Positions 1 to 64,000 of a DNA stretch of 64,000 bases are shown here, one piece after another (the first letter of the stretch is position 1; each line of letters begins with the position of its first letter). The stretch comes from Planctomycetota bacterium. Lineage in GTDB: Bacteria; Planctomycetota; Phycisphaerae; Phycisphaerales; UBA1924. The notes under the pieces were generated by a model. The model was not told where the DNA came from and did not search any database. It was given only the letters and a program-made list of their open reading frames with translations. The stretch is from NCBI GenBank assembly GCA_033763975.1, contig JANRJM010000012.1, positions 62,001 to 126,000 of the forward strand, in the 5' to 3' direction. Position numbers and translations under genes: made by a program.

Positions 1-422
1 GTCGCGCGCATGGCGGAGGTGGAGGCGTCGAGCGGGGCGGTCTGGACGTTGATCTGGGAGATCTTCGCACCCTGGTGGGTAAAGAGGCTGGTGCCCAGGC
101 CGACGAACAGGCCGCCGATCGCCCCCGCGCCCGCGGCCGCCGCGGTCCCGCCCGCGGCCGCCCCGGCGGCGGTCGACGCCGCCCGCGAGCCGCTGGTGTC
201 CTCGCGGAGCGTGGCGCTGAGCAGCGAGGGCGAGACGGCCTGCAACTGGTAGCCCCGCGTGGCGAGCACCCCCGCCGCGGCTTCCATGGCTTCTTCGCTG
301 GGGAGGCCGACCTCGCGCAGTTCGGCCGCGTCGCGGGCAACGCGGGACGGCCCGCACCCCCACCCGCCCGCGAGCACGAGCGCCCCCGCCGCGATCCCAC
401 CGATCCTGACCCGCCTGCTCAT
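1..422 (-). CDS. Lipoprotein with glycine-zipper-like segment (3' end cut by window edge)
   Basis: The frame begins at an ATG whose complement lies at 420-422 and stays open to the left edge, so only the first 140 residues are visible. The N-terminus has two arginines, a hydrophobic stretch and a lipobox-like LAGGWGC near residue 24, so it is probably a lipid-anchored exported protein. A Gly/Ala-rich segment around residues 83-110 (alternating GAAAGG, GAGAIGG) resembles the glycine zippers of small envelope lipoproteins. I do not recognise a specific family. It is divergent from carB, with a 208 bp gap between them. Confidence 0.6.
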   Translation of the reverse strand, partial: MSRRVRIGGIAAGALVLAGGWGCGPSRVARDAAELREVGLPSEEAMEAAAGVLATRGYQLQAVSPSLLSATLREDTSGSRAASTAAGAAAGGTAAAAGAGAIGGLFVGLGTSLFTHQGAKISQINVQTAPLDASTSAMRA

Positions 423-630
423 CCTTCGCGTGTCCAGCATGGCGTGAGCGTACCGCGTGGAGAGGCGGGGCGCGCAGGCTCGGGCTGGCGCGGGCGCGAG
501 TTGCGCGCGAAATCGGGGCCAACCGGGAAACGCCAGCGCGGGCGGTCTACCGTCTCCGAGTTTGCGCTCACCGCGCTGCGCGGGGCGACCGGCTTGCACG
601 CCCGCGCGACACCAGGAGTCAGCACCCCCG

Positions 631-3600
631 ATGCCCAAACGCACCGACCTCTCGACCATCCTCGTCCTCGGCTCTGGACCCATCGTGATCGGGCAGGGGT
701 GCGAGTTCGACTACTCGGGCACGCAGGCGTGCAAGGCCCTCAAGGCCGAGGGCTACCGGATCGTGCTGGTGAACAGCAACCCGGCGACGATCATGACCGA
801 TCCGCAGTTCAGCGATCGGACGTACATCGAGCCCATCACCCCGGAGGCGGTCCGCAAGATCATCGAGAAGGAGCACGCCCGCGGGACGCGGATCGACGCG
901 ATCCTGCCGACGCTGGGCGGACAGACGGCCCTCAACTGCGCCTGTGCGTTGTGGGACGACGGCACGCTGCGCGAGTTCGGGATCGAGATGATCGGGGCGA
1001 ACCGCGAGGTGATCCACCGGGCCGAGGACCGCCAGACGTTCAAGGAGATCGTGACCGGGCTGGGGCTGGCGATGCCCCGGGCCCGCACCGTGCAGACGCT
1101 GGAAGAGGCCGAGGCGTTCCTGCTGGAGATCGGGCTGCCGGCGATCATCCGCCCGGCGTTCACGCTGGGGGGCACGGGCGGGGGCATCGCGTACAACCGC
1201 GAGGAGTTCCGCGACATCGTGCAGCGGGGCCTGGCCGCCAGCATGATCCGCCAGGTGCAGATCGACCAGAGCGTAATCGGCTGGAAGGAGTTCGAGCTCG
1301 AGGTGGTGCGCGACCGCACCGACAACTGCATCATCGTCTGCGGCATCGAGAACATCGACCCGATGGGCGTGCACACGGGCGACTCGATCACCGTCGCGCC
1401 GATCCTGACGCTGACGGACAAGGAATACCAGGCGATGCGCGACGCCGCGTTCGCGATCATGCGGGCGGTGGGCGTGGAGACCGGCGGGAGCAACGTGCAG
1501 TTCGCCGTGAACCCGGACCCCGCGCCCGGGCCCGACGGGACGCGCCCCTTCGAGATGGTCGTCGTCGAGATGAACCCGCGCGTCTCGCGCAGCAGCGCGC
1601 TCGCGAGCAAGGCGACGGGGTTCCCCATCGCGAAGATCGCCGCGAAGCTCGCGATCGGCTACACGCTCGACGAGCTGAAGAACGACATCACGGGCACGAC
1701 GAGCGCGTGCTTCGAGCCGGCGATCGACTACGTCGTCACGAAGATCCCGCGCTGGACGTTCGAGAAGTTCCCCGAGGCCGACGAGACGCTCACCACGCAG
1801 ATGAAGTCCGTCGGCGAGGTGATGGCCATCGGGCGCACCTTCAAGGAGAGCTTCCAGAAGGCGATCCGCTCGCTCGATGTCAAACGCTACGGGCTCGGGC
1901 TCGACCGCAACGACAAGTGGCTCGCGGCGATGCGCGCGGTCGAGCACGACCAGCTCGTGCTCGACGTGATGGGCCCGGGCGCCGCCCCCGCACGCCGGGG
2001 CGAGCAGCCCGCGGCCCCGCACGACGGCGCCCACAGCCCCACGGGCCTGCGCACCGCCGACGGCCAGCCCATCGAGTGGCCCATCCCGCTCGACAAGCTC
2101 TCGCGCAAGCTGAGCGTGCCCAGCCAGGGGCGGATCTACTACATCCGCTACGCGTTCAAGATGGGCTGGTCGGTCGAGCGCGTGCGGGCGCTCACGCGGA
2201 TCGACCCGTTCTTCCTCGAGCAGATCCGCGAGCTCGTGGAGTTCGAGGACACGCTGTGCGACTCCAAGTCGCTCGACGACGTGCCCGCCGAGGTGCTCTT
2301 CCGCGCCAAGCAGATGGGGTACAGCGACGCGCAGCTCGCGAACCTGTACCTGGGCTCGCTGACGACGGACACGATCCTGCAGGTGCGGGCGCGCCGTCGC
2401 GCGCTGGGCGTCGAGCCGGTGTTCAAGCTGGTCGACACGTGCGCCGCGGAGTTCGAGGCCGTCACGCCGTATTACTACAGCACGTACGAGCGGGGCATCC
2501 GGCGTGCGTCGGGGGCGCCCGGCGCGAGCGCGGACGACGAGATCCGCCTGACCGAGCGTCCCAAGGTGGTGATCCTGGGGGGCGGGCCCAACCGCGTGGG
2601 GCAGGGGATCGAGTTCGACTACTGCTGCTGTCACGCCGCCTTCGCCGCGAAGGAGCTCGGCTTCGAAAGCGTGATGATCAACTGCAACCCCGAGACGGTC
2701 AGCACCGACTACGACACGAGCGACCTGCTCTTCTTCGAGCCCCTCACGCTCGAGGACACGCTGAACGTGATCGAGCGGCTGGGCGGGGGGCGCGGGCTGG
2801 TGCGCGGCACGATCGTGCAGTTCGGCGGGCAGACGCCCCTCAACCTCGCGAAGGGCCTGGTCGGCGCGGGCGTCCCGATCATCGGCACGAGCCTGGACTC
2901 GATCGACCGCGCCGAGGACCGCAAGCGGTTCGACGAGGTGCTCTCGCGCCTCGGGTTGTCGCGTCCGCCCGCGGGCATGGCGCGCTCGCTCGACGAGGCC
3001 GTGCGCGAGGCCAAGCGCATCGGCTACCCCGTGCTCCTCCGCCCGAGTTACGTGCTGGGCGGGCGCGGCATGGAGATCTGCCCCGACGAGCGGGCGCTGC
3101 TCAGCTTCATCACGACCGCGCTCGAATCCAGCGGCATGGACGAGGCGCCCGTGCTCATCGACAAGTTCCTCGCCGGCGCCACCGAGGTCGATGTCGACGT
3201 CGTCGCCGACTTCCGCGAGGGACCGGGCTCGGGCGAGGCGCCCGGCTCGCGGGGAAGCCTCCACACGCCCGTCGCGGTGGTCTGCGGCGTGATGGAGCAG
3301 ATCGAGCACGCGGGCATCCACTCGGGCGACTCGGCGTGCACGCTGCCCCCCGCGTCGCTCCCGCCGGCGATCATCACGCGGATCGAGTCGCTCGCGCGCG
3401 ACATGGCGCGCGAGCTGCGCGTCTGCGGGCTGATGAACCTGCAACTGGCGATCAAGGACGGGGAGATCTTCGTGCTCGAGGTCAACCCCCGCGCGAGCCG
3501 CACCGTGCCCTTCGTGAGCAAGGTGACGCACACGCCCTGGCCGGCGATCGCGGCCAAGTGCATGATGGGCGCGCCGCTGTCGGGCGTGCCGGGGTTGCCG

Positions 3601-4257
3601 GGGCCCGCCAAGCCCGGCGCCGCGCCCTCGTACTGGGCGGTGAAGGAGTCGGTCTTCCCGTTCGGCAAGTTCCCGGGCGTCGACGTCGTGCTCGGGCCGG
3701 AGATGCGCAGCACGGGCGAGGTGATGGGCATCGACGCGAGCCTGCCCATCGCCTTCGCCAAGAGCCAGATGGGCGCCGGGCAGCGGCTTCCCACCGACCC
3801 CGCCAAGGGCGCCGTCTTCGTCTCGGTGCGCGAGCAGGACCGCGCGTCCATCGTCGACCCCGTGCGCCTGCTCATCGACCAGGGCTTCACGGTGTACGCG
3901 ACCGACGGGACGGCGGCGTACCTCGCGGCGCACGGCGTCTCGCCGCGGGTGCTGCAGAAGATCGGCGCGGGGGCGCGCCCGAACGTGCTCGACCTCATGC
4001 ACAACGGGCAGATCGCGCTCATCATCAACACGCCGACGCGGACGGGCTGGCAGACCGACGAGGGACGCATCCGCTCCACCGCCGTGCGGCTCAACATCCC
4101 GATGATCTCGACCACCACCGCCGCCGCCGCCGCCGCCCGCGCGATCGAGGCGACCCGGGCCCGCGGGTGGGACGTGGCGGCGTTGCAGGACTACGCGCCG
4201 CCCCGTGCCGCCACGCTCGTGGAGCCCGTGCTCCGCCCCGCCGGGTCGGCGCGGTAG
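631..4257 (+). CDS. carB: Carbamoyl-phosphate synthase large subunit
   Basis: Makes carbamoyl phosphate from bicarbonate, ammonia (supplied by CarA) and two ATP, feeding arginine and pyrimidine synthesis. The protein is 1208 residues, longer than the usual ~1070. The first synthetase half opens with [18 protein letters not shown] (residues 13-30); the second half repeats it from about residue 645 ([16 protein letters not shown]). An MGS-like allosteric domain follows from about residue 1060. Extra length comes from a Pro/Ala-rich insert at about 448-490 and a Gly/Ser-rich loop near 860-880. The start is the ATG before PKRTDLS, 12 bases after an AGGAG; an upstream in-frame extension from 457 has no family similarity. 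No carA lies next to it here. Confidence 0.97.
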
Positions 4258-4383
4258 ATCAGAGCCGCGGGTTGCCCAGACTGCCATCTTGGCGCGCGCG
4301 TTGTTTCATGCGTGAGCGATCCGTGTCGTGCGTCGCTCTTCCCGTGCCGGACAACACACCACCGGCACAAGGGAGAATCGCAC

Positions 4384-4992
4384 ATGTTCAACAGGATCGC
4401 CAGTGTTACAACGACCGTTCTGCTCGCGTCCGTGGCCTCGGCCGCCGTCACCGGAGTCGCCGGGCAGGCGACGCTCGTGGGCGCCCCGCCCATCGCCAAC
4501 TTCCCCCCGCTCAGCGGGCCCAACGCCTTCGTGTGGGACGAGCAGCAGAACTCTTCGAACTCCGCGGGCACGCTGTGCGACATGACGCTCAACCCCTCCT
4601 CGTCCGTGCTGCCCACGCCCGGCCCGGTCTTCGGCCCCGTCGACAGCCACTTCATCCACATCGCGAACTTCACCGGCACCTCCACCATCGGCACCGTCTT
4701 CTACAGCAACCCGATCATCGGCGTCATCTACAACGACCAGTGGCTCGACATTTCCGACATCCCCCTGGGCGCGCCCGGCACGGCGTACCCCACGGGGCAG
4801 CCCCTCCGCGGCATGCAGGCCGGTGTCGTGCAGATCAACGCCAACGTCCTGCGGTTCGACATCCCCGCGACGCCCGGCGCTGCCGAGATCACGCAGATCC
4901 GCGTCCTCACCCGCCCTGTGCCGACGCCCGGTGCGCTCGCCTTGGCCGGGCTGGGCGGGATCGTCGCCGTCCGCCGCCGCCGCGGCGCCTGA
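4384..4992 (+). CDS. PEP-CTERM-type secreted protein
   Basis: A 202-residue exported protein: signal peptide at residues 1-21 (ending around ASAAV), a Thr/Asn/Pro-rich body and a C-terminal sorting tail of PTPG, a hydrophobic helix and RRRR. That tail is the recognition signature of exosortase systems, which process cargo at the inner membrane, so the protein is expected on the cell surface or in extracellular matrix. No exosortase is in the window. The start is the ATG 7 bases after AAGGGAGA, not the earlier GTG that extends the frame to 4312. The body does not match a family I know. A strong terminator hairpin follows at 5051. Confidence 0.8.
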   Translation: MFNRIASVTTTVLLASVASAAVTGVAGQATLVGAPPIANFPPLSGPNAFVWDEQQNSSNSAGTLCDMTLNPSSSVLPTPGPVFGPVDSHFIHIANFTGTSTIGTVFYSNPIIGVIYNDQWLDISDIPLGAPGTAYPTGQPLRGMQAGVVQINANVLRFDIPATPGAAEITQIRVLTRPVPTPGALALAGLGGIVAVRRRRGA

Positions 4993-5050
4993 TCGCGTGA
5001 CATTGATGTTCCGCGGCGCGTCCCGGAGGGGGGGCCGCCCGGACGAATCG

Positions 5051-5088
5051 GGGGCGGCTCAGGCGACGGCCGAGCCCGCCCCTTTTTT
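5051..5088 (+). terminator. Rho-independent terminator, inside the convergent glycosylase gene
   Basis: GGGGCGGCTC (5051-5060) pairs with GAGCCCGCCCC (5072-5082) with one bulged C and an 11-base loop, followed by six T (5083-5088). It ends transcription of the PEP-CTERM gene that stops at 4992, but lies within the last codons of the opposite-strand DNA glycosylase gene. Confidence 0.75.
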
Positions 5089-6132
5089 CGTGCGTCTGCC
5101 GGCCCGGGGCGGGGCGTGCGGGACGCTCTCCGACGACGCGGGCGCTTTGGAGAGGTGAGCCGCCGTGAAGAGCTTGCCCGTGCTATCGCGCTCCCATGTC
5201 CACGCCTTGCCGTGGCGCAACTCGTACGACGCCCACATCTCGAACCAGTAGCTGCGGAAGGCCTGGTCGCCGAAGGGCGCGAAGTGGTCGTGCACGCGCT
5301 TCATGACCTGCGCGGGCGTGCCGCGGAACCCGAGCACCGCGCGCCCGTGACGCACGCTCTCGGTGTCGAGCGGGAGGCGGTTGTACCGACCGAGCAGTTG
5401 CAAAATGTTCGCGGCGGCGTACGGGCCCACGCCGGGCAGGTCGAGCAATGCGGCGTGCAGCGCGTCGTCGGGCGTCGCGGGGTCCTCGAACCACGCCAGG
5501 TCCAGGCCGCCCCGGGCGGGAGAGGCCGTGAAGAGGCGCGCGAGTTCGACGAGGCGCGCGTCGCGATAGCCCACGCGGCACCGGGCGCGGAGCGTCTGCA
5601 CGCGGGCGCGCGCGAGTCGCTGCGCGGGCGGAAAAGTCCGGGGCGAGCCGCGCGGAGCGCCGGCCTGCGTCGGGGCGGGCTCGCCCAGCACCTCGCACAG
5701 GCGCCGGTTCATCTGCACGGTGCCCGGCCACGTCACGTTACAGCTCGTCACCGTCTTGACCACGTCCTCGAAGAACGTGGGCGAGCGGAACAGGCGCCCG
5801 TGCCCGGTGGCGCGCCAGCGCGGGTCCAGGTCGTGGAACCGGCGGATCGTCGATTCGTCCTCGTCCAGACGCAGCATCCGCGTGAGTTGTGCGCGCACCT
5901 CGCGCTTGCCCGACGCGTCGAGCGTGCGCGTCAGCCCCACGCGCAGCGGCGTGCCGACGCCGCCCGGCTGCGTGACACGCACCCCCACGACGCCCGACGA
6001 GAGGCGCAAGGGGCGGACGAGGGCCTGCTCCCGCACGACCCAGTGGTTGGGCGCGAGCAGGAAGTAGCCGTACGAGCAGCAGTCGCGCGGGAGGCTGTAG
6101 TCGCCGGGCGTCGGGATGCGGATCGTGGGCAC
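5059..6132 (-). CDS. HhH-GPD DNA glycosylase (AlkA/OGG-like)
   Basis: Probable base-excision repair glycosylase that removes damaged bases from DNA. The 357-residue protein has an N-terminal AlkA/OGG-like domain and, at about 229-240, a helix-hairpin-helix LPGVGPYAAANI followed by LPLDTESV, whose Asp (about 251) is the expected catalytic residue. The hairpin lacks the Lys of bifunctional endonuclease III enzymes, so a monofunctional glycosylase is likely; the substrate cannot be told. The C-terminal tail is basic and low in complexity. It follows the amidotransferase gene by 22 bases on the same strand, so the two are probably cotranscribed. Confidence 0.85.
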   Translation of the reverse strand: MPTIRIPTPGDYSLPRDCCSYGYFLLAPNHWVVREQALVRPLRLSSGVVGVRVTQPGGVGTPLRVGLTRTLDASGKREVRAQLTRMLRLDEDESTIRRFHDLDPRWRATGHGRLFRSPTFFEDVVKTVTSCNVTWPGTVQMNRRLCEVLGEPAPTQAGAPRGSPRTFPPAQRLARARVQTLRARCRVGYRDARLVELARLFTASPARGGLDLAWFEDPATPDDALHAALLDLPGVGPYAAANILQLLGRYNRLPLDTESVRHGRAVLGFRGTPAQVMKRVHDHFAPFGDQAFRSYWFEMWASYELRHGKAWTWERDSTGKLFTAAHLSKAPASSESVPHAPPRAGRRTKKGAGSAVA

Positions 6133-6154
6133 GCGCGGCTCCGCCGGGGTCGGG

Positions 6155-6895
6155 TCAGGCCGTCAGCCGGATCGACGCGGGGAACAGGTAGGTCGCGAGG
6201 TTCACGCACAGGCGGTCCGAGAGGCGCGCGTACGCCTCGTACTCCTGGTCGAGCTGCACGCGCACCTCGCTCTCGGTGATCCCCGCGCCGGGCAGCATCC
6301 CTCGCCCGCTGGCCAGGAACGCGTCGAGCATCGGACGGTCGCACTCGAAGTGCGCCAGGCTCGCGAACGTGCGCAGGCCCACCCGGAACATCGCGTGGGG
6401 CGTGCCGCGCGCCGAGGCCAGCAGCGTCGCGCCCGCCGGGGGCGTGCGGACTTCCTGCCCGCACGTGAAGAACTGCGGGCTGCTCCACGCGATGCCCGCC
6501 AGCAGCACGTCCGTCTGGCCCGCGGTCGAGATGCTCAGCGGGTACATGCCCAGCGCCGGCTTCTCGCGCGGCGCCACCACGCCCCCCAGCGCGTGGGCGA
6601 TGAGCTGCGCCCCCAGGCAGATGCCGATCAGCGGCACCGCACGCTCGTGCGCCCGCCTGATCAACGCCGCCTCCGCCTGCATCCACGGGTAGTTGGCGAT
6701 GTCCGTGACGTTCTGCGGCCCGCCGAGCAGCACGAGCCCGTGCACGTTGTCGAGATCGCCCGGGACGCCCCGCGGCGAGCCCGGGGGGTGCAGGTCCGGA
6801 CGGCGAATGTCGAGACGGAACCCGTGGTCGCGGAGGGTGGCGCCGAGCCGGCCGGGTCGCCCGAGGTCACTGTGCTGGAGCACGACGATGTTCAT
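6155..6895 (-). CDS. Type 1 glutamine amidotransferase (GMP-synthase-like)
   Basis: A 246-residue stand-alone class I glutamine amidotransferase. The nucleophile elbow GICLGAQL (Cys near residue 93) and a late HFE (AHFECD) supply the Cys-His-Glu set typical of the fold. Such stand-alone proteins hydrolyse glutamine or related amides; the acceptor is unknown here. The start is the ATG of MNIVVLQH, matching the usual beginning of this family; the open frame continues far upstream with no similarity. The gene reads into the DNA glycosylase gene. Confidence 0.87.
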   Translation of the reverse strand: MNIVVLQHSDLGRPGRLGATLRDHGFRLDIRRPDLHPPGSPRGVPGDLDNVHGLVLLGGPQNVTDIANYPWMQAEAALIRRAHERAVPLIGICLGAQLIAHALGGVVAPREKPALGMYPLSISTAGQTDVLLAGIAWSSPQFFTCGQEVRTPPAGATLLASARGTPHAMFRVGLRTFASLAHFECDRPMLDAFLASGRGMLPGAGITESEVRVQLDQEYEAYARLSDRLCVNLATYLFPASIRLTA

Positions 6896-6975
6896 GGGGC
6901 CGATGATACGGAACCCGGAGGCGGGCGGCGCAGTACGATGGACCGGCACCCCGCCCGCCCGGAGGACCGCCCCCC

Positions 6976-7371
6976 ATGATGCCCCGCACCGCCCGCGACG
7001 TCTTCGCGCTGCGCCGACTCGTGCTGACGCTGCTGCGCGCCGGGAGCGTCGTGCTCGTTGCGTGGGGCGCGTTCCTCGTGTTCCACCGCGTGCTGTTCGC
7101 GGGCTTGTCGGGCATGGGTGTCGTCGACATGCTCCAGACGTGGGAGGGCATCGGCGAGCAGCACGGGTTCTACCGGGGCGTCGGGCTTGTCGTGGTCGGG
7201 GGCGTGCTGGCGGGCACGTCGGGCGTGCTCGCCCGGTGGATCGTCGCGTACGCCCCGTACTGCTGTCCCTCGTGCGGGTACGGCGTGCCGAAGGTTGACG
7301 ACGCGGCCCGCTGCCCGGAATGCGGCGTGCCCGAGGTGTTCGCGCGACAGGCGCCGGAGGACCGCTCATGA
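6976..7371 (+). CDS. Small membrane protein with C-terminal zinc ribbon
   Basis: 131 residues: two hydrophobic helices (about 18-38 and 63-88) followed by a zinc ribbon, CCPSCGYG...RCPECG (about 96-117). The paired CxxC motifs should bind one zinc ion. Function unknown. The start is the first of two consecutive ATGs (6976 or 6979). Its stop overlaps the start of the next gene (ATGA), so the two are translationally coupled. A similar CPxCGY ribbon joined to membrane helices occurs in the gene at 39660-40655. Confidence 0.75.
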   Translation: MMPRTARDVFALRRLVLTLLRAGSVVLVAWGAFLVFHRVLFAGLSGMGVVDMLQTWEGIGEQHGFYRGVGLVVVGGVLAGTSGVLARWIVAYAPYCCPSCGYGVPKVDDAARCPECGVPEVFARQAPEDRS

Positions 7372-8375
7372 ACGAGCCGCAGTTGCCGCGCCGTCGCGCG
7401 ATGGGCGCGATCGCGCTCGGGCTGGCCGGGCTGGCGCACGGGTGCGTGCCCCGCATTACCACGATCCGGCGCGAGCCGCCAGCGCCACCACCCCCGCCCG
7501 CGCCGCCAGCGCCATCTCCGCCACCGACGTCCCCGCCCCCGCCGCCCCCGCCGCCCCCGCAAGCTCCCCGCGCCGGGCTGAAGCCGGTGTACGACTGCAC
7601 GCTGTGGACCGACAAGCCCGGGGGCGTCATCCCCGGCACGCGCCGGGCGTACATGCCCGACCGCCAGTGGCGCACGAGCGACACGCAGCCCTGCGCGCCG
7701 TACGACGCGCGCCGGTGGGAGGCATGGCTGCGTGCGCTCCCGCCCGACAGCGTGGTCGTGGTCGACGAGGAATGCCTGAAGGACAACCCGATGGTGTACT
7801 CGCGCGAGCAGGTGCTGCGCGAGCTCGCGAACCGGCTGGAGTTGCACCGGGTCATCCGCCGCGTGCGTCCGGACCTGCGCAACAGCGATTGTTTCGGGCC
7901 CTGCCCGCTCGTCGAGCAGGCGGGGGCGGTGTGGAACGACGCGAAGCGCCTCGCGCAGTGGCGCGCGGCCAACGACCTCACGATGCCCTACATCCTGCCG
8001 CACCTCGCGATGGTCGCGGTGGAGCTGTACTTCTTCAAGCGGCCGGGCAAGCCGATCCGCGCGACGTACGAGGAAGACCTGCGCGCGCTGATCGAGGTCA
8101 ACGCCGCCGAGGTGCGCCGGCACGCGGGCTCACGCCCCACCCTGGGCGTGGTCTGGCTGCGCACGCGGGGCGACCAGGGCGCGAACTGGGGGCGCTACGT
8201 CGGCGATGATCTCGCGCGACTCATGCTCGACGAAACCGCCCGCCTGTTCGACGGCGTGGTGCTCTGGGATCGCAAGTTCCGCGACGACGGCACCGACCTG
8301 GGCGCCATGAAGTACGACGAGACCGACCCGGCCCTCGCCGCCACCCTGCGCTGGCTGCGCACCCGCACCGTCTGA
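7368..8375 (+). CDS. Lipoprotein with polyproline linker, unknown function
   Basis: 335 residues. It starts at the ATG overlapping the previous stop, 7 bases after a GGAGG. The N-terminus has an RRR before a hydrophobic stretch and a lipobox LAGLAHGC, so it is probably a lipoprotein, possibly Tat-exported. Residues about 38-71 are almost pure Pro/Ala/Ser, including nine consecutive prolines. The remaining ~260 residues look globular and contain VVVVDEE, LGVVWLRTR and GVVLWDRKF, which read like strand ends of a TIM-barrel hydrolase; that is a guess. No family recognised. Confidence 0.75.
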   Translation: MNEPQLPRRRAMGAIALGLAGLAHGCVPRITTIRREPPAPPPPPAPPAPSPPPTSPPPPPPPPPQAPRAGLKPVYDCTLWTDKPGGVIPGTRRAYMPDRQWRTSDTQPCAPYDARRWEAWLRALPPDSVVVVDEECLKDNPMVYSREQVLRELANRLELHRVIRRVRPDLRNSDCFGPCPLVEQAGAVWNDAKRLAQWRAANDLTMPYILPHLAMVAVELYFFKRPGKPIRATYEEDLRALIEVNAAEVRRHAGSRPTLGVVWLRTRGDQGANWGRYVGDDLARLMLDETARLFDGVVLWDRKFRDDGTDLGAMKYDETDPALAATLRWLRTRTV

Positions 8376-8378
8376 CGC

Positions 8379-9083
8379 TCAGGACCCCACGAAGCCGATG
8401 GCCTCGGCGATGATCGTGACGCCGGGCGTCACGCACTCGGCCGCCATCGACTCGTAGCACCCGGACTCGACCCCGCACTCGTCGAGCGCGAAGCACGTCG
8501 CGAGCGCCATGGCCTCTTCGGGCGACGCGGGCAGCAGCTCGCGCGGGCCGTCCAACGCCACCACGAGCATCAGCGACCCGCCGTCCGCGCAGCGTCGGTC
8601 CCACGCGGCCTTGATGAGCCGCTCGCGGTCGAGGTGCTCGATCGCTACGCCCGCGAGCGCGTCGGGCTCCCACACCACGCAGTCGCAGCGCGAGTCCGGC
8701 TGGCGGAAGACGGCGAGCAGCATCGGCGAGTTCGTCGCGGGGTGACTTGGCGTGGCACCGTCCGCGGTCGTGGTGACCACGCGCCCGGCTCCGGGCGCCG
8801 GGGCTTCTCCGCGAGTGATGTCGTTCACGATCCCCGACGCGTCGGCGCGTGCCCCCGGCTCCCCGGGAGCCACAGGCGCCGGGCCGGCGACAGGCCAGAA
8901 CAGCCCCACCGCCACCGCCGCGGCGGCGGCGAGCCCGGCCCCGACGCGCAGCACGCCCGCCAGCGACCACCCGCGGCCCGCCCGCGCGGCGTCCGGGAAC
9001 TGCATCGCCGGAGCGCCCTCGTGCTCCAGCGTCTCGGCTTCGACCGCCATCGACACCAGTTGCAGGACGCGTTCGTCGTTCAT
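8379..9083 (-). CDS. Putative membrane anti-sigma partner with Cys-rich outer domain
   Basis: 234 residues, ATGA-overlapping the ECF sigma gene upstream, the usual arrangement for an anti-sigma factor. A short N-terminal cytoplasmic part (about 40 residues) precedes one membrane helix (about 43-63). The exported domain has seven cysteines (CDC, RRC, TC, EC, GC, EC) that could form disulfides or bind metal. It lacks the HxxxCxxC zinc motif of classical anti-sigma domains, so the role rests on gene position and topology rather than on a recognised domain. Confidence 0.65.
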   Translation of the reverse strand: MNDERVLQLVSMAVEAETLEHEGAPAMQFPDAARAGRGWSLAGVLRVGAGLAAAAAVAVGLFWPVAGPAPVAPGEPGARADASGIVNDITRGEAPAPGAGRVVTTTADGATPSHPATNSPMLLAVFRQPDSRCDCVVWEPDALAGVAIEHLDRERLIKAAWDRRCADGGSLMLVVALDGPRELLPASPEEAMALATCFALDECGVESGCYESMAAECVTPGVTIIAEAIGFVGS

Positions 9084-9748
9084 GGCGAGCCTCCGCTGAG
9101 TTGTTCGGCCTGGGGCCCGGGGCGCTCGTCGGATTCGTCGCGATACCCCCGGCGGGCCAGCAGGCGCCGGAGTTTCGCGACCGCGCTCTTGCGGGCCTGG
9201 TGGGCCGTGCTGGGCGAGATCCGCAGGCGCTCGGCGATCGTTCGGTCCGTCGCGCCCTCGCCGGCGAGGCGGAGCACCCAGCGTTCCTGTTCGGAGAGGT
9301 CGCCCGCGCGTCCGTCCATGGCTTCCCGGACGCACTGAAGGGCACCGGAGAGGTGGGCCGCGTCCGTCGAGGATCCCGCGTCGTCGCCGGGAAGGTCGGG
9401 CAGGGGCGCGCCCCCGGGGCGCGAGGCGCCCCGCAGGTGTCGCAGCCACATGTGGTGGGCGATGGCGTACACGAACGTCGAGAGGGCGGCCCGGTCGGGG
9501 TCGTACCGCCCCTGCGTGCACGCTTCCCACGCGGCGCTCCACGTCCGCTGGCAGAGATCCTCGACCAGCGCACGATCCCGCGAGCGCGTGCCGAACAGCC
9601 GGCGCAGCCCCGGGGCGAGCCGGTCGTGGGCGCGCTGGAAGGCGTCGGGGTCTCCCGCCGCGGCCCGGCGGGCGTCCGACGCGAGATCGTCCGACGGGGA
9701 ACCTCCCCGCGGGCGCTCGGCGGAACCTCCGGGGGGCGGGTGATTCAT
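9080..9748 (-). CDS. ECF-type RNA polymerase sigma factor
   Basis: 222 residues with the two sigma domains of extracytoplasmic-function factors: region 2 at about 35-105 (a helical stretch ending STFVYAIAHHMWLRHLR) and region 4 near 145-200 (LSEQERWVLRL, then TIAERLRISPSTAHQARKSA as the -35 binding helix-turn-helix). It directs transcription of a stress or envelope regulon when released by its partner. The putative anti-sigma gene overlaps it by 4 bases downstream, and a lipoprotein gene ends 8 bases upstream, so three genes form one operon. Confidence 0.9.
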   Translation of the reverse strand: MNHPPPGGSAERPRGGSPSDDLASDARRAAAGDPDAFQRAHDRLAPGLRRLFGTRSRDRALVEDLCQRTWSAAWEACTQGRYDPDRAALSTFVYAIAHHMWLRHLRGASRPGGAPLPDLPGDDAGSSTDAAHLSGALQCVREAMDGRAGDLSEQERWVLRLAGEGATDRTIAERLRISPSTAHQARKSAVAKLRRLLARRGYRDESDERPGPQAEQLSGGSP

Positions 9749-9756
9749 GCGGGGCG

Positions 9757-10374
9757 TTATTCCCGGGGCGAGACGATGCGCTCGTCGCGGTATGTCCGGT
9801 TCGTGAGCGCGTCGGCGATCTCGACCCGAAGCACGAGGACGCGCCCGGGGGCGTCCGGCGCGGGCAGTTCCACCTCGTACCGCGCGCCCAGCAGGCCCGT
9901 GCGGTACGCGTCGCGAAGCTGCGCGGGCGAGAGCGATTCAACCGCGATCCGCCGGGGCTCGCCCGCACTCCCCGTCTCGATGCCCGCCGGGAGCGCCAGC
10001 ACCTCCACACGCGCCACGCCCGCGATCTGCACGAAGCGGTTGCGTCCGTCGAGCGGCGTAAAGCCCACGACGACCGCCGCCCGCCCGTCGGGCGTGCGCA
10101 GCGGGCCGGACGAGTCGTCGATCGCCACGCCCACGCACACCGGGAGGGCGTCGAGCGCCCGCGCGTCGTGCAGGATCGAGCCCGCGCGGGCGGCCTCGGC
10201 GAGCTTCACTTCGCGCTCGCGCGCCTCGCCCTCCAGCGTCCGCACGCGGTCCTGCAGCGCGAGCACCTCCCGGCGCAGGCGGTCGTTCTCGGCGAAGGGG
10301 GAGCGTTCGCCGCCCACGGTGCACGCCCCGGGGGCGAGCACGAGCGGCAGCAGCAGCAGCGGCGGGCGTCGCAT
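9757..10374 (-). CDS. Coiled-coil lipoprotein upstream of ECF sigma
   Basis: 205 residues: signal peptide with lipobox LAPGAC (Cys at 18), then a heptad-like coiled coil at about 28-62 (charged, with LRREVLALQDRVRTLEGE) and a beta-rich domain. It lies 8 bases before the sigma-factor gene and so is probably cotranscribed with it. As a lipoprotein made with a sigma/anti-sigma pair it could be an envelope sensor or a target; this is inference. No named family recognised. Confidence 0.7.
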   Translation of the reverse strand: MRRPPLLLLPLVLAPGACTVGGERSPFAENDRLRREVLALQDRVRTLEGEAREREVKLAEAARAGSILHDARALDALPVCVGVAIDDSSGPLRTPDGRAAVVVGFTPLDGRNRFVQIAGVARVEVLALPAGIETGSAGEPRRIAVESLSPAQLRDAYRTGLLGARYEVELPAPDAPGRVLVLRVEIADALTNRTYRDERIVSPRE

Positions 10375-10411
10375 GCGCCAGCGTATGCGGGGCGACGGGG
10401 GCGCCGGACGA

Positions 10412-11044
10412 TCAGCCGTCGACGTCGGGCTGGGGCGAGGTCTTGATCATGGGCATCCGGGTCAGGATCTTGTCGACCAGCCCGTAGTCCAGCATCTCGC
10501 GCTCGTCGAGCCACTTGTTGCGGTCGCAGTCCAGCGCGATGCGGTCCAGCGGCTGGCCGGAGGCGTCGGCGTAGATGCGGTAGAGGCGGTCGCGGATGCG
10601 GAGCATCTCGCGCGCCTCGATCTCGATGTCCGTCGCCTGTCCCTCCATGACGCCCCCCAGCAGCGGCTGGTGCATCAGGTTGCGGGCGTTGGGCAGCGTG
10701 TAGCGCTTGCCCTTCGTGCCGCACGCGGCGATGATCGAGCCCATCGAGGCGGCCTGCCCGATGATGTACGTCGAGACGTCGCACTGCACGAACTTCATGG
10801 TGTCGATGATCGACAGCCCCGCCGAGACCGACCCGCCGGGCGAGTTCACGTACAGGTGAATGTCGTTCTTGGGGTCCTCGTTGGCGAGGAAGAGCATCTG
10901 CGCAACGATGAGGTTGGCGATGTCGTCGTTCACGGGCCCGCCGAGGAACACGATGCGGTCCTTGAGCAGGCGCGAGTAGATGTCGTACGCGCGCTCGCCC
11001 TTGGCCGACTTCTCGATGACGATGGGAACCAGGTATCCGGACAT
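10412..11044 (-). CDS. clpP: ClpP-family protease subunit with Asn in the triad (ClpP2)
   Basis: 210-residue ClpP homologue, the barrel-forming serine peptidase that works with Clp/Hsp100 ATPases. Ser100 in GQAASMGS and His125 in NLMHQP are in place. The motif that normally reads RDxxRDxF here reads LDCDRNKWL, putting Asn176 where the triad Asp is expected. An Asn at this position is known in Listeria ClpP1. It lies 46 bases downstream of the other clpP on the same strand, so the two are likely coexpressed and may form a mixed barrel. Confidence 0.93.
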
Positions 11045-11090
11045 GGGGACCTCGGGGTGCGTCGCCGGGGGGCGCGACGCGGGATGAGTT

Positions 11091-11696
11091 TCAGCGGACG
11101 CCGGGGATCACGTTGGACGCCGACTTCTGGGGCTCGTTCAGGACCTCGTCCGCCAGGCCGTAGCGCACGGCCTCTTCCGCGGTGAAGTACCGGTCGCGCT
11201 CGCTGTCGCGCTGGATGTTGTCCACGGGCTGCCCCGTGCACTGCGAGAGAATGCGGTTGAGCTCGGCCTTGGCCTTGAGGATCTGCTCGGCCTGGATGCG
11301 GATGTCCTCGGCCTGGCCCGTCACGCCCCCGTAGGGCTGGTGGATCATCACCTTCGCATGCGGGAGCATGTACCGGCGCCCCTTCGCCCCGGCCGTCAGC
11401 AGCACCGCCGCCCCGCTGTATGCCCGCCCCAGGCAGTACGTGGAGATCGGCGAGGCCAGGAACCGCATCGTGTCGTAGATCGCCAGCGTGTCGTCCACCG
11501 CGCCGCCGGGCGAGTTGATGTACAGGTTGATGTCCTTGCCCCGACCGGTGTTGTCGAGGTACAGCATCTGCATCATCACCCGGGCCGCGGAGCCCTGGTT
11601 GATCTCGCCGATGAGGAAGACGATCCGATTTTCAAGCAGAAGCTCGTCGATCGTCATCTCGCGCGTGCGCTGGTACGTGACGCTGGCTGCGGGCAT
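11091..11696 (-). CDS. clpP: ClpP-family protease subunit (ClpP1)
   Basis: 201-residue ClpP homologue. The triad is complete: Ser94, His119 (VMIHQP) and Asp168 (RDSERDRY). The box around the serine reads GRAYSGAA instead of the usual GQAASMGA, changing the residue after the nucleophile. The start is the ATG of [16 protein letters not shown], matching the usual ClpP beginning before LLENRIVFL; the frame is open further upstream without similarity. It is the first gene of the clpP pair; no Clp ATPase is adjacent, but clpS is 5.5 kb away. Confidence 0.93.
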
Positions 11697-12033
11697 GTCG
11701 TTCTCCGCGCCCCGTGCGGGGCGTGCATATCGGACCCGGCCGATGGTAGACGGCGCGGGGGCCGGCCCTGTATCGGCCCGCGCCCGGCCCGCGCTTATGC
11801 GAGCACACGAGGCTCGCGCGGCGCCGCGACGCCTGCCCGCTCCTACCGGCAACCGGCGTGCCGGACTCTCCGCGCGCCCCGCACGCCCCCGCGGGCTCGC
11901 CCATGCCCCCGCGCGGTCGGGGCCGGCTCGACCGTCTGCCGGAACGGCAGGCGAGACCGATCTCGTGCGCCCGCGCGCCGGGCGCGCCGCCGTTCCCCTA
12001 GAATCCCCCCACGCCTTTTCCGGAATCACCTTC
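11697..12033. other. Gene-free divergent spacer
   Basis: 337 bases between the divergent clpP1 and phosphoesterase genes. It is very GC-rich with short Arg/Ala-coding-like runs in several frames but no frame with a ribosome site or family similarity. It should hold promoters for both directions, but I cannot name convincing -35/-10 pairs. Confidence 0.4.
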
Positions 12034-12846
12034 GTGCCCACCGCGGTCATCAGCGACGTTCACGCCAACGCCCCCGCGCTCAAGGTCGTCCTCGGCGACA
12101 TCGAGCGCCGGGGTATCTCGCGGATCATCTGCCTCGGCGACACCGTCGGCTACGGGCCTGATCCCCTCGAGTGCGTCGACCTCGTCCGCGCCCGCTGCGA
12201 CTGGGCGCTCATGGGCAACCACGACTACGGCGTGCTCTACGAGCCCACCAACTTCAACCCCGGCGCCGAATCCGCCGCCTTCTGGACGCGCGAGCAGTTC
12301 GACAAGGAGCCCGACCCCACGCTCCGGGCCCAGCGGTACGACTTCCTCAACCGCCTCAAGGTCCGCGTGGTCGAGCGCATCGGCCCGGACGGCGCCGAGC
12401 CCCTGACCGCCGCCAACGACAAGTCGGGGATCCCCCTGCTCGCGGTGCACGGCTCGCCCCGACGCCCCATCAACGAGTACATCTTCCCCGACGACGCGGT
12501 GAACTCGCCCGACAAGCTCGAGAGCATCTTCGACCGCGTGCAGCGCATCTGCTTCGTCGGGCACACGCACGTGCCGGGCGTCTTCACCGACGAGCCCGAC
12601 TTCTACCCGCCGGCCGAACTGGGCGAGGGCGGGTACAGGTTCGTGGAGGGCGAAAAGGCCGTCATCAACGTCGGCAGCGTCGGCCAGCCGCGCGACTTCG
12701 ACCCGCGAGCCAGCTACGTGATCCTCCACGCGACGCACGTGCAGTTCGTGCGCCTGGAGTACGACGTGCACGCGACGGCGTCCAAGATCAAGGCGATCCC
12801 GCAACTGCCCGACTGGCTGGCGGAGCGCCTGTACAAGGGGCAATGA
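12034..12846 (+). CDS. Metallophosphoesterase (YfcE/ApaH-like)
   Basis: 270-residue calcineurin-like phosphoesterase. Metal-binding motifs are present in order: ISDVHAN (residues 6-12), GDTVGYGPDP (about 35-44), GNHDYG (about 61-66), a mid-chain AVHGSP and late GHTHVPG (about 184-190), then NVGSVGQPRD. Such proteins hydrolyse phosphodiesters or nucleotides with two metals; the substrate is not evident. The start is taken as GTG 12034, giving VPTAVISDVHAN like the family; no ATG lies in a plausible position. Confidence 0.85.
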   Translation: MPTAVISDVHANAPALKVVLGDIERRGISRIICLGDTVGYGPDPLECVDLVRARCDWALMGNHDYGVLYEPTNFNPGAESAAFWTREQFDKEPDPTLRAQRYDFLNRLKVRVVERIGPDGAEPLTAANDKSGIPLLAVHGSPRRPINEYIFPDDAVNSPDKLESIFDRVQRICFVGHTHVPGVFTDEPDFYPPAELGEGGYRFVEGEKAVINVGSVGQPRDFDPRASYVILHATHVQFVRLEYDVHATASKIKAIPQLPDWLAERLYKGQ

Positions 12847-12954
12847 TCGCGCCCCGCCGTCGCGACCCGCGCGCGGATTCCTATCCTGCTCCGCCGCGGT
12901 CGCCGGCCTTCCGCGGTGCCTCTCTCCCCTCCGACCCAGGACGCCTGACCCCAC

Positions 12955-15276
12955 ATGCCCCGACCTCCCAACCGGTTCCTTCGGTTCCTCGTGCCGTTCA
13001 TCCTCGTCGGGGTGGGGGTCGGCATCGCGTTCGCCTTCTTCCTCAACACGACGAACGCGCAGAAGCGGTCCTCGCCGCAGCCCGCGCCGCAGCAGGCCCA
13101 GACCACCCCCACCGCCCCCGCGACCCCGGTGACCACGCCCGGCGCGAGCCCGGACGCCCAAGTTCCGCCGCCCGTCGCGGGTGCCCCGGCCCAGCCCAGC
13201 CCCGCGCCGATCCCCGTTCCCGCGGGCACGGCGCCGACGACCCTGGGCACGCTGCGCGTGCGTCCCGGCACGCCGGGCGACATCGGCGCGATCGGCTCGA
13301 TCGATCCCACGACCAACTACCTGCTGCACGTGCGGTTTTCGAGCACCGGCGCGGGCATCGCCGAGGTGCGCCTGGCCGAGCACCTCGTGTCGATCCGCGA
13401 CGACACGCGCGTGGTGGCGCAGAGCGAGCACGTCTTCACGTGGAACGGCGTCACGCAGGTCCTGACGCCCATGGCCGCCACCGAGATCGAGATCGGCCGG
13501 CCCGGCGAACGCCCGCAGGCGCTGGCGCTCGCGACGACGCCGAGCGGCCCCGCGTGGAGCCCGATCGCGGGCACGCCCGGGGCGGCCGAACTGGTCATCG
13601 TGAACGAGCAGGACCAGCCCGTCGTCCGCGTGACGCGTCACTACACGGTCGGGCTGGGCACGTATCAGGTTCACCTGCTGCAGCGCGTCGAGAACCTGTC
13701 CGGCGCGCCGCTGGTCGTCCGCCTGTTCCAGATCGGGCCGGTCGACCTGGAGCAGGACCCCGCGACGTACGGCGGGGACAAACGCCGCGTGCGGTTCGGC
13801 TATCTCCTCCCCGCGTCGGTCGACCCGGCGCGTCAGACGGTCGTCGCGGACTCGGCGCTGACGTCGCACCCGGGCGCGCTGGGCGAGCGCGACGCCGCGG
13901 GCGTGTTCGCGGAGAAATCGGTCTGGCCGAGCGAGGACATCGCGCGCGTCGGGTCGGAGTTGTCGTGGGCGGGCATGACGAACCGCTACTTCGCCGCGGC
14001 GGTGCTCCCGATCGTCGACCCCGCCGCACAAGCGCCGGACAAGCGACTGACATGGGTCGGGGGCGTGGCACGCACGGTCCTGGACCGCGGTGGCGGGCAG
14101 GAGGTCATGGCGCTGCGACTGGACGGCGCGCCGGTGATGGTCCCGCCCGGCGGGGCCGCGTCGATGGACCTCGCCCTGTTCGCCGGCCCGCTCGATCGCA
14201 GCGAGATCAACCAAGAGCCGGCGCTCAAGAGCGTGGGGCTCGCGGGGATCGTGGTGTACAACTTCGGCGAGATGTGCGGCTTCTGCACGTTCGGGCCGAT
14301 CACGAGCCTGCTGCTGGGGCTGCTGCACGTTCTGCACGACTACCTGTTCCAGGACTGGTCGCTGGCGATCATCTTCCTCGTGGTCATCGTGCGCACGTGC
14401 CTGCACCCGGTGACGCGCTGGTCGCAGATCCGCATGGCCGTCTTCGGCAAGCAGATGCAGGGCATGGCGCCCAAGCAGAAGGAACTGCAGGAGAAGTTCA
14501 AGGGCGACCCCAAGCGCCTCCAGGAGGAAACCGCCCGCCTGTGGCGCGAAGAGGGCATCAGCCCGGCGGGCTTCCTGGGCTGCCTGCCGGCGTTCCTGCA
14601 GACCCCCGTGTGGATCGCGCTGTACGCGACGCTCTACTTCGCGGTCGAACTGCGCCATCATCCGGCGTTCTACGGGCTCTTCCAGGTGCAGCCCCAGTCG
14701 TCCCCGTTCTGGCAGTTCCTGGGCGACCTCTCGGTCTCCGACCGCTTCGTGTACTTCGGCAAGGTGCTCTTCGAGATCCCGCTGCTCGGGCCGATCGACT
14801 CCATCAACCTTTTGCCGATCGTCCTGGGCATCGTGTTCTTCATCCAGCAGAAGTACATCCAGCCGCCCTCCGCCGCCACGCTGACGCCCGAGCAGCAGCT
14901 CCAGCAGAAGATGATGAAGTGGATGATGGTGGTGATGTTCCCGCTGTTCATGTACAACGCGCCCAGCGGGCTGGCGCTCTACTTCGTCACGAACTCGGCG
15001 CTGGCGATTCTCGAGAGCAAGTGGATCCGGGCGCACATGGAGAAGCACGGGATGCTCGACCTGGACAAGATCCGGGCCGCCCGCAACGCGGCCCGGGCGC
15101 AGGGCGTGGGCACGTCGATGATCGACCGCAAGCACCCCGGCGCCCAGTCTGCTGGAGCCAGGAAGCCCGAGGGGTTCTTCGCCCGCCTGCAGCGCCAGCT
15201 CGAGGAGCGCCAGAAAGAAGCCCAGAAGCAGGCGATGCGCGATGCGAAGCGCCCGCCCGGACGCAAGAAGGCGTAG
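12955..15276 (+). CDS. yidC: Membrane protein insertase YidC
   Basis: 773-residue YidC/Oxa1-family insertase, which helps inner-membrane proteins fold and leave the Sec channel. One N-terminal helix (about 9-28) is followed by a Pro/Gln-rich linker (about 38-90), a large beta-rich periplasmic domain, and the conserved five-helix core from about residue 455. The core includes the cytoplasmic hairpin (KQKELQEKFKGDPKRLQEE) and PAGFLGCLPAFLQTPVWIAL. The basic C-terminal tail is typical. It is longer than E. coli YidC (548) mainly through the linker and periplasmic part. mnmE follows, the same order as in many genomes. Confidence 0.95.
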   Translation: MPRPPNRFLRFLVPFILVGVGVGIAFAFFLNTTNAQKRSSPQPAPQQAQTTPTAPATPVTTPGASPDAQVPPPVAGAPAQPSPAPIPVPAGTAPTTLGTLRVRPGTPGDIGAIGSIDPTTNYLLHVRFSSTGAGIAEVRLAEHLVSIRDDTRVVAQSEHVFTWNGVTQVLTPMAATEIEIGRPGERPQALALATTPSGPAWSPIAGTPGAAELVIVNEQDQPVVRVTRHYTVGLGTYQVHLLQRVENLSGAPLVVRLFQIGPVDLEQDPATYGGDKRRVRFGYLLPASVDPARQTVVADSALTSHPGALGERDAAGVFAEKSVWPSEDIARVGSELSWAGMTNRYFAAAVLPIVDPAAQAPDKRLTWVGGVARTVLDRGGGQEVMALRLDGAPVMVPPGGAASMDLALFAGPLDRSEINQEPALKSVGLAGIVVYNFGEMCGFCTFGPITSLLLGLLHVLHDYLFQDWSLAIIFLVVIVRTCLHPVTRWSQIRMAVFGKQMQGMAPKQKELQEKFKGDPKRLQEETARLWREEGISPAGFLGCLPAFLQTPVWIALYATLYFAVELRHHPAFYGLFQVQPQSSPFWQFLGDLSVSDRFVYFGKVLFEIPLLGPIDSINLLPIVLGIVFFIQQKYIQPPSAATLTPEQQLQQKMMKWMMVVMFPLFMYNAPSGLALYFVTNSALAILESKWIRAHMEKHGMLDLDKIRAARNAARAQGVGTSMIDRKHPGAQSAGARKPEGFFARLQRQLEERQKEAQKQAMRDAKRPPGRKKA

Positions 15277-15318
15277 CGCCCGGGCCAGCACGCCGGCGCA
15301 CGCCGGACGGATGAACCC

Positions 15319-16671
15319 CTGCCCACGCTCGACGACACCATCTTCGCCCGCTCGTCGGCGCCCGCCCACGGGGCGCGTGCGCTGATCCGCGTGTGCGGGC
15401 CCGGCGTGCGTGGGCTGGCCTCCCGGCTGCTCGACCCCCCGCCGCCCGCGCGCGGGGCGCACCGCGCGCGCCTGCGCGCCCGGGGGTGGTCGCTGCCGGT
15501 GCTCGTCGCGCGGTACGACGCGCCGCGTTCGTACACCGGCGAGGACGTGCTGGAGATCGTGTTGCCCGGCAACCCCGCGCTCGTGGAGCGTGTGCTCCTC
15601 ACGCTCGGCGCGGCCGAGGGCATGCGCGCCGCCGGGCCCGGCGAGTTCACCGCCCGGGCGTTCCTCCGCGGGCGTCTGACGCTGGACCAGGCCGAGGGCG
15701 TGGGCGCGCTCATCGCCGCGGCAACGCAAGACGAGCTCGACGCGGCGCGTTCGCTCCTCAGCGGGCAGACGGGGGCCGCGTACCGCGCGTGGGCCGACGA
15801 ACTGACGACGCTGCTGGCGCTGGTGGAAAGCGGGATCGACTTCACCGATCAGGAGGACGTCCGCCCGATCGACCCGGACGCGCTCGCGGCGCGTCTGGAC
15901 GCGCTGCGCGCCGACGTCCGATCGCACGTGGGCGCCGCGCGGGGGCGAGCCTCGGAGGACGCGCTGCCGCTGGTGGTGCTCGCGGGCGCACCGAACGCGG
16001 GGAAGTCGACGCTGTTCAACGCGCTGCTGGGGCGTCGCCGGGCGGTTGCCTCGCCGCACGCGGGCACGACGCGCGACGTGCTGGTCGAGTCGCTGGACCT
16101 TTCGTCGGCGTCGCCCGGGGCGGGCGTCGTGCGCCTCGCCGACCTCGCCGGGCTCGACGACACCGCGGGCGCATCCCACGCCCCGTCGGGCGGTGTCGAC
16201 GCGCTCGCGCAGCACGCGGCCCGCGAGACGCTGCACGCGGCCGACGTCGTCGTCTGGTGCGACCCCACCGGGCGATTCGCCACCGACGCGCGACCGCCCA
16301 CGCCCGCGCCGCTGCTGCTGGCGCGCACATTCGCGGACCAGCACGCGACGCCGAGCGCGGCCCCGGTGCTGGACGTCGGCGCGCTCGACGGGCGCGGGCT
16401 CGCGGCGCTCGGGCGCGCGATCGCCGGGGCGGTGGGCTCGGCACGTGCCGCCTCGCTCGCGTCGCTGCTGCCCCGGCACCGCGACGCGATGCACGAACTG
16501 CTCGACGCGCTCGACGACGCCGGGCGTCTGTCGCCGCGCCTGGCGGCACGTCCGGACGAGGTGGCCTTCGCGCTGCGCCGGGCGCTGGACGGGGCGGGTG
16601 CGCTGTGCGGGCGCGTGGACGCCGACGAGGTGCTGGGCCGCGTGTTCGCGTCGTTCTGCGTGGGGAAGTAG
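15319..16671 (+). CDS. mnmE: tRNA modification GTPase MnmE, unusual start
   Basis: MnmE (TrmE) acts with MnmG to install carboxymethylaminomethyl on wobble U34 of tRNAs. Visible parts: folate-binding N-domain beginning DDTIFARSS, G1 box GAPNAGKST (about 226), a switch region with DLAG, and the family's C-terminal FCVGK whose Cys is catalytic. Between the yidC stop (15274-15276) and GTG 15391 the frame has no ATG, GTG or TTG, yet conserved N-domain sequence begins before 15391. I place the start at CTG 15319, 8 bases after GGACGG; it could instead be GTG 15391 with a truncated N-terminus. About 450 residues, normal for the family. Confidence 0.87.
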   Translation: MPTLDDTIFARSSAPAHGARALIRVCGPGVRGLASRLLDPPPPARGAHRARLRARGWSLPVLVARYDAPRSYTGEDVLEIVLPGNPALVERVLLTLGAAEGMRAAGPGEFTARAFLRGRLTLDQAEGVGALIAAATQDELDAARSLLSGQTGAAYRAWADELTTLLALVESGIDFTDQEDVRPIDPDALAARLDALRADVRSHVGAARGRASEDALPLVVLAGAPNAGKSTLFNALLGRRRAVASPHAGTTRDVLVESLDLSSASPGAGVVRLADLAGLDDTAGASHAPSGGVDALAQHAARETLHAADVVVWCDPTGRFATDARPPTPAPLLLARTFADQHATPSAAPVLDVGALDGRGLAALGRAIAGAVGSARAASLASLLPRHRDAMHELLDALDDAGRLSPRLAARPDEVAFALRRALDGAGALCGRVDADEVLGRVFASFCVGK

Positions 16672-16679
16672 CGTCGGCG

Positions 16680-17114
16680 TCAGCCCGCGCACGCGTCGAG
16701 GAAGAGCGCGAGGTGGCGCTCGGCGAAGGCGCCGACGGCCGCGCCCGTCGCCGCCGCGTCGCGCCCCCAGCAGCACGCGCCGGGCGATTCGCCCTCGACA
16801 TCGAGCAGCACGGCGTACACGCCGTCGACCGCGAGCACCGTGGGCAACCGCGAGATGAGGTACGCCGAGAGCGCGTTGGTGTGCGGCCCGCCGACGCTCA
16901 CCACCGGCACGCCCCGCAGCGCGGGGTCGTTGAGAAACTGCAGGTCGGCGCAGACGACGGCGTCAATCCCCGGGGCCGCCCGCATGATCCGCTCGCGCAG
17001 GTCGTAGGCGAGCGGGCGGTCGGTGCGCTCGGCGCCGAGCGAGGCGCCGGTCACGACCGCGATGTCGCATGTTTCACCGGAGTGCACGCGTAGTTCCACG
17101 GAGCGAACCGACAA
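16680..17114 (-). CDS. Conserved-looking hypothetical protein
   Basis: 144 residues, no signal peptide or membrane helix. It has a compact alpha/beta look with hydrophobic strands (CDIAVVTG, GIDAVVCADL, VPVVSVGGPHTNALSAYL, AVLLDVEG). The GGPHTN stretch resembles a nucleotide- or substrate-binding loop but I cannot name a family. The gene ends 8 bases after mnmE (convergent) and is divergent from clpS. Confidence 0.6.
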   Translation of the reverse strand: MSVRSVELRVHSGETCDIAVVTGASLGAERTDRPLAYDLRERIMRAAPGIDAVVCADLQFLNDPALRGVPVVSVGGPHTNALSAYLISRLPTVLAVDGVYAVLLDVEGESPGACCWGRDAAATGAAVGAFAERHLALFLDACAG

Positions 17115-17176
17115 GCGCGTGAAGTTCCGGTTATCCGGCGCTCACGCATCGCCCGTACGCCGCCAAAGATAGGGAC

Positions 17177-17485
17177 ATGACCAACCCCGCGACCCCCGAG
17201 TCCTCCGCCGCGACCGCCACGCGTCCGCAGACCGAGCCGCCGAAGGTTGACCTGCTGCCGCCGTTCAAGGTGCTGCTGCACAACGACGACGTGAACACGT
17301 TCGAGGACGTGGTGCAGACGATCATGGAACTGACGCCGCTGGCGCGTCCGCGCGCGCTCGAGGTCATGCTCGAGGCGCACGAGCAGGGCGTGGCGCTCGT
17401 GCTCGTGACGCACAAGGAGGCGGCCGAGTTCTACCAGGAGCGCTTCCAGAGCAAGCGGGTGACGGTGACGATCGAGCCGGCCTGA
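17177..17485 (+). CDS. clpS: Clp protease adaptor ClpS
   Basis: 102-residue ClpS. After a disordered Pro/Thr-rich N-terminal tail (about 1-25) comes PPFKVLLHNDDVNTFEDVV (about 30-48), whose Asn-Asp-Asp is the N-degron binding site, then AHEQG whose His lines the pocket. ClpS carries proteins with destabilising N-termini to ClpA or ClpC for breakdown by ClpP. The two clpP genes are 5.5-6.5 kb upstream on the other strand; no ClpA/ClpC is in the window. Confidence 0.9.
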   Translation: MTNPATPESSAATATRPQTEPPKVDLLPPFKVLLHNDDVNTFEDVVQTIMELTPLARPRALEVMLEAHEQGVALVLVTHKEAAEFYQERFQSKRVTVTIEPA

Positions 17486-17507
17486 GCCCCCGCGGCCCGA
17501 GCGGGCA

Positions 17508-17539
17508 CGCGGGCCCGGCGTTGTCGCACCGGGCCCGCG
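17508..17539. terminator. Perfect 11-bp inverted repeat between convergent genes
   Basis: CGCGGGCCCGG (17508-17518) and CCGGGCCCGCG (17529-17539) form a fully paired stem with a 10-base loop in the gap between clpS and the convergent barrel gene. No T-run follows on either strand, so it is a likely bidirectional pause/terminator rather than a textbook one. Confidence 0.55.
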
Positions 17540-17562
17540 CATCGCCCTCACGCTGACTCGTC

Positions 17563-18585
17563 TTACCAGATCACTTCCACGTCGAAGGTCACTCGGTCCT
17601 GCATGATGTCGGCGTCGTGGTCGGTCAGGCCGATCTCGTAGACGCCGCCGACGCTCACGTGCGGGCTGAGTTTCCAGCGGGCGCCGAAGCCGGCCCAGAC
17701 GACGGACGACCCGCTGACGTCGGCCGAGCCGAAGTTGGCGTAGTCGAGCCCGCCGACGCTGAAGGGCAGGCGCGTGCCGTCGGAGGTGTAGTGCACGCCG
17801 TGCAGCTCGACGACGGGCGCCAGGCCGGGGACGCTCTCGGGCACGATCTCGTAGTCGGCGTGCAGGTCCCACATGAAGACCTGGTTGCCGTCGTCCTCGT
17901 CGAAGGGGATGCGGTAGGTGGCGCTGCCGATCACGTGGAAGCGGTCCCAGCCCTTGGCCACGGAGATGAACGGGCTGACCTCGGTCGTGCCGAACATGGC
18001 GATCTTGCTCTCGCCGGAGTCGAGTGTGATGCGGGCGCCGGCGGTGGCGACGAAGTCGTTCTCGCGATCGACGTAGAACGCGTACTTGAGGCCCGCGGCG
18101 ATCTCGTTCCAGCCCTCGTCCTCGGGCAGGGCTCCGGCGTTCAGCCACGAGTACCCGTCCTTGGTCGCGATGAAGCCCAGGCGCTCGGTCAGCGCGACCC
18201 GCGCCTGCAGGGCGACGACGTTCACCTCGCCGCCGGCCAGCTGCGAGTCATCGGAGAAGGTGTGGTGCAGGAAGAGGAACCGCACGCCCGTGTTGTTGAA
18301 GGGGGTCTCGAAGTACAGGGGCTGGCCGACGGGGTTGTAGAAGTGCTCGAACCCGCGCAGGCCGGAGAGGAAGCCCTCCCAGCCGATCTCGGAGTCGTCG
18401 TGCCAGCGCTCCGGGCTGAGCAGGAACGTCGCGCGATCGCTCAGCGTGTCGTTCCCCGTCGCCGGCGCCGCCGCGCCCGCCGCGCCGTCAGCCTGCGCCA
18501 TCGCGGGCGATACGACGCACCCCACCCCAGCCGCCCCGGCCGCGAGCGCCAACGCCCGCAACCACGCACGCGATGCACCAGCCAT
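17563..18585 (-). CDS. Outer-membrane beta-barrel protein, unknown role
   Basis: 340 residues. A signal peptide (about 1-31, ending PAMAQ) precedes a chain of alternating amphipathic strands rich in Gly, Tyr and Trp. The last residue is an aromatic Trp (FDVEVIW), the usual signal for outer-membrane barrel assembly. The start is the ATG 6 bases after AAAGGAG, an unusually strong ribosome site here. I cannot assign a family; a porin or surface barrel is likely. It follows the class V PLP gene on the same strand after 154 bases that include AT-rich sequence, so it may have its own promoter. Confidence 0.75.
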   Translation of the reverse strand: MAGASRAWLRALALAAGAAGVGCVVSPAMAQADGAAGAAAPATGNDTLSDRATFLLSPERWHDDSEIGWEGFLSGLRGFEHFYNPVGQPLYFETPFNNTGVRFLFLHHTFSDDSQLAGGEVNVVALQARVALTERLGFIATKDGYSWLNAGALPEDEGWNEIAAGLKYAFYVDRENDFVATAGARITLDSGESKIAMFGTTEVSPFISVAKGWDRFHVIGSATYRIPFDEDDGNQVFMWDLHADYEIVPESVPGLAPVVELHGVHYTSDGTRLPFSVGGLDYANFGSADVSGSSVVWAGFGARWKLSPHVSVGGVYEIGLTDHDADIMQDRVTFDVEVIW

Positions 18586-18739
18586 GTTGGCTCCTTTCAC
18601 TCGCCGGCCCGTCCGGGCTCGGCTCGTGACAACTGTATCCGTTGGTCCGCAATGTGTCGAGTACATGGCGCGGGCCCCCGGCCTGCCCGGCAGGCTCCCA
18701 AGACGAGAACTATCTCGTAAACACCTACTTTGTATGTAT

Positions 18740-19999
18740 TTAAGCCGTCACACGGACCGGATGCTCGCGCGCGAGTTCTTCGCGCAGCGCACCCGCGAAC
18801 CGGTCGAAGTCGGCGTCGTCGACGTACACCTGCGACGATATCCGGACAATTCGGTAGTCTTTGGGGCCAACCCGCCACACGGGCGCCACCATGCGGTGCC
18901 GCTCGAACAGCGCGTCCTGCAGCGGGTCGTCGTAGCGCGTCGGACGCCCCGCCGCGTCGGCCGCGGGCTCCGGCAGCGGGAGCGAGGCCATGCACCCCAC
19001 CATCGACGCGGGGGCGGGCTCGTCGATGCCCAGGGCGGCGCACAGGCGCGTGCGGGCCTGCAGCAGGCGCGTGCGATTGGCGTGCATCAGCGCCGGCCAT
19101 CCGCCCGGGAGAAGCCGCCCCATCGATTCCAGCGCCTGCGGGATCGAGAGCAGCGCGCTGTAGTCGGTCGTGCCGAAGTAGTCGAAGTCGCGCAGGAAGC
19201 GGGATCGGTCGGGGCGCACCTTATGGGCGCGGCTCGAGAGCGCGAGCGGGCGGAACCGCGCCTGGCGGTCCGGGCGCACGTAGACGAAGGCCGAGCCCTT
19301 CGGAGCCGACAGCCACTTGTGCCCGCTGCCGACGTAGTACGTCGGCGCGAGCCCGCGCACGTCGACGGGCACCTGGCCGGGCGCGTGCGCGCCGTCGACC
19401 ACCACGTCCACGCCCCGCCGGTTGCACTCGTCCACGATCGCCTTGACCGGCAGCACCAGCGCGCTGCCCGACGTCACGTGGCTCACGAACACCAGGCGCG
19501 TCCGGGGGGTGATCGCCCCGCACACCGCCTCCACCACGGCCCGGGGCGTCGTGCCCGGGAACGGGATCGCGGCCTGCACGACCCGCACGCCCCGCTCCTC
19601 GCGCAGGCGGTCCAGTTCGTTCAGCAGCGACTGGTACTCGTGGTCGGTGATGACGACCTCGTCCCCCGCGCGAAGGTCGGCCGCGTGCAGGATGGTGCAC
19701 AGCGCGACGGTCGCGTTGGGCAGCAGCGCGAGGTCGGTCGGGCGGCAGTTGAGGAACGCGCCCAGCGATTCGCGCACGCCGTCGAGCAGCCCCTCGAGGT
19801 CGACCTTGAAGAACCGCACCGGGTCGCGTTCCATGCGTTCGCGGTACGCGGCCTGGGCGCGCGCGACCGGCTCGAGCAGCGCGCCGTACGACCCGTGGTT
19901 GAGGAACGTGAGCGACGGGTCCAGCAGCCAGCGGGGCGGCGTGGCGGGACGCTCGGGCGACGGGGCGTCGCTCAGGACCGTGAGGTGCGGAGGGGTCAT
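18740..19999 (-). CDS. Class V PLP-dependent enzyme (isopenicillin-N-epimerase-like), copy 1
   Basis: 419-residue fold-type I PLP enzyme of the class V aminotransferase group. The N-terminal signature FLNHGSYG, the cofactor Asp in VVVDGAHAPG and Lys228 in GSGHKW (Schiff base with PLP) are present. This branch includes isopenicillin N epimerase-like, cysteine desulfurase and C-S lyase enzymes, so substrate cannot be read directly. It lies 101 bases after the cysteine dioxygenase gene and is a paralogue of the enzyme at 20771-21997, suggesting a role on a sulfur amino acid. Start is the ATG of MTPPHLTV. Confidence 0.87.
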   Translation of the reverse strand: MTPPHLTVLSDAPSPERPATPPRWLLDPSLTFLNHGSYGALLEPVARAQAAYRERMERDPVRFFKVDLEGLLDGVRESLGAFLNCRPTDLALLPNATVALCTILHAADLRAGDEVVITDHEYQSLLNELDRLREERGVRVVQAAIPFPGTTPRAVVEAVCGAITPRTRLVFVSHVTSGSALVLPVKAIVDECNRRGVDVVVDGAHAPGQVPVDVRGLAPTYYVGSGHKWLSAPKGSAFVYVRPDRQARFRPLALSSRAHKVRPDRSRFLRDFDYFGTTDYSALLSIPQALESMGRLLPGGWPALMHANRTRLLQARTRLCAALGIDEPAPASMVGCMASLPLPEPAADAAGRPTRYDDPLQDALFERHRMVAPVWRVGPKDYRIVRISSQVYVDDADFDRFAGALREELAREHPVRVTA

Positions 20000-20100
20000 T
20001 GCGGGTGGCCCGGGGGGGTGTGGCGGACGCCGCCGGCGGCGCCGGACGAGCGTAGTGCTATCGGCATGCGCGCGGGCGCCGCCCCAGTCTCGCCCGCGCG

Positions 20101-20697
20101 CTAGCAGGGCATGTCGTCGGTCGCGTCGGCGTACTGCTCGCGGCAGGTGTCGGGCACCGGCTGCGTGAACTCGTACACGTTCATGCGCTTGATCGGGGGC
20201 GAGTAGATGTGCAGCGTGATCAGGTCTTCCCCCGGGGCCTGCATGTTGGCGACCTCGTGGATGTCCGCGTCGGCCGCGGCACAGACGTAGCCCGGACGCA
20301 TCTCGATCGTCTCCACCGGGCAGATGAGCCCGGAGGGCGTGGGCGCGAAGCGGATCTCGGTGCCCACGCCCTCGACCACGCGGAAGGCGCACGACACGCC
20401 CTTGTGGTCGTGGATCGGCGTGCGATCTCCCGAACGCCAGCAGAGCGCGAGCAGCTCGTACCACTCGGTCTTGCGGATCGTGTTGCGCTTGTACCCCTTC
20501 TGCCCGAACAGGCACGACGGCGCGATGTCGCGCCGTCCGACGTCCAGGCCCTGCAGCAGCGTCGTCAGCACGCCCAGGTCGGCACGCCCGCGGAGCGAAT
20601 CGAGATACTCCACCAGCGCCCCGAGCTTGGCGTACGTCTCCCCGCCGTGCGAACAGCGGCACATCGACGGAGCAACACCGGCGTCTGCCTGCGTCAT
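20101..20697 (-). CDS. Cysteine dioxygenase, type I
   Basis: 198-residue cupin that oxidises L-cysteine to cysteine sulfinate with O2 and Fe(II). Metal ligands His96, His98 (PIHDH) and His147 (DIHEV) are visible. Arg71 in YKRN matches the Arg that holds the cysteine carboxylate and separates this group from mercaptopropionate dioxygenases. Cys103 and Tyr165 (LHIYSPP) align with the Cys-Tyr crosslink pair of mammalian enzymes, a pair usually broken in bacteria. The start is the ATG five bases after GGGAGG, not the ATG six codons earlier. It sits between two class V PLP genes on the same strand. Confidence 0.92.
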   Translation of the reverse strand: MTQADAGVAPSMCRCSHGGETYAKLGALVEYLDSLRGRADLGVLTTLLQGLDVGRRDIAPSCLFGQKGYKRNTIRKTEWYELLALCWRSGDRTPIHDHKGVSCAFRVVEGVGTEIRFAPTPSGLICPVETIEMRPGYVCAAADADIHEVANMQAPGEDLITLHIYSPPIKRMNVYEFTQPVPDTCREQYADATDDMPC

Positions 20698-20770
20698 AGC
20701 GGCCTCCCGGCACACGGTACCACGAGCGGCGGGCCCTGCCCACCCCTTCCGGAATCCGCACGGCGCGGGG

Positions 20771-21997
20771 TCACAGTTCCCGTTCGCGGGCGAGTTCCTC
20801 GCGCACGGCGTGGGCGAGGTACTCGTACTGGGCCGCGCTGTTGTACGCCTGGGCGCTGATCCGCAGGAATCGGTCCGTCCCGCCGCCGAGCCCCCAGACC
20901 GGCACCTGGATCCCGTGCCGCCCGAGCAGGGCGTCTTGCAGGGCGTCGTGATACCGGGTGGGGCGGGCGGCGAGGCGCGCCCGGCGATCGGGATCGTGCG
21001 CCGGCAGGATGATCGTCGCGATCGACCCGATCATCGATTCCGGGGCCGGTGGCTCCACGCCCCACGCGCGGCACAGCATCGCCCGGGCCTCCAGGCACAG
21101 CGCCCGGTTCCGGGCCATGTGCACGGGCCAGTCGGCGCTGATGCGCGGGACGGCCTCGAGGGCGTCGGCGATGCAGTAGACACCCGTGTAGTCCTGCGTG
21201 CCCACGTAGTCGAACTCGGTGTGGAACACCGAGCGGTCGGCACGGGGCTTCTCCGCGTTATTGGACAGCGCCAGCGGGCGGAACCCCTCGCGTCGATCGT
21301 CCCGCACGTACAGCATCGCCGAGCCCTTGGGCGAGCAGATCCACTTGTGGCAGTTGGCGGTGTAGTACGCGGGGCGGAGCGTCCCCAGGTCGAGCGACGC
21401 CACCATGCCCGGCGCGTGGGCGCCGTCCACGAGCACGTCGACGCCGTGTTCCTGCAGCGCGGGCACCACCTGCTCCACCGGCAGCACGAGCCCGGTGGGG
21501 CTCGTGACATGGCTGACGAGCGCGAGGCGCGTGCGGGGCGTGCGGGCGCGCAGGTACGCGTCCACGACCTGCGCGGGGTCGCGGATCGGGAAGGGCACGT
21601 CGGCGAGCGTGACGCGGGCCCCGGCCTTCGCCCCGGCGTGCCGGACGGCGTTCTGGCACGCGGGGTACTCGTGCGCGTTGATCAGGATCTCGTCGCCGGG
21701 CGAGAGACGCAGGTTCGCCAGCACCGTCGCGACCCCGATCGACGCGTTGGGGATGAGCGCGAGGTCGTCCGGCCGGCAGCGGACGAACGACGCGAGGGCC
21801 GCCCGGGCGCGGTCCATCTCGCCCCAGTGGCGCTCGACAAAGAACCGGACGGGCTCGTCCTCGAGCTCGGCGCGCAGGCGGGCCTGCGCCTGCTGCACCA
21901 CGCGGGGAGTCGCGCCGAACGAGCCGTGGTTCAGAAAGACCCGCTCGGGCGAGAGCGACCAATGCTCGAACAGCGGCGAGGGGGCAGGGAGTTTCAT
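20771..21997 (-). CDS. Class V PLP-dependent enzyme (isopenicillin-N-epimerase-like), copy 2
   Basis: 408-residue paralogue of the enzyme at 18740-19999. Shared landmarks are FLNHGS, VSHVTS, DGAHAPG, HKW (Lys218, PLP Schiff base), PKGSA and the RPLALS segment, with a closely similar C-terminal domain. The stop is 73 bases before the cysteine dioxygenase gene, so the three minus-strand genes can form one operon with this one first. The substrate is unknown; cysteine sulfinate desulfination is one inference. It is divergent from the YeiH-like exporter gene. Confidence 0.87.
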   Translation of the reverse strand: MKLPAPSPLFEHWSLSPERVFLNHGSFGATPRVVQQAQARLRAELEDEPVRFFVERHWGEMDRARAALASFVRCRPDDLALIPNASIGVATVLANLRLSPGDEILINAHEYPACQNAVRHAGAKAGARVTLADVPFPIRDPAQVVDAYLRARTPRTRLALVSHVTSPTGLVLPVEQVVPALQEHGVDVLVDGAHAPGMVASLDLGTLRPAYYTANCHKWICSPKGSAMLYVRDDRREGFRPLALSNNAEKPRADRSVFHTEFDYVGTQDYTGVYCIADALEAVPRISADWPVHMARNRALCLEARAMLCRAWGVEPPAPESMIGSIATIILPAHDPDRRARLAARPTRYHDALQDALLGRHGIQVPVWGLGGGTDRFLRISAQAYNSAAQYEYLAHAVREELAREREL

Positions 21998-22136
21998 GAC
22001 GCGGGGAATCTCCGAAGCCGGGGAACCTGCGGCGACGGCGGTCGGTGGCCCTGTCCGAAGGTCCGCCGCACGTCCTCTCGCTCGGTCTGTCGCCGGGCCC
22101 GTCGCACGGGGCGCGACGCCTGTAGAGTAGCGGCCC

Positions 22137-23249
22137 GTGCCGGAACCCCCCGCAATCCCGGGCGAACGCCCCGCACCCGCGAGCACCGACCGGGCGGGCG
22201 CTGACGTTGCGAACGCCGCGCCCGTCCGCGCCGGAGCGCCGCTCGGGCCGCAGAGTTCCCCGGCACCATCGCTCGCCACGCGGATCGTGTTCATCGCGAC
22301 GCTGATCGGCGTCGCGGGCCCGTGGGGGCGCACCGACCTCGCCCTCGTCGCCGGCATCGCGCTCGCACTGCTCGGCTGGACGGCGTTCGCCCGCGAGGGC
22401 AAGATCGTCTCGAAGCACCTCATCCAGGCGTGTGTCGTGCTGCTGGGGCTGCGCCTGGACCTGGGCGAACTGGCACGCGGCGCGGCGGACGGTTTCGCGC
22501 TCGCCGTGGGCACCATCCTCGGCACGCTCGCGCTCGGGCTCGCGCTGGGACGCCTGCTCCGCAGCGGGACGCAGGTCTCGGTGCTGGTCTCGTCGGGCAC
22601 GGCGATCTGCGGCGGGTCGGCGATCGCGGCGGTCGGCTCGGCGATCGGCGCCAGTTCGTCGTCCATGGCCGTCGCGACCGGCGCCGTGTTCATCCTCAAC
22701 GCGGTCGGGCTCTGGACGCTGCCCCCGATCGGGCACGCGCTGGGCCTGAGCGAGGTGCAGTTCGGCGCGTGGGCGGGCGTAGCGCTGCACGACATCGCGT
22801 CCGTCGGCGGGGCGGCGAAGTCGTACGGCCCGGCGGCGCTCGACACCGCGAACATCGTCAAACTCACGCGCGTCGTCTGGATCTTCCCCATCGCGCTCGT
22901 CGCCGGACGCCTGCTGCGCGACGGCGCCCCGGGCAACCCCAAGTCACCCTTCCCGTGGTTCATCCTGCTGTTCGTGGCGGCGAGCGCGGTGCGGACATTC
23001 GTGCCGGCGCTCGCGTCGATCGAGTCGGAGGTCAAGAGCGTCTCGGGCGTGGGGTTCCAGGCGGCGCTCTTTTTGATCGGCGCGGGGCTCTCGCGGGCGG
23101 CGTTGCGGAGCGTCGGCTGGCGGGCGGGCGCGCAGGCCGCGGTCTTGTGGGTGATCGTTGCCGCTGCGTCGCTGGGCGCGGTGGTGTGGCTCTCGCCCGA
23201 CACGGACCACACGGACGAGCCGGGCGAGTCGGCGGCGACTACGCCGTGA
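22137..23249 (+). CDS. YeiH/UPF0324-family putative sulfate exporter
   Basis: 370-residue integral membrane protein with about nine to ten hydrophobic helices. The signature SSGTAICGGSAIAA (about 155-170) and HDIASVGGAAKSYG (about 220-235) identify the YeiH family, annotated as putative sulfate exporters. The GTG start begins a ~45-residue Pro/Ala-rich cytoplasmic tail not usual for the family; a later start is possible. It diverges from the PLP/cysteine-dioxygenase operon across a 139-base gap, compatible with disposal of sulfur oxyanions. Its 3' end overlaps the next gene by 11 bases. Confidence 0.85.
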   Translation: MPEPPAIPGERPAPASTDRAGADVANAAPVRAGAPLGPQSSPAPSLATRIVFIATLIGVAGPWGRTDLALVAGIALALLGWTAFAREGKIVSKHLIQACVVLLGLRLDLGELARGAADGFALAVGTILGTLALGLALGRLLRSGTQVSVLVSSGTAICGGSAIAAVGSAIGASSSSMAVATGAVFILNAVGLWTLPPIGHALGLSEVQFGAWAGVALHDIASVGGAAKSYGPAALDTANIVKLTRVVWIFPIALVAGRLLRDGAPGNPKSPFPWFILLFVAASAVRTFVPALASIESEVKSVSGVGFQAALFLIGAGLSRAALRSVGWRAGAQAAVLWVIVAAASLGAVVWLSPDTDHTDEPGESAATTP

Positions 23250-23610
23250 CGTCGAGGTTCGAGCCGGCGTGCACGCGGGCGTTCGCGGCGTGGCGGAGGG
23301 CGGCGGCGTTGGCGTCGGCCGGCCTGGTGTAGAGCGCCAGCGGGGCTTCGGGCGCTCGGGGCCCGCCCCCGAAACTCACGCCGGGCTGCACCCGGGCCGC
23401 GAGCAGCGGGGCGACTTTCTCGCGCACCGCGCGGGCGCGCCCGGCGACGGGCGCGTTCGCGAGGTCGACGGTGTCCTGCACCACCGCGGCGCGAGCGCCG
23501 ATCGAGCCGGCCGGGGCGTGCGCCTGGGGCGTGTGCGGCGACGCCGCCCGGGCCGCGGGGGCGCGGGGCGAGCCAAACGGAAGCGGGGCTGGGGTGGCGG
23601 AAGCGTCCAT
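23239..23610 (-). CDS. Small hypothetical protein
   Basis: 123 residues, Ala/Pro-rich, no signal peptide or membrane segment. It carries VQDTVDLAN near the middle and LYTRPADANAAALRHAANARVHAGSNLDV at the end in separate conserved-looking blocks, hinting at a real, mostly disordered protein. No function recognised. It is convergent with the exporter and overlaps its last 11 bases. The start is the ATG of MDASATPAP; the upstream extension is unlikely. Confidence 0.55.
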   Translation of the reverse strand: MDASATPAPLPFGSPRAPAARAASPHTPQAHAPAGSIGARAAVVQDTVDLANAPVAGRARAVREKVAPLLAARVQPGVSFGGGPRAPEAPLALYTRPADANAAALRHAANARVHAGSNLDVTA

Positions 23611-23693
23611 GCGTCGCGGGGAGACTGTAGACGCGCGTGCGCGTCTGGCAACCCGAAGCACCGGCGGAGAGACACGGGCGCGCGTGACCGGAC

Positions 23694-23715
23694 GTGCGCC
23701 GAGCGGCCGGCGCAC
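23694..23715 (-). terminator. 8-bp perfect hairpin after the EF-G-like gene
   Basis: GTGCGCCG (23694-23701) and CGGCGCAC (23708-23715) pair perfectly around a 6-base loop, 18 bases beyond the EF-G-like stop on the minus strand. No T-run follows, so terminator function is likely but not certain. Confidence 0.45.
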
Positions 23716-23733
23716 CCGATAAGCGCGGCGGGG

Positions 23734-25809
23734 CTATTCCTCGTCGTGCCGGGGCTTGTACGCCGCGACGACGGCCTGCTGCACCTGGGGGGGCGTGCGT
23801 TCGTCGTGGCTGTAGTCCATGGCGAACGACCCGGCGCCGCCGGTCATGCTCTTGAGTTCGTTGCTGTAGTTCTGCAGTTCGCCCAGCGGGGCCTGGGCCC
23901 GCACGACGCACACGTCGCCCGCGACGACCTCGCTGCTCTGGACCCTGCCCCGCTTGGTGGACAGGTGCCCGGCGATGTCGCCCATGTACCGGGCGGGGGC
24001 GCTGATCTCGAGGTTCACGTACGGCTCCATGAGCACGGGGCGAGCCTTCTGCACCGCGTCGATGAAGGCGCGCTTGCCCGCGGTCATGAACGCGATTTCC
24101 TTGCTGTCCACCGCGTGGTACTTCCCGTCGTACACCCGCACGCAGATGCCCGTCATCGGGTACCCCGCGATCGCGCCGTCGGTCAGCGTCTGGCGCACGC
24201 CCTTCTCCACCGCCGGCATGAACTGGCGCGGGATCGAGCCCCCCACCGTGTCGTCGACGAACTCGAACCCCGTCGGGTGGTCGGGCGCCAGCGGCTCGAC
24301 CCGCAGGTAGACCTCGCCGAACTGCCCGGCCCCGCCCGTCTGCTTCTTGTGCCGATGGTGTCCCTCGGCCTGCGCCGTGATGGTCTCCTTGTACGCGACC
24401 TTCGGCGTCGTCGTGACGAGCTCGATGCCCATCGCCTTGAACCGCTCGATGATCACGCGCAGGTGCAGATCGCCCAATCCCCGCATCACCGTCTGGTGCG
24501 TCGCCGCGATCCGCTCGACGTGGAAGCACGGGTCCTCGGCCATGAGTTTGTGGGCCGCGTTCGAGAACTTCGTCTCGTCCGCGTGGTTCTTGAGCTCCAC
24601 CGCCAGCCCGAACATGGGCTTGGGCAGGGGCAGCGGCCGCAGATGCACGCTGTCGAGCTCGTGGCTGTCGTGCAGCACGCTGTTGAAGCGCAGCTCGTCG
24701 ATCTTGGCCGCCGCCGCGATCGCGCCGGGCCCCACCTCGTGCACCTCCACGTGCTCCTTGCCCTGCATGAGGAACAGGTGCCCGATGCGGATCGGCTTCT
24801 TGTGGTCGTCGATGATGAGATCGGCCTTGGACTTCACGGTCCCCTGCCACACCCGGAAGACACCGATCTTGCCCAGGAACGGGTCGTTGCTCACGCGGAA
24901 GACGTGCGCCAGCACCTTCGCGTTCGGGTCGGGCTGGGCCCGCCAGTCCGCGTCCGTGCCGTCGGGCTGGCGCGTCACGAACTCGGGCGGGATCACCTCG
25001 AGCGGGCTGGGGCACAGGCTGGCGAAGACGTGCATGAGGTCGTCCACGCCCGCGCCGGTCTTCGCCGACACAAAGCAGATCGGGATGAGGTGCGCCTCCT
25101 CGAGCGCTTTCTCGAACGCGGCGTGCAGTTTCTCGGGGTCGAACTTCCCGTCGCCCACCTCCAGGTACTGCATGGTCAGCTCGTCGTCGACCTCGATGAC
25201 CTGCTCGACGATCCGCTTGTGCGCCTCGTGCACCGAGGAGAAGTCCGTCTGATCGCCCGCGCTGTCGCCCCCGTCGTGCTCGAAGACGTTGATGACCTTC
25301 GTGCCGCCCGCCGTGGGAACGTTGATCGGCAGGCAGACGCCCCCGAACGTGGCGCGGAGCTGGTCGACCAGTTCCTCCAGGCGTTCGGGCGAGGTCTCGT
25401 CGATCTTGTTCACGACGATCATCCGGGGGATGCGGCGTTCCTCCGCCACGCCCATCAGCCGGCGCATCACGCTGTCGATGCCCTTGGCGGGGTCGACGAC
25501 GACCGCGACGGTCTCGCACGCCGGGAAGCACGCGATGGCGTGCCCGATGAAATCGCCCAGGCCCGGGGTGTCGATGAGGTTCACCAGGTGCCCCTCGTAC
25601 TCGAAGTGCAGGAGCGCCGGGTGCAGCGAGTGCTTGTGATGCTTCTCCTCGTCGGTGAAGTCGCTGACCGTGTTGCCCTCGGGGATGGTGCCCAGCCGCC
25701 GGGTGGCGCCCGAGGCGAAGAGCAGGCGTTCGGCCAGGGACGTCTTGCCGCTGCCGCCCCCGCCGCACAGAACGACGTTGCGGATGTCGACCGGAGATCG
25801 GGTGGGCAT
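23734..25809 (-). CDS. Elongation factor G-like protein (EF-G paralogue)
   Basis: 691-residue translational GTPase with the five EF-G domains. The G1 loop GGGGSGKTS (about 16-24), G3 DTPG (about 80) and G4 NKID are intact; domain IV begins around KQTGGAGQFGEVYLRVEPL, and the C-terminal domain V holds EPYVNLEISAP. Residue choices (TFGG, ADLI, HHRHKKQTGGAGQ) match the FusA2-type group rather than the main translocase, so it may act in ribosome rescue, recycling or stress translation. The start is the ATG 8 bases after GGAGGA. It diverges from gltX. Confidence 0.88.
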   Translation of the reverse strand: MPTRSPVDIRNVVLCGGGGSGKTSLAERLLFASGATRRLGTIPEGNTVSDFTDEEKHHKHSLHPALLHFEYEGHLVNLIDTPGLGDFIGHAIACFPACETVAVVVDPAKGIDSVMRRLMGVAEERRIPRMIVVNKIDETSPERLEELVDQLRATFGGVCLPINVPTAGGTKVINVFEHDGGDSAGDQTDFSSVHEAHKRIVEQVIEVDDELTMQYLEVGDGKFDPEKLHAAFEKALEEAHLIPICFVSAKTGAGVDDLMHVFASLCPSPLEVIPPEFVTRQPDGTDADWRAQPDPNAKVLAHVFRVSNDPFLGKIGVFRVWQGTVKSKADLIIDDHKKPIRIGHLFLMQGKEHVEVHEVGPGAIAAAAKIDELRFNSVLHDSHELDSVHLRPLPLPKPMFGLAVELKNHADETKFSNAAHKLMAEDPCFHVERIAATHQTVMRGLGDLHLRVIIERFKAMGIELVTTTPKVAYKETITAQAEGHHRHKKQTGGAGQFGEVYLRVEPLAPDHPTGFEFVDDTVGGSIPRQFMPAVEKGVRQTLTDGAIAGYPMTGICVRVYDGKYHAVDSKEIAFMTAGKRAFIDAVQKARPVLMEPYVNLEISAPARYMGDIAGHLSTKRGRVQSSEVVAGDVCVVRAQAPLGELQNYSNELKSMTGGAGSFAMDYSHDERTPPQVQQAVVAAYKPRHDEE

Positions 25810-26040
25810 GGGATGTTCCTCCGCCGGTGGCGAGATGTGGAAGTTGCGCCCGGAGACGGCACGCCCTGCCCCGGGCCTGCGCAAGTGTAAAGGATGTGTT
25901 GCCCCGTGGCGAGATCGAAGCGTCGCGAGGGCCCGCCCGACACCGGGCAGAGCGCGAACACCGCCCCGCCGCATCGCGGGCCCGGGCGGCGGGGGGCGCA
26001 CCCGGCGCGGGCGCACCCGGCGCGAGTACGCTCCCCTCCC

Positions 26041-27789
26041 ATGAGTTCCGCACCGCCCTCCGGCGTCGTCACCCGTTTCGCCCCCAGCCCGACCGGGCAC
26101 CTGCACGTGGGCGGCGCCCGCACCGCCATGTTCTGCTGGGCGTTCGCGAAGCGCGCGGGCGGGCGGTTCATGCTCCGCATCGAGGACACCGACGCCGCCC
26201 GGTCCAGCGATGAATCCGCCCGGGGCATCATGGAAGACCTCGCCTGGCTGGGGCTGGAATGGGACGACGGCCCGGCGCTCCCGCTGCCCGACGGGCGCGT
26301 CGTCGGGGCGAACGCCCGCGCCATCGAGGGCGGGTACTTCCAGGCCCGGCGCACCGCCATCTACAACCGCGCCATCGAGCAGCTCGTGCGCGCCGGGCGC
26401 GCGTACCCGGCGTTCGAGCGGGGCGACGAGATCGAGGCCCAGCGCAAGGCCGCCGTCGCCGCCAAGCAGACCTACCGCTACGCCAGGCCCGCGGAGATCG
26501 CGTACGGCGTGTTCAACGACGCGCTCGAAGCCCGCTGGGCGAGGGCCTGCAACGGCGAGTCGCACGTCGTGCGGTTCGCGGCCCCGCACGAGGAGATCGT
26601 GGTGCACGACCAGGTGCTCGGCGACGTGCGGATCGCGCCGGGCGAGCTCGACGACTTCGTGCTGCGCAAGGGCGACGGCCTGCCCACGTACCACTTCGCG
26701 GTCGTCGTCGACGACCACGCGATGGGCGTCACGCACGTCCTGCGCGCCCAGGAGCACCTGGCGAACACGCCCCGCCACGTCGCGCTCCAGCGGGCGCTTG
26801 GCTACCCCGCGCCGGCCTACGCGCATCTGCCGCTCATCTTCAACGCCGACGGCTCGAAGATGAGCAAGCGCGACAAGGCGAAGGCGGCCCGCAAGGCCCT
26901 GAAGGACGCGCTCGCCAAGAACGCCGTCCCGTCCCTGGACGCGCTCGGCGCCGAGATCGGCGTGGACGCCGCCCTGCTGCGCGACTTCGCCGACGCGGCG
27001 AACGACGCGCTCGACATCGCCGAGCGGATCGGCAAGCGCCTGGGCGTGGCGCTCCCGGAGATCGAGGTCGCCGACTTCCGCGAGGCCGGCTACGCGCCCG
27101 AGGCCATCTGCAACTTCCTGGCGCTCCTCGGCTGGAACCCCGGGCTCAAGACGCCCGACGGGAAGGACCTCGAGAAGTTCGACCTCGCGTTCCTCGCGGC
27201 GAACTTCTCGCTGGAGCGCATCGGGCGCACGAACGCCAAGTTCGATCGCGCCAAGCTGCTGTCGTTCAACGCGACCTATCTGGCGGCGTTGCCCGACGAC
27301 GAGTTCGCCCGCCGCTGGGGCGCGTGGCTCGCCGAGTGTGATCCCGCCGCACACGCGCGGCTCGCGCGCGACCGCGTGTCGTTCGCGCTGCTGGCGCGCA
27401 CCGTGAAGCCCCGCGCCAAGACCTTCCGCGACGCCGTCGCGTCGTCACGCTTCGCGATGATCGCCGACGACGGGTACGGGTTCGACGCCGCGGCGGTCGA
27501 GAAGCACCTGAAAGCCGACGCCGCACGCGGGCTCGCGCTCGTGCGCGAGTTCCGCGAGCGTCTGGCGGCCCTGCCCGCCGCCGGCGCCCTCGAGCCCGCG
27601 GCGGTCGACGCGATCGTCCAGGCGTTGGTCGCCGAACACGGCCTGGCCAACCCCGGGCCCATCGCGCAGGCGATCCGGGTCGCGGTCGCCGGCGTGCCGG
27701 TGACGCCCGGCATCGGCGAGACGCTGGCGATTCTTGGGCGCGCCTCGGCGCTCGCGCGCCTCGACCGCTGCCTCGCGACGATCGCGTGA
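26041..27789 (+). CDS. gltX: Glutamate--tRNA ligase
   Basis: 582-residue class I aminoacyl-tRNA synthetase that charges tRNAGlu. HIGH box is PSPTGHLHVGG (about 15-25); the KMSKS box is SKMSKRDK (about 272-279). Between KMSKS and the anticodon-binding region there is an Ala/Lys-rich segment (AKAARKALKDALAKNAV) that helps explain why it is longer than the ~470 residues usual in bacteria. The start is ATG 26041 (MSSAPPSGVVTRFAPSPT), where family similarity begins. The window also has glnS, so Gln-tRNA need not be made from mischarged Glu-tRNA. Confidence 0.95.
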   Translation: MSSAPPSGVVTRFAPSPTGHLHVGGARTAMFCWAFAKRAGGRFMLRIEDTDAARSSDESARGIMEDLAWLGLEWDDGPALPLPDGRVVGANARAIEGGYFQARRTAIYNRAIEQLVRAGRAYPAFERGDEIEAQRKAAVAAKQTYRYARPAEIAYGVFNDALEARWARACNGESHVVRFAAPHEEIVVHDQVLGDVRIAPGELDDFVLRKGDGLPTYHFAVVVDDHAMGVTHVLRAQEHLANTPRHVALQRALGYPAPAYAHLPLIFNADGSKMSKRDKAKAARKALKDALAKNAVPSLDALGAEIGVDAALLRDFADAANDALDIAERIGKRLGVALPEIEVADFREAGYAPEAICNFLALLGWNPGLKTPDGKDLEKFDLAFLAANFSLERIGRTNAKFDRAKLLSFNATYLAALPDDEFARRWGAWLAECDPAAHARLARDRVSFALLARTVKPRAKTFRDAVASSRFAMIADDGYGFDAAAVEKHLKADAARGLALVREFRERLAALPAAGALEPAAVDAIVQALVAEHGLANPGPIAQAIRVAVAGVPVTPGIGETLAILGRASALARLDRCLATIA

Positions 27790-27809
27790 CCGAAGCACGA
27801 GATTCCCCC

Positions 27810-29009
27810 CTACCTCGCGATGGGCTTCAGGCGGAAGAGCCGGTCACGCATCTGCTCGCGCGTGGAGATGTGCGACGACGACACGCCCCGCAGCACCTTG
27901 TAGATGTCCGCGACGACCTCCGGGCGGTGCAGGTACCCCCAGTGGTCAAACAGCCGCTCGCGCGAGCCCACGAGACGCGTGATCCGCTCGGCGGTCGCGA
28001 GAAACGGCCTGCCATCGGCTCGCGCGAGCGCCTGCACCGCCGCCCACTGGTCGGGGTCGCCCCCGGGCGTCAGCGTCACGCTCCCGTCGAGCGACGAGCA
28101 ATCGGCGACGACCAGGCGGGGCGGCGTGGCGTCGATGTCGCGCGGGCCGTACTTGCCCAGGCGCTTCCCGTCGTTCTTCGTTGATTCCGACACGCCCAGC
28201 GCGTTGTCGCCGGTGTGGTTGTAGACGTGGATGCGCGTGCAGTACTCGGGCAGGTCGTGCAGCGGTCGGTCCTTCTCGAGCCCGGTCCACTCGAGGTCCG
28301 CGTTGAGCAGCAGCACCTCGCCGAACATGGGCATGCGCAGGTACTCGTAGTCCCAGATCGAGCGGATGAACTCCTGCGCGACCTGGTTGCCCATCGAGTG
28401 GGCGGCGAAGTGGATCTTGCGCCCGCAGAACGCCGGCTGCCCGTCGCGCGGGCGGAAGAAATCCTGGTAGAACCGCACCGCCTTGCCGAAGACGCGCCCG
28501 AGCAGCGTGCCGCTGGGCTGCGCGATCTTCTGGTCCGACGGGTAGCGGAACGAACTGCCGTAGCTGGGCCAGGTGAAGTACAGGATCTGCCCGATCGGGC
28601 TCTCCGGGGGCTCGACGTACACCCGGTGCAGGCGCAGCAGGTGCTCGAGCGCGTCCTCCCACGAGTAGTTGAACCCGTGCAGGAAGAACAGAGTGTCGCC
28701 CTTCTTGGGGTCCGCCGGCGCGGTCATCTGCTGATACAGCGACAGGAACAGGCGGGCGCTGCCGGCGAGCCGCTCGGGGTTCTCGTCGGGCGCCAGCGCG
28801 TCGTACCCCTGCACGAAGTCGTCCTCGACCAGTTCCACCGCGCGGTGCATCTCGTCGATCGTCGGCGTCGCGCCGGTCGACAGGTCGAGCTGGCCGATGC
28901 GGAAGACCGGCAGCGGCTCGCGCCGGTCGTCGGTCACGCGCTCCACGAAATGCCCGTTCTCGCGCTTGCGCCCCACCTCGCGGTTGGTGATGATCCAGTG
29001 CCGTGCCAT
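27810..29009 (-). CDS. Alpha/beta hydrolase (DUF900-like)
   Basis: 399 residues without a signal peptide. LFFLHGFNYSWEDAL (about 110-124) is the oxyanion-hole strand and HFAAHSMGNQVAQEF (about 200-214) carries the nucleophile Ser in a variant AHSMGN elbow, as in the DUF900/esterase group. A His-containing WGYLHRPEV near 370 may finish the triad. Probably a cytoplasmic serine hydrolase, substrate unknown. The start is the ATG of MARHWIITNRE; a start nine codons earlier is possible. Confidence 0.8.
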   Translation of the reverse strand: MARHWIITNREVGRKRENGHFVERVTDDRREPLPVFRIGQLDLSTGATPTIDEMHRAVELVEDDFVQGYDALAPDENPERLAGSARLFLSLYQQMTAPADPKKGDTLFFLHGFNYSWEDALEHLLRLHRVYVEPPESPIGQILYFTWPSYGSSFRYPSDQKIAQPSGTLLGRVFGKAVRFYQDFFRPRDGQPAFCGRKIHFAAHSMGNQVAQEFIRSIWDYEYLRMPMFGEVLLLNADLEWTGLEKDRPLHDLPEYCTRIHVYNHTGDNALGVSESTKNDGKRLGKYGPRDIDATPPRLVVADCSSLDGSVTLTPGGDPDQWAAVQALARADGRPFLATAERITRLVGSRERLFDHWGYLHRPEVVADIYKVLRGVSSSHISTREQMRDRLFRLKPIAR

Positions 29010-29172
29010 GTGCGTGTCCCCTGCGCCCGGCGCCATGCTGCCCGCCCCGCGCCCCGCCTGTCAAATCACGCGCAGGGCGCACCGTCCTTCACACAACTTT
29101 CTCGCAAAGGCGACGCCCGCCGCCTGCACGACGCACCGCGCCGCGGCACAATGCGCCTTTCGGAGCCCCTCC

Positions 29173-31785
29173 ATGACCCGCACCCGCCCGTTCCCCGTCC
29201 GCGTCGCCGTCGTCGCCACGTGTCTCGCCGCGTCCGCCGCCCTCGCGCAGACGCTGGTCGGCCCGGCCGCCGGCGGGGGCACCATCGTCCCCACCAACCA
29301 GCTCGTCCGTCCCGCGGGCGACACCGTCGAGTTCGCGGCCCGCCCGGTCGACGTCGCCTTCTCGCCCGACGGCTCGCGCGTCTTCGCCAAGCACAACGGC
29401 GGGGTCCTCGTGCTCGACGCCGCCACGTGGAAGGAACTCCAGAACATCTCGTGCGGCGGGGCGTCGATGGTGGGCCTCGCCGTCCGCGCGTCCGACGCCG
29501 CGGTCTACACCACCACCGCCAAGGACGAACTCGTCGAACTCACCCGCGCCGACGACGGGACGTACAAGGTCGCCCGGCGCATCAAGCTCCCCGGGCCCGG
29601 GGGCAAGGGCAGCAGCTTCCCGTGCGGGATCGCGCTGGGCCCTTCCGACGCCAAGGCCTACGTCTGCCTCTCGGTCAACAACACCCTGGCCGAGGTGGAC
29701 CTGACCACCGGGCGCGTCGAGCGCGAGATCCCGGTCGGCGTCGCGCCGTACGGCGTGGTGCTGACGCCCGACGCTTCCGAGGCGTATGTCACGTGCTGGG
29801 GCGGGCGGCGGCCTGCCGAGGGGCAGGCGACCGCCCCCAGCGCGGGCACGCCCGTGGCGGTCGACGCGCGGGGCATCGCCTCGGGCGGGGGCGTCGCGGT
29901 GGTGTCGCTCGCGAAGGGCGAGATGGGCACGTTCATCGACACGGGCCGCTCGCCCTGCGCGATCGCCATGTCGCCCGACGCGGGGCGGGTCTACGTCGCG
30001 AACGCGAACGACGACACGCTGAGCGTGATCGACACGAAGGCCCGCACCGTCGCGCACACGGTGAACGTGAAGCCCGACGCGTCGCTGCCCTTCGGCAGCA
30101 TGCCGCACGGCGTGGCGCTGGCGGACGACGGCGCCACGGTGCTGGTGGCGCTGGGGGGCAACAACGCCGTCGCCGTGATCGACGGCGCGTCGCTCGGCGT
30201 GCGCGGGTTCATCCCGACGGGCTGGTTCCCCGGCAACCTGGCGGTGCACGAGCGGCACCTGGTGGTGGGGAACGTGAAGGGCGTGGGCTCGCGCACGCAG
30301 CAGAAGAACCGCAACGGGCTGAACAGCCACAACCACCGCGGGTCGGTGCAGCGGGTCTCGCTGCCCGACGCGGACGCCCTGGCGAGCATGACCGACCAGG
30401 TGAAGGCCGACGCGCTGGTGCCCCAGGCGCTGCTGGCGCAGCAGCGGGCCGCGAACGCGGCGGAGACCCCGCCCGCGCCGGTGCCCGCCCGCGTGGGCGA
30501 CCCCAGCCCGATCCAACACTGCGTGTACATCCTCAAGGAGAACCGCACGTACGACCAGGTCTTCGGCGCCATCGGGCGGGGCAACAGCGAGCCGAGCCTG
30601 TGCATCTACGGGCGCACCGTGACCCCCAACCACCACGCGCTCGCCGACGAGTTCGTGCTGCTCGACAACTACTACTGCAACGGCGTGCTCTCCGCCGACG
30701 GGCACTCCTGGGCGACCGAGGGCAACGTCACCCCGTACCTCGAACGCTCCTTCGGCGGGTTCACCCGCTCGTACACCTTCGGCGACGACCCGCTCACGTA
30801 CTCCTCGTCGGGGTTCCTGTGGGACCACGTGCTCGCGGCGGGGCTCTCGTTCCGCAACTACGGCGAGTTCGACTACGCCAACGAGAAGCCCGACGTCGGG
30901 TACGACGTCTTCTACAAGGACTGGCAGGAGAAGACCGGCAAGATCCGCATCGAGCACAACATCGGCATCGCGAACCTCCGCACGTACTCGCACCCGGACT
31001 ATCCCGGCTGGAACATGGACATCCCCGACGTCTACCGCGCCGAGATCTTCCTGACCGAGCTCGCCGAGTTCGAGAAGAAGGGCATGTTCCCCAACCTCGT
31101 GTTCATCTACCTGCCCAACGACCACACGTCGGGCACGGGCGAGGGCAACCCCACCCCGCGCTCGCTCGTCGCCGACAACGACCTCGCGATGGGGCGGATC
31201 GTCGAGGGGCTCTCGAAGTCGCGCTTCTGGCCCGCGATGGCGATCTTCATCAACGAGGACGACCCGCAGGACGGGTTCGACCACGTCGACGGGCACCGCT
31301 CGCTCTGCCTGGTCGTCAGCCCGTACTCGCGCCAGCAGGGCAAGGTCATCAGCACCTTCTACAACCAGTCGTCGGTGTACCACACGATCCAGCGCATCCT
31401 GGGCCTGGCGCCGGCGAACCAGCTCGTGGCGGCGTCGAACGTCATGACCGACTGCTTCGTGCCCGTCGCCGACCTCGCGCCCTACCGCGTGCGCGAGAAC
31501 ACCGTCCCGCTCTGCGAGATGAACCCCAAGAAGGCCACCCTCTCGCCCCGGATGCGCGAGTTCGCCGAGATCAGCGCCCGCCTCGAGCTCGGCAAGCCCG
31601 ACGCCTGCGACGAGGACACGCTCAACCGCATCCTGTGGCACGACGCCAAGGGCGAGCACGCCCCGTACCCCGAGGCCCTCGCGGGCGCCCACGGCACGGG
31701 CCTGCCGGCCCTGGGCCTCACCTTCGGGGGCGCCGAAGACGAGGACGAGCACGAAGACCAGCCCGGGGCCGCCGACGAGGACTAG
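29173..31785 (+). CDS. Secreted beta-propeller/phosphoesterase fusion
   Basis: 870 residues. A signal peptide (about 1-24, ending AALAQ) is followed by YVTN-type beta-propeller repeats to about residue 380 (PVDVAFSPDG, PCGIALGPS, PCAIAMSPDAGRVYVANANDD, MPHGVALADDG). The second half is an alkaline-phosphatase-superfamily phosphoesterase: ENRTYDQVFG (metal/nucleophile region with Thr), LPNDHTSG and EDDPQDGFDHVDGHRS. The tail is acidic (EDEDEHEDQ). Likely periplasmic, hydrolysing phosphodiesters or phospholipids with the propeller as a binding or docking part; substrate unknown. Confidence 0.87.
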   Translation: MTRTRPFPVRVAVVATCLAASAALAQTLVGPAAGGGTIVPTNQLVRPAGDTVEFAARPVDVAFSPDGSRVFAKHNGGVLVLDAATWKELQNISCGGASMVGLAVRASDAAVYTTTAKDELVELTRADDGTYKVARRIKLPGPGGKGSSFPCGIALGPSDAKAYVCLSVNNTLAEVDLTTGRVEREIPVGVAPYGVVLTPDASEAYVTCWGGRRPAEGQATAPSAGTPVAVDARGIASGGGVAVVSLAKGEMGTFIDTGRSPCAIAMSPDAGRVYVANANDDTLSVIDTKARTVAHTVNVKPDASLPFGSMPHGVALADDGATVLVALGGNNAVAVIDGASLGVRGFIPTGWFPGNLAVHERHLVVGNVKGVGSRTQQKNRNGLNSHNHRGSVQRVSLPDADALASMTDQVKADALVPQALLAQQRAANAAETPPAPVPARVGDPSPIQHCVYILKENRTYDQVFGAIGRGNSEPSLCIYGRTVTPNHHALADEFVLLDNYYCNGVLSADGHSWATEGNVTPYLERSFGGFTRSYTFGDDPLTYSSSGFLWDHVLAAGLSFRNYGEFDYANEKPDVGYDVFYKDWQEKTGKIRIEHNIGIANLRTYSHPDYPGWNMDIPDVYRAEIFLTELAEFEKKGMFPNLVFIYLPNDHTSGTGEGNPTPRSLVADNDLAMGRIVEGLSKSRFWPAMAIFINEDDPQDGFDHVDGHRSLCLVVSPYSRQQGKVISTFYNQSSVYHTIQRILGLAPANQLVAASNVMTDCFVPVADLAPYRVRENTVPLCEMNPKKATLSPRMREFAEISARLELGKPDACDEDTLNRILWHDAKGEHAPYPEALAGAHGTGLPALGLTFGGAEDEDEHEDQPGAADED

Positions 31786-31848
31786 CCGCCCGCTGTCTGC
31801 CCGGTATGGCGCAGACATCCGACGGGACGGTGCGTAGAAATTGGCCCC

Positions 31849-32685
31849 GTGGCGCCCGATCCGTTCGAGTGTTACGAGTTGTGCGTCCAGTCACCGGGCA
31901 CCCTGGTGACGTTCTTGCGCGCCGTCCACGGGCAACGCGCGACGGTGCTGCGCGAGGACTTCTGCGGCTCGGCGGCGCTCTCCCGCCGCTGGATCCTCGA
32001 AGGGCTCAAGGCCGGCGAAGTCTGGCGCGCGACCGGGGTCGACGTCGACGCCGACGCGCTGGCCCGGGCGGCCGACGGCGCGCGGGCGGCCGGTGTCGAA
32101 GACGCCATCGAGTTCCGCCGCGCCGACGCCGTCCACACGCAGATCGAGACCACCGACGGGTGCGACATCGTGTTCGTGGGCAACTTCTCGCTCGGGTACA
32201 TCCACCGTCGGGCCGACCTGCTGGCGTACCTGCGGGCCTCGCGCCGGCGCCTGGCGCTGGGCAACGCCGGGCTGGGGGGCGGGGTGTTCGTGTGCGACAC
32301 CTACGGCGGGGCGTCGGCGTACAAGCCCGGGATGCTCCGGCGCACGCAGCCGGCGCGACGGCACGGGATCATCCACTACATCTGGGTGCACGAGTCCGCC
32401 GACCCGATCACGGGGATCGTCGAGAACTCCATCTCGTTCCAGTTCGAGGTCGACGGCGAGATCGTCCGCGAACTGCCCCGGGCCTTCACGTACCGCTGGC
32501 GGCTGTGGAGCGTCCACGAGATCCGCGAGGCGATGCTCGAAGCCGGCTTCGTCTCGGTCGACGTCTACAAGGACCTGAACGTCGCGCCGCACCAGCCGGC
32601 CAGGCCGGTGCGATCGCCCGCGGAACTCACCGCCGACGGCGCCGACGACTGGGTGGTGGCCATCGCCGGACGCACGGAGGCGTAG
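31849..32685 (+). CDS. Class I SAM-dependent methyltransferase
   Basis: 278 residues. REDFCGSAALSRRWI (about 35-49) is the SAM-binding loop, followed by GVDVDADAL and the acidic strand CDIVFVGNFSLGYIH. A C-terminal insert and FVSVDVYKDLN follow. Substrate not identifiable. The start is taken at GTG 31849; no better in-frame start lies between it and the phosphoesterase stop 63 bases earlier. It ends 16 bases from a convergent membrane-protein gene. Confidence 0.8.
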   Translation: MAPDPFECYELCVQSPGTLVTFLRAVHGQRATVLREDFCGSAALSRRWILEGLKAGEVWRATGVDVDADALARAADGARAAGVEDAIEFRRADAVHTQIETTDGCDIVFVGNFSLGYIHRRADLLAYLRASRRRLALGNAGLGGGVFVCDTYGGASAYKPGMLRRTQPARRHGIIHYIWVHESADPITGIVENSISFQFEVDGEIVRELPRAFTYRWRLWSVHEIREAMLEAGFVSVDVYKDLNVAPHQPARPVRSPAELTADGADDWVVAIAGRTEA

Positions 32686-32701
32686 GCCGCGCCCGAGGCC
32701 G

Positions 32702-33574
32702 CTACGCCGCCTGCCGATCCGAGCCGCGTGCCCCGACGTCCGTCTCGCCGGTGTCGACGGGCCCGGTCGCGGTGAAGCCCTCGACCTTGATCGAGCGCGG
32801 GACGTGGCGCGAGACAGGTCGCTCCTCGGCGCGTGCGAGCGGCCCGCTGACGGCGCCTTCGGGTCGTGCGGCGGGAACATGCATCCGCTCGGGGACGGGC
32901 GGCCCCAGGCCGGGCAGCCCGCTGGAGCCGAGATCGACCCCGCCCGCCGCCATCTGGGCCGCGTGCTCGCGCTCCGCGGAGTTCATGCGTCCCAAGCGGT
33001 ACGCCGAGCCGACGGCGAACGTGATCCAGAGGATGTCGAAGAAGCCGAAACTGAGAATGAAGACGATCACGGTGGCGACGATCGAGACGCCGCTCTCCAT
33101 CGTCTCGGCGGCGGGCTGCTGTTCCGCCGACAGGGCGGCCTGCTCGTCGGGCGAGAGGCTCCGCCAGCGCCGATCGGCCTCGGCGATGACCTCGGGCGGG
33201 AAGATCTCCCCGTCCTCCGCGTCGGACATGTACTGCCCGGCGTCTTCCATCTCCTGCGCCACCTGCAAGCGCAGCGCAAACTGGCCCGAGTCCTCCCCCA
33301 TCGCGGACGTCATCTCGCGCGCCCAGTCCTGCGCGATGAAATGCGCGCCGACGAACTTGCCGACGAAGATGCCCAGCACCGCGACCAGGGCCGCCATCAC
33401 GCCCGCGCCCCGCGAGCCCTTGCCCTCGGTGCCCCAGGCCATGCCGATGCCCGCGAGGATGCCCAGGCCCCACGCCAGAAGCCCCGCTTCCAGCCCGAAG
33501 AAGTACGACACAGCCGCCCACGCCGCCGCCCCGCCGCCCGCACCGGCCAGGGCCCCCAGAACTCCGCGCACCAT
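32702..33574 (-). CDS. Membrane protein, unknown function
   Basis: 290 residues with hydrophobic helices at about 4-24, 27-45 and 50-72 and a fourth near 165-185 (IVATVIVFILSFGFFDILWI), separated by an acidic soluble loop (MEDAGQYMSDAEDGEIFPPE). A charged, Pro-rich cytoplasmic tail of ~80 residues follows. The start is the ATG 7 bases after GGAGG; the longer upstream frame is rejected. No family recognised; it might be a scaffold or channel-associated protein. Confidence 0.65.
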   Translation of the reverse strand: MVRGVLGALAGAGGGAAAWAAVSYFFGLEAGLLAWGLGILAGIGMAWGTEGKGSRGAGVMAALVAVLGIFVGKFVGAHFIAQDWAREMTSAMGEDSGQFALRLQVAQEMEDAGQYMSDAEDGEIFPPEVIAEADRRWRSLSPDEQAALSAEQQPAAETMESGVSIVATVIVFILSFGFFDILWITFAVGSAYRLGRMNSAEREHAAQMAAGGVDLGSSGLPGLGPPVPERMHVPAARPEGAVSGPLARAEERPVSRHVPRSIKVEGFTATGPVDTGETDVGARGSDRQAA

Positions 33575-33771
33575 GCCCGCACCTCCGTCGCTGGAGAGAA
33601 CGGCAGACGCATCGGCCTTCCCCCCGGCCGATCCCCGGCACGCCCCCGCGATGACGGCGCGATCACCCCCTGCGCACGCGGCACAGCCCGGACGCGCGGC
33701 GCTCCTCGCCCCGGCGCACGCCCGATACACGCGTCCCGGCCTTCGCCCGGCTCGCGCTACCCTCTCCGGCC

Positions 33772-35574
<1,803 letters not shown>

Positions 35575-35678
35575 CGAACCCCGCCCGCCCGGCGTGTTGG
35601 AACTGCGCAAAGCCCGTGAATTGTCCTTGCCACCGGCGCATCCGCCCTCACGTTCTTCTTGAACCAAGGAGACACTCC

Positions 35679-36278
35679 ATGCGCACCGTTGTCGCCGCGT
35701 TGCTGCTCGCCGCTCCCGCCCACGCCGCCGTCCTCGTCGACTACGGCACCGTGCCCGGCTCCACCGGCCTCACCATCGCCGGCACGGCCGACCAGTTCGG
35801 CGGGTTCGCCGCGTTCCAGCCCTTCACCGTCACCGACCCGCAGGGCTGGATCATCGACACCGTCACCCTCTTCGGCGGGCGCGACTCCGACCCCGCCAAC
35901 CAGGGCGCTTCGCTCGCGTTCTACGCCGAACTCGCGCCGTCCACGCCCGACTTCGCGAACCCCATCGGCACGCGCACCGCGTTCTTCCAGAACTCGCAGT
36001 CGCTGAGCACCATCCCGTTCATCAACGTCACCCTTCCCCAGGGGCGGTACTACTTCGGCTTCGCCCCCAACAGCCCCGGCTACCTCGGCGCGTGGTACGC
36101 CTCGCAGATGTCCGACCCCGCCAACCGCGCCGTCACCCGGCGCCTCACCGCGGGCACCTACATCGTGCAGAACCAGACCATGACCATGCGCATCGACGGC
36201 GTCGTCGCCCCCGCTCCGGGCGCCTCGCTCGCGCTGCTCGCGGGCACGCTCGCGTATGCTCGGCGCCGGCGCGTCTGA
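35679..36278 (+). CDS. PEP-CTERM-type secreted protein
   Basis: 199 residues. It has a short signal peptide (about 1-16, ending AHAAV), a beta-rich body resembling other exosortase cargo, and the tail PAPGASLALLAGTLAYARRRR. A clear AAGGAG lies 7 bases before the ATG at 35679, which decides this start over the earlier in-frame one that would overlap glnS. The body contains RYYFGFAPNSPGY and GTYIVQNQTM, found in surface-protein beta folds. Biological role unknown. Confidence 0.77.
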   Translation: MRTVVAALLLAAPAHAAVLVDYGTVPGSTGLTIAGTADQFGGFAAFQPFTVTDPQGWIIDTVTLFGGRDSDPANQGASLAFYAELAPSTPDFANPIGTRTAFFQNSQSLSTIPFINVTLPQGRYYFGFAPNSPGYLGAWYASQMSDPANRAVTRRLTAGTYIVQNQTMTMRIDGVVAPAPGASLALLAGTLAYARRRRV

Positions 36279-36285
36279 CCGGCGG

Positions 36286-36345
36286 CACTGGACTCCGCTG
36301 CACTGGATTCCGCGGCAGTGGACTCCACGGCATTGGCCTCCCTGC
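36286..36345. repeat. Four imperfect 15-bp tandem repeats
   Basis: Units start at 36286, 36301, 36316 and 36331: CACTGGACTCCGCTG, CACTGGATTCCGCGG, CAGTGGACTCCACGG and CATTGGCCTCCCTGC. The copies share the CAxTGGxxTCC core and lie in the gap between the PEP-CTERM gene and the DUF4198-like gene. Confidence 0.85.
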
Positions 36346-36377
36346 CGCCGCCTCCGCCCGCGCCGATCGGAGCCCGC

Positions 36378-37298
36378 ATGCGACTTTCCCGCCTCGCGAT
36401 CGTCGGCGTTGTCCTCGTGCTCTCGGGGATCGCGCTCGCCCACGACTTCTGGATCCGCCCCGGCGCGTTCCGCGTGGGTGTCGGTGAGCGAGTCGACGTG
36501 CGCCTCTTTGTCGGCATGGAGATGAAGGGCGATCCCCGGCCCTTCGCCGCCGCACGCGTCAAGTCGTTCACCGTCATCGGCCTGTCGTCTGGCCCGCCGT
36601 CTGGCGGCCCGCCCGCGCCGATCGCCGCCCCCGAGGGCGAAGACCCCGCGGGCTCGTTCGTACCAAAGTCGCCCGGCCTGCACGTCATCGCGTACGAGGG
36701 GCACGACGCGTTCATCACGCTCGAAGCGCCCAAGTTCCACGAGTACCTCCGCGAGGAAGGGCTCGAGCACGTGATCGACGAGCGCACCAAGGCCGGGGAA
36801 GCCGAAGCGCCCGCCCGCGAGGCGTACTCGCGCCACGCCAAGAGCCTGGTCGTCGTCGGGGACGTCACGCACGGCCCGTGGGACGCCCGCCGCCTGCCCG
36901 CGTTCGAGATCATGCCGCTGGCCAATCCCGCCGCCCTGCGCCCGGGACAGTCCCTCGGCGTCCGCGTGCTGCGCGACGACGCGCCGCTGGCGCACGCGAA
37001 GGTCGTGCTGCGTCGCGAGGCCGATCCGACCAACCCCGTCTCTTCCCGCACCGATGCGAAGGGCGTTGCGACGCTGCCGATCGTTCACCCCGGCGTGTAC
37101 ATGCTGACCTGCGTCTCGATGCAGCGGAGCACCCCGCGTGCAGCGGGCGGCGCCGATCAGCCCGCCGCGCCCGGCGTCGACTGGGTCAGCCGGTGGGCGT
37201 CGCTCACGTTCGAGGTGGCGCCCGCGCCCGAAGCAGCCACGCCTGCACCCGCACCCGCGCCGACACCGTCACCAGGGCCCGCGCCCGGCGCGAAGTAG
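36378..37298 (+). CDS. Exported DUF4198-like protein
   Basis: 306 residues. The signal peptide (about 1-21) ends before HDFWIRPG, the characteristic beginning of DUF4198 proteins, a family proposed to bind or help import nickel or cobalt. A carboxypeptidase-like beta domain follows with GVRVLRDDAPLAHAKVVL and TDAKGVATLPIVHPGVYML. The C-terminal tail is Pro/Ala repetitive (PAPAPAPTPSPGPAPG), perhaps a wall- or peptidoglycan-passing spacer. The start is the ATG six bases after GGAG. No transporter is adjacent. Confidence 0.75.
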   Translation: MRLSRLAIVGVVLVLSGIALAHDFWIRPGAFRVGVGERVDVRLFVGMEMKGDPRPFAAARVKSFTVIGLSSGPPSGGPPAPIAAPEGEDPAGSFVPKSPGLHVIAYEGHDAFITLEAPKFHEYLREEGLEHVIDERTKAGEAEAPAREAYSRHAKSLVVVGDVTHGPWDARRLPAFEIMPLANPAALRPGQSLGVRVLRDDAPLAHAKVVLRREADPTNPVSSRTDAKGVATLPIVHPGVYMLTCVSMQRSTPRAAGGADQPAAPGVDWVSRWASLTFEVAPAPEAATPAPAPAPTPSPGPAPGAK

Positions 37299-37320
37299 CC
37301 CTCTCCTACACTCCGCTCGC

Positions 37321-38232
37321 ATGTCACTCATCGTCACCGGCACCATCGGCATCGACACCGTGTACACCCCCAACGGGCACGCCGAACGCGTGCTCGGGGG
37401 CTCGGGCACGTACTTCTGCGCCGCGGCGAGCTTCTACTCGCCCGTCCGCCTCGTCGCCGCCGTCGGCGACGACTTCCCGCCCGACTTCATGGGCGCGCTC
37501 GGGCACTTCCGGGGCGTCGACCTCGCCGGGCTCGAGGTCCGCCGGGGCAGCAGGACGTTCGCGTGGGGGGGCAAGTACCACCCCGACATGAACGGGCGCG
37601 ACACGCTCTTCACCGAGCTGGGCGTGCTCGCCGAGCACCCGCCCGCGGTGCCGGGCGCCTTCCGCGATTCGCGCTTCGTGTTCCTCGCGAACACGCACCC
37701 GACCGTGCAGGCCGGCATGCTCGAGCAGCTCCCCAGCCGCGTGCTCACCGTCGCCGACACCATGGACCTGTGGATCCACACCGCCAAGGCCGACCTGCTC
37801 TCGCTGCTCGCCCGCGTGGACGGCCTGGTGCTGAACTTCGACGAGGCCGAGCTGCTCACCGGCAAGAAAAACACCGTGACGGCCGGGCGCCAGATCCTCG
37901 CCCTGGGCCCGCGCTTCGTCGTCATCAAGAAGGGCGAGCACGGCGCGCTCCTCGTGCACCGCGACGGCGTCGCCGCCCTCCCCGCCTTCCCCACCGAGCA
38001 CGTCGTCGACCCCACCGGCTGCGGCGACACCTTCGCCGGCGGGCTCATGGGCTCCCTCGCCGCCGCCGGACAAACCAACGCGTCCTTCGATGTCATCCGG
38101 CGCGCGCTCGTGCACGGCACGGTCATCGCGAGCTTCACCATCGAGGCCTTCAGCCTCGACCGCCTCCGCAACCTCACCCGCGCCGAGATCGACGCCCGCG
38201 CCGAGCAGTACGCCGCCATGGTCCGCGTGTAG
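37321..38232 (+). CDS. PfkB-family sugar/nucleoside kinase
   Basis: 303-residue ribokinase-like kinase. The first motif GGSGTYFCAAASFY (about 26-39) and the ATP/catalytic motif DPTGCGDTFAGGLMG (about 224-238) are clear; the catalytic Asp is in GCGD, where most members have GAGD. The lack of the canonical Ala is a minor change. The middle (VADTMDLWIHTAKADLL) resembles enzymes acting on sugars or adenosine; substrate not assigned. It starts at ATG 37321, 22 bases after the DUF4198 gene. Confidence 0.87.
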   Translation: MSLIVTGTIGIDTVYTPNGHAERVLGGSGTYFCAAASFYSPVRLVAAVGDDFPPDFMGALGHFRGVDLAGLEVRRGSRTFAWGGKYHPDMNGRDTLFTELGVLAEHPPAVPGAFRDSRFVFLANTHPTVQAGMLEQLPSRVLTVADTMDLWIHTAKADLLSLLARVDGLVLNFDEAELLTGKKNTVTAGRQILALGPRFVVIKKGEHGALLVHRDGVAALPAFPTEHVVDPTGCGDTFAGGLMGSLAAAGQTNASFDVIRRALVHGTVIASFTIEAFSLDRLRNLTRAEIDARAEQYAAMVRV

Positions 38233-38269
38233 CCCGCTCGGGCAGCCCGCTCGGGCAGCCCGCTCGGGT
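38231..38269. repeat. Three 13-bp tandem repeats
   Basis: AGCCCGCTCGGGC repeated at 38231, 38244 and 38257, the last copy ending in T; a related unit (AGCCCGCCACTCC) follows. Each unit contains the inverted sequence CCCG-CT-CGGG. They begin at the kinase stop codon and lead into the hairpin at 38271. Confidence 0.85.
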
Positions 38270-38270
38270 A

Positions 38271-38291
38271 GCCCGCCACTCCGTGGCGGGC
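38271..38291. terminator. Hairpin between convergent kinase and glyA genes
   Basis: GCCCGCCA (38271-38278) pairs exactly with TGGCGGGC (38284-38291) around CTCCG. It lies between convergent genes, so it can stop transcription from both sides, although no T-run follows. Confidence 0.55.
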
Positions 38292-38310
38292 CTTCAGGCC
38301 ATCCCGCCAC

Positions 38311-39612
38311 CTACGCCGGCAGCGCGAACCGCGCGCACAGGCCCGCGACCTCGGTCCGCACGTGCGCCGCCTCGCGCTCCAAGGTCTCGCCCTGCACGCC
38401 CGCCGCCAGCACGCGGTCGATCCACCCCGCGATCTGCACCATCTCCGCCTCGCCCAGCCCGCGCGTCGTCACCGCCGGCGTGCCCAGGCGCACCCCGCTC
38501 GTCACCCGCGGCGGCCTGGGATCATCCGGGATCCCGTTCTTGTTGCAGATGATCCCCGCCCGCTCCAGCCACGCCTCCGCGTCCGCCCCCGTCAGCCGCT
38601 CGTCCCGCGCCCGCAGGTCCACCAGCATCAGGTGGTTGTCCGTCCCGCCCGTCGTGCAGCGGAACCCCTTCTCGCGCAGCGCACCCGCCAGCGCCCGCGC
38701 GTTCGAAACCACCCGCCCCGCGTACGTCCGGAACTCCGGCCTCAGGCACTCCCCGAACGCCACCGCCTTCGCCGCGATCACGTGCATCAGCGGCCCGCCC
38801 TGCGCGCCCGGGAACACCGCCTTGTCGATCTTCTTCGCGATCTCCTCGTCGTTGCACACGATCAGCCCGCCCCGCGGCCCGCGCAGCGTCTTGTGCGTCG
38901 TCGTCGTCACCACGTGCGCGTGCGGGAACGGGCTCGGGTGCTGCCCGCCCACGATCAGCCCCGCGATGTGCGCCACGTCCGCCATCAGCAGCGCCCCGCA
39001 CTCGTCCGCGATCGCCCGGAACTTCGCAAAATCAATCACCCGCGGGTACGCCGAATAGCCGCACAGCAGCATCTTCGGCTTCGCCTCCAGGCACACCTTC
39101 CGCACCGCGTCGTAGTCGATGCGCTCAAACTCCGGGTAGTCCTTCGCGTAGTGCAGCGGGTAGTGGACGGGCCTGAAGAACCGCCCGCTGAAGTTGATCT
39201 TCATCCCGTGCGAGAGATGCCCGCCGTCCTTCAGCACCAGGCTCGCGAACGTGTCGCCCGGCTCCATCAGCGCCTGCATCACCGCCTGGTTCGCCTGCGC
39301 CCCGCTGTGCGGCTGCACGTTCGCGAACTTCGCCCCGAACATCGCGCACGCGCGCTCGCGCGCCAGGCTCTCGATCCGGTCGTGGAACTCGCACCCGCCG
39401 TAGTACCGCGCCCCCGGGTACCCCTCGGCGTACTTGTTCGTCAGGCACGTCCCCATCGCGTGCATCACCGGCCCCGAGACGTGGTTCTCGCTCGCGATGA
39501 GCTCGATCGTCGTCGCCTGACGGTTCGCCTCGCGCGCGATCAGCGCGCCCACCTCCGGGTCGCGGGTTTCGAGCAGCGCCAGCACGGCATCGGTGATCGG
39601 GTCGGTAGCCAT
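38311..39612 (-). CDS. glyA: Serine hydroxymethyltransferase
   Basis: 433-residue PLP enzyme interconverting serine and glycine with tetrahydrofolate, a main source of one-carbon units. Visible landmarks are [34 protein letters not shown] and the PLP lysine in [14 protein letters not shown] (about residue 241). The length is as usual (417-430). The start is ATG at 39612, the family's standard beginning ([21 protein letters not shown]). It follows the Trp-rich membrane-protein gene by 47 bases on the same strand. Confidence 0.96.
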
Positions 39613-39659
39613 CGGCCAAGCGTATCGGCCCGCACGCCCCGCCGCCGTGAGAGCCCCGG

Positions 39660-40655
39660 CTACACCTTCGACAGCAGCCACGCAAACTGCCCATCCACCG
39701 TCAGCACGGTCGTCATCGCCAGCAACCCCGCCACGTTCGCCGCGACCCAGACCCGCACGGGCGATTCCAGCTTCCACCCGCGCGCCAGCGCCCACCACCA
39801 CCACACGCCCAGCCACCCCGCCCCGAGCAGCAGGTAGCAGTATCCCCAGTGGTAGAGCGGCAGGAACCCGCGCCACCCCGTCGTTACGAGCGGCGTTGCA
39901 AACCCGTTCCCGATCAGCCACAGGCTCAACGCGCGCAGCGTCGGGCCCAGCAGCATCATCGGGAGCATCCACGCCAGCGAATACACCCCCGCCCGCGCGA
40001 CATGCGCGCCGCGCACCTTCGCTCGCGCGCGCGTGTGGGGCAGCACCAGCATCATGACCACCAGCACCACGCTCATCGCCAGCAAGGGCAGGTACGCCTG
40101 CCCGAACGTCGTCCGCTTCCACGCCGGCACGAATGTCGCGAGCCACGTGTTTCGTCCCGGCGTCCAACTCACCGCCATGGACCCCACCGGCGCCATCCAG
40201 CCGCTCAGGCTCTCCCCGTTCGTGACCAGCCACCCCCACCCATGCTGCCACCAGAGGACCACAGCCCACGCCGCCCCGTGCGCCGCCCACGCGGCGCACA
40301 CCACCAGCACCACCCACGCCAGCATCCGCCACGCCCGGGGCTCGTGCTCCATTCGCACCCGCGACCAGAACACCCACGGACGCACCGCCCACCACCACGT
40401 CCGCCACGCAGCGGCCAATACGCCCACGCGCTGGGCGTGCTCGACGAACCTCGGCAGGACACGCCGGTCGGCCCGGAGCAGGTCCGCCCACGCCACCGCG
40501 AGCCCGCACTCCCAGCAGCGCCCCGCCAGCGGGCACGCCTCGCCCCACTTCCCGACCTCCGCCGAAAGGTCGTAGCCGCAGCGCGGACACGTAGGCAACG
40601 CGTCGTCCACGACGCGAGCATACCGACGCCCCACGAGGGGAGTTTCACTCGGCAC
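39660..40655 (-). CDS. Trp-rich membrane protein with N-terminal zinc ribbon
   Basis: 331 residues. A zinc ribbon at the N-terminus (CPRCGYDL...CWECG, about 23-51) is followed by about six hydrophobic helices unusually rich in Trp ([39 protein letters not shown]). The domain order is reversed relative to the zinc-ribbon protein at 6976-7371, but the ribbon is of the same kind. Function unknown. GTG start at 40655; its upstream gap to acnA is only 269 bases and divergent. Confidence 0.7.
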
Positions 40656-40846
40656 ACCAACGACACGCCGACACGGCTGTTCCCGGCGGCCTCGCGCTCG
40701 TCATCGCGGCGGTCCGATGCCGCCGTCCCCGCCCTCCCCGTCCGCAGCCGCCCGTCACGGCGCCATGAGCCCTCGCGCCAGTTCCTTCGCCTGCCCGGGG
40801 TGCGGTATCATCACAAAAAGTGATCGATTCTGTGATTCCGATTGCT

Positions 40847-40875
40847 TTGATTCATGACACAGCGATGTCGATACT
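40847..40875 (+). promoter_or_regulatory. Putative sigma-70-type promoter of acnA
   Basis: TTGATT (40847-40852) and GATACT (40870-40875) are 17 bases apart in an AT-richer island that contrasts with the surrounding GC-rich DNA. This would give a leader of roughly 40 bases before the acnA ATG. A second GATACT lies at 40892. Confidence 0.5.
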
Positions 40876-40924
40876 TGATCGACCTGCACGAGATACTTGG
40901 GTGCCGCACGAAAGGACCACGCCG

Positions 40925-43867
<2,943 letters not shown>

Positions 43868-43868
43868 G

Positions 43869-44372
43869 TTGGCCGCCGACGCACGGCCCGAGCACGCGCG
43901 CCCCGGCGCGGGGGTGGACGCGCACCAGGCCGACGCCGCGCTCGCCCGCGTGTGGGTCGACATCCCTGTCGCCTGGGGCGAGATGGACGCGCTCGGGCAC
44001 GTCAACAACGTCGTGTTCTTTCGGTACATGGAGACCGCCCGCATCGAGTACATCCGGCGCCTGGGCGACTGGGCCCGCGACGGACGCCCGCCGGGGTTCA
44101 TCCTGCAATCGGCGTCGATCCGGTTCCGCAGGCCCGTCGTGTTCCCCGACACACTGCGCGTGACCGCCCGCGCGGTGGAGGTGGCCGCCGACCGCTTCAC
44201 GCTCTCCCACGCCATGGTGAGCAGCGCGAGCGGCGAGGTCGTCGCCATCGGCCAGGGCGTCGTCGTGTCGTACGACTACGCCCTCGGCACCAAGGTCCCG
44301 CTGTCGGACACGCTGCGCCGGGCGATCAACGCGACCGACGGGGTCACTTCGCGGGCGGGGGCTTCGGGATGA
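43869..44372 (+). CDS. Acyl-CoA thioesterase (4HBT hotdog)
   Basis: 167-residue hotdog-fold thioesterase. WGEMDALGHVNNVVFFRYMETARIEY (about 36-61, in two parts) is the 4-hydroxybenzoyl-CoA-type active site, its Asp near residue 39. It probably hydrolyses acyl-CoA thioesters; substrate unknown. The open frame starts at TTG 43869, one base after the acnA stop; a GTG further in (VWVDIPV) is an alternative start. The 3' end overlaps the convergent protease-like gene by 29 bases. Confidence 0.82.
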   Translation: MAADARPEHARPGAGVDAHQADAALARVWVDIPVAWGEMDALGHVNNVVFFRYMETARIEYIRRLGDWARDGRPPGFILQSASIRFRRPVVFPDTLRVTARAVEVAADRFTLSHAMVSSASGEVVAIGQGVVVSYDYALGTKVPLSDTLRRAINATDGVTSRAGASG

Positions 44373-45363
44373 ACGCGATGCGCCGGTTCGTGTAATCGGT
44401 GACGATCGTGAAGCGCCGCAGCAGGTCGGCGCCGATGTTGCCGTCCTTGGTCGCGTTGGCGAACGTGCCCTTGGCCTCGACCGCGAACATCGCGTCGACG
44501 TTCTCGGTGCGCACGCCCCCGAGCTCGAACCAGGCGACGCGCCCGCGCTTGGCGGCGACGAACCCGCCCACGCCGCCGAGGCGGGCGTCGGTGACCTCGC
44601 GCCCGTCGAGCAGCGACCACTTCTCGACGGCGGGCTGGTGGAATGTGACGGCGCTGTTCGCGCCGGTATCGAGGCGGAAGAGCCCCTCGCGTCCTTCGAA
44701 GCGGGCGCGCACCGCGGGCACGCGGTCATTGAGGACCAGGTCGGTCCAGGCGGGGGGCGGGGCGTCGCCCGCGCGCGACGCGAGTTCGAAGGCGTCGGGC
44801 GCGTGCAGCGCGATGCGGGGCGCACCGATGTCGATCTCGGCGACGCAGCGCGAGAGCAGCCCGTAGCCGATGACGCCGGCGATCTCGTCGCCCAGGTGCT
44901 GCTTCAGGAACGCGAGGTCGGCGAGCATCACGGGGTGATCGGTGAGCGTGACCGGGCCGAGCGCGATGGTGGACGCGCGGAAGACGGGCGAGGCATTCGC
45001 GTCGCCCCCGACGCCGACGGCGTCGACCTGGCCGGCGCGCCGGAGATCGAGCGACTCCGCGACGCTCTTGGCGATGACGCAGACCCCAGCGCCGGTGTCG
45101 AAGATGAACCAGCCGGGCGCGCGCCCGTTCACCATCGGGCGGACCAGCAGGTGCCCGGTGGGCGTGCGCTTCACTTCCAGGGCCGACGGCGCGCTGGGGT
45201 CGAACGCAACGCCGCCGGGCGCGAGCGGGTCCGTGGGCGAGGCGGCCGGGGCCTGCGATGCGGTAGGGCGCTCGGGCTGCGCACCGGGCTGCGCAAGGCC
45301 GGTCGAGGCGAAGAGGAACCCGGTGAGGACGAGAACGCGTGCAGCACGACGAGGTGTGGTCAT
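44344..45363 (-). CDS. Secreted protein with two retropepsin-like domains
   Basis: 339 residues. A signal peptide (about 1-24) is followed by a Pro/Ala linker and two aspartic-protease-like domains: WFIFDTGAGVCVI (about 88-100) and LFRLDTGANSAVT (about 235-247). Each contributes one catalytic-type DTG, so a single chain could form the two-Asp active site that retroviral enzymes build as a dimer. Probably periplasmic. A convergent overlap of 29 bases with the thioesterase gene is seen. Confidence 0.78.
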   Translation of the reverse strand: MTTPRRAARVLVLTGFLFASTGLAQPGAQPERPTASQAPAASPTDPLAPGGVAFDPSAPSALEVKRTPTGHLLVRPMVNGRAPGWFIFDTGAGVCVIAKSVAESLDLRRAGQVDAVGVGGDANASPVFRASTIALGPVTLTDHPVMLADLAFLKQHLGDEIAGVIGYGLLSRCVAEIDIGAPRIALHAPDAFELASRAGDAPPPAWTDLVLNDRVPAVRARFEGREGLFRLDTGANSAVTFHQPAVEKWSLLDGREVTDARLGGVGGFVAAKRGRVAWFELGGVRTENVDAMFAVEAKGTFANATKDGNIGADLLRRFTIVTDYTNRRIAFIPKPPPAK

Positions 45364-45658
45364 GCAATCGATGTACGCACGATCGCGTCCCGTGTTACCG
45401 GGCGGGTCGGCGGGCGCTCCGGCAGCTCGGCGCGCGTGTGCCGTGGCGGCGTGATCGCGCGGGGTGATGTTGCGTGTGCGCGGGCCTGGCGGCGCACGCG
45501 GCATGCGCGGCGCCGTCGGGCCCGCCGACGCCGCGGGCCGCACGCTTTGGTGGACGCGATCGCACCGCGTGTCAGGCTCGGGGGGCCAGACAATCCGCGG
45601 AGCCCGGCGCCCGGTGTTGCGGCGTGCCGGAAATCCCGCTCGAGAGAGGGAGAGACAC

Positions 45659-46513
45659 ATGCGTCTTGCAGCTATCGGTGCGCTCGCGGGGCTTGCGGCC
45701 CTCGCGGGCATCGCGAACGCCGGCGTGGAAGTCTTGGGCTCGGGCGGCGCGGGGTGGGTGGCGTTCCCCGGCGCGCTCAATCAGTACGACAACGCGTCGC
45801 GCCCGTATTGGGATCAGCGGAGCAAGGACGGGGGCACACGCAACATCGGAAACTATCTGCACGGCTCGTACACGCTCCCGCTGCCCGCCGGCGCCGGCGC
45901 GTCGCCGAACATCACGCCCATGTGGTGGAGCCACGCGGGGGCCGAGCCGCTGGTGCTCGGCGGGCAGGCGTCGAACGCGGACCTCGACATCGGCTTTCGC
46001 AGCACGACGCCCGATCCCGTTGATTCGACGCTGCTGCTCGAGGTCGCCGGCCTCGCCGCGTACAACGAGATCGGCTGGTACGACCTTTCGGACGCGGCGG
46101 GCGAGGAAGTGCTCCACCCGATCTACGCCGGCGGCGCCGGCCCGCTGACGGCGACGTCGTTCGTGCCGAGCGAGACGTGGGGCCTGTACCTGCGGAGCTT
46201 CAAGGACTATCCGGGCGCGGGGCAGGGGCTGCTGTTCTTCTCGCAGGCGGATCGCAACCGCGCGAACGGGCCCGCGGCGCTCGCGGCCGACGACCGGCGC
46301 GTGCAGCACTTCGCGATCTTCGCGAGCGGGGGCGCGCCGGGGGCCGAGCGGTACACCATCGGCGTCGAGGACCTGCCCCTGCGCTCCACGGGCATCGAGC
46401 AGTTCGGCGATTACAACGACGTCGTGCTGACGATCACGTCGGTGCCCGCGCCGGGCGCGGCGGCCCTTCTGGCGCTCGGAGGGCTGGCGATCGCACGCCG
46501 TCGACGCTCGTGA
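45659..46513 (+). CDS. PEP-CTERM-type secreted protein
   Basis: 284 residues. Signal peptide about 1-21 (ending ANAGV), a long beta-rich ectodomain with Trp/Tyr-Gly motifs, and the sorting tail PAPGAAALLALGGLAIARRRR. The AGGGAGAG before the ATG at 45659 supports this start. The ectodomain contains a late GVEDLPLRSTGIEQFGDYND stretch like the acidic, Ca-binding-looking loops of surface proteins; ligand unknown. A good terminator follows at 46543. Confidence 0.78.
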   Translation: MRLAAIGALAGLAALAGIANAGVEVLGSGGAGWVAFPGALNQYDNASRPYWDQRSKDGGTRNIGNYLHGSYTLPLPAGAGASPNITPMWWSHAGAEPLVLGGQASNADLDIGFRSTTPDPVDSTLLLEVAGLAAYNEIGWYDLSDAAGEEVLHPIYAGGAGPLTATSFVPSETWGLYLRSFKDYPGAGQGLLFFSQADRNRANGPAALAADDRRVQHFAIFASGGAPGAERYTIGVEDLPLRSTGIEQFGDYNDVVLTITSVPAPGAAALLALGGLAIARRRRS

Positions 46514-46542
46514 ACGAACCGTTGATGTCTTCCTCTTGATCG

Positions 46543-46576
46543 ACGCCCTCGGCACTCCGGCCGGGGGCGTTGTTCA
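46543..46576 (+). terminator. Rho-independent-like terminator after PEP-CTERM gene
   Basis: ACGCCCTCGGC (46543-46553) pairs with GCCGGGGGCGT (46560-46570) along 11 bases with a single T-G wobble and a 6-base loop; TGTTCA follows. Confidence 0.65.
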
Positions 46577-46582
46577 TCCGGG

Positions 46583-47011
46583 CTAGATCCCGCCCGCGCC
46601 CTGCATCGCCTCCAGCATGCGGAGGAGCGGCACCGCGAGCGACCCGGCGACGAGCAGCACCACCAGCACGCCCGTCCACAGCAGGATGTGGAGCAGCGCG
46701 GGTCCCAGCCCGCGCGAATCGATCCGCACATGTGCCAGGACGGCGGTGCCGAAGAGAAGCAGCGCGACGGGCGCGGCGATGACCAACCCGGGGATGGCCG
46801 CGCCGGGCGCCGAGCCCGCCAGCCAGCGCGAAAAGTCCAGGATTCCCACCGTGAGGCGCGGGAGCGCCACGCCGAAGTCGACGAAGTGCTCGCGAGCGGC
46901 GGGCGCGAGGATGAGCAGCACGAGCAGCACGACCGCCCAGGCACCCGCGGAGGCAATGACGAGCGCGAGCGGCGCCGGCGATGGCGCCTCGCAGACTTGG
47001 GGCGTGGCCAT
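46583..47011 (-). CDS. Small membrane protein, GspF-like segment
   Basis: 142 residues with three to four hydrophobic helices (about 13-33, 70-92, 105-130). The loop FVDFGVALPRLTVGILDFSRWL (about 39-60) resembles the segment FxxFGxxLPxLTxxLLxxS of type II secretion inner-membrane protein GspF, but the rest of GspF is absent. The start is the ATG of MATPQVCEAP; the open frame extends further upstream. Function unknown; possibly a remnant or a diverged helper. Confidence 0.6.
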   Translation of the reverse strand: MATPQVCEAPSPAPLALVIASAGAWAVVLLVLLILAPAAREHFVDFGVALPRLTVGILDFSRWLAGSAPGAAIPGLVIAAPVALLLFGTAVLAHVRIDSRGLGPALLHILLWTGVLVVLLVAGSLAVPLLRMLEAMQGAGGI

Positions 47012-47091
47012 CGAGGAATGATACCCGCCCGGGCGTGCCCGTCGTGTCGCCCCGGTCGTTCCGCGTGCCCCGTGCCCGCCAACGATGGGCC

Positions 47092-47607
47092 ATGCTCGCA
47101 CCCACGCTCGCGCAGTTCATGACGGTGCAGGACATCCTGCCGATCCTGCAGTCGCTCTCGTCGCTCGCGATCGCGGCGGGGTTCCTGGTGTCCGCGTACC
47201 AGTTCCGCACCGCGCGCCGGGCGCAGTCGGTCGCGAACTTCTCGAAACTGGTCGAACTGCAGATGCAACTGCGGCGCATGCGCGTGGAAGACCCGACGCT
47301 GGCGCGCGTCTATCGCCACGACATGGAGGGCCTCACCACCCCCGAGGAAGTGCGCGAGTACTTCTTCAACCTCATGCAGCTCTCGGTGTACGAGATCGTG
47401 TGGTACAACCATCGCCAGGGGCAGATCCCCGACGATTACTACCGCAGTTGGGAGCGCCGGGTGCGCGAGATCGCCGCCGAGCCGAGCTTCCGGCGCATGA
47501 TCACCAGCCCCGCCATGAAGATCATGCACGACGAGTTCCAGGCGTACATCATCGGGCTGGTGCGCGAGACACCCAGCGCGGCCGCCGTCGGGCGGGCTCG
47601 GGCCTGA
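47092..47607 (+). CDS. Putative one-TM protein, unknown function
   Basis: 171 residues. One hydrophobic N-terminal helix (about 15-35) is followed by a long amphipathic, mostly helical region (FRTARRAQSVANFSKLVELQMQLRRMRV), and an acidic middle. It may be anchored in the inner membrane with a cytoplasmic coiled domain. ATG at 47092 or 47119; the first is chosen because it lies well before the helix. No family recognised. It is convergent with manA. Confidence 0.65.
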   Translation: MLAPTLAQFMTVQDILPILQSLSSLAIAAGFLVSAYQFRTARRAQSVANFSKLVELQMQLRRMRVEDPTLARVYRHDMEGLTTPEEVREYFFNLMQLSVYEIVWYNHRQGQIPDDYYRSWERRVREIAAEPSFRRMITSPAMKIMHDEFQAYIIGLVRETPSAAAVGRARA

Positions 47608-47640
47608 CGGTCGCTGTGCGAACGCCGTTCGCCCGGTCCG

Positions 47641-48645
47641 TCACCCGACCGTCGCGACCAGGCATTCCAGCCGCGCGTCGTCGGCGGCGCACGCGGTGGT
47701 CTCTGCGCTCACGCCCGCGGGCACGACGAACGTCTGTCCGACCGCGACGTCCGTCGGCGCGTACGCGCCGTCCTCGTGGTAGAGCGAGCCCGCGCCCGCC
47801 AGCACCATGACGACCGCGCACCGCCCGTCGGGCTCGAGGGGGCGCTCCTGCCCGCTCCCGAGCGACAGGTGGCGCACGCGGAAGAAGTCGGTCCGCAGCG
47901 TCGGCCCGAACCCGTCGCCGGCGGATCGCAGCACCATCTCCGGAGGCGGCGGGGCGAGGTCGACGCACGCGAGGCACTGGTCGATGTGCAGTTCACGCCC
48001 GCTGCGCCCCCAGTCGTACAGCCGGAACGTCGTGTCGCTGGGGGTCTGCACTTCCGCGACGAGCACGCCCGCGCCCAGCGCGTGCACCGTGCCGCTGGGC
48101 AGGTTGTGGATCTCGCCGGGCTTCGCCGGGCAGGCGCGCAGCGCCTCCACCACCGTCCCGTCTCGCACCCGGGCCGCGAGCGACTCGCGCGTTTCGCCGG
48201 GCCGGAGGCCCTTGTACAGCACGCTGCCCGGGGCGGCGTCGAGGATGTACCAGCACTCGGTCTTGAGGTGCGCCCCGGGATGGGCGGCGGCGTACGCCGG
48301 GCTGGGGTGCACCTGGATGCTGAGATTCTCGCGCGCATCAAGGAACTTCACGAGCAGCGGGAAGCCCCCCGAGCCCGTCGGGCGCGCCGCCCCCAGCAGC
48401 CCGGCGCCCCACGTGCGCACCGCGTCGCCGAGCGTCTTGCCCGCGAGCGCGCCGTTCACGACGACGGATCGCTGCGCGCCGCCCCCGGCGCCGCTGGCCG
48501 AGGTCGCGTCCAGGTCCGCCGCTTCCCAACTCTCGCCGATCGTGGCCCCGGCGGGGCAGTCCTTGCCGAAGCGCGCAAGACGATCTCCGCCCCAGACCTT
48601 GTGCATGAGGATCGGGCGGCACTGGAGCGGGTACGGGCTGGTCAT
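47641..48645 (-). CDS. manA: Mannose-6-phosphate isomerase, class I
   Basis: 334-residue cupin-type phosphomannose isomerase, interconverting mannose-6-phosphate and fructose-6-phosphate for glycan synthesis. Zinc-binding groups appear in QVHPS (about 117), ECWYILDA (about 133) and GTVHALG (about 188-194). The smaller size fits the Bacillus-type class I proteins. The start is the ATG of MTSPYPLQCRPIL. It lies 19 bases after the FabZ-like gene on the same strand, suggesting cotranscription. Confidence 0.88.
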   Translation of the reverse strand: MTSPYPLQCRPILMHKVWGGDRLARFGKDCPAGATIGESWEAADLDATSASGAGGGAQRSVVVNGALAGKTLGDAVRTWGAGLLGAARPTGSGGFPLLVKFLDARENLSIQVHPSPAYAAAHPGAHLKTECWYILDAAPGSVLYKGLRPGETRESLAARVRDGTVVEALRACPAKPGEIHNLPSGTVHALGAGVLVAEVQTPSDTTFRLYDWGRSGRELHIDQCLACVDLAPPPPEMVLRSAGDGFGPTLRTDFFRVRHLSLGSGQERPLEPDGRCAVVMVLAGAGSLYHEDGAYAPTDVAVGQTFVVPAGVSAETTACAADDARLECLVATVG

Positions 48646-48664
48646 CGGCGTCCCCGACGCGTGC

Positions 48665-49210
48665 CTAGACGGTGCGCCCCTCGGCGAACATCCCGCTGAT
48701 GCGCGCATCGAACGCGACGCGATCGCCGACGATGCCCTGCACGTCGGAGATGAAGCGGCGTCGCTGCGCCCGCACTTCCTTGCACAGGACGTAGAAGTCA
48801 TCGCCCGGGACCACCGCGGACCGGAACGCCGCGTCCTCGATCCGCAGGAAGAAGACCAGCCCGGGCCCGGTCTTGCGAACGACGTACATGTAGCACGAGA
48901 GCTGGGCGGCGGTCTCGACCATCAGCACGCCCGGGAATACCGCCTTGCCGGGGAAGTGCCCCGGCACCCAGAACTCGTCGTGCCGGATCTTCTTGTACGC
49001 GACGCCCTCGGTCATGTCGGGGCTCATCCACACCACGCGATCGAGCATCGCCATGACCCCGCGGTGCGGGTTCGCCTTGGCGATGGCGTCACGATCGGCG
49101 TAGGTCGCGCCGAGGTCGATCCCGCTGATGTCGATCAGCAGCGACTTGGGCGCCGGCTCGACATCGCCGACCGCGCCGGGTTCGGGATTACTGGGCAGAC
49201 TGGCCGGCAT
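48665..49210 (-). CDS. FabZ-like 3-hydroxyacyl-ACP dehydratase
   Basis: 181-residue hotdog dehydratase. VPGHFPGKAVFPGVLMVETAAQL (catalytic His near residue 84, Glu about 98) is the family active site; the canonical enzyme has E-A-M-A-Q. A basic N-terminal extension of about 30 residues (PEPGAVGDVEPAPK) is unusual. Role is fatty acid or related lipid elongation. Its start overlaps the last 23 bases of the Hc1-like gene. Confidence 0.85.
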   Translation of the reverse strand: MPASLPSNPEPGAVGDVEPAPKSLLIDISGIDLGATYADRDAIAKANPHRGVMAMLDRVVWMSPDMTEGVAYKKIRHDEFWVPGHFPGKAVFPGVLMVETAAQLSCYMYVVRKTGPGLVFFLRIEDAAFRSAVVPGDDFYVLCKEVRAQRRRFISDVQGIVGDRVAFDARISGMFAEGRTV

Positions 49211-49373
49211 CGCGCAACTCCAGGATCTTCTCGCGGACTTCCTGGGCAGTGGTCTTGACGTCCTGCATGAGCTGACGCGCCCGGGTGCCGGCGGCCTTGT
49301 TCCCGCCCTCGGCCTTCTTCACGTCCTCTTCAGCTTCCAGCACGATTTTCTTGAGGCGCTCGAATGCGTCCAC
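49188..49373 (-). CDS. Histone H1-like (Hc1-type) basic protein
   Basis: 61-residue helical protein with the order characteristic of bacterial Hc1 histones: LKKIVLEAEEDVKKAEGGNKAAGTRARQL (in blocks), then QDVKTTAQEVREKILELRD. The GNKAAGTRAR motif is the hallmark. Such proteins bind and compact DNA. Start is the GTG at 49373, 8 bases after a GGGG-type ribosome site; longer frame upstream (to 49454) is unlikely. It heads a likely operon with the FabZ-like and manA genes. Confidence 0.82.
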   Translation of the reverse strand: MDAFERLKKIVLEAEEDVKKAEGGNKAAGTRARQLMQDVKTTAQEVREKILELRDAGQSAQ

Positions 49374-49482
49374 GCTTGCGACCCCTTCCCCGGATTGCCC
49401 GGCTTCCCCCCTCCCAACCGGGCTGATTCTGTGGGGCCATGCCCCCGGAAGCAAGCGACAGCCTTAAGTCTTTTCTTCACAA

Positions 49483-50487
49483 TCACTTCATTGCCTGCGG
49501 CAGGCACCGCCCGATGATCTCCATCGCGGCGCGGAGGTAGCGGGGGTTGCCCTCCCGCTCCGAGAGCGCCGGGGCGCACGCCGCCGCGAGCACGCGCCGC
49601 ACGAGCGCGAGGTCGCCGTACGAATCATCCGCGGGCAGGCCCCGCTCGCGACGCAGCCGCGCCAGCGTGGGCACGGGCTTGATGCCCAGCACCTTTTCGT
49701 GCCCCCAGAACTGGCGCTCCAGGTAGAGCGCGTCCTCGACCCAGTGTCCGGCGTGGACAAGGGCCAGATCCACGAGCACGCACGGGCACCCGCCGTCGGG
49801 CCCCGGGCGGCGCAGCGCGTTGCCGGGGTGGAGGTCGCCGTGACACCAGGCGTTGATGGGGCGTGATTCCCAGCGCCGGCGAAGCACGGGCAAGGCCCGC
49901 TGCACACGCCGCACTTCATCGTTCCACTTCTGGGCGTCGGACACCCCGCCGGTGCGACAGAGCGCGCGCGACCGCTCGAGCAGGCGCTCCCAATCGGGGG
50001 AAGGCGGCGCCGGGCCGAGCGGAGCCGCGTGGATCGCGGCGGCCTGAAAGTCCGCCGCCGCCCGCAGCAGGTCCAGCGCCGCCTGCTCGCACATCCGGTC
50101 GTTGCTGAGGGCCGGGCCCGCGAGGCGCTCGAGCACGAGCCACGCCAGGTCGTACCCGCCCAGCGCGGTGCCCGCCGCAACGACCCGGGGCGTCGGACGC
50201 CCGTGGGCCCAGCGATCACCCCACCGCGACGGATCGATCTCGCCCAGCGCCACGGTCCAGCGGTGCTCCACCGGCGTCACCGGCAGCTTCACCACGACCT
50301 CGAGCGACTCGCCCGAGTCGGCCCGCCAGGTGGTGAACCCAGTGGCCGCCCCGCCGCGCTGATGGTGCGAGTGGAACCAATCGACATGCCCGAGCCGTCC
50401 GCCGCAGCACTCGCGGAGCACGCCCTCCAGCGATTGCGCGAGATCCGGCGTTGCACCCGCGAACGAACGCGGCTGAACATCAGACAT
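49483..50487 (-). CDS. Aminoglycoside-phosphotransferase-like kinase
   Basis: 334 residues of the APH/choline-kinase-like fold. The catalytic loop AWCHGDLHPGNALRR (about 227-241) and the DFG-like Asp (CVLVDLALVHAGHW) are seen. These kinases phosphorylate small amines, alcohols or macrolides; resistance is not implied because the family is broad. The start is the ATG of MSDVQPRSF at 50487. The gene is followed after 109 bases by the Hc1-like gene on the same strand. Confidence 0.83.
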   Translation of the reverse strand: MSDVQPRSFAGATPDLAQSLEGVLRECCGGRLGHVDWFHSHHQRGGAATGFTTWRADSGESLEVVVKLPVTPVEHRWTVALGEIDPSRWGDRWAHGRPTPRVVAAGTALGGYDLAWLVLERLAGPALSNDRMCEQAALDLLRAAADFQAAAIHAAPLGPAPPSPDWERLLERSRALCRTGGVSDAQKWNDEVRRVQRALPVLRRRWESRPINAWCHGDLHPGNALRRPGPDGGCPCVLVDLALVHAGHWVEDALYLERQFWGHEKVLGIKPVPTLARLRRERGLPADDSYGDLALVRRVLAAACAPALSEREGNPRYLRAAMEIIGRCLPQAMK

Positions 50488-50749
50488 CGTGATCAGCGTA
50501 CCCCTTCGGCCCTCGGTCCGGAACCGTGCGAACAGCCTACGAACCGACTCCGCGGGCCGGGTGCCGCACGCTCTATCGGCGGGCACGCACGCGGGCCCCC
50601 GCGAAACTCGGCGGATCCGACGCTCCGACCCGCCATCCGGGGCTCACGAGCACCCTCGAACGGCGTACGGCGTCATGGGCAATAGCCCGCCCGAACGCCG
50701 GGCGGCCGGGGGGTGTGCTGTATACTCGCGCCGAGCCGGAGGTCTGTGC

Positions 50750-53700
50750 ATGACTCGCGTTGCGTGGTGCGCCGCAGGTGCGTGGCTGCTGGGAGCCGCG
50801 GCGGGGGCGGCGCAGCCGGACCGGACGGCGGGCCTCGACGAAGCGCTGCGGTCCGTGTCGCCGGGCATGACGACCCCGAATCGCTGGGCGCTGCTCATCG
50901 GCATCGATCAGTATCGCGACGCGCGGATCCAGCGCCTGGACGCGTGCGTGCGCGACGTGACCGCCATGCGCGACGCGCTCATCCACCCCGGCATCGGGAT
51001 GTTCCCCGCCCCGAACGTCACCACGCTCACCAACGAGCAGGCGACCCGGGCGGCGGTGATCAAGGCCCTGCGGGACCTGACGTCCCGGATCGGCCCGCAG
51101 GATCTGGTCATCGTGTTCTACTCCGGGCACGGGATGGTCGAAGCGTCCGAGCAGTTCGGGGCGGCGGCGGCGGCCTCGCCGGCCCAGGCGACGCTGGGCT
51201 ACTGGGTCACGTACGACACCGAAGTCGACAACCTCGAGGGCACCGCGCTGTCGGCGCTGGACGTCAACAACCGGCTGCAGAACATCCGCACGTCGCGTCT
51301 CATCGCGATCGTCGACGCGTGCCACGCCGCCGCCACCGCCGAGGCCGCCAAGGTCAAGTCCGCCTTCTCCCTCGCCGAGCTGCTGCCCACCTTCAACGGG
51401 AACGGGCGCGTCCGCTTCGCCAGTTGCCTGGAGTCGGAGCAGTCGCTCACCATCAACGAGGGCGAGGGCAAGGGGCACAGCGTCTTCGCGTGGTCGCTCA
51501 TCGAAGGGCTGCGCGGCGCGGCGGCGGGCGAGGACGGCGTGCTCACGGTCGACGAGTGGTGGGCGTACGTCTCGCGACGGGCCCCCGACATCGCGCGCCG
51601 GCTGAACAGCGTGCAGACGCCCACGCGCCAGGGCGAGAGCACCGGCGACTTCCTCGTCGCGATCGACCAGAACCGACTGCTGGAGGTGCACGGGCGCCAC
51701 GTGGCGGCGGTGACGGTGACGCAGGAGCGCGTCGCGACGATCACGCAGCTCGCGATCGACGGGACGATCTCGGTCGAACTCGCGGTGGAAGCGCGCGAAC
51801 TGCTGCAGGCCGATCCGGAGTCACTCGACCCCGTGCGCCGGGCGCGTCGGAAGGTCTTCCAGGACCTCGCGGACACGGTGAAGGGGAAGGCCGCCGAGCG
51901 CGGGTCGCGCTCGCTCGCGCCGGATTTCGTGAAAGGCGCGCTGGCCGAGCACCCGCTGCGTCGTGCGGGCGACGAGGCACGCCCGATCCCCGCGAACCCG
52001 ACGGAGTGGCTGGCGCGCGAGGCCGAGACCGATCCCTGGGCGGCGGCGATCCTCGGGGCGCTGCTCCAGGACCCGCCCAAGAACTGGGTCCGCTACGCCG
52101 ACGAACGCACCTTCGTGCGGATGTGCCGCCCCGACGAGCGCGGACGCCGCGTGCTGAACGAGATCAAGAGTCTGTGGCACACGAACACCGTGGTGCGCGA
52201 CAACGCCCGCGCCTTGGAGTACTTCCGTCGGGCCGCGGACGGGGGCATCGGGTGCGCGGCGGTCGAACTGGCGGACATGTCGCGCACCGGCCTGGGCACC
52301 CTCCCCGACGACGCGGAGAGCCTCCGATGGACTCGCCGCGCGGTGGAACTCGGCAGCGGCATGGGGATGCTGCGCCTGGGACAGCGCCACGCGGAAGGTC
52401 GGGGCGTACCCCGCGATCCGGCGGCGGCGATGGAGTGGTACCGCAAGGCCGCCGACGCCGGTGATCCCGGCGGCATGCTCGAACTGGGCTGGGCCCTGGA
52501 GACCGGCAGCCACGGGCGACAGGACGCGGCGGAGGCGTTCGCGTGGTACCAGCGAGGAGCGGCCCTGGACGACGGCGGGTGCACATACCGGGCCGCGCTC
52601 TGCCTGCTCAACGGAGTCGGCACGCCCCGCAACGCCGAACAGGCGGTGGTCGCGCTCCGCAAGGCCGCCGACCTGGGCGCGGAAGAGGCGATCGTCGAAC
52701 TGGCCAAGTGCTACGAGTCGGGCGTGGGCGTGTCGAAGAGCCTGCTCGAATCGCGCCGCCTCTACCGGGTGGCGGCTGAAAAGGGGAGCACGAATCCGGA
52801 GTGCCTGCGCCACGCGGCGGTCAGCCTGCTGAACGGCACGCGGGCGGCGGAGGACGACCGGCAGATGCTCGAGTGGTTCCGCGCCGCCGCTCGTTCCGAT
52901 GCCGAGGCCTCCAACTGGCTCGGGCGCTGCCACGAGGAAGGCTGGGGCGTTGCGAAGGACGACGCGGAGGCGTTCACGCACTTCGAGACCGCCGCCAAGC
53001 GCGGGCTCGCGGTGGGCATGTACAACGTCGCGACCTTCTACGCGGGCGGACGCGGGGTCCGCAGGAACGAGGCGCAGGCGTTCGAGTGGTACCGCCGGGC
53101 CGCCGACGCCGGGTACGCCCAGGCGTCCACCGAGGTCGGACGCCGGTACCACTACGGCGTGGGCACGGAACGCAGCGAACGCGAGGCGCTGGCGTACTTC
53201 ACGCGGGCGGCGGGCACCGGCGACGCGGCGGCCATCGAATGGCTCGGGGTCTACCACCAGAACGGCTACGCCGGGCTCACCAAGGACGGCGCGGAGGCGG
53301 TCCGCCACTACGAGCGCGCCTTCGCCGCGGGGCGCCACGACTGCGCCAACAGCATCGGCGTGGTGTACTTCGACGGCAAGGGCGTGCCCGTGAACGCCGC
53401 CAAGGGCGTCGAGTGGTTCGCGAAGGCCGACGAGCACAACGTGCCCATGGGGTCGCGCAACCTGGGCTGGGCGTACCAGACCGGACTGGGAACCACGAAA
53501 GACCTCGCGAAGGCCCGGACGTTGTACGAAAAGGCCGTCCGCCTCGGGAGCTCCAGCGCCATGGTCCTGCTCGCGAAGATGCACCGCGCCGGCACGGGCG
53601 GGCCCCGCAACAGCGCCGAGGCAACCCGCCTCTTCACGCTCGCCGCCGAACAGGGCGAGAGCGAGGCGATGCTCATGCTGGGCATCGACGCGCACGACCA

Positions 53701-54016
53701 GAAGCAGCACCCGGCGGCGGCAACATGGTTCCGCAAGAGCGCCGACGCCGGCGACAACCTCGCGATGAACTGGATGGGGCACTACTTCGAGAACGGCTAC
53801 GGCGTCACGAAGGACCTCGCCGAGGCGCTCGTCTGGTACAAGAAAGCCGCCGAACTCGGCAACGAGGTCGCGATGTGGAACCTCGCGCTCTGCTACGACG
53901 AGGGGAAGGGGACGACGAAGGACCCCGCCGAAGCGCTCCGCTGGTTCCGCGAGTCCGCCCGCAAGGGCAACCAGTCCGCGCGCGACCTGCTAACCAACCG
54001 CAAACTCACGTGGTAG
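50750..54016 (+). CDS. Secreted caspase-like protein with Sel1 repeats
   Basis: 1088 residues. A signal peptide (about 1-22, AAGAAQ) precedes a peptidase C14 (caspase/metacaspase-like) domain: IVFYSGHG with His127 and IVDACHAA with Cys191 form the catalytic dyad. The domain ends about 320; a helical linker follows to about 475. From there to the end are many ~36-residue Sel1-like repeats (signature ALEYFRRAADGGIGCAAVELADM, GxGxxxDxxEAxxWYRKAA), roughly 16-17 copies by length. Sel1 arrays bind partner proteins, so this may be a partner-activated protease. A GGAGG precedes the ATG by 7 bases. Confidence 0.88.
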   Translation: MTRVAWCAAGAWLLGAAAGAAQPDRTAGLDEALRSVSPGMTTPNRWALLIGIDQYRDARIQRLDACVRDVTAMRDALIHPGIGMFPAPNVTTLTNEQATRAAVIKALRDLTSRIGPQDLVIVFYSGHGMVEASEQFGAAAAASPAQATLGYWVTYDTEVDNLEGTALSALDVNNRLQNIRTSRLIAIVDACHAAATAEAAKVKSAFSLAELLPTFNGNGRVRFASCLESEQSLTINEGEGKGHSVFAWSLIEGLRGAAAGEDGVLTVDEWWAYVSRRAPDIARRLNSVQTPTRQGESTGDFLVAIDQNRLLEVHGRHVAAVTVTQERVATITQLAIDGTISVELAVEARELLQADPESLDPVRRARRKVFQDLADTVKGKAAERGSRSLAPDFVKGALAEHPLRRAGDEARPIPANPTEWLAREAETDPWAAAILGALLQDPPKNWVRYADERTFVRMCRPDERGRRVLNEIKSLWHTNTVVRDNARALEYFRRAADGGIGCAAVELADMSRTGLGTLPDDAESLRWTRRAVELGSGMGMLRLGQRHAEGRGVPRDPAAAMEWYRKAADAGDPGGMLELGWALETGSHGRQDAAEAFAWYQRGAALDDGGCTYRAALCLLNGVGTPRNAEQAVVALRKAADLGAEEAIVELAKCYESGVGVSKSLLESRRLYRVAAEKGSTNPECLRHAAVSLLNGTRAAEDDRQMLEWFRAAARSDAEASNWLGRCHEEGWGVAKDDAEAFTHFETAAKRGLAVGMYNVATFYAGGRGVRRNEAQAFEWYRRAADAGYAQASTEVGRRYHYGVGTERSEREALAYFTRAAGTGDAAAIEWLGVYHQNGYAGLTKDGAEAVRHYERAFAAGRHDCANSIGVVYFDGKGVPVNAAKGVEWFAKADEHNVPMGSRNLGWAYQTGLGTTKDLAKARTLYEKAVRLGSSSAMVLLAKMHRAGTGGPRNSAEATRLFTLAAEQGESEAMLMLGIDAHDQKQHPAAATWFRKSADAGDNLAMNWMGHYFENGYGVTKDLAEALVWYKKAAELGNEVAMWNLALCYDEGKGTTKDPAEALRWFRESARKGNQSARDLLTNRKLTW

Positions 54017-54851
54017 TCGTGGCGGGGTCCGGCCCGCGCGCGCGGTCCCAGACGCGGAGCGTCTCGAACTGCTCGATCCGCAGCGACTCGGCGCGAGCCT
54101 CGGCAGAGATCCCCGCCGGAAACGGGCGGTCGCGTCCGAGGATCGCGCCCAGTTGCTTGCGGCGCTGCTCGAACAGGCGCTGGGCGAAATCGACCAGCGC
54201 CCGCGGGTCGGGCACGCGCTGCTCGGCTCGCCGCACGACCTGCACCATGGCGCTCATCACGTCGGGCCGGGGCCAGAAGCACTCCGGGGGGAGTTTGGCG
54301 AGCAATCGCACCTCTCCCACCGCCTGCGCGAGCACGCTGATCGGCCCGTACTCGCGTCCGCCGGGCCCGGCCGCCAGCCTGCGGGCGACTTCGAGCTGCA
54401 CCGTCACGAACACCCCGCGGCATCGGGGCACGTCCGCGAGCAGGATGGTCATCACCGGCGTGCCGGCGCCGTAGGGGAGGTTCGCGACGAGCGTGAAGGG
54501 CGCGTCGCCCAGCGCGCCGAGCAGCGCGGGGTTGAGCGCGTGCTTGCCATCAAGGCAGTCGCCCTCGACGAGCGTGAAGTTGGGATCGTGCCCCAGGCGT
54601 TCGCGGAGCAGGGCGGCCAAGCCACGGTCGATCTCGCACGCCACGACGCGCGCCCGGCGCGCGAGCAGCAGTTCCGTCAGCGTGCCGGTGCCCGGCCCGA
54701 TCTCGAGGACCAGGTCGCCGGGCCCCACGCCCGAGGCGTCCACGAGCTTGCGGATGAGGTTGTGGTCGAGCAGGAAGTTCTGCCCGAACGAGTGACGCGG
54801 CGAAAGCCCGCGTGCTTCGAGCATCTCGCGGATCTGGGTGAGCGTCTGCAT
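54006..54851 (-). CDS. rsmA: Ribosomal RNA small-subunit methyltransferase A
   Basis: 281-residue KsgA-type enzyme that dimethylates two adjacent adenines at the end of 16S rRNA, a late ribosome checkpoint. SAM site VLEIGPGTGTLT (about 48-59) and catalytic NLPYGAGTPV (about 123) are visible; the N-terminus HSFGQNFLLD is typical. The start is the ATG of MQTLTQIREML. Its last 11 bases overlap the caspase-Sel1 gene (convergent). It is the last gene of the minus-strand run from ftsW. Confidence 0.94.
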   Translation of the reverse strand: MQTLTQIREMLEARGLSPRHSFGQNFLLDHNLIRKLVDASGVGPGDLVLEIGPGTGTLTELLLARRARVVACEIDRGLAALLRERLGHDPNFTLVEGDCLDGKHALNPALLGALGDAPFTLVANLPYGAGTPVMTILLADVPRCRGVFVTVQLEVARRLAAGPGGREYGPISVLAQAVGEVRLLAKLPPECFWPRPDVMSAMVQVVRRAEQRVPDPRALVDFAQRLFEQRRKQLGAILGRDRPFPAGISAEARAESLRIEQFETLRVWDRARGPDPATTTT

Positions 54852-54915
54852 GGGTCGGGCCGCGGAAACCCTCAGGGTAGCGCCGGCGACCGCCCGCGCC
54901 CCGCCGCGCACGAGT

Positions 54916-56373
54916 TCACACTTCGCCCAGGCGGAGCGCCCCTGGGCCGAGCGTGATCGCGTTCTTGCCCTGGCGCTTGCTCGCCATCGCGAGCTGGTCG
55001 GCGCGGCGGAGCAGTTCCTCGGGCGTGGCGCCGTCCCACGGGTACGACGCGAGCCCGCCGGAGACGGTGAGCGTCGCCGGGGCGCAGTCGAGGAGCTTCG
55101 GGTAGCGGTGCGCGAGCACCTGCTCCTGGAACCGCCGCGCGATCTCGAAGATGTCCGACGGGTGGCGGCTGCCCTCCTGGCGCGGGCCCTGGGGCTCGTG
55201 GAAGATCACCGCGAACTCGTCGCCCCCCACGCGGCACACCCGGTCGCTCGGGCGGATCACGCTGCGCATCAGGCTCACGGTCTCGCGCAGGATTTCGTCC
55301 CCCGCGTCGTGCCCGTAGACGTCGTTGTACTTCTTGAAGTCGTCGATGTCGAACAGCAGGATCGTCACGTGACGCCGGTGCTCGCGCGCCTGCTCGATGG
55401 CGGCTCGCAGAAACCGGTCGAAGTACCGCCGGTTCCACGCGCCCGTCAGCGGATCGGTGAACGCCGCGTCGCGGAGCTGCGCGTGCTGATCGCGCAGGCG
55501 CATCCACGACGCCAGCCACCGCGCGTGCGGCGCCAGCACGTCGGGCGCACTCACCGACGACACCAGGTGCCCGTACCCGCCTCGTCCCATGCCCTCCCAC
55601 GACACGAGCGCCCCGCCCCGCCCCGACGACGGGCCGGCGGGCACGAACTCGACCGATTCGTCGCGCAGCCGACGACGGATCAGCTGCACCGCGTCGGGCA
55701 GCACGTCCTGCCCACGCAGCAACTGCGCCACCAGCGCGCCGTCCGTGGGAACCTCCGCGGACGCACTCCGCTCCGGTGCACGCTCGGGCACGCGCTCCGC
55801 CGCTCGCTCGGGCGCCGCTCGCTCGGGCGCGGCCCGCTCGGGCGGCCTGGGAGGTGCTCGCTCCGCCGCGGGCGGCGTGCTGTCCGCCAGAAGATCGCCC
55901 AGCAGTTCGTCCTCGGGCAGCACGGGCGCCATCCCACGCGCCGGCGGCGTGCCGCGCGCCGGTGCCGCCTCGCCGGGCCCCTGCCCACGAGGACGCCACC
56001 GCACCGCCTCGCGCAGCGCCTCAGCGCCCAAATCAGACGCGATCGAACCGTCGAACGCGGCAGGCACCGGTGACCCATTGCGGACCGCGAGGACCACCAC
56101 GCCCGGCGACGCGACCCGCAGCGCGCGGACGAACTCCCCGGCACGCGCGTCGTCGCGCTCCCCGCCTTCCAGCAGCCCCTCGACCCGCGGCGCCACCACC
56201 ACCACCGCTCGCTCGGGCGATTCGGCGTCGATGGGCGAGGCCAGCTCGCCGATCGCCTGCAGGGGCGTCGAGGCGCGGACGAGCTCGATGCCGCCGTCCC
56301 GGCGCAGCATCGCGTCCAACCCCGTCCGTCCTACCAGCACGACTCGCACTTCCGCCCGGCTCTCCGTCGGCAC
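54916..56373 (-). CDS. Diguanylate cyclase with receiver-like N-domain
   Basis: 485 residues. GGDEF active site RVGGDEFAVIF (about 380) with RPSDR five residues before it as a possible product-inhibition I-site, so it should make c-di-GMP. The N-terminal ~120 residues look like a receiver-domain fold (VRVVLVGRTG, VVVVAPRV, GVVVLAVRNG) without a clear phosphorylation Asp. Between them is a Pro/Arg/Ala low-complexity block (PERAAPERAAPERAAERVPE). Start GTG 56373, 7 bases after GAGGAG, chosen over an earlier TTG. It lies 64 bases before rsmA. Confidence 0.87.
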   Translation of the reverse strand: MPTESRAEVRVVLVGRTGLDAMLRRDGGIELVRASTPLQAIGELASPIDAESPERAVVVVAPRVEGLLEGGERDDARAGEFVRALRVASPGVVVLAVRNGSPVPAAFDGSIASDLGAEALREAVRWRPRGQGPGEAAPARGTPPARGMAPVLPEDELLGDLLADSTPPAAERAPPRPPERAAPERAAPERAAERVPERAPERSASAEVPTDGALVAQLLRGQDVLPDAVQLIRRRLRDESVEFVPAGPSSGRGGALVSWEGMGRGGYGHLVSSVSAPDVLAPHARWLASWMRLRDQHAQLRDAAFTDPLTGAWNRRYFDRFLRAAIEQAREHRRHVTILLFDIDDFKKYNDVYGHDAGDEILRETVSLMRSVIRPSDRVCRVGGDEFAVIFHEPQGPRQEGSRHPSDIFEIARRFQEQVLAHRYPKLLDCAPATLTVSGGLASYPWDGATPEELLRRADQLAMASKRQGKNAITLGPGALRLGEV

Positions 56374-56518
56374 GCCCGCGCTCCTCGTCGGCCCGCCGTG
56401 GCCACCCCCCGGACCCCGACCCACCAAGCCTACGACGCCGGGGGTCTCCCGGATCGCCGGTGCCCGCTGATCCCGTCGTCCCGTTGGGATCCTCCCCGAG
56501 ACGACCGCGGGCAGAGTG

Positions 56519-57250
56519 CTATGTACGTTTCTCGGCCTCGCCTGACAACAGCATTGCCAGTTCTTCGTCGCTCAGCAGTGTCGGGGACGCCCGCGACGGG
56601 CGTGCGGGCACTGCGGGGAATGCCGGTGAGGCCGGGGGCGCGGGCACGGCCGGTCCGGGCGACAGGGGCTTGATGTCCGGTCGAGGATCGGGGGCGCCCG
56701 GCGCGTACGCCCCGCCAGTACTCGGCGTCGGTTCGGGCAGCGGCGCCCCCTCGCCCGCCAGACGCAGGTGCGGGCCGGCGATGGTCATCGTCGGCTCGGG
56801 GATCGGCGACGGCCCCCGCCGCTCACGCGCCTCGGCGCCCGCCGGCGGCGTCGTCACCGGGCGCGCGGCCTGGGGAGCCTCGTCGCGCTCCACGCGCCAG
56901 GTCGTCAGATCCTCGGGGCCCACGGCCCGCAGGCGGTGTGTCGAGCGCGAGTCGAACACCCAGACCGACGCGCCCGGCACGTACTGGTCCAGGGCTTCGA
57001 TCAGTTCGACCGGGTGCTCCAGGTCGTGCGGCTCGACGAGCAGCAGGATCGTGGATTCGCCGGCGCGCGGGGCGATCTCGCCCGCGCGTGCGCAGAGGTG
57101 CGCCATCGCGCCGAACTCGTCCTCGCACGAGAACACGCGGAAGTTCGGGCGGGTCAGGGCCGCGATGAGTTCCGGGCGGGGTGGGCGACGGCGGGGGTGC
57201 AGCACCACGCACCGGAACCGCCTTCCCGAGCTGGCGCCGCCTGCCTGCAT
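56519..57250 (-). CDS. Receiver-like protein with Pro-rich tail
   Basis: 243 residues. The N-terminal ~105 residues have a receiver-like pattern (FRCVVLHPR, FRVFSCEDE, TILLLVEPHD, ASVWVFDS) but no obvious phosphoacceptor. A long Pro/Ala-rich linker ends in LLSDEELAMLLSG, a helix similar to the VLPEDELLGDLLAD found in the GGDEF protein encoded next. The two probably share an evolutionary origin and perhaps a partner. No other function recognised. The gene starts 45 bases after murG. Confidence 0.65.
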   Translation of the reverse strand: MQAGGASSGRRFRCVVLHPRRRPPRPELIAALTRPNFRVFSCEDEFGAMAHLCARAGEIAPRAGESTILLLVEPHDLEHPVELIEALDQYVPGASVWVFDSRSTHRLRAVGPEDLTTWRVERDEAPQAARPVTTPPAGAEARERRGPSPIPEPTMTIAGPHLRLAGEGAPLPEPTPSTGGAYAPGAPDPRPDIKPLSPGPAVPAPPASPAFPAVPARPSRASPTLLSDEELAMLLSGEAEKRT

Positions 57251-57295
57251 GGAACAAGTGTACCGGGAAACGCCGGACGGGCCGCAAAAAACGCG

Positions 57296-58456
57296 CTAGC
57301 TCATCGCGCCCGCAAGAACCCCCGCGACCCGGTCCGCCCCGTCGGCCGGGCCGAGCGTGCCCAGCGCCCGGCGCATCGCCCCCGCGCGGGCGGTATCGCC
57401 AAGCAGCCCCCGCAACGTGTCAGCGTGACGCCGCACGTTTGCCTGGGGCTCGATCGCGTCCTCGGCCAACAGCGCGCCGCCCGCCGCCACCAGCGGGGAC
57501 GCGTTGAACGCCTGGTGCTTGTCGCGGTGGTACGGGTACGGCATGAACACGCACGGGACGCGGTTCGCCCAGGCCTCGCCCACGTTGCCCGCGCCGGCGC
57601 GGCATATCGCCAGGTCGGCCGCGCCCCACGCCCGGGCCATGTCGGGCAGGAACTCGCCCACCCAGGCGCGCACGCCGCCCCGTTCGTACGCAACGCGCAC
57701 CGCCTCCACCCCGCCCGCGCCGGTCTGGTGGATGACCTGCCAGGCGCGCAGCGGGAACTCGGGCAGTTCGCTCAGCGCGCCCAGAAACCGGTTGATGCTC
57801 CCCGCACCCTGGCTGCCGCCGGTGACGAGCAGCGTCGGGCGATCGGGGTCGAGCCCGAACGCGCCGCGGCACGCCCCCGCCGGCTCGCGCGCGATCGCCT
57901 GGGCCCGCACGATCGGCGGCACCTGCTCCCACGCCGGACGTTCGTGCCCCGGCGCGAGGCGGGCGGCGGTCACCACTCGTCGCACGTGCCGCGCGATCCA
58001 CCGGTTCGCCTTCCCGGGCACGGCGTCGAGGTTCACGAGCACCGCCGGCACGCGCTCGACCCGGGCGGCCTGCACGCACGGGGCGGCGACGAACCCGCCG
58101 AACGCCGCCAGCACCACGGGACCGGCGCTCCTGGCCTCGCGCAGCGGTCCGCGCGCCGCGCGGACCGCCTCGCCCCAGCGCGTCACGAACCTGTACAGCG
58201 CGGGCGGACGCACGCCGAAGGGCTGCGCGGGGATGGCCTGGAACGACATCGCCCCGCCGCCGCCCGCACCGCCGCCGCCACTTCCGGGCAGTTCGCGCGC
58301 GAGGATCGACGCGTCCAGGGGGCGCTGCGAGACGAGGAAGATGGCGCGGGCGTGGGGCTCGCGCTCGAGCAGCACGCGCGCGACGCCGAGCGCGGGGTAG
58401 ATGTGCCCCCCCGTGCCGCCACCGGCGAAGACATAGGTTCGAGCGGGCGGGCTCAT
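57296..58456 (-). CDS. murG: UDP-GlcNAc:lipid I N-acetylglucosaminyltransferase MurG
   Basis: 386 residues. Converts lipid I to lipid II, the last cytoplasmic-side step of peptidoglycan building. GGGTGGHIYPALGVA (about 12-26) is the first glycine loop; the second-domain UDP-GlcNAc site shows GGSQGAGSIN, CRAGAGNVGEAW and PYPYHRDKHQ. Length is close to the usual 355; a Gly-rich loop near 58-68 adds residues. It overlaps ftsW by 4 bases (ATGA) and follows it, as in dcw clusters. Confidence 0.93.
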   Translation of the reverse strand: MSPPARTYVFAGGGTGGHIYPALGVARVLLEREPHARAIFLVSQRPLDASILARELPGSGGGGAGGGGAMSFQAIPAQPFGVRPPALYRFVTRWGEAVRAARGPLREARSAGPVVLAAFGGFVAAPCVQAARVERVPAVLVNLDAVPGKANRWIARHVRRVVTAARLAPGHERPAWEQVPPIVRAQAIAREPAGACRGAFGLDPDRPTLLVTGGSQGAGSINRFLGALSELPEFPLRAWQVIHQTGAGGVEAVRVAYERGGVRAWVGEFLPDMARAWGAADLAICRAGAGNVGEAWANRVPCVFMPYPYHRDKHQAFNASPLVAAGGALLAEDAIEPQANVRRHADTLRGLLGDTARAGAMRRALGTLGPADGADRVAGVLAGAMS

Positions 58457-59697
58457 GCCGCCGCGAGGGCCCGCGAATGGTCGGGCGCGTCCTGGGTGCG
58501 TTCGATGGAGATGACCAGGCCCAGGCAGAAGGACGTCAAGATCCAGCCCGTGCCGCCCGAGGAGAGCAGCGGGAGCGCGATGCCCTTGGTGGGCGCCAGG
58601 CCCGTGACGACCGCGAGGTTGATGACGGCCTGCAGACCGATGGTCGCGATGACGCCGAACGCGAACAGGCGCAGGGCGGCAAGGGGCTCGCGCCGGACGA
58701 TCGACCACCCGCAGGCCATCAGGGCGGCAAAGAGCAGGCAGACCACGCCCGCGCCGGCGATGCCGAGTTCCTCGCAGATGATCGGGAAGATGAAATCAGT
58801 ACGGTCCTCGGGGAGGTAGCCGAACTTCTGCAGGCCGTGCCCCAGCCCGCGCCCCCAGCCCTCGCCGTTGGCGATGGCGATGAGCGACTGGATGGTGTGA
58901 TAGCCGATGCCCTGCGGGTCGGCGTAGGGGTCGACGAAGGCCAGGATGCGCTTCACGCGGTAGTCGCTGGTGAGGATGGCGAACACCACGCCCGCGACGG
59001 CGAGGGGCGCAAAGATCATGAACTGCCACAGGCGGGCGCCGGCCGCGATCAGCACCAGCGACGACACGCCCGCGATGAGCACGCCCGTGCCGAGGTCTTC
59101 CTTCACGATGAGGGCCGACACGCCCCCGATGCAGAGCAGCGCGGGGACCAGCCCGCCCCAGAACCGATGGATGCGCGGCGCCGCCGCCGCTCCGTACCAC
59201 GCGAGCAGCCCGACCATGCCCCACTTGGCGATCTCGCTGGGCTGCACGGAGAGCGCGTCGCCCAGCCCGGGCACCGGCAGACGCAGCCACCGGCGCGCGC
59301 CGTTGATCTCCTTCGACAGCCCGGGCACGTACACCAGCGCACACACCGCGACCAGCGCGAGCGACGCGATCAGCAGCCCCCGCGCCGCGGGCGACAGCAC
59401 GCCCCCCTCATGCCCGCCGAGACGCGCCGGGGCGAAGAACCCCGAGGCGGCCCCCCCCGCGTCCAGCGATTCGGCGAACCGGCGGACCGGCAGCATGGCG
59501 CCGATGCACATGGCGCCCAGGGCCAGGGCCATGTAGATCGTGGACCGCGAGAGCAGGATGGACTCGGCGGTGATGGCCGGAGCGACGTTCTCGCCGCTGG
59601 GCGAGGCGACGCGCATGTCGGCGCTGTTCACCATGACCACGCCGATGGTGAGCAGGCAGAGGGCGATGAGCGCGATGAAATGCCCGAGGCGGAGCAT
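58453..59697 (-). CDS. ftsW: SEDS glycosyltransferase FtsW (division-type)
   Basis: 414-residue polytopic protein of the FtsW/RodA family that polymerises lipid II at the septum. Signature stretches: QPSEIAKWG (about 164), DPYADPQGIGYH and GLGHGLQKFGYLPEDRTDFIF (about 275-296) whose Asp is catalytic, then LSSGGTGWILTSFCLGLVISI. Ten or so hydrophobic helices. ATG at 59697 matches the family start. It lies first in the minus-strand group with murG and is divergent from the sugar-isomerase-like gene. Confidence 0.92.
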   Translation of the reverse strand: MLRLGHFIALIALCLLTIGVVMVNSADMRVASPSGENVAPAITAESILLSRSTIYMALALGAMCIGAMLPVRRFAESLDAGGAASGFFAPARLGGHEGGVLSPAARGLLIASLALVAVCALVYVPGLSKEINGARRWLRLPVPGLGDALSVQPSEIAKWGMVGLLAWYGAAAAPRIHRFWGGLVPALLCIGGVSALIVKEDLGTGVLIAGVSSLVLIAAGARLWQFMIFAPLAVAGVVFAILTSDYRVKRILAFVDPYADPQGIGYHTIQSLIAIANGEGWGRGLGHGLQKFGYLPEDRTDFIFPIICEELGIAGAGVVCLLFAALMACGWSIVRREPLAALRLFAFGVIATIGLQAVINLAVVTGLAPTKGIALPLLSSGGTGWILTSFCLGLVISIERTQDAPDHSRALAAA

Positions 59698-59778
59698 GGC
59701 CCGTAGATATCGGCGAGGCGGGGCGGGCGCGTGGAAAACCGGGTGCGAGTGTGCCTGTAGACTGCCCCCGGAGGTCTC

Positions 59779-60720
59779 ATGCCCACCCGCCGCGATTTTC
59801 TCGCCGCCTCGGCCCTGGCCGCCGCGGCCCCCGTCTTCGCCGCCGCGCCCCATCGACGCCAGCCGGGCACCCCGCCCGCCCGGCGCAACCCGATCTGCGT
59901 CTCGACCTACTCGTTCTGGCAGTTCAACGAAGGCATGCGCCTGCCGGTGGACGAGTGCATCCGCCAGGCGGCGGCCATGGGGTTCGACGGCGTCGAGATC
60001 CTCCATCGCCAGATGGACGCCGAGGACAACGCCTCGCTCCAGCGCCTCAAGCAGGTCGCCCTCCTCGAGGGCTGCCCGCTCGTGGGGTTCTCGATCCACC
60101 AGGGCTTCGTCCACGCCGACCCCGCCGAACGCGCCAAGAACGTCGCCCACACCCGCCGCTGCCTCGAACTCGCCGGGGCGATGGGCATCCCCACCATGCG
60201 CGTCAACACCGGACGCTGGGGCACCACCAAGGACTTCAACCAGCTCATGAAGGACCGGGGCGTCGAGCCACCGATCCCGGGCGTCGCGGAAGACACCGCC
60301 TTCGGCTGGGTCATCGACGCGCTGGGCGAATGCGTCGAGGTCGCCGCCCGCGAGGGCGTGACGATGGGCCTGGAGAACCACTGGGGGCTGGGCCTGACGC
60401 CGCAGGGCGTGCTGCGCATCACCCAGGCGGTGAACTCGCCCTGGCTGCGCTGCACGCTCGACACCGGGAACTTCCTCGAAGACCCGTACGAGCGGCTCGA
60501 ACTCATGGCCCCGCACACCTGCTTCGTGCAGGCCAAGACGTACTTCGGGGGCGGCAAGTGGTACACCCTCGATCTCGACTACCCCCGCATCGCGGCCATG
60601 CTCCGCCGCAACGACTACCGCGGGTGGATCAGCCTCGAGTACGAGGGGCTCGAAGACTGGAAAACCGCCATCCCCAAGAGCCTCGCCGTGCTGCGCGGAG
60701 CATTCGGGGAAAGGGACTAG
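59779..60720 (+). CDS. Tat-exported sugar phosphate isomerase/epimerase-like protein
   Basis: 313 residues. The N-terminus TRRDFLAASALAAAAPVF is a twin-arginine (Tat) signal, so the folded protein is exported. The rest is an AP-endonuclease-2-type TIM barrel (VSTYSFWQFNEGM, GVEILHRQM, GLENHWGLGL, CTLDTGNF, ISLEYEGLEDW) with the metal-binding His/Glu/Asp pattern of xylose-isomerase-like epimerases. Substrate unknown; many planctomycete homologues are thought to act on sugars. ATG 59779. Confidence 0.86.
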   Translation: MPTRRDFLAASALAAAAPVFAAAPHRRQPGTPPARRNPICVSTYSFWQFNEGMRLPVDECIRQAAAMGFDGVEILHRQMDAEDNASLQRLKQVALLEGCPLVGFSIHQGFVHADPAERAKNVAHTRRCLELAGAMGIPTMRVNTGRWGTTKDFNQLMKDRGVEPPIPGVAEDTAFGWVIDALGECVEVAAREGVTMGLENHWGLGLTPQGVLRITQAVNSPWLRCTLDTGNFLEDPYERLELMAPHTCFVQAKTYFGGGKWYTLDLDYPRIAAMLRRNDYRGWISLEYEGLEDWKTAIPKSLAVLRGAFGERD

Positions 60721-60741
60721 GCACTGGGGACTGGGGACTGC

Positions 60742-62430
60742 CTACCGGAGTACCTTCAGCCCCACGGTGCGTTGCAGTTCTTCGACCGGGCGGGCGACGA
60801 GGTCGTAGCCATCGCTCGCGACGATGACGCAGCGGACGAGTTCGCCGGGGCTGCGGCGATCGCGCGATTGCACGTAGGTCAGCCCGTCGATCTGCGGGGC
60901 CTGCGACGCGGTGCGCCCGGCGTAGAGGCGTCCGCCCGCGCCCACGCCGCTGGTCGCGCGCCCGGCGCTCGTGAGCGGGTGGTCGATGAGCACGTCGCGC
61001 ACGACGCCCCGGGGCGAGCCGTCGGGGTTCGTGGGGCGGCGTTCGTCGAACCGGCCGGCGATCATCGCGGCGGCCTCGAACGCGATCTTCTGCTGCGCCT
61101 CCATCACCTCGTTGCGCCGGCGGGCCTTGGTCTCCGCGTCGACCGCGAGCGCCGGGTCGCGTTCCATCGTGCCCGCGACGGTGCCGTCCTCGTGGCTGTA
61201 CTCGAACACACCCACGGCGTCGAATCGCATGTCCTCGACGAACTCCACGAGTTGGCGGTGGTCGTCCTCGGTCTCGCCGGGAAACCCGCTGATGAACGTC
61301 GTGCGGACGGTCATGCCCGGCACGCGCTCGCGCAGGCGGTTGATGACGCGGGCCTGCTGGGCGCGCGTCACGTTGCGGCGCATGAGGGCGAGCACGCGGT
61401 CGGAGGCGTGCTGCAGGGGGATGTCGAGGTAGGGCAGCAGCCGCCCGCGAGCGGCGAGCTCGCCGAAGGCGTCGATGATCGGGTCCGAGAAGTTGCTGGG
61501 GTAGGCGTACATGAGGCGCAGCCAGCCGCGGGTGCCCATCTCGTCCATGGTGTCGGAGAGCGCGCGGAGCAGGGCGGGCAGGCCGCCGGGCGCGCCCGGG
61601 ACCGGCGATGCGCCCAGCCCGAGCCCGATGTCGTCGCCGAAGGACGTCGTGTCCTGGCCGATGAGCAGCAGTTCGAACGCGCCGTCGGCGAGGAGTTCGC
61701 GCGCCTCGGCCAGGATCGCGTCGGGGTGCTTGCTGCGCATCTTGCCCCGGATGCTGGGAATCGTGCAGAACGCGCAGTTCTGGTTGCACCCCTCGCTGAT
61801 GCGCAGGTACGCGTAGTGCCGGGGCGTGAGGCGGAGGCGCGCCGAGTCGTCCTCGAAGTAGCCCAGCCCCTTGCCGTCCTTGCCGTGGACGGTGAGCCCG
61901 ACGGTGGAGACGCCCCGTTCCTTCGCCGCGACGAGCGCGTTGCCGGCGATCCAGTACTTCGGGGCCTCATCGCCGACGGGCACGCTCCCCGCGCGGGCGG
62001 TCCGTTCGCCGAAGACGGCGTCGACGATGCGGTCGCGGTCGAAGACGCCGACCATGGCGTCGATGCCCGGGGCCCACTCGAGCATCTTGGCGCGGTGGCG
62101 CTGCACGAGACACCCGGCGACGACGACGCGGCGGACCTCGCCCCGCTCCTTCGCGGCGATGGCCTCCTTGATGACCCCGAGCGACTCGTCCTTGGAGGCT
62201 TCCAGAAAGCCGCAGGTGTTCACGACGACGGCGTCGGCCCCGCCGAAGGAGGGGTCGTCGGGAGCGCAGGGGACGGGCGCGATCCCGCTCTGGGCGAGCA
62301 GGCCGAGCATCTTCTCGCTGTCGACGAGGTTCTTGGGACACCCGAGGCTGACGAAGGCGACGGTGCGGCAGGCGTCGTCCGCCTTCTGGCGAACGCGGGC
62401 TCGCGGGGACTTTCTGGTGGGTCGGGGCAT
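60742..62430 (-). CDS. rimO: Ribosomal protein S12 methylthiotransferase RimO
   Basis: 562-residue radical-SAM methylthiotransferase that modifies an aspartate of ribosomal protein S12. Three Cys of the N-terminal cluster are in LGCPKNLVDSE, NTCGF and AGCLVQ; the SAM cluster is CNQNCAFC (about 213-220). The RimO-type VDSEKM and the C-terminal TRAM domain are seen. It is longer than E. coli RimO (441) through loops near residues 168-196 and in the TRAM part (TNPDGSPRG, GRATSGVGAGG). ATG start at 62430. Confidence 0.94.
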   Translation of the reverse strand: MPRPTRKSPRARVRQKADDACRTVAFVSLGCPKNLVDSEKMLGLLAQSGIAPVPCAPDDPSFGGADAVVVNTCGFLEASKDESLGVIKEAIAAKERGEVRRVVVAGCLVQRHRAKMLEWAPGIDAMVGVFDRDRIVDAVFGERTARAGSVPVGDEAPKYWIAGNALVAAKERGVSTVGLTVHGKDGKGLGYFEDDSARLRLTPRHYAYLRISEGCNQNCAFCTIPSIRGKMRSKHPDAILAEARELLADGAFELLLIGQDTTSFGDDIGLGLGASPVPGAPGGLPALLRALSDTMDEMGTRGWLRLMYAYPSNFSDPIIDAFGELAARGRLLPYLDIPLQHASDRVLALMRRNVTRAQQARVINRLRERVPGMTVRTTFISGFPGETEDDHRQLVEFVEDMRFDAVGVFEYSHEDGTVAGTMERDPALAVDAETKARRRNEVMEAQQKIAFEAAAMIAGRFDERRPTNPDGSPRGVVRDVLIDHPLTSAGRATSGVGAGGRLYAGRTASQAPQIDGLTYVQSRDRRSPGELVRCVIVASDGYDLVARPVEELQRTVGLKVLR

Positions 62431-62457
62431 TGGCGAGGCAAGCGTAGGAAAGCCGGC

Positions 62458-62493
62458 AAAACAAAGCGGGGCGCACCGGTAGGCACGCCCCGC
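62458..62493 (-). terminator. Rho-independent terminator of the MshEN-type gene
   Basis: On the minus strand GCGGGGCG pairs with CGCCCCGC (plus-strand 62486-62493 and 62466-62473), an 8-base perfect stem with a 12-base loop, followed by TTTGTTTT (62465 down to 62458). Confidence 0.75.
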
Positions 62494-62516
62494 CCCTCTC
62501 GCTCCTCCGGACGCCG

Positions 62517-62999
62517 CTACGCCGCCATCGGCAGGGGATCAGACAGCATCGACGCGCGCATGCCGGCCATGGGGTAGTACCGCTCCATCGCCTCGCCCAG
62601 GGGGTTCGCCTCGGCGATGACGAACTGCACCGCGTGCCCCAGGCGCCAGCCGGTGAACTTGAGCGCCCGCACCAGCGCCTCGCGCGTGGTGCACAGCACC
62701 AGGTCCGACCCGCGGATCTCGAGCGGGAGCACGCGGAACTGCCACGCCTGGCGCCGGGAGATCACCTCCAGCACGCGGTGCTGCACCGGGAACGTGCGCG
62801 GGTCGACGTGCGGCGCGATGGTGTCGAACTGCTCGGCCCAGGCGCGTTCGACCGCGCCGGGGTTCACGCCGAACATCTGCTCGGCCAGCGCGCCGAAGGG
62901 CCCGCCCCGCTCCTTCTGCGCCGCCAGCACCGCGTCGCGCTGCGCCGCGGTCAGCACGCCGTGCTGCACGAGCAAATCACCCAGGTGAACAGTCCTCAT
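62517..62999 (-). CDS. MshEN/GspE-N-type domain protein
   Basis: 160 residues resembling the N-terminal domain of type II secretion/pilus ATPases: HLGDLLVQHGVLTAAQRDAVLAAQKE (about 5-30), then a second helical-strand module ending LCTTREALVRALKFTGWRLG. No ATPase part follows, so it is a stand-alone domain. In related proteins this domain binds c-di-GMP or partners, but the binding residues cannot be judged here. ATG at 62999. A strong terminator follows. Confidence 0.75.
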   Translation of the reverse strand: MRTVHLGDLLVQHGVLTAAQRDAVLAAQKERGGPFGALAEQMFGVNPGAVERAWAEQFDTIAPHVDPRTFPVQHRVLEVISRRQAWQFRVLPLEIRGSDLVLCTTREALVRALKFTGWRLGHAVQFVIAEANPLGEAMERYYPMAGMRASMLSDPLPMAA

Positions 63000-63323
63000 C
63001 GCGCCGGTCCTCCGTGCCCCCGAGGATGCGCGGCTCGCCGCCGCCCATCGATCGGACCGCAGTGGATCGACGCCCCGCGCCCGCCCCGCGAGTCAACATG
63101 ACGCAGGACCGCCCCCGCGCGCCGTGCGGCGCCGCGTGCGCCCGTCGCATGCGGCGCGACGGACAAATCGAGCACGCGGGCCGGCATCGCGCGGCGTGCG
63201 CGGATTCCGCTTGACGGTCGGGCGATGCAATTGCAGCGGGCGGGGCGTCCGAGAAGCCGCGGAGCCCGGGCGCACGGCCCGGCACGCAACGCACGCACCC
63301 CGCACGAGCGCCCGGCGCGATCG
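63000..63323. other. Gene-free spacer
   Basis: 324 bases between the MshEN-type gene and the carboxypeptidase gene end, both on the minus strand. No open frame with family similarity or a ribosome site. The minus strand has TTGACT (63091-63096) in a position usable as a -35 for the MshEN-type gene, without a clear -10. Confidence 0.4.
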
Positions 63324-64000
63324 CTACACGCCGTAGACCTGCTCCGCCTTGTGCTCGAGGTGGCGCAGCAGCGCATCGTGCGAGAGCGCCTGCCCCGTCA
63401 CACGCTCGCACAGCGCCCCGGCGGTGTACCGCCGCCCGGGCGCGTGGATGTGCTCGTTCAGCCACGCCTTCAGCCCGCCGAACTTCCCCTTCGCGATCTG
63501 CTTGGGCAGGTCCGGCAGGTCGTGCTGGATGCGCTCCCAGAACTGGGCGGCGTAGAGATTCCCCAGCGTGTACGTCGGGAAGTACCCGAACAGCCCGAGC
63601 GACCAGTGCACGTCCTGCAGGCAGCCCCGCCGGTCGTCGGGCACCTTCACGCCCAGGTACTCCTTGTACCGCCGGTTCCACTCGGCGGGAATCTCGCCCA
63701 CCGCGATGTCGCCCCGCAGAATCGCGCGCTCCATCTCGAAGCGGATCATGACGTGCAGGTTGTACGTCGTCTCGTCGGCCTCGACGCGGATGAAGCTCGG
63801 CGTCACGGTGTTGGTCGCCGCGAAGAGGTCCTTGTGGTCCCACTTGTCGAGCGCCTTGCCGAAGAACTTGCGCGAGTGCGGCAACGCCCACTTCCAGAAG
63901 CCCTTGCTGCGACCCACGAAGTTCTCCCACATCCGCGACTGGCTCTCGTGGATGCCCAGCGAGACCGAGTCGGCGAGCGGCGTGCCGAAGTACGCCGACA
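63324..64000 (-). CDS. M32-family carboxypeptidase (5' part beyond right edge)
   Basis: The last 225 residues of a Taq-type metallocarboxypeptidase run from the right edge to the stop at 63324. In-frame sequence from the edge contains FGTPLADSVSLGIHESQSRMWEN, where HESQSR is a family motif; RVEADETTYNLHVMIRFEMERA, and LGNLYAAQFW are also characteristic. The zinc HEXXH lies upstream, outside the window. It removes C-terminal residues from peptides. The ATG at 63932 is internal, not the real start. Confidence 0.9.
   Translation of the reverse strand, partial: SAYFGTPLADSVSLGIHESQSRMWENFVGRSKGFWKWALPHSRKFFGKALDKWDHKDLFAATNTVTPSFIRVEADETTYNLHVMIRFEMERAILRGDIAVGEIPAEWNRRYKEYLGVKVPDDRRGCLQDVHWSLGLFGYFPTYTLGNLYAAQFWERIQHDLPDLPKQIAKGKFGGLKAWLNEHIHAPGRRYTAGALCERVTGQALSHDALLRHLEHKAEQVYGV

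Follow-up and report, generated by a model that had tools for sequence, protein, structure and literature searches.

A cysteine dioxygenase neighbourhood in Planctomycetota with class V PLP enzymes and a divergent YeiH-family gene: a possible module for cysteine oxidation and sulfite export

Gene content and layout of the locus

The window analysed here is a stretch of 64,000 nucleotides from a bacterium of the Phycisphaerales (Planctomycetota; assembly GCA_033763975.1, below G000), positions 62,001 to 126,000 of contig JANRJM010000012.1. The locus consists of the following features, numbered from the first nucleotide of the window.

17563..18666, (-) strand: protein of no known family, adjoining PLP1; no Pfam match
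18740..19999, (-) strand: PLP1, class V PLP enzyme, 419 aa, downstream of CDO; Aminotran_5 2.3e-24
20101..20697, (-) strand: CDO, cysteine dioxygenase, Arg-type, 198 aa; CDO_I 1.4e-12
20771..21997, (-) strand: PLP2, class V PLP enzyme, 408 aa, upstream of CDO; Aminotran_5 1.2e-19
22123..22136, (+) strand: TAGAGTAGCGGCCC, promoter-like element immediately 5' of the exporter start
22137..23249, (+) strand: YeiH/PSE-superfamily membrane protein (putative exporter), 370 aa; PF03601 4e-49

The gene content is established by gene calls and Pfam matches, which confirm what the first-pass annotation had described, namely a cysteine dioxygenase lying between two class V PLP paralogues on one strand with a YeiH-family gene divergent from them. 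According to the coordinates, PLP2, CDO and PLP1 are separated by 73 bp and 101 bp on the (-) strand, and 139 bp lie between PLP2 and the exporter gene on the (+) strand. PLP1 and PLP2 are 48% identical, and CDO is the single CDO_I match in the genome. The protein at 17563..18666, which also adjoins PLP1 in a second locus (L171), is probably outside the pathway.

The dioxygenase and the exporter

CDO scores 47.9 bits against CDO_I (cut-off 23) and is alignable with CDO type 1. In an alignment of the G000 sequence with 13 others chosen from the class sample described below, the three iron-binding histidines H96, H98 and H147 are invariant across all 14 sequences, as are Y69, R71, C103, H163 and Y165, which we take to be the equivalents of Tyr58, Arg60, Cys93, His155 and Tyr157 in the rat enzyme. 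The CDO family converts cysteine to cysteine sulfinate. Given the family match and the retained active-site residues, the protein is expected to act on cysteine and could carry a Cys-Tyr crosslink.

The membrane protein scores 167.6 bits against PF03601 (cut-off 24.5) and only 85.4 bits against TIGR00698, below the NCBI YeiH cut-off of 232.6. It is in one superfamily (PF03601, PSE family) with the YeiH proteins of Salmonella and E. coli and differs from the E. coli protein, the only one with which it was compared, in being 27% identical to it. On these scores it is a divergent PF03601 member, so that its earlier description as a YeiH-family exporter holds at the level of the Pfam family but not at the TIGR00698 threshold. 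In Salmonella, the available part of PMC12880088 reports that deletion of yeiH causes sensitivity to sulfite and not to sulfate, and that the regulator YeiE responds to sulfite and controls yeiH, the evidence on yeiH being a resistance phenotype. Because the Salmonella deletion is sensitive to sulfite only, sulfite is a better reading of the exported product than sulfate, and of the two products first suggested, sulfite is preferred. By analogy, the membrane protein is a probable sulfite exporter, with both direction and substrate of transport inferred from its relative. The PF00174 sulfite oxidase was not found in 116 of 120 same-family genomes; G000 is among them, which favours export. The remaining four have PF00174, and three of these (G214, G222, G234) also have CDO. 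Close relatives of the exporter gene in family f8 adjoin a LysR gene, just as E. coli yeiH adjoins yeiE; no LysR match occurs among the genes listed for the window.

Conservation of the neighbourhood

Linkage was assessed in a sample of 120 same-family genomes, many of them drafts in which contig ends hide neighbours. A clear CDO was defined by at least 115 bits, and 14 weaker rows were kept separate. Distances were measured between matched stretches rather than full genes. From the PLP matches listed, one second piece of a split match was left out. The linkage counts are lower bounds. A clear CDO is present in 59 of the 120 genomes (60 copies) and any CDO in 72. A YeiH homologue occurs in 45 genomes, and 43 have both, so that a clear CDO accompanies YeiH in 43 of 45 genomes and 27 of 28 genera (Fisher p 1e-16, phylogeny ignored). 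Sixteen of the 59 clear-CDO genomes are without YeiH.

A PLP relative lies within 1.5 kb of at least 30 of the 60 CDO copies, always on the same strand, and a PLP gene lies within 1.5 kb of at least 25 of the 45 YeiH genes, in each case on the opposite strand. For 19 of the 60 CDO copies, the exporter lies no more than 1.5 kb away. The rough chance of finding a given gene within this distance is 0.0014. Two PLP genes flank CDO in at least five genomes (G000, G152, G203, G209 and G239), and the full four-gene set is present in at least four of them, from three genera, G209 being without the exporter neighbour. The first-pass annotation had named a lack of conservation as grounds for refutation; sought in related genomes, the neighbourhood recurs more than expected by chance, and its conservation and the co-occurrence of its genes are established.

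The association is incomplete. Among the matches listed, 24 of the 60 CDO copies have neither a PLP nor an exporter neighbour, 20 of the 45 YeiH genes have no PLP gene within 1.5 kb, and no PLP gene neighbours any of the 14 weak CDO-like copies. PLP2-like proteins are found in at least 110 of the 120 genomes (E <= 1e-15), a wider distribution than that of CDO, while G241 has CDO and YeiH and no PLP relative among the matches listed. Tight divergent YeiH-PLP pairs also exist with no CDO within 5 kb, for example in G247, G219, G245, G206, G210 and G184. In a partly overlapping, and hence not independent, set of 80 named loci holding the best PLP relatives, mostly from outside the family, the flanks retrieved around the PLP gene contain CDO in 6, the exporter in 5, both in 1 and neither in 70.

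In the wider class sample, 26 of the 150 genomes contain CDO and 28 contain the exporter; the eight genomes holding both have them as neighbours in every case. Twenty of the 28 exporter genomes are without CDO, and 18 CDO genomes are without the exporter. Of the eight, six come from a different family (f18), in which five pairs are co-directional with CDO first and one is convergent, and in which no PLP relative was found in the 14-16 kb around the pair. The f18 exporters are 28-33% identical to that of G000 yet still lie beside CDO, so the link spans two exporter subfamilies. Together with G241, the f18 pairs indicate that CDO and YeiH can be linked without the PLP enzyme.

TauE was considered as a general partner of CDO and rejected. 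In G131, CDO lies beside a TauE gene and a gene for a class V enzyme that belongs to a different subfamily; with TauE present in 146 of the 150 genomes, this one adjacency may be due to chance. In G077, a NifS-like gene lies 7 bp past CDO, a single case which was left out of the counts.

Decarboxylases beside the dioxygenase

A group II PLP decarboxylase (PF00282) lies beside at least four of the 60 clear CDO copies (G150, G175, G186, G254) and beside at least two weak CDO-like copies (G179, G236). Decarboxylases were typed where their contig also held a CDO row, which gave 21 rows. The top models for the two that were scanned were diaminobutyrate and aspartate decarboxylase, both far under cut-off, so that their identity as cysteine sulfinate decarboxylases is presumptive. 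None of these six CDO copies, four clear and two weak, has a class V PLP gene or YeiH within 1.5 kb among the matches listed. This suggests that the class V enzyme stands in for a PLP enzyme of another type, one that could use up cysteine sulfinate. CDO follows a cystathionine-gamma-synthase-like gene in G254, and a similar gene was recognised by eye in G186.

These loci raise the alternative of a taurine route, in which a decarboxylase would turn cysteine sulfinate into hypotaurine, with the PLP enzymes and the exporter concerned with taurine or a sulfonate. The four decarboxylases beside clear CDO copies speak for it, and G000 itself has one PF00282 decarboxylase among the matches listed, encoded on another contig. 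Nevertheless, no decarboxylase is found among the neighbours at the G000 locus, and the six decarboxylase-linked copies have no class V or YeiH gene within 1.5 kb among the matches listed, which makes this route improbable as an account of the present neighbourhood.

Family, fold and active site of PLP1 and PLP2

A family profile built from ten PLP relatives, when searched against solved structures, scores 200.8 bits with Egt2, 178.9 with LolT, 115.8 with C-DES, at most 109.7 with SufS-type proteins and 66.8 with CsdA. For PLP1 alone, LolT and C-DES rank slightly above Egt2. The predicted model of PLP2 (pLDDT 96.8) aligns with Egt2 over 393 residues at an rmsd of 1.9 (Z 46.3). LolT and Egt2 lead the fold ranking at Z of about 46, followed by C-DES at 41 and SufS and PvdN at about 40, and Foldseek places Egt2 first. 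Egt2 is thus the best solved-structure match for both PLP2 and the family profile. The predicted fold is in this way established, and PLP1 and PLP2 belong to the Egt2/LolT branch of class V PLP enzymes rather than to the CsdA/SufS type. No NCBI model reaches its threshold for either protein; the sufS NCBIfam model gives 62.8 bits for PLP1 and 51.2 for PLP2 against a cut-off of 475.1.

With CsdA and SufS of E. coli, the two enzymes share the class V fold and matching residues K218, D191, H217, T267 and R379. The alignment also retains threonine 278 and arginine 379 of SufS together with its PLP lysine and aspartate, and conservation of the active-site lysine is established. In contrast to CsdA and SufS, the PLP enzymes have no loop cysteine, its aligned position being Ile363 in PLP2 and Met370 in PLP1, and the SufS His123 column holds Tyr111 in PLP2. 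They are also farther from CsdA and SufS than from Egt2 in profile and fold. Tyr111 is invariant in 56 aligned sequences and matches Tyr134 of Egt2, which is Tyr in structure 5uts and Phe in 5v12 (titled Y134F). Egt2, a hercynylcysteine sulfoxide C-S lyase (5uts, 5v12, 5v1x), thus shares with PLP2 the whole fold, the catalytic lysine, the carboxylate arginine and the Tyr134 equivalent. On the other hand, identity to Egt2 is about 26%, the PLP genes are linked to CDO and YeiH, and G000 is without a match to EgtD. The cysteine motifs of desulfurases read RTGHHCA and RAGQHCA in the available portion of PMC8300815.

The class V fold and the Egt2 match would allow PLP1 and PLP2 to be ergothioneine sulfoxide lyases or Fe-S cysteine desulfurases, and EgtD is present in three genomes with linked CDO and PLP genes (G003, G013, G032). 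However, EgtD (PF10017) is missing from 103 of the 120 genomes, including G000, which disfavours the ergothioneine role, and the replacement of the loop cysteine in both proteins speaks against the desulfurase role. Moreover, five Aminotran_5 places in G000 score higher than PLP1 and PLP2. Both roles are therefore very unlikely.

In a tree of 123 PLP relatives (midpoint root, SH-aLRT 96), all 34 enzymes linked to CDO or the exporter fall in one half of 63 rows, and the other half of 60 rows has no linked member. The linked half contains the PLP1-type (26 rows, 10 linked) and PLP2-type enzymes (31 rows, 21 linked) as separate groups. Position 162 is Ser in 33 of the 34 linked enzymes vs Asp in 57 of 89 unlinked ones, position 246 is Asn or Ser in 31 linked vs His in 63 unlinked, and position 264 is Tyr in 32 linked vs Trp in 51 unlinked. 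These columns and 370 were picked after viewing a ranked list whose top rows are partly gap columns, and are thus a lead rather than a test. In the alignment, position 246 corresponds to SufS Gly253 and position 264 lies three residues ahead of the threonine, therefore an altered pocket in the linked enzymes is plausible; shared ancestry explains the columns equally well. Unlinked members of the linked half also occur in genomes with no CDO match (e.g. G155, G164, G166, G172, G183, G213). Around PLP genes in CDO-less genomes, no constant functional partner was seen. The substrate of the PLP enzyme therefore need not come from CDO, and these genomes, together with the f18 pairs that have no PLP gene, weigh most heavily against a role strictly in cysteine sulfinate turnover.

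Proposed pathway

The earlier interpretation of the locus is partly supported. In the reading preferred here, to which we give a probability of roughly one half, the genes form an oxidative cysteine-disposal module. CDO would oxidise cysteine to cysteine sulfinate; PLP2 and/or PLP1 may then cleave off the sulfinate group via a PLP aldimine, yielding sulfite and, most likely, alanine; and the YeiH-family protein, judged from its Salmonella relative, would carry sulfite out of the cell. The second PLP paralogue may act on a second substrate or as partner in a mixed dimer. Oxidation of cysteine to sulfite followed by export is well supported by context, and the desulfinase step is its likeliest link on the basis of position, fold and replacement logic, the substrate of the PLP enzymes being one that we infer.

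More tentative, and somewhat short of an even chance, is the specific proposal that PLP1 and PLP2 represent a novel class of cysteine-free cysteine sulfinate desulfinases of the Egt2 branch, perhaps pairing as a mixed dimer, and that they serve a module dedicated to turning cysteine into sulfite and expelling it through an exporter of its own. The novelty first claimed for such a role would apply to the Egt2/LolT branch but not to class V enzymes as a whole, in which CsdA is already annotated as a cysteine sulfinate desulfinase. Two points go against a desulfinase: beta-elimination of the Egt2 type would yield pyruvate and a lower sulfur acid instead of alanine and sulfite, and LolT, which matches the fold just as closely, is a Mannich cyclase by title.

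The PLP enzymes may instead act upstream of or beside CDO as C-S lyases of the Egt2/C-DES type that break down a cysteine conjugate, cystine or a sulfoxide to release cysteine or sulfide. CDO would then oxidise surplus cysteine, a housekeeping aminotransferase would make pyruvate and sulfite from cysteine sulfinate, and YeiH would export the latter. The closest folds are indeed C-S lyases and LolT, the PLP enzymes are found without CDO, and the six f18 CDO-YeiH pairs need another sulfite-making step. The cystathionine-gamma-synthase-like gene before CDO fits as well, and two precedents, as far as the available text of each goes, point the same way: the clustering of mercaptosuccinate dioxygenase with cystathionine beta-lyase (PMC5373536) and transamination as the mammalian route to sulfite (PMC7711302). 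Against this, the tight divergent YeiH-PLP pairs without CDO are more readily explained by a PLP enzyme that makes sulfite than by one that makes cysteine, and the gene that replaces the PLP gene beside CDO encodes a decarboxylase of a type able to consume cysteine sulfinate. The C-S lyase alternative is accordingly doubtful, albeit the most serious one, and removal of the sulfinate group by the PLP enzymes remains the preferred reading.

If that reading is true, it would provide a substrate for part of the large class V PLP family, in which no NCBI model met its threshold here, a dedicated enzyme for a step that in mammals falls to a general aminotransferase, and independent genomic support for PF03601 proteins handling sulfite.

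Among the titles and abstract openings of the open-access matches listed, none combines CDO, this PLP family and YeiH. The nearest precedent among them is the mercaptosuccinate dioxygenase cluster of Advenella and Variovorax. In the accessible part of PMC5373536, it shares with the planctomycete group a CDO-family enzyme, release of sulfite, proposed TauE/PSE exporters and a nearby PLP lyase, and differs in its thiol, in a PLP gene for cystathionine beta-lyase and in exporter genes with distant locus tags. The mammalian CDO-GOT-sulfite oxidase route, as given in the available section of PMC7711302, likewise leads from cysteine through cysteine sulfinate to sulfite. It employs an aminotransferase and an oxidase, whereas the planctomycete group has class V PLP enzymes and an exporter.

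The intergenic region upstream of the exporter

Across 16 divergent PLP-YeiH intergenic regions, no inverted repeat that could serve as a regulator site is common to more than two. The element AGTAGCGG is present in six of the 16. Its pattern has one match in the whole window, at its own site, a match by construction as the pattern was derived from these sequences. The element TAGAGTAGCGGCCC directly before the exporter start is promoter-like, and the exporter message would then be leaderless.

Genes and sequence beside the cysteine dioxygenase region

Three further features of the window lie next to the PLP and exporter genes:
17563-18666, protein of no known family, adjoining the class V PLP enzyme gene PLP1 (18740-19999, minus strand)
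22123-22136, TANAGTAGCGGYCC, immediately 5' of the start of the YeiH-family exporter gene (plus strand)
23239-23484, small protein

The first has a counterpart with 74% identity beside PLP1 in the related locus L171. The small protein resembles by eye the family of cluster c7 (roughly 100 aa), a group of neighbour proteins whose members adjoin PLP genes at other related loci. The position of TANAGTAGCGGYCC, which some relatives share, suggests a leaderless exporter message.

Cysteine dioxygenase in other gene settings

In L309 (genome G186) and L310 (G254), cysteine dioxygenase has a group II PLP decarboxylase on one side and, on the other, a gene resembling cystathionine gamma-synthase, recognised by a model match in L310 and by eye in L309; this arrangement looks like a taurine-type cluster. 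In L048 (G131), cysteine dioxygenase is convergent with a TauE-family gene, and next comes a class V enzyme similar to selenocysteine lyases/desulfurases; this set may be a parallel solution. Cysteine dioxygenase-like genes adjoin a sulfate-type ABC importer, comprising SBP_bac_11, two permeases, and a CysA-C-like ATPase, in L058, L063, L067, L068, and partly L066 (Pfam for the L067 genes, clustering for the remaining loci). A FAD/NAD-binding protein and a sigma-54 activator are additionally present in L063, L067, and L068. These importer loci are apparently a separate thiol-dioxygenase system.

Exporter relatives in family f8

No genome of family f8 in the class-wide sample of 150 genomes gave a cysteine dioxygenase match. 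Near close relatives of the window's exporter, a LysR-type gene is present at the f8 loci L129 (Pfam), L134, L137, L138, and L142 (clustering).
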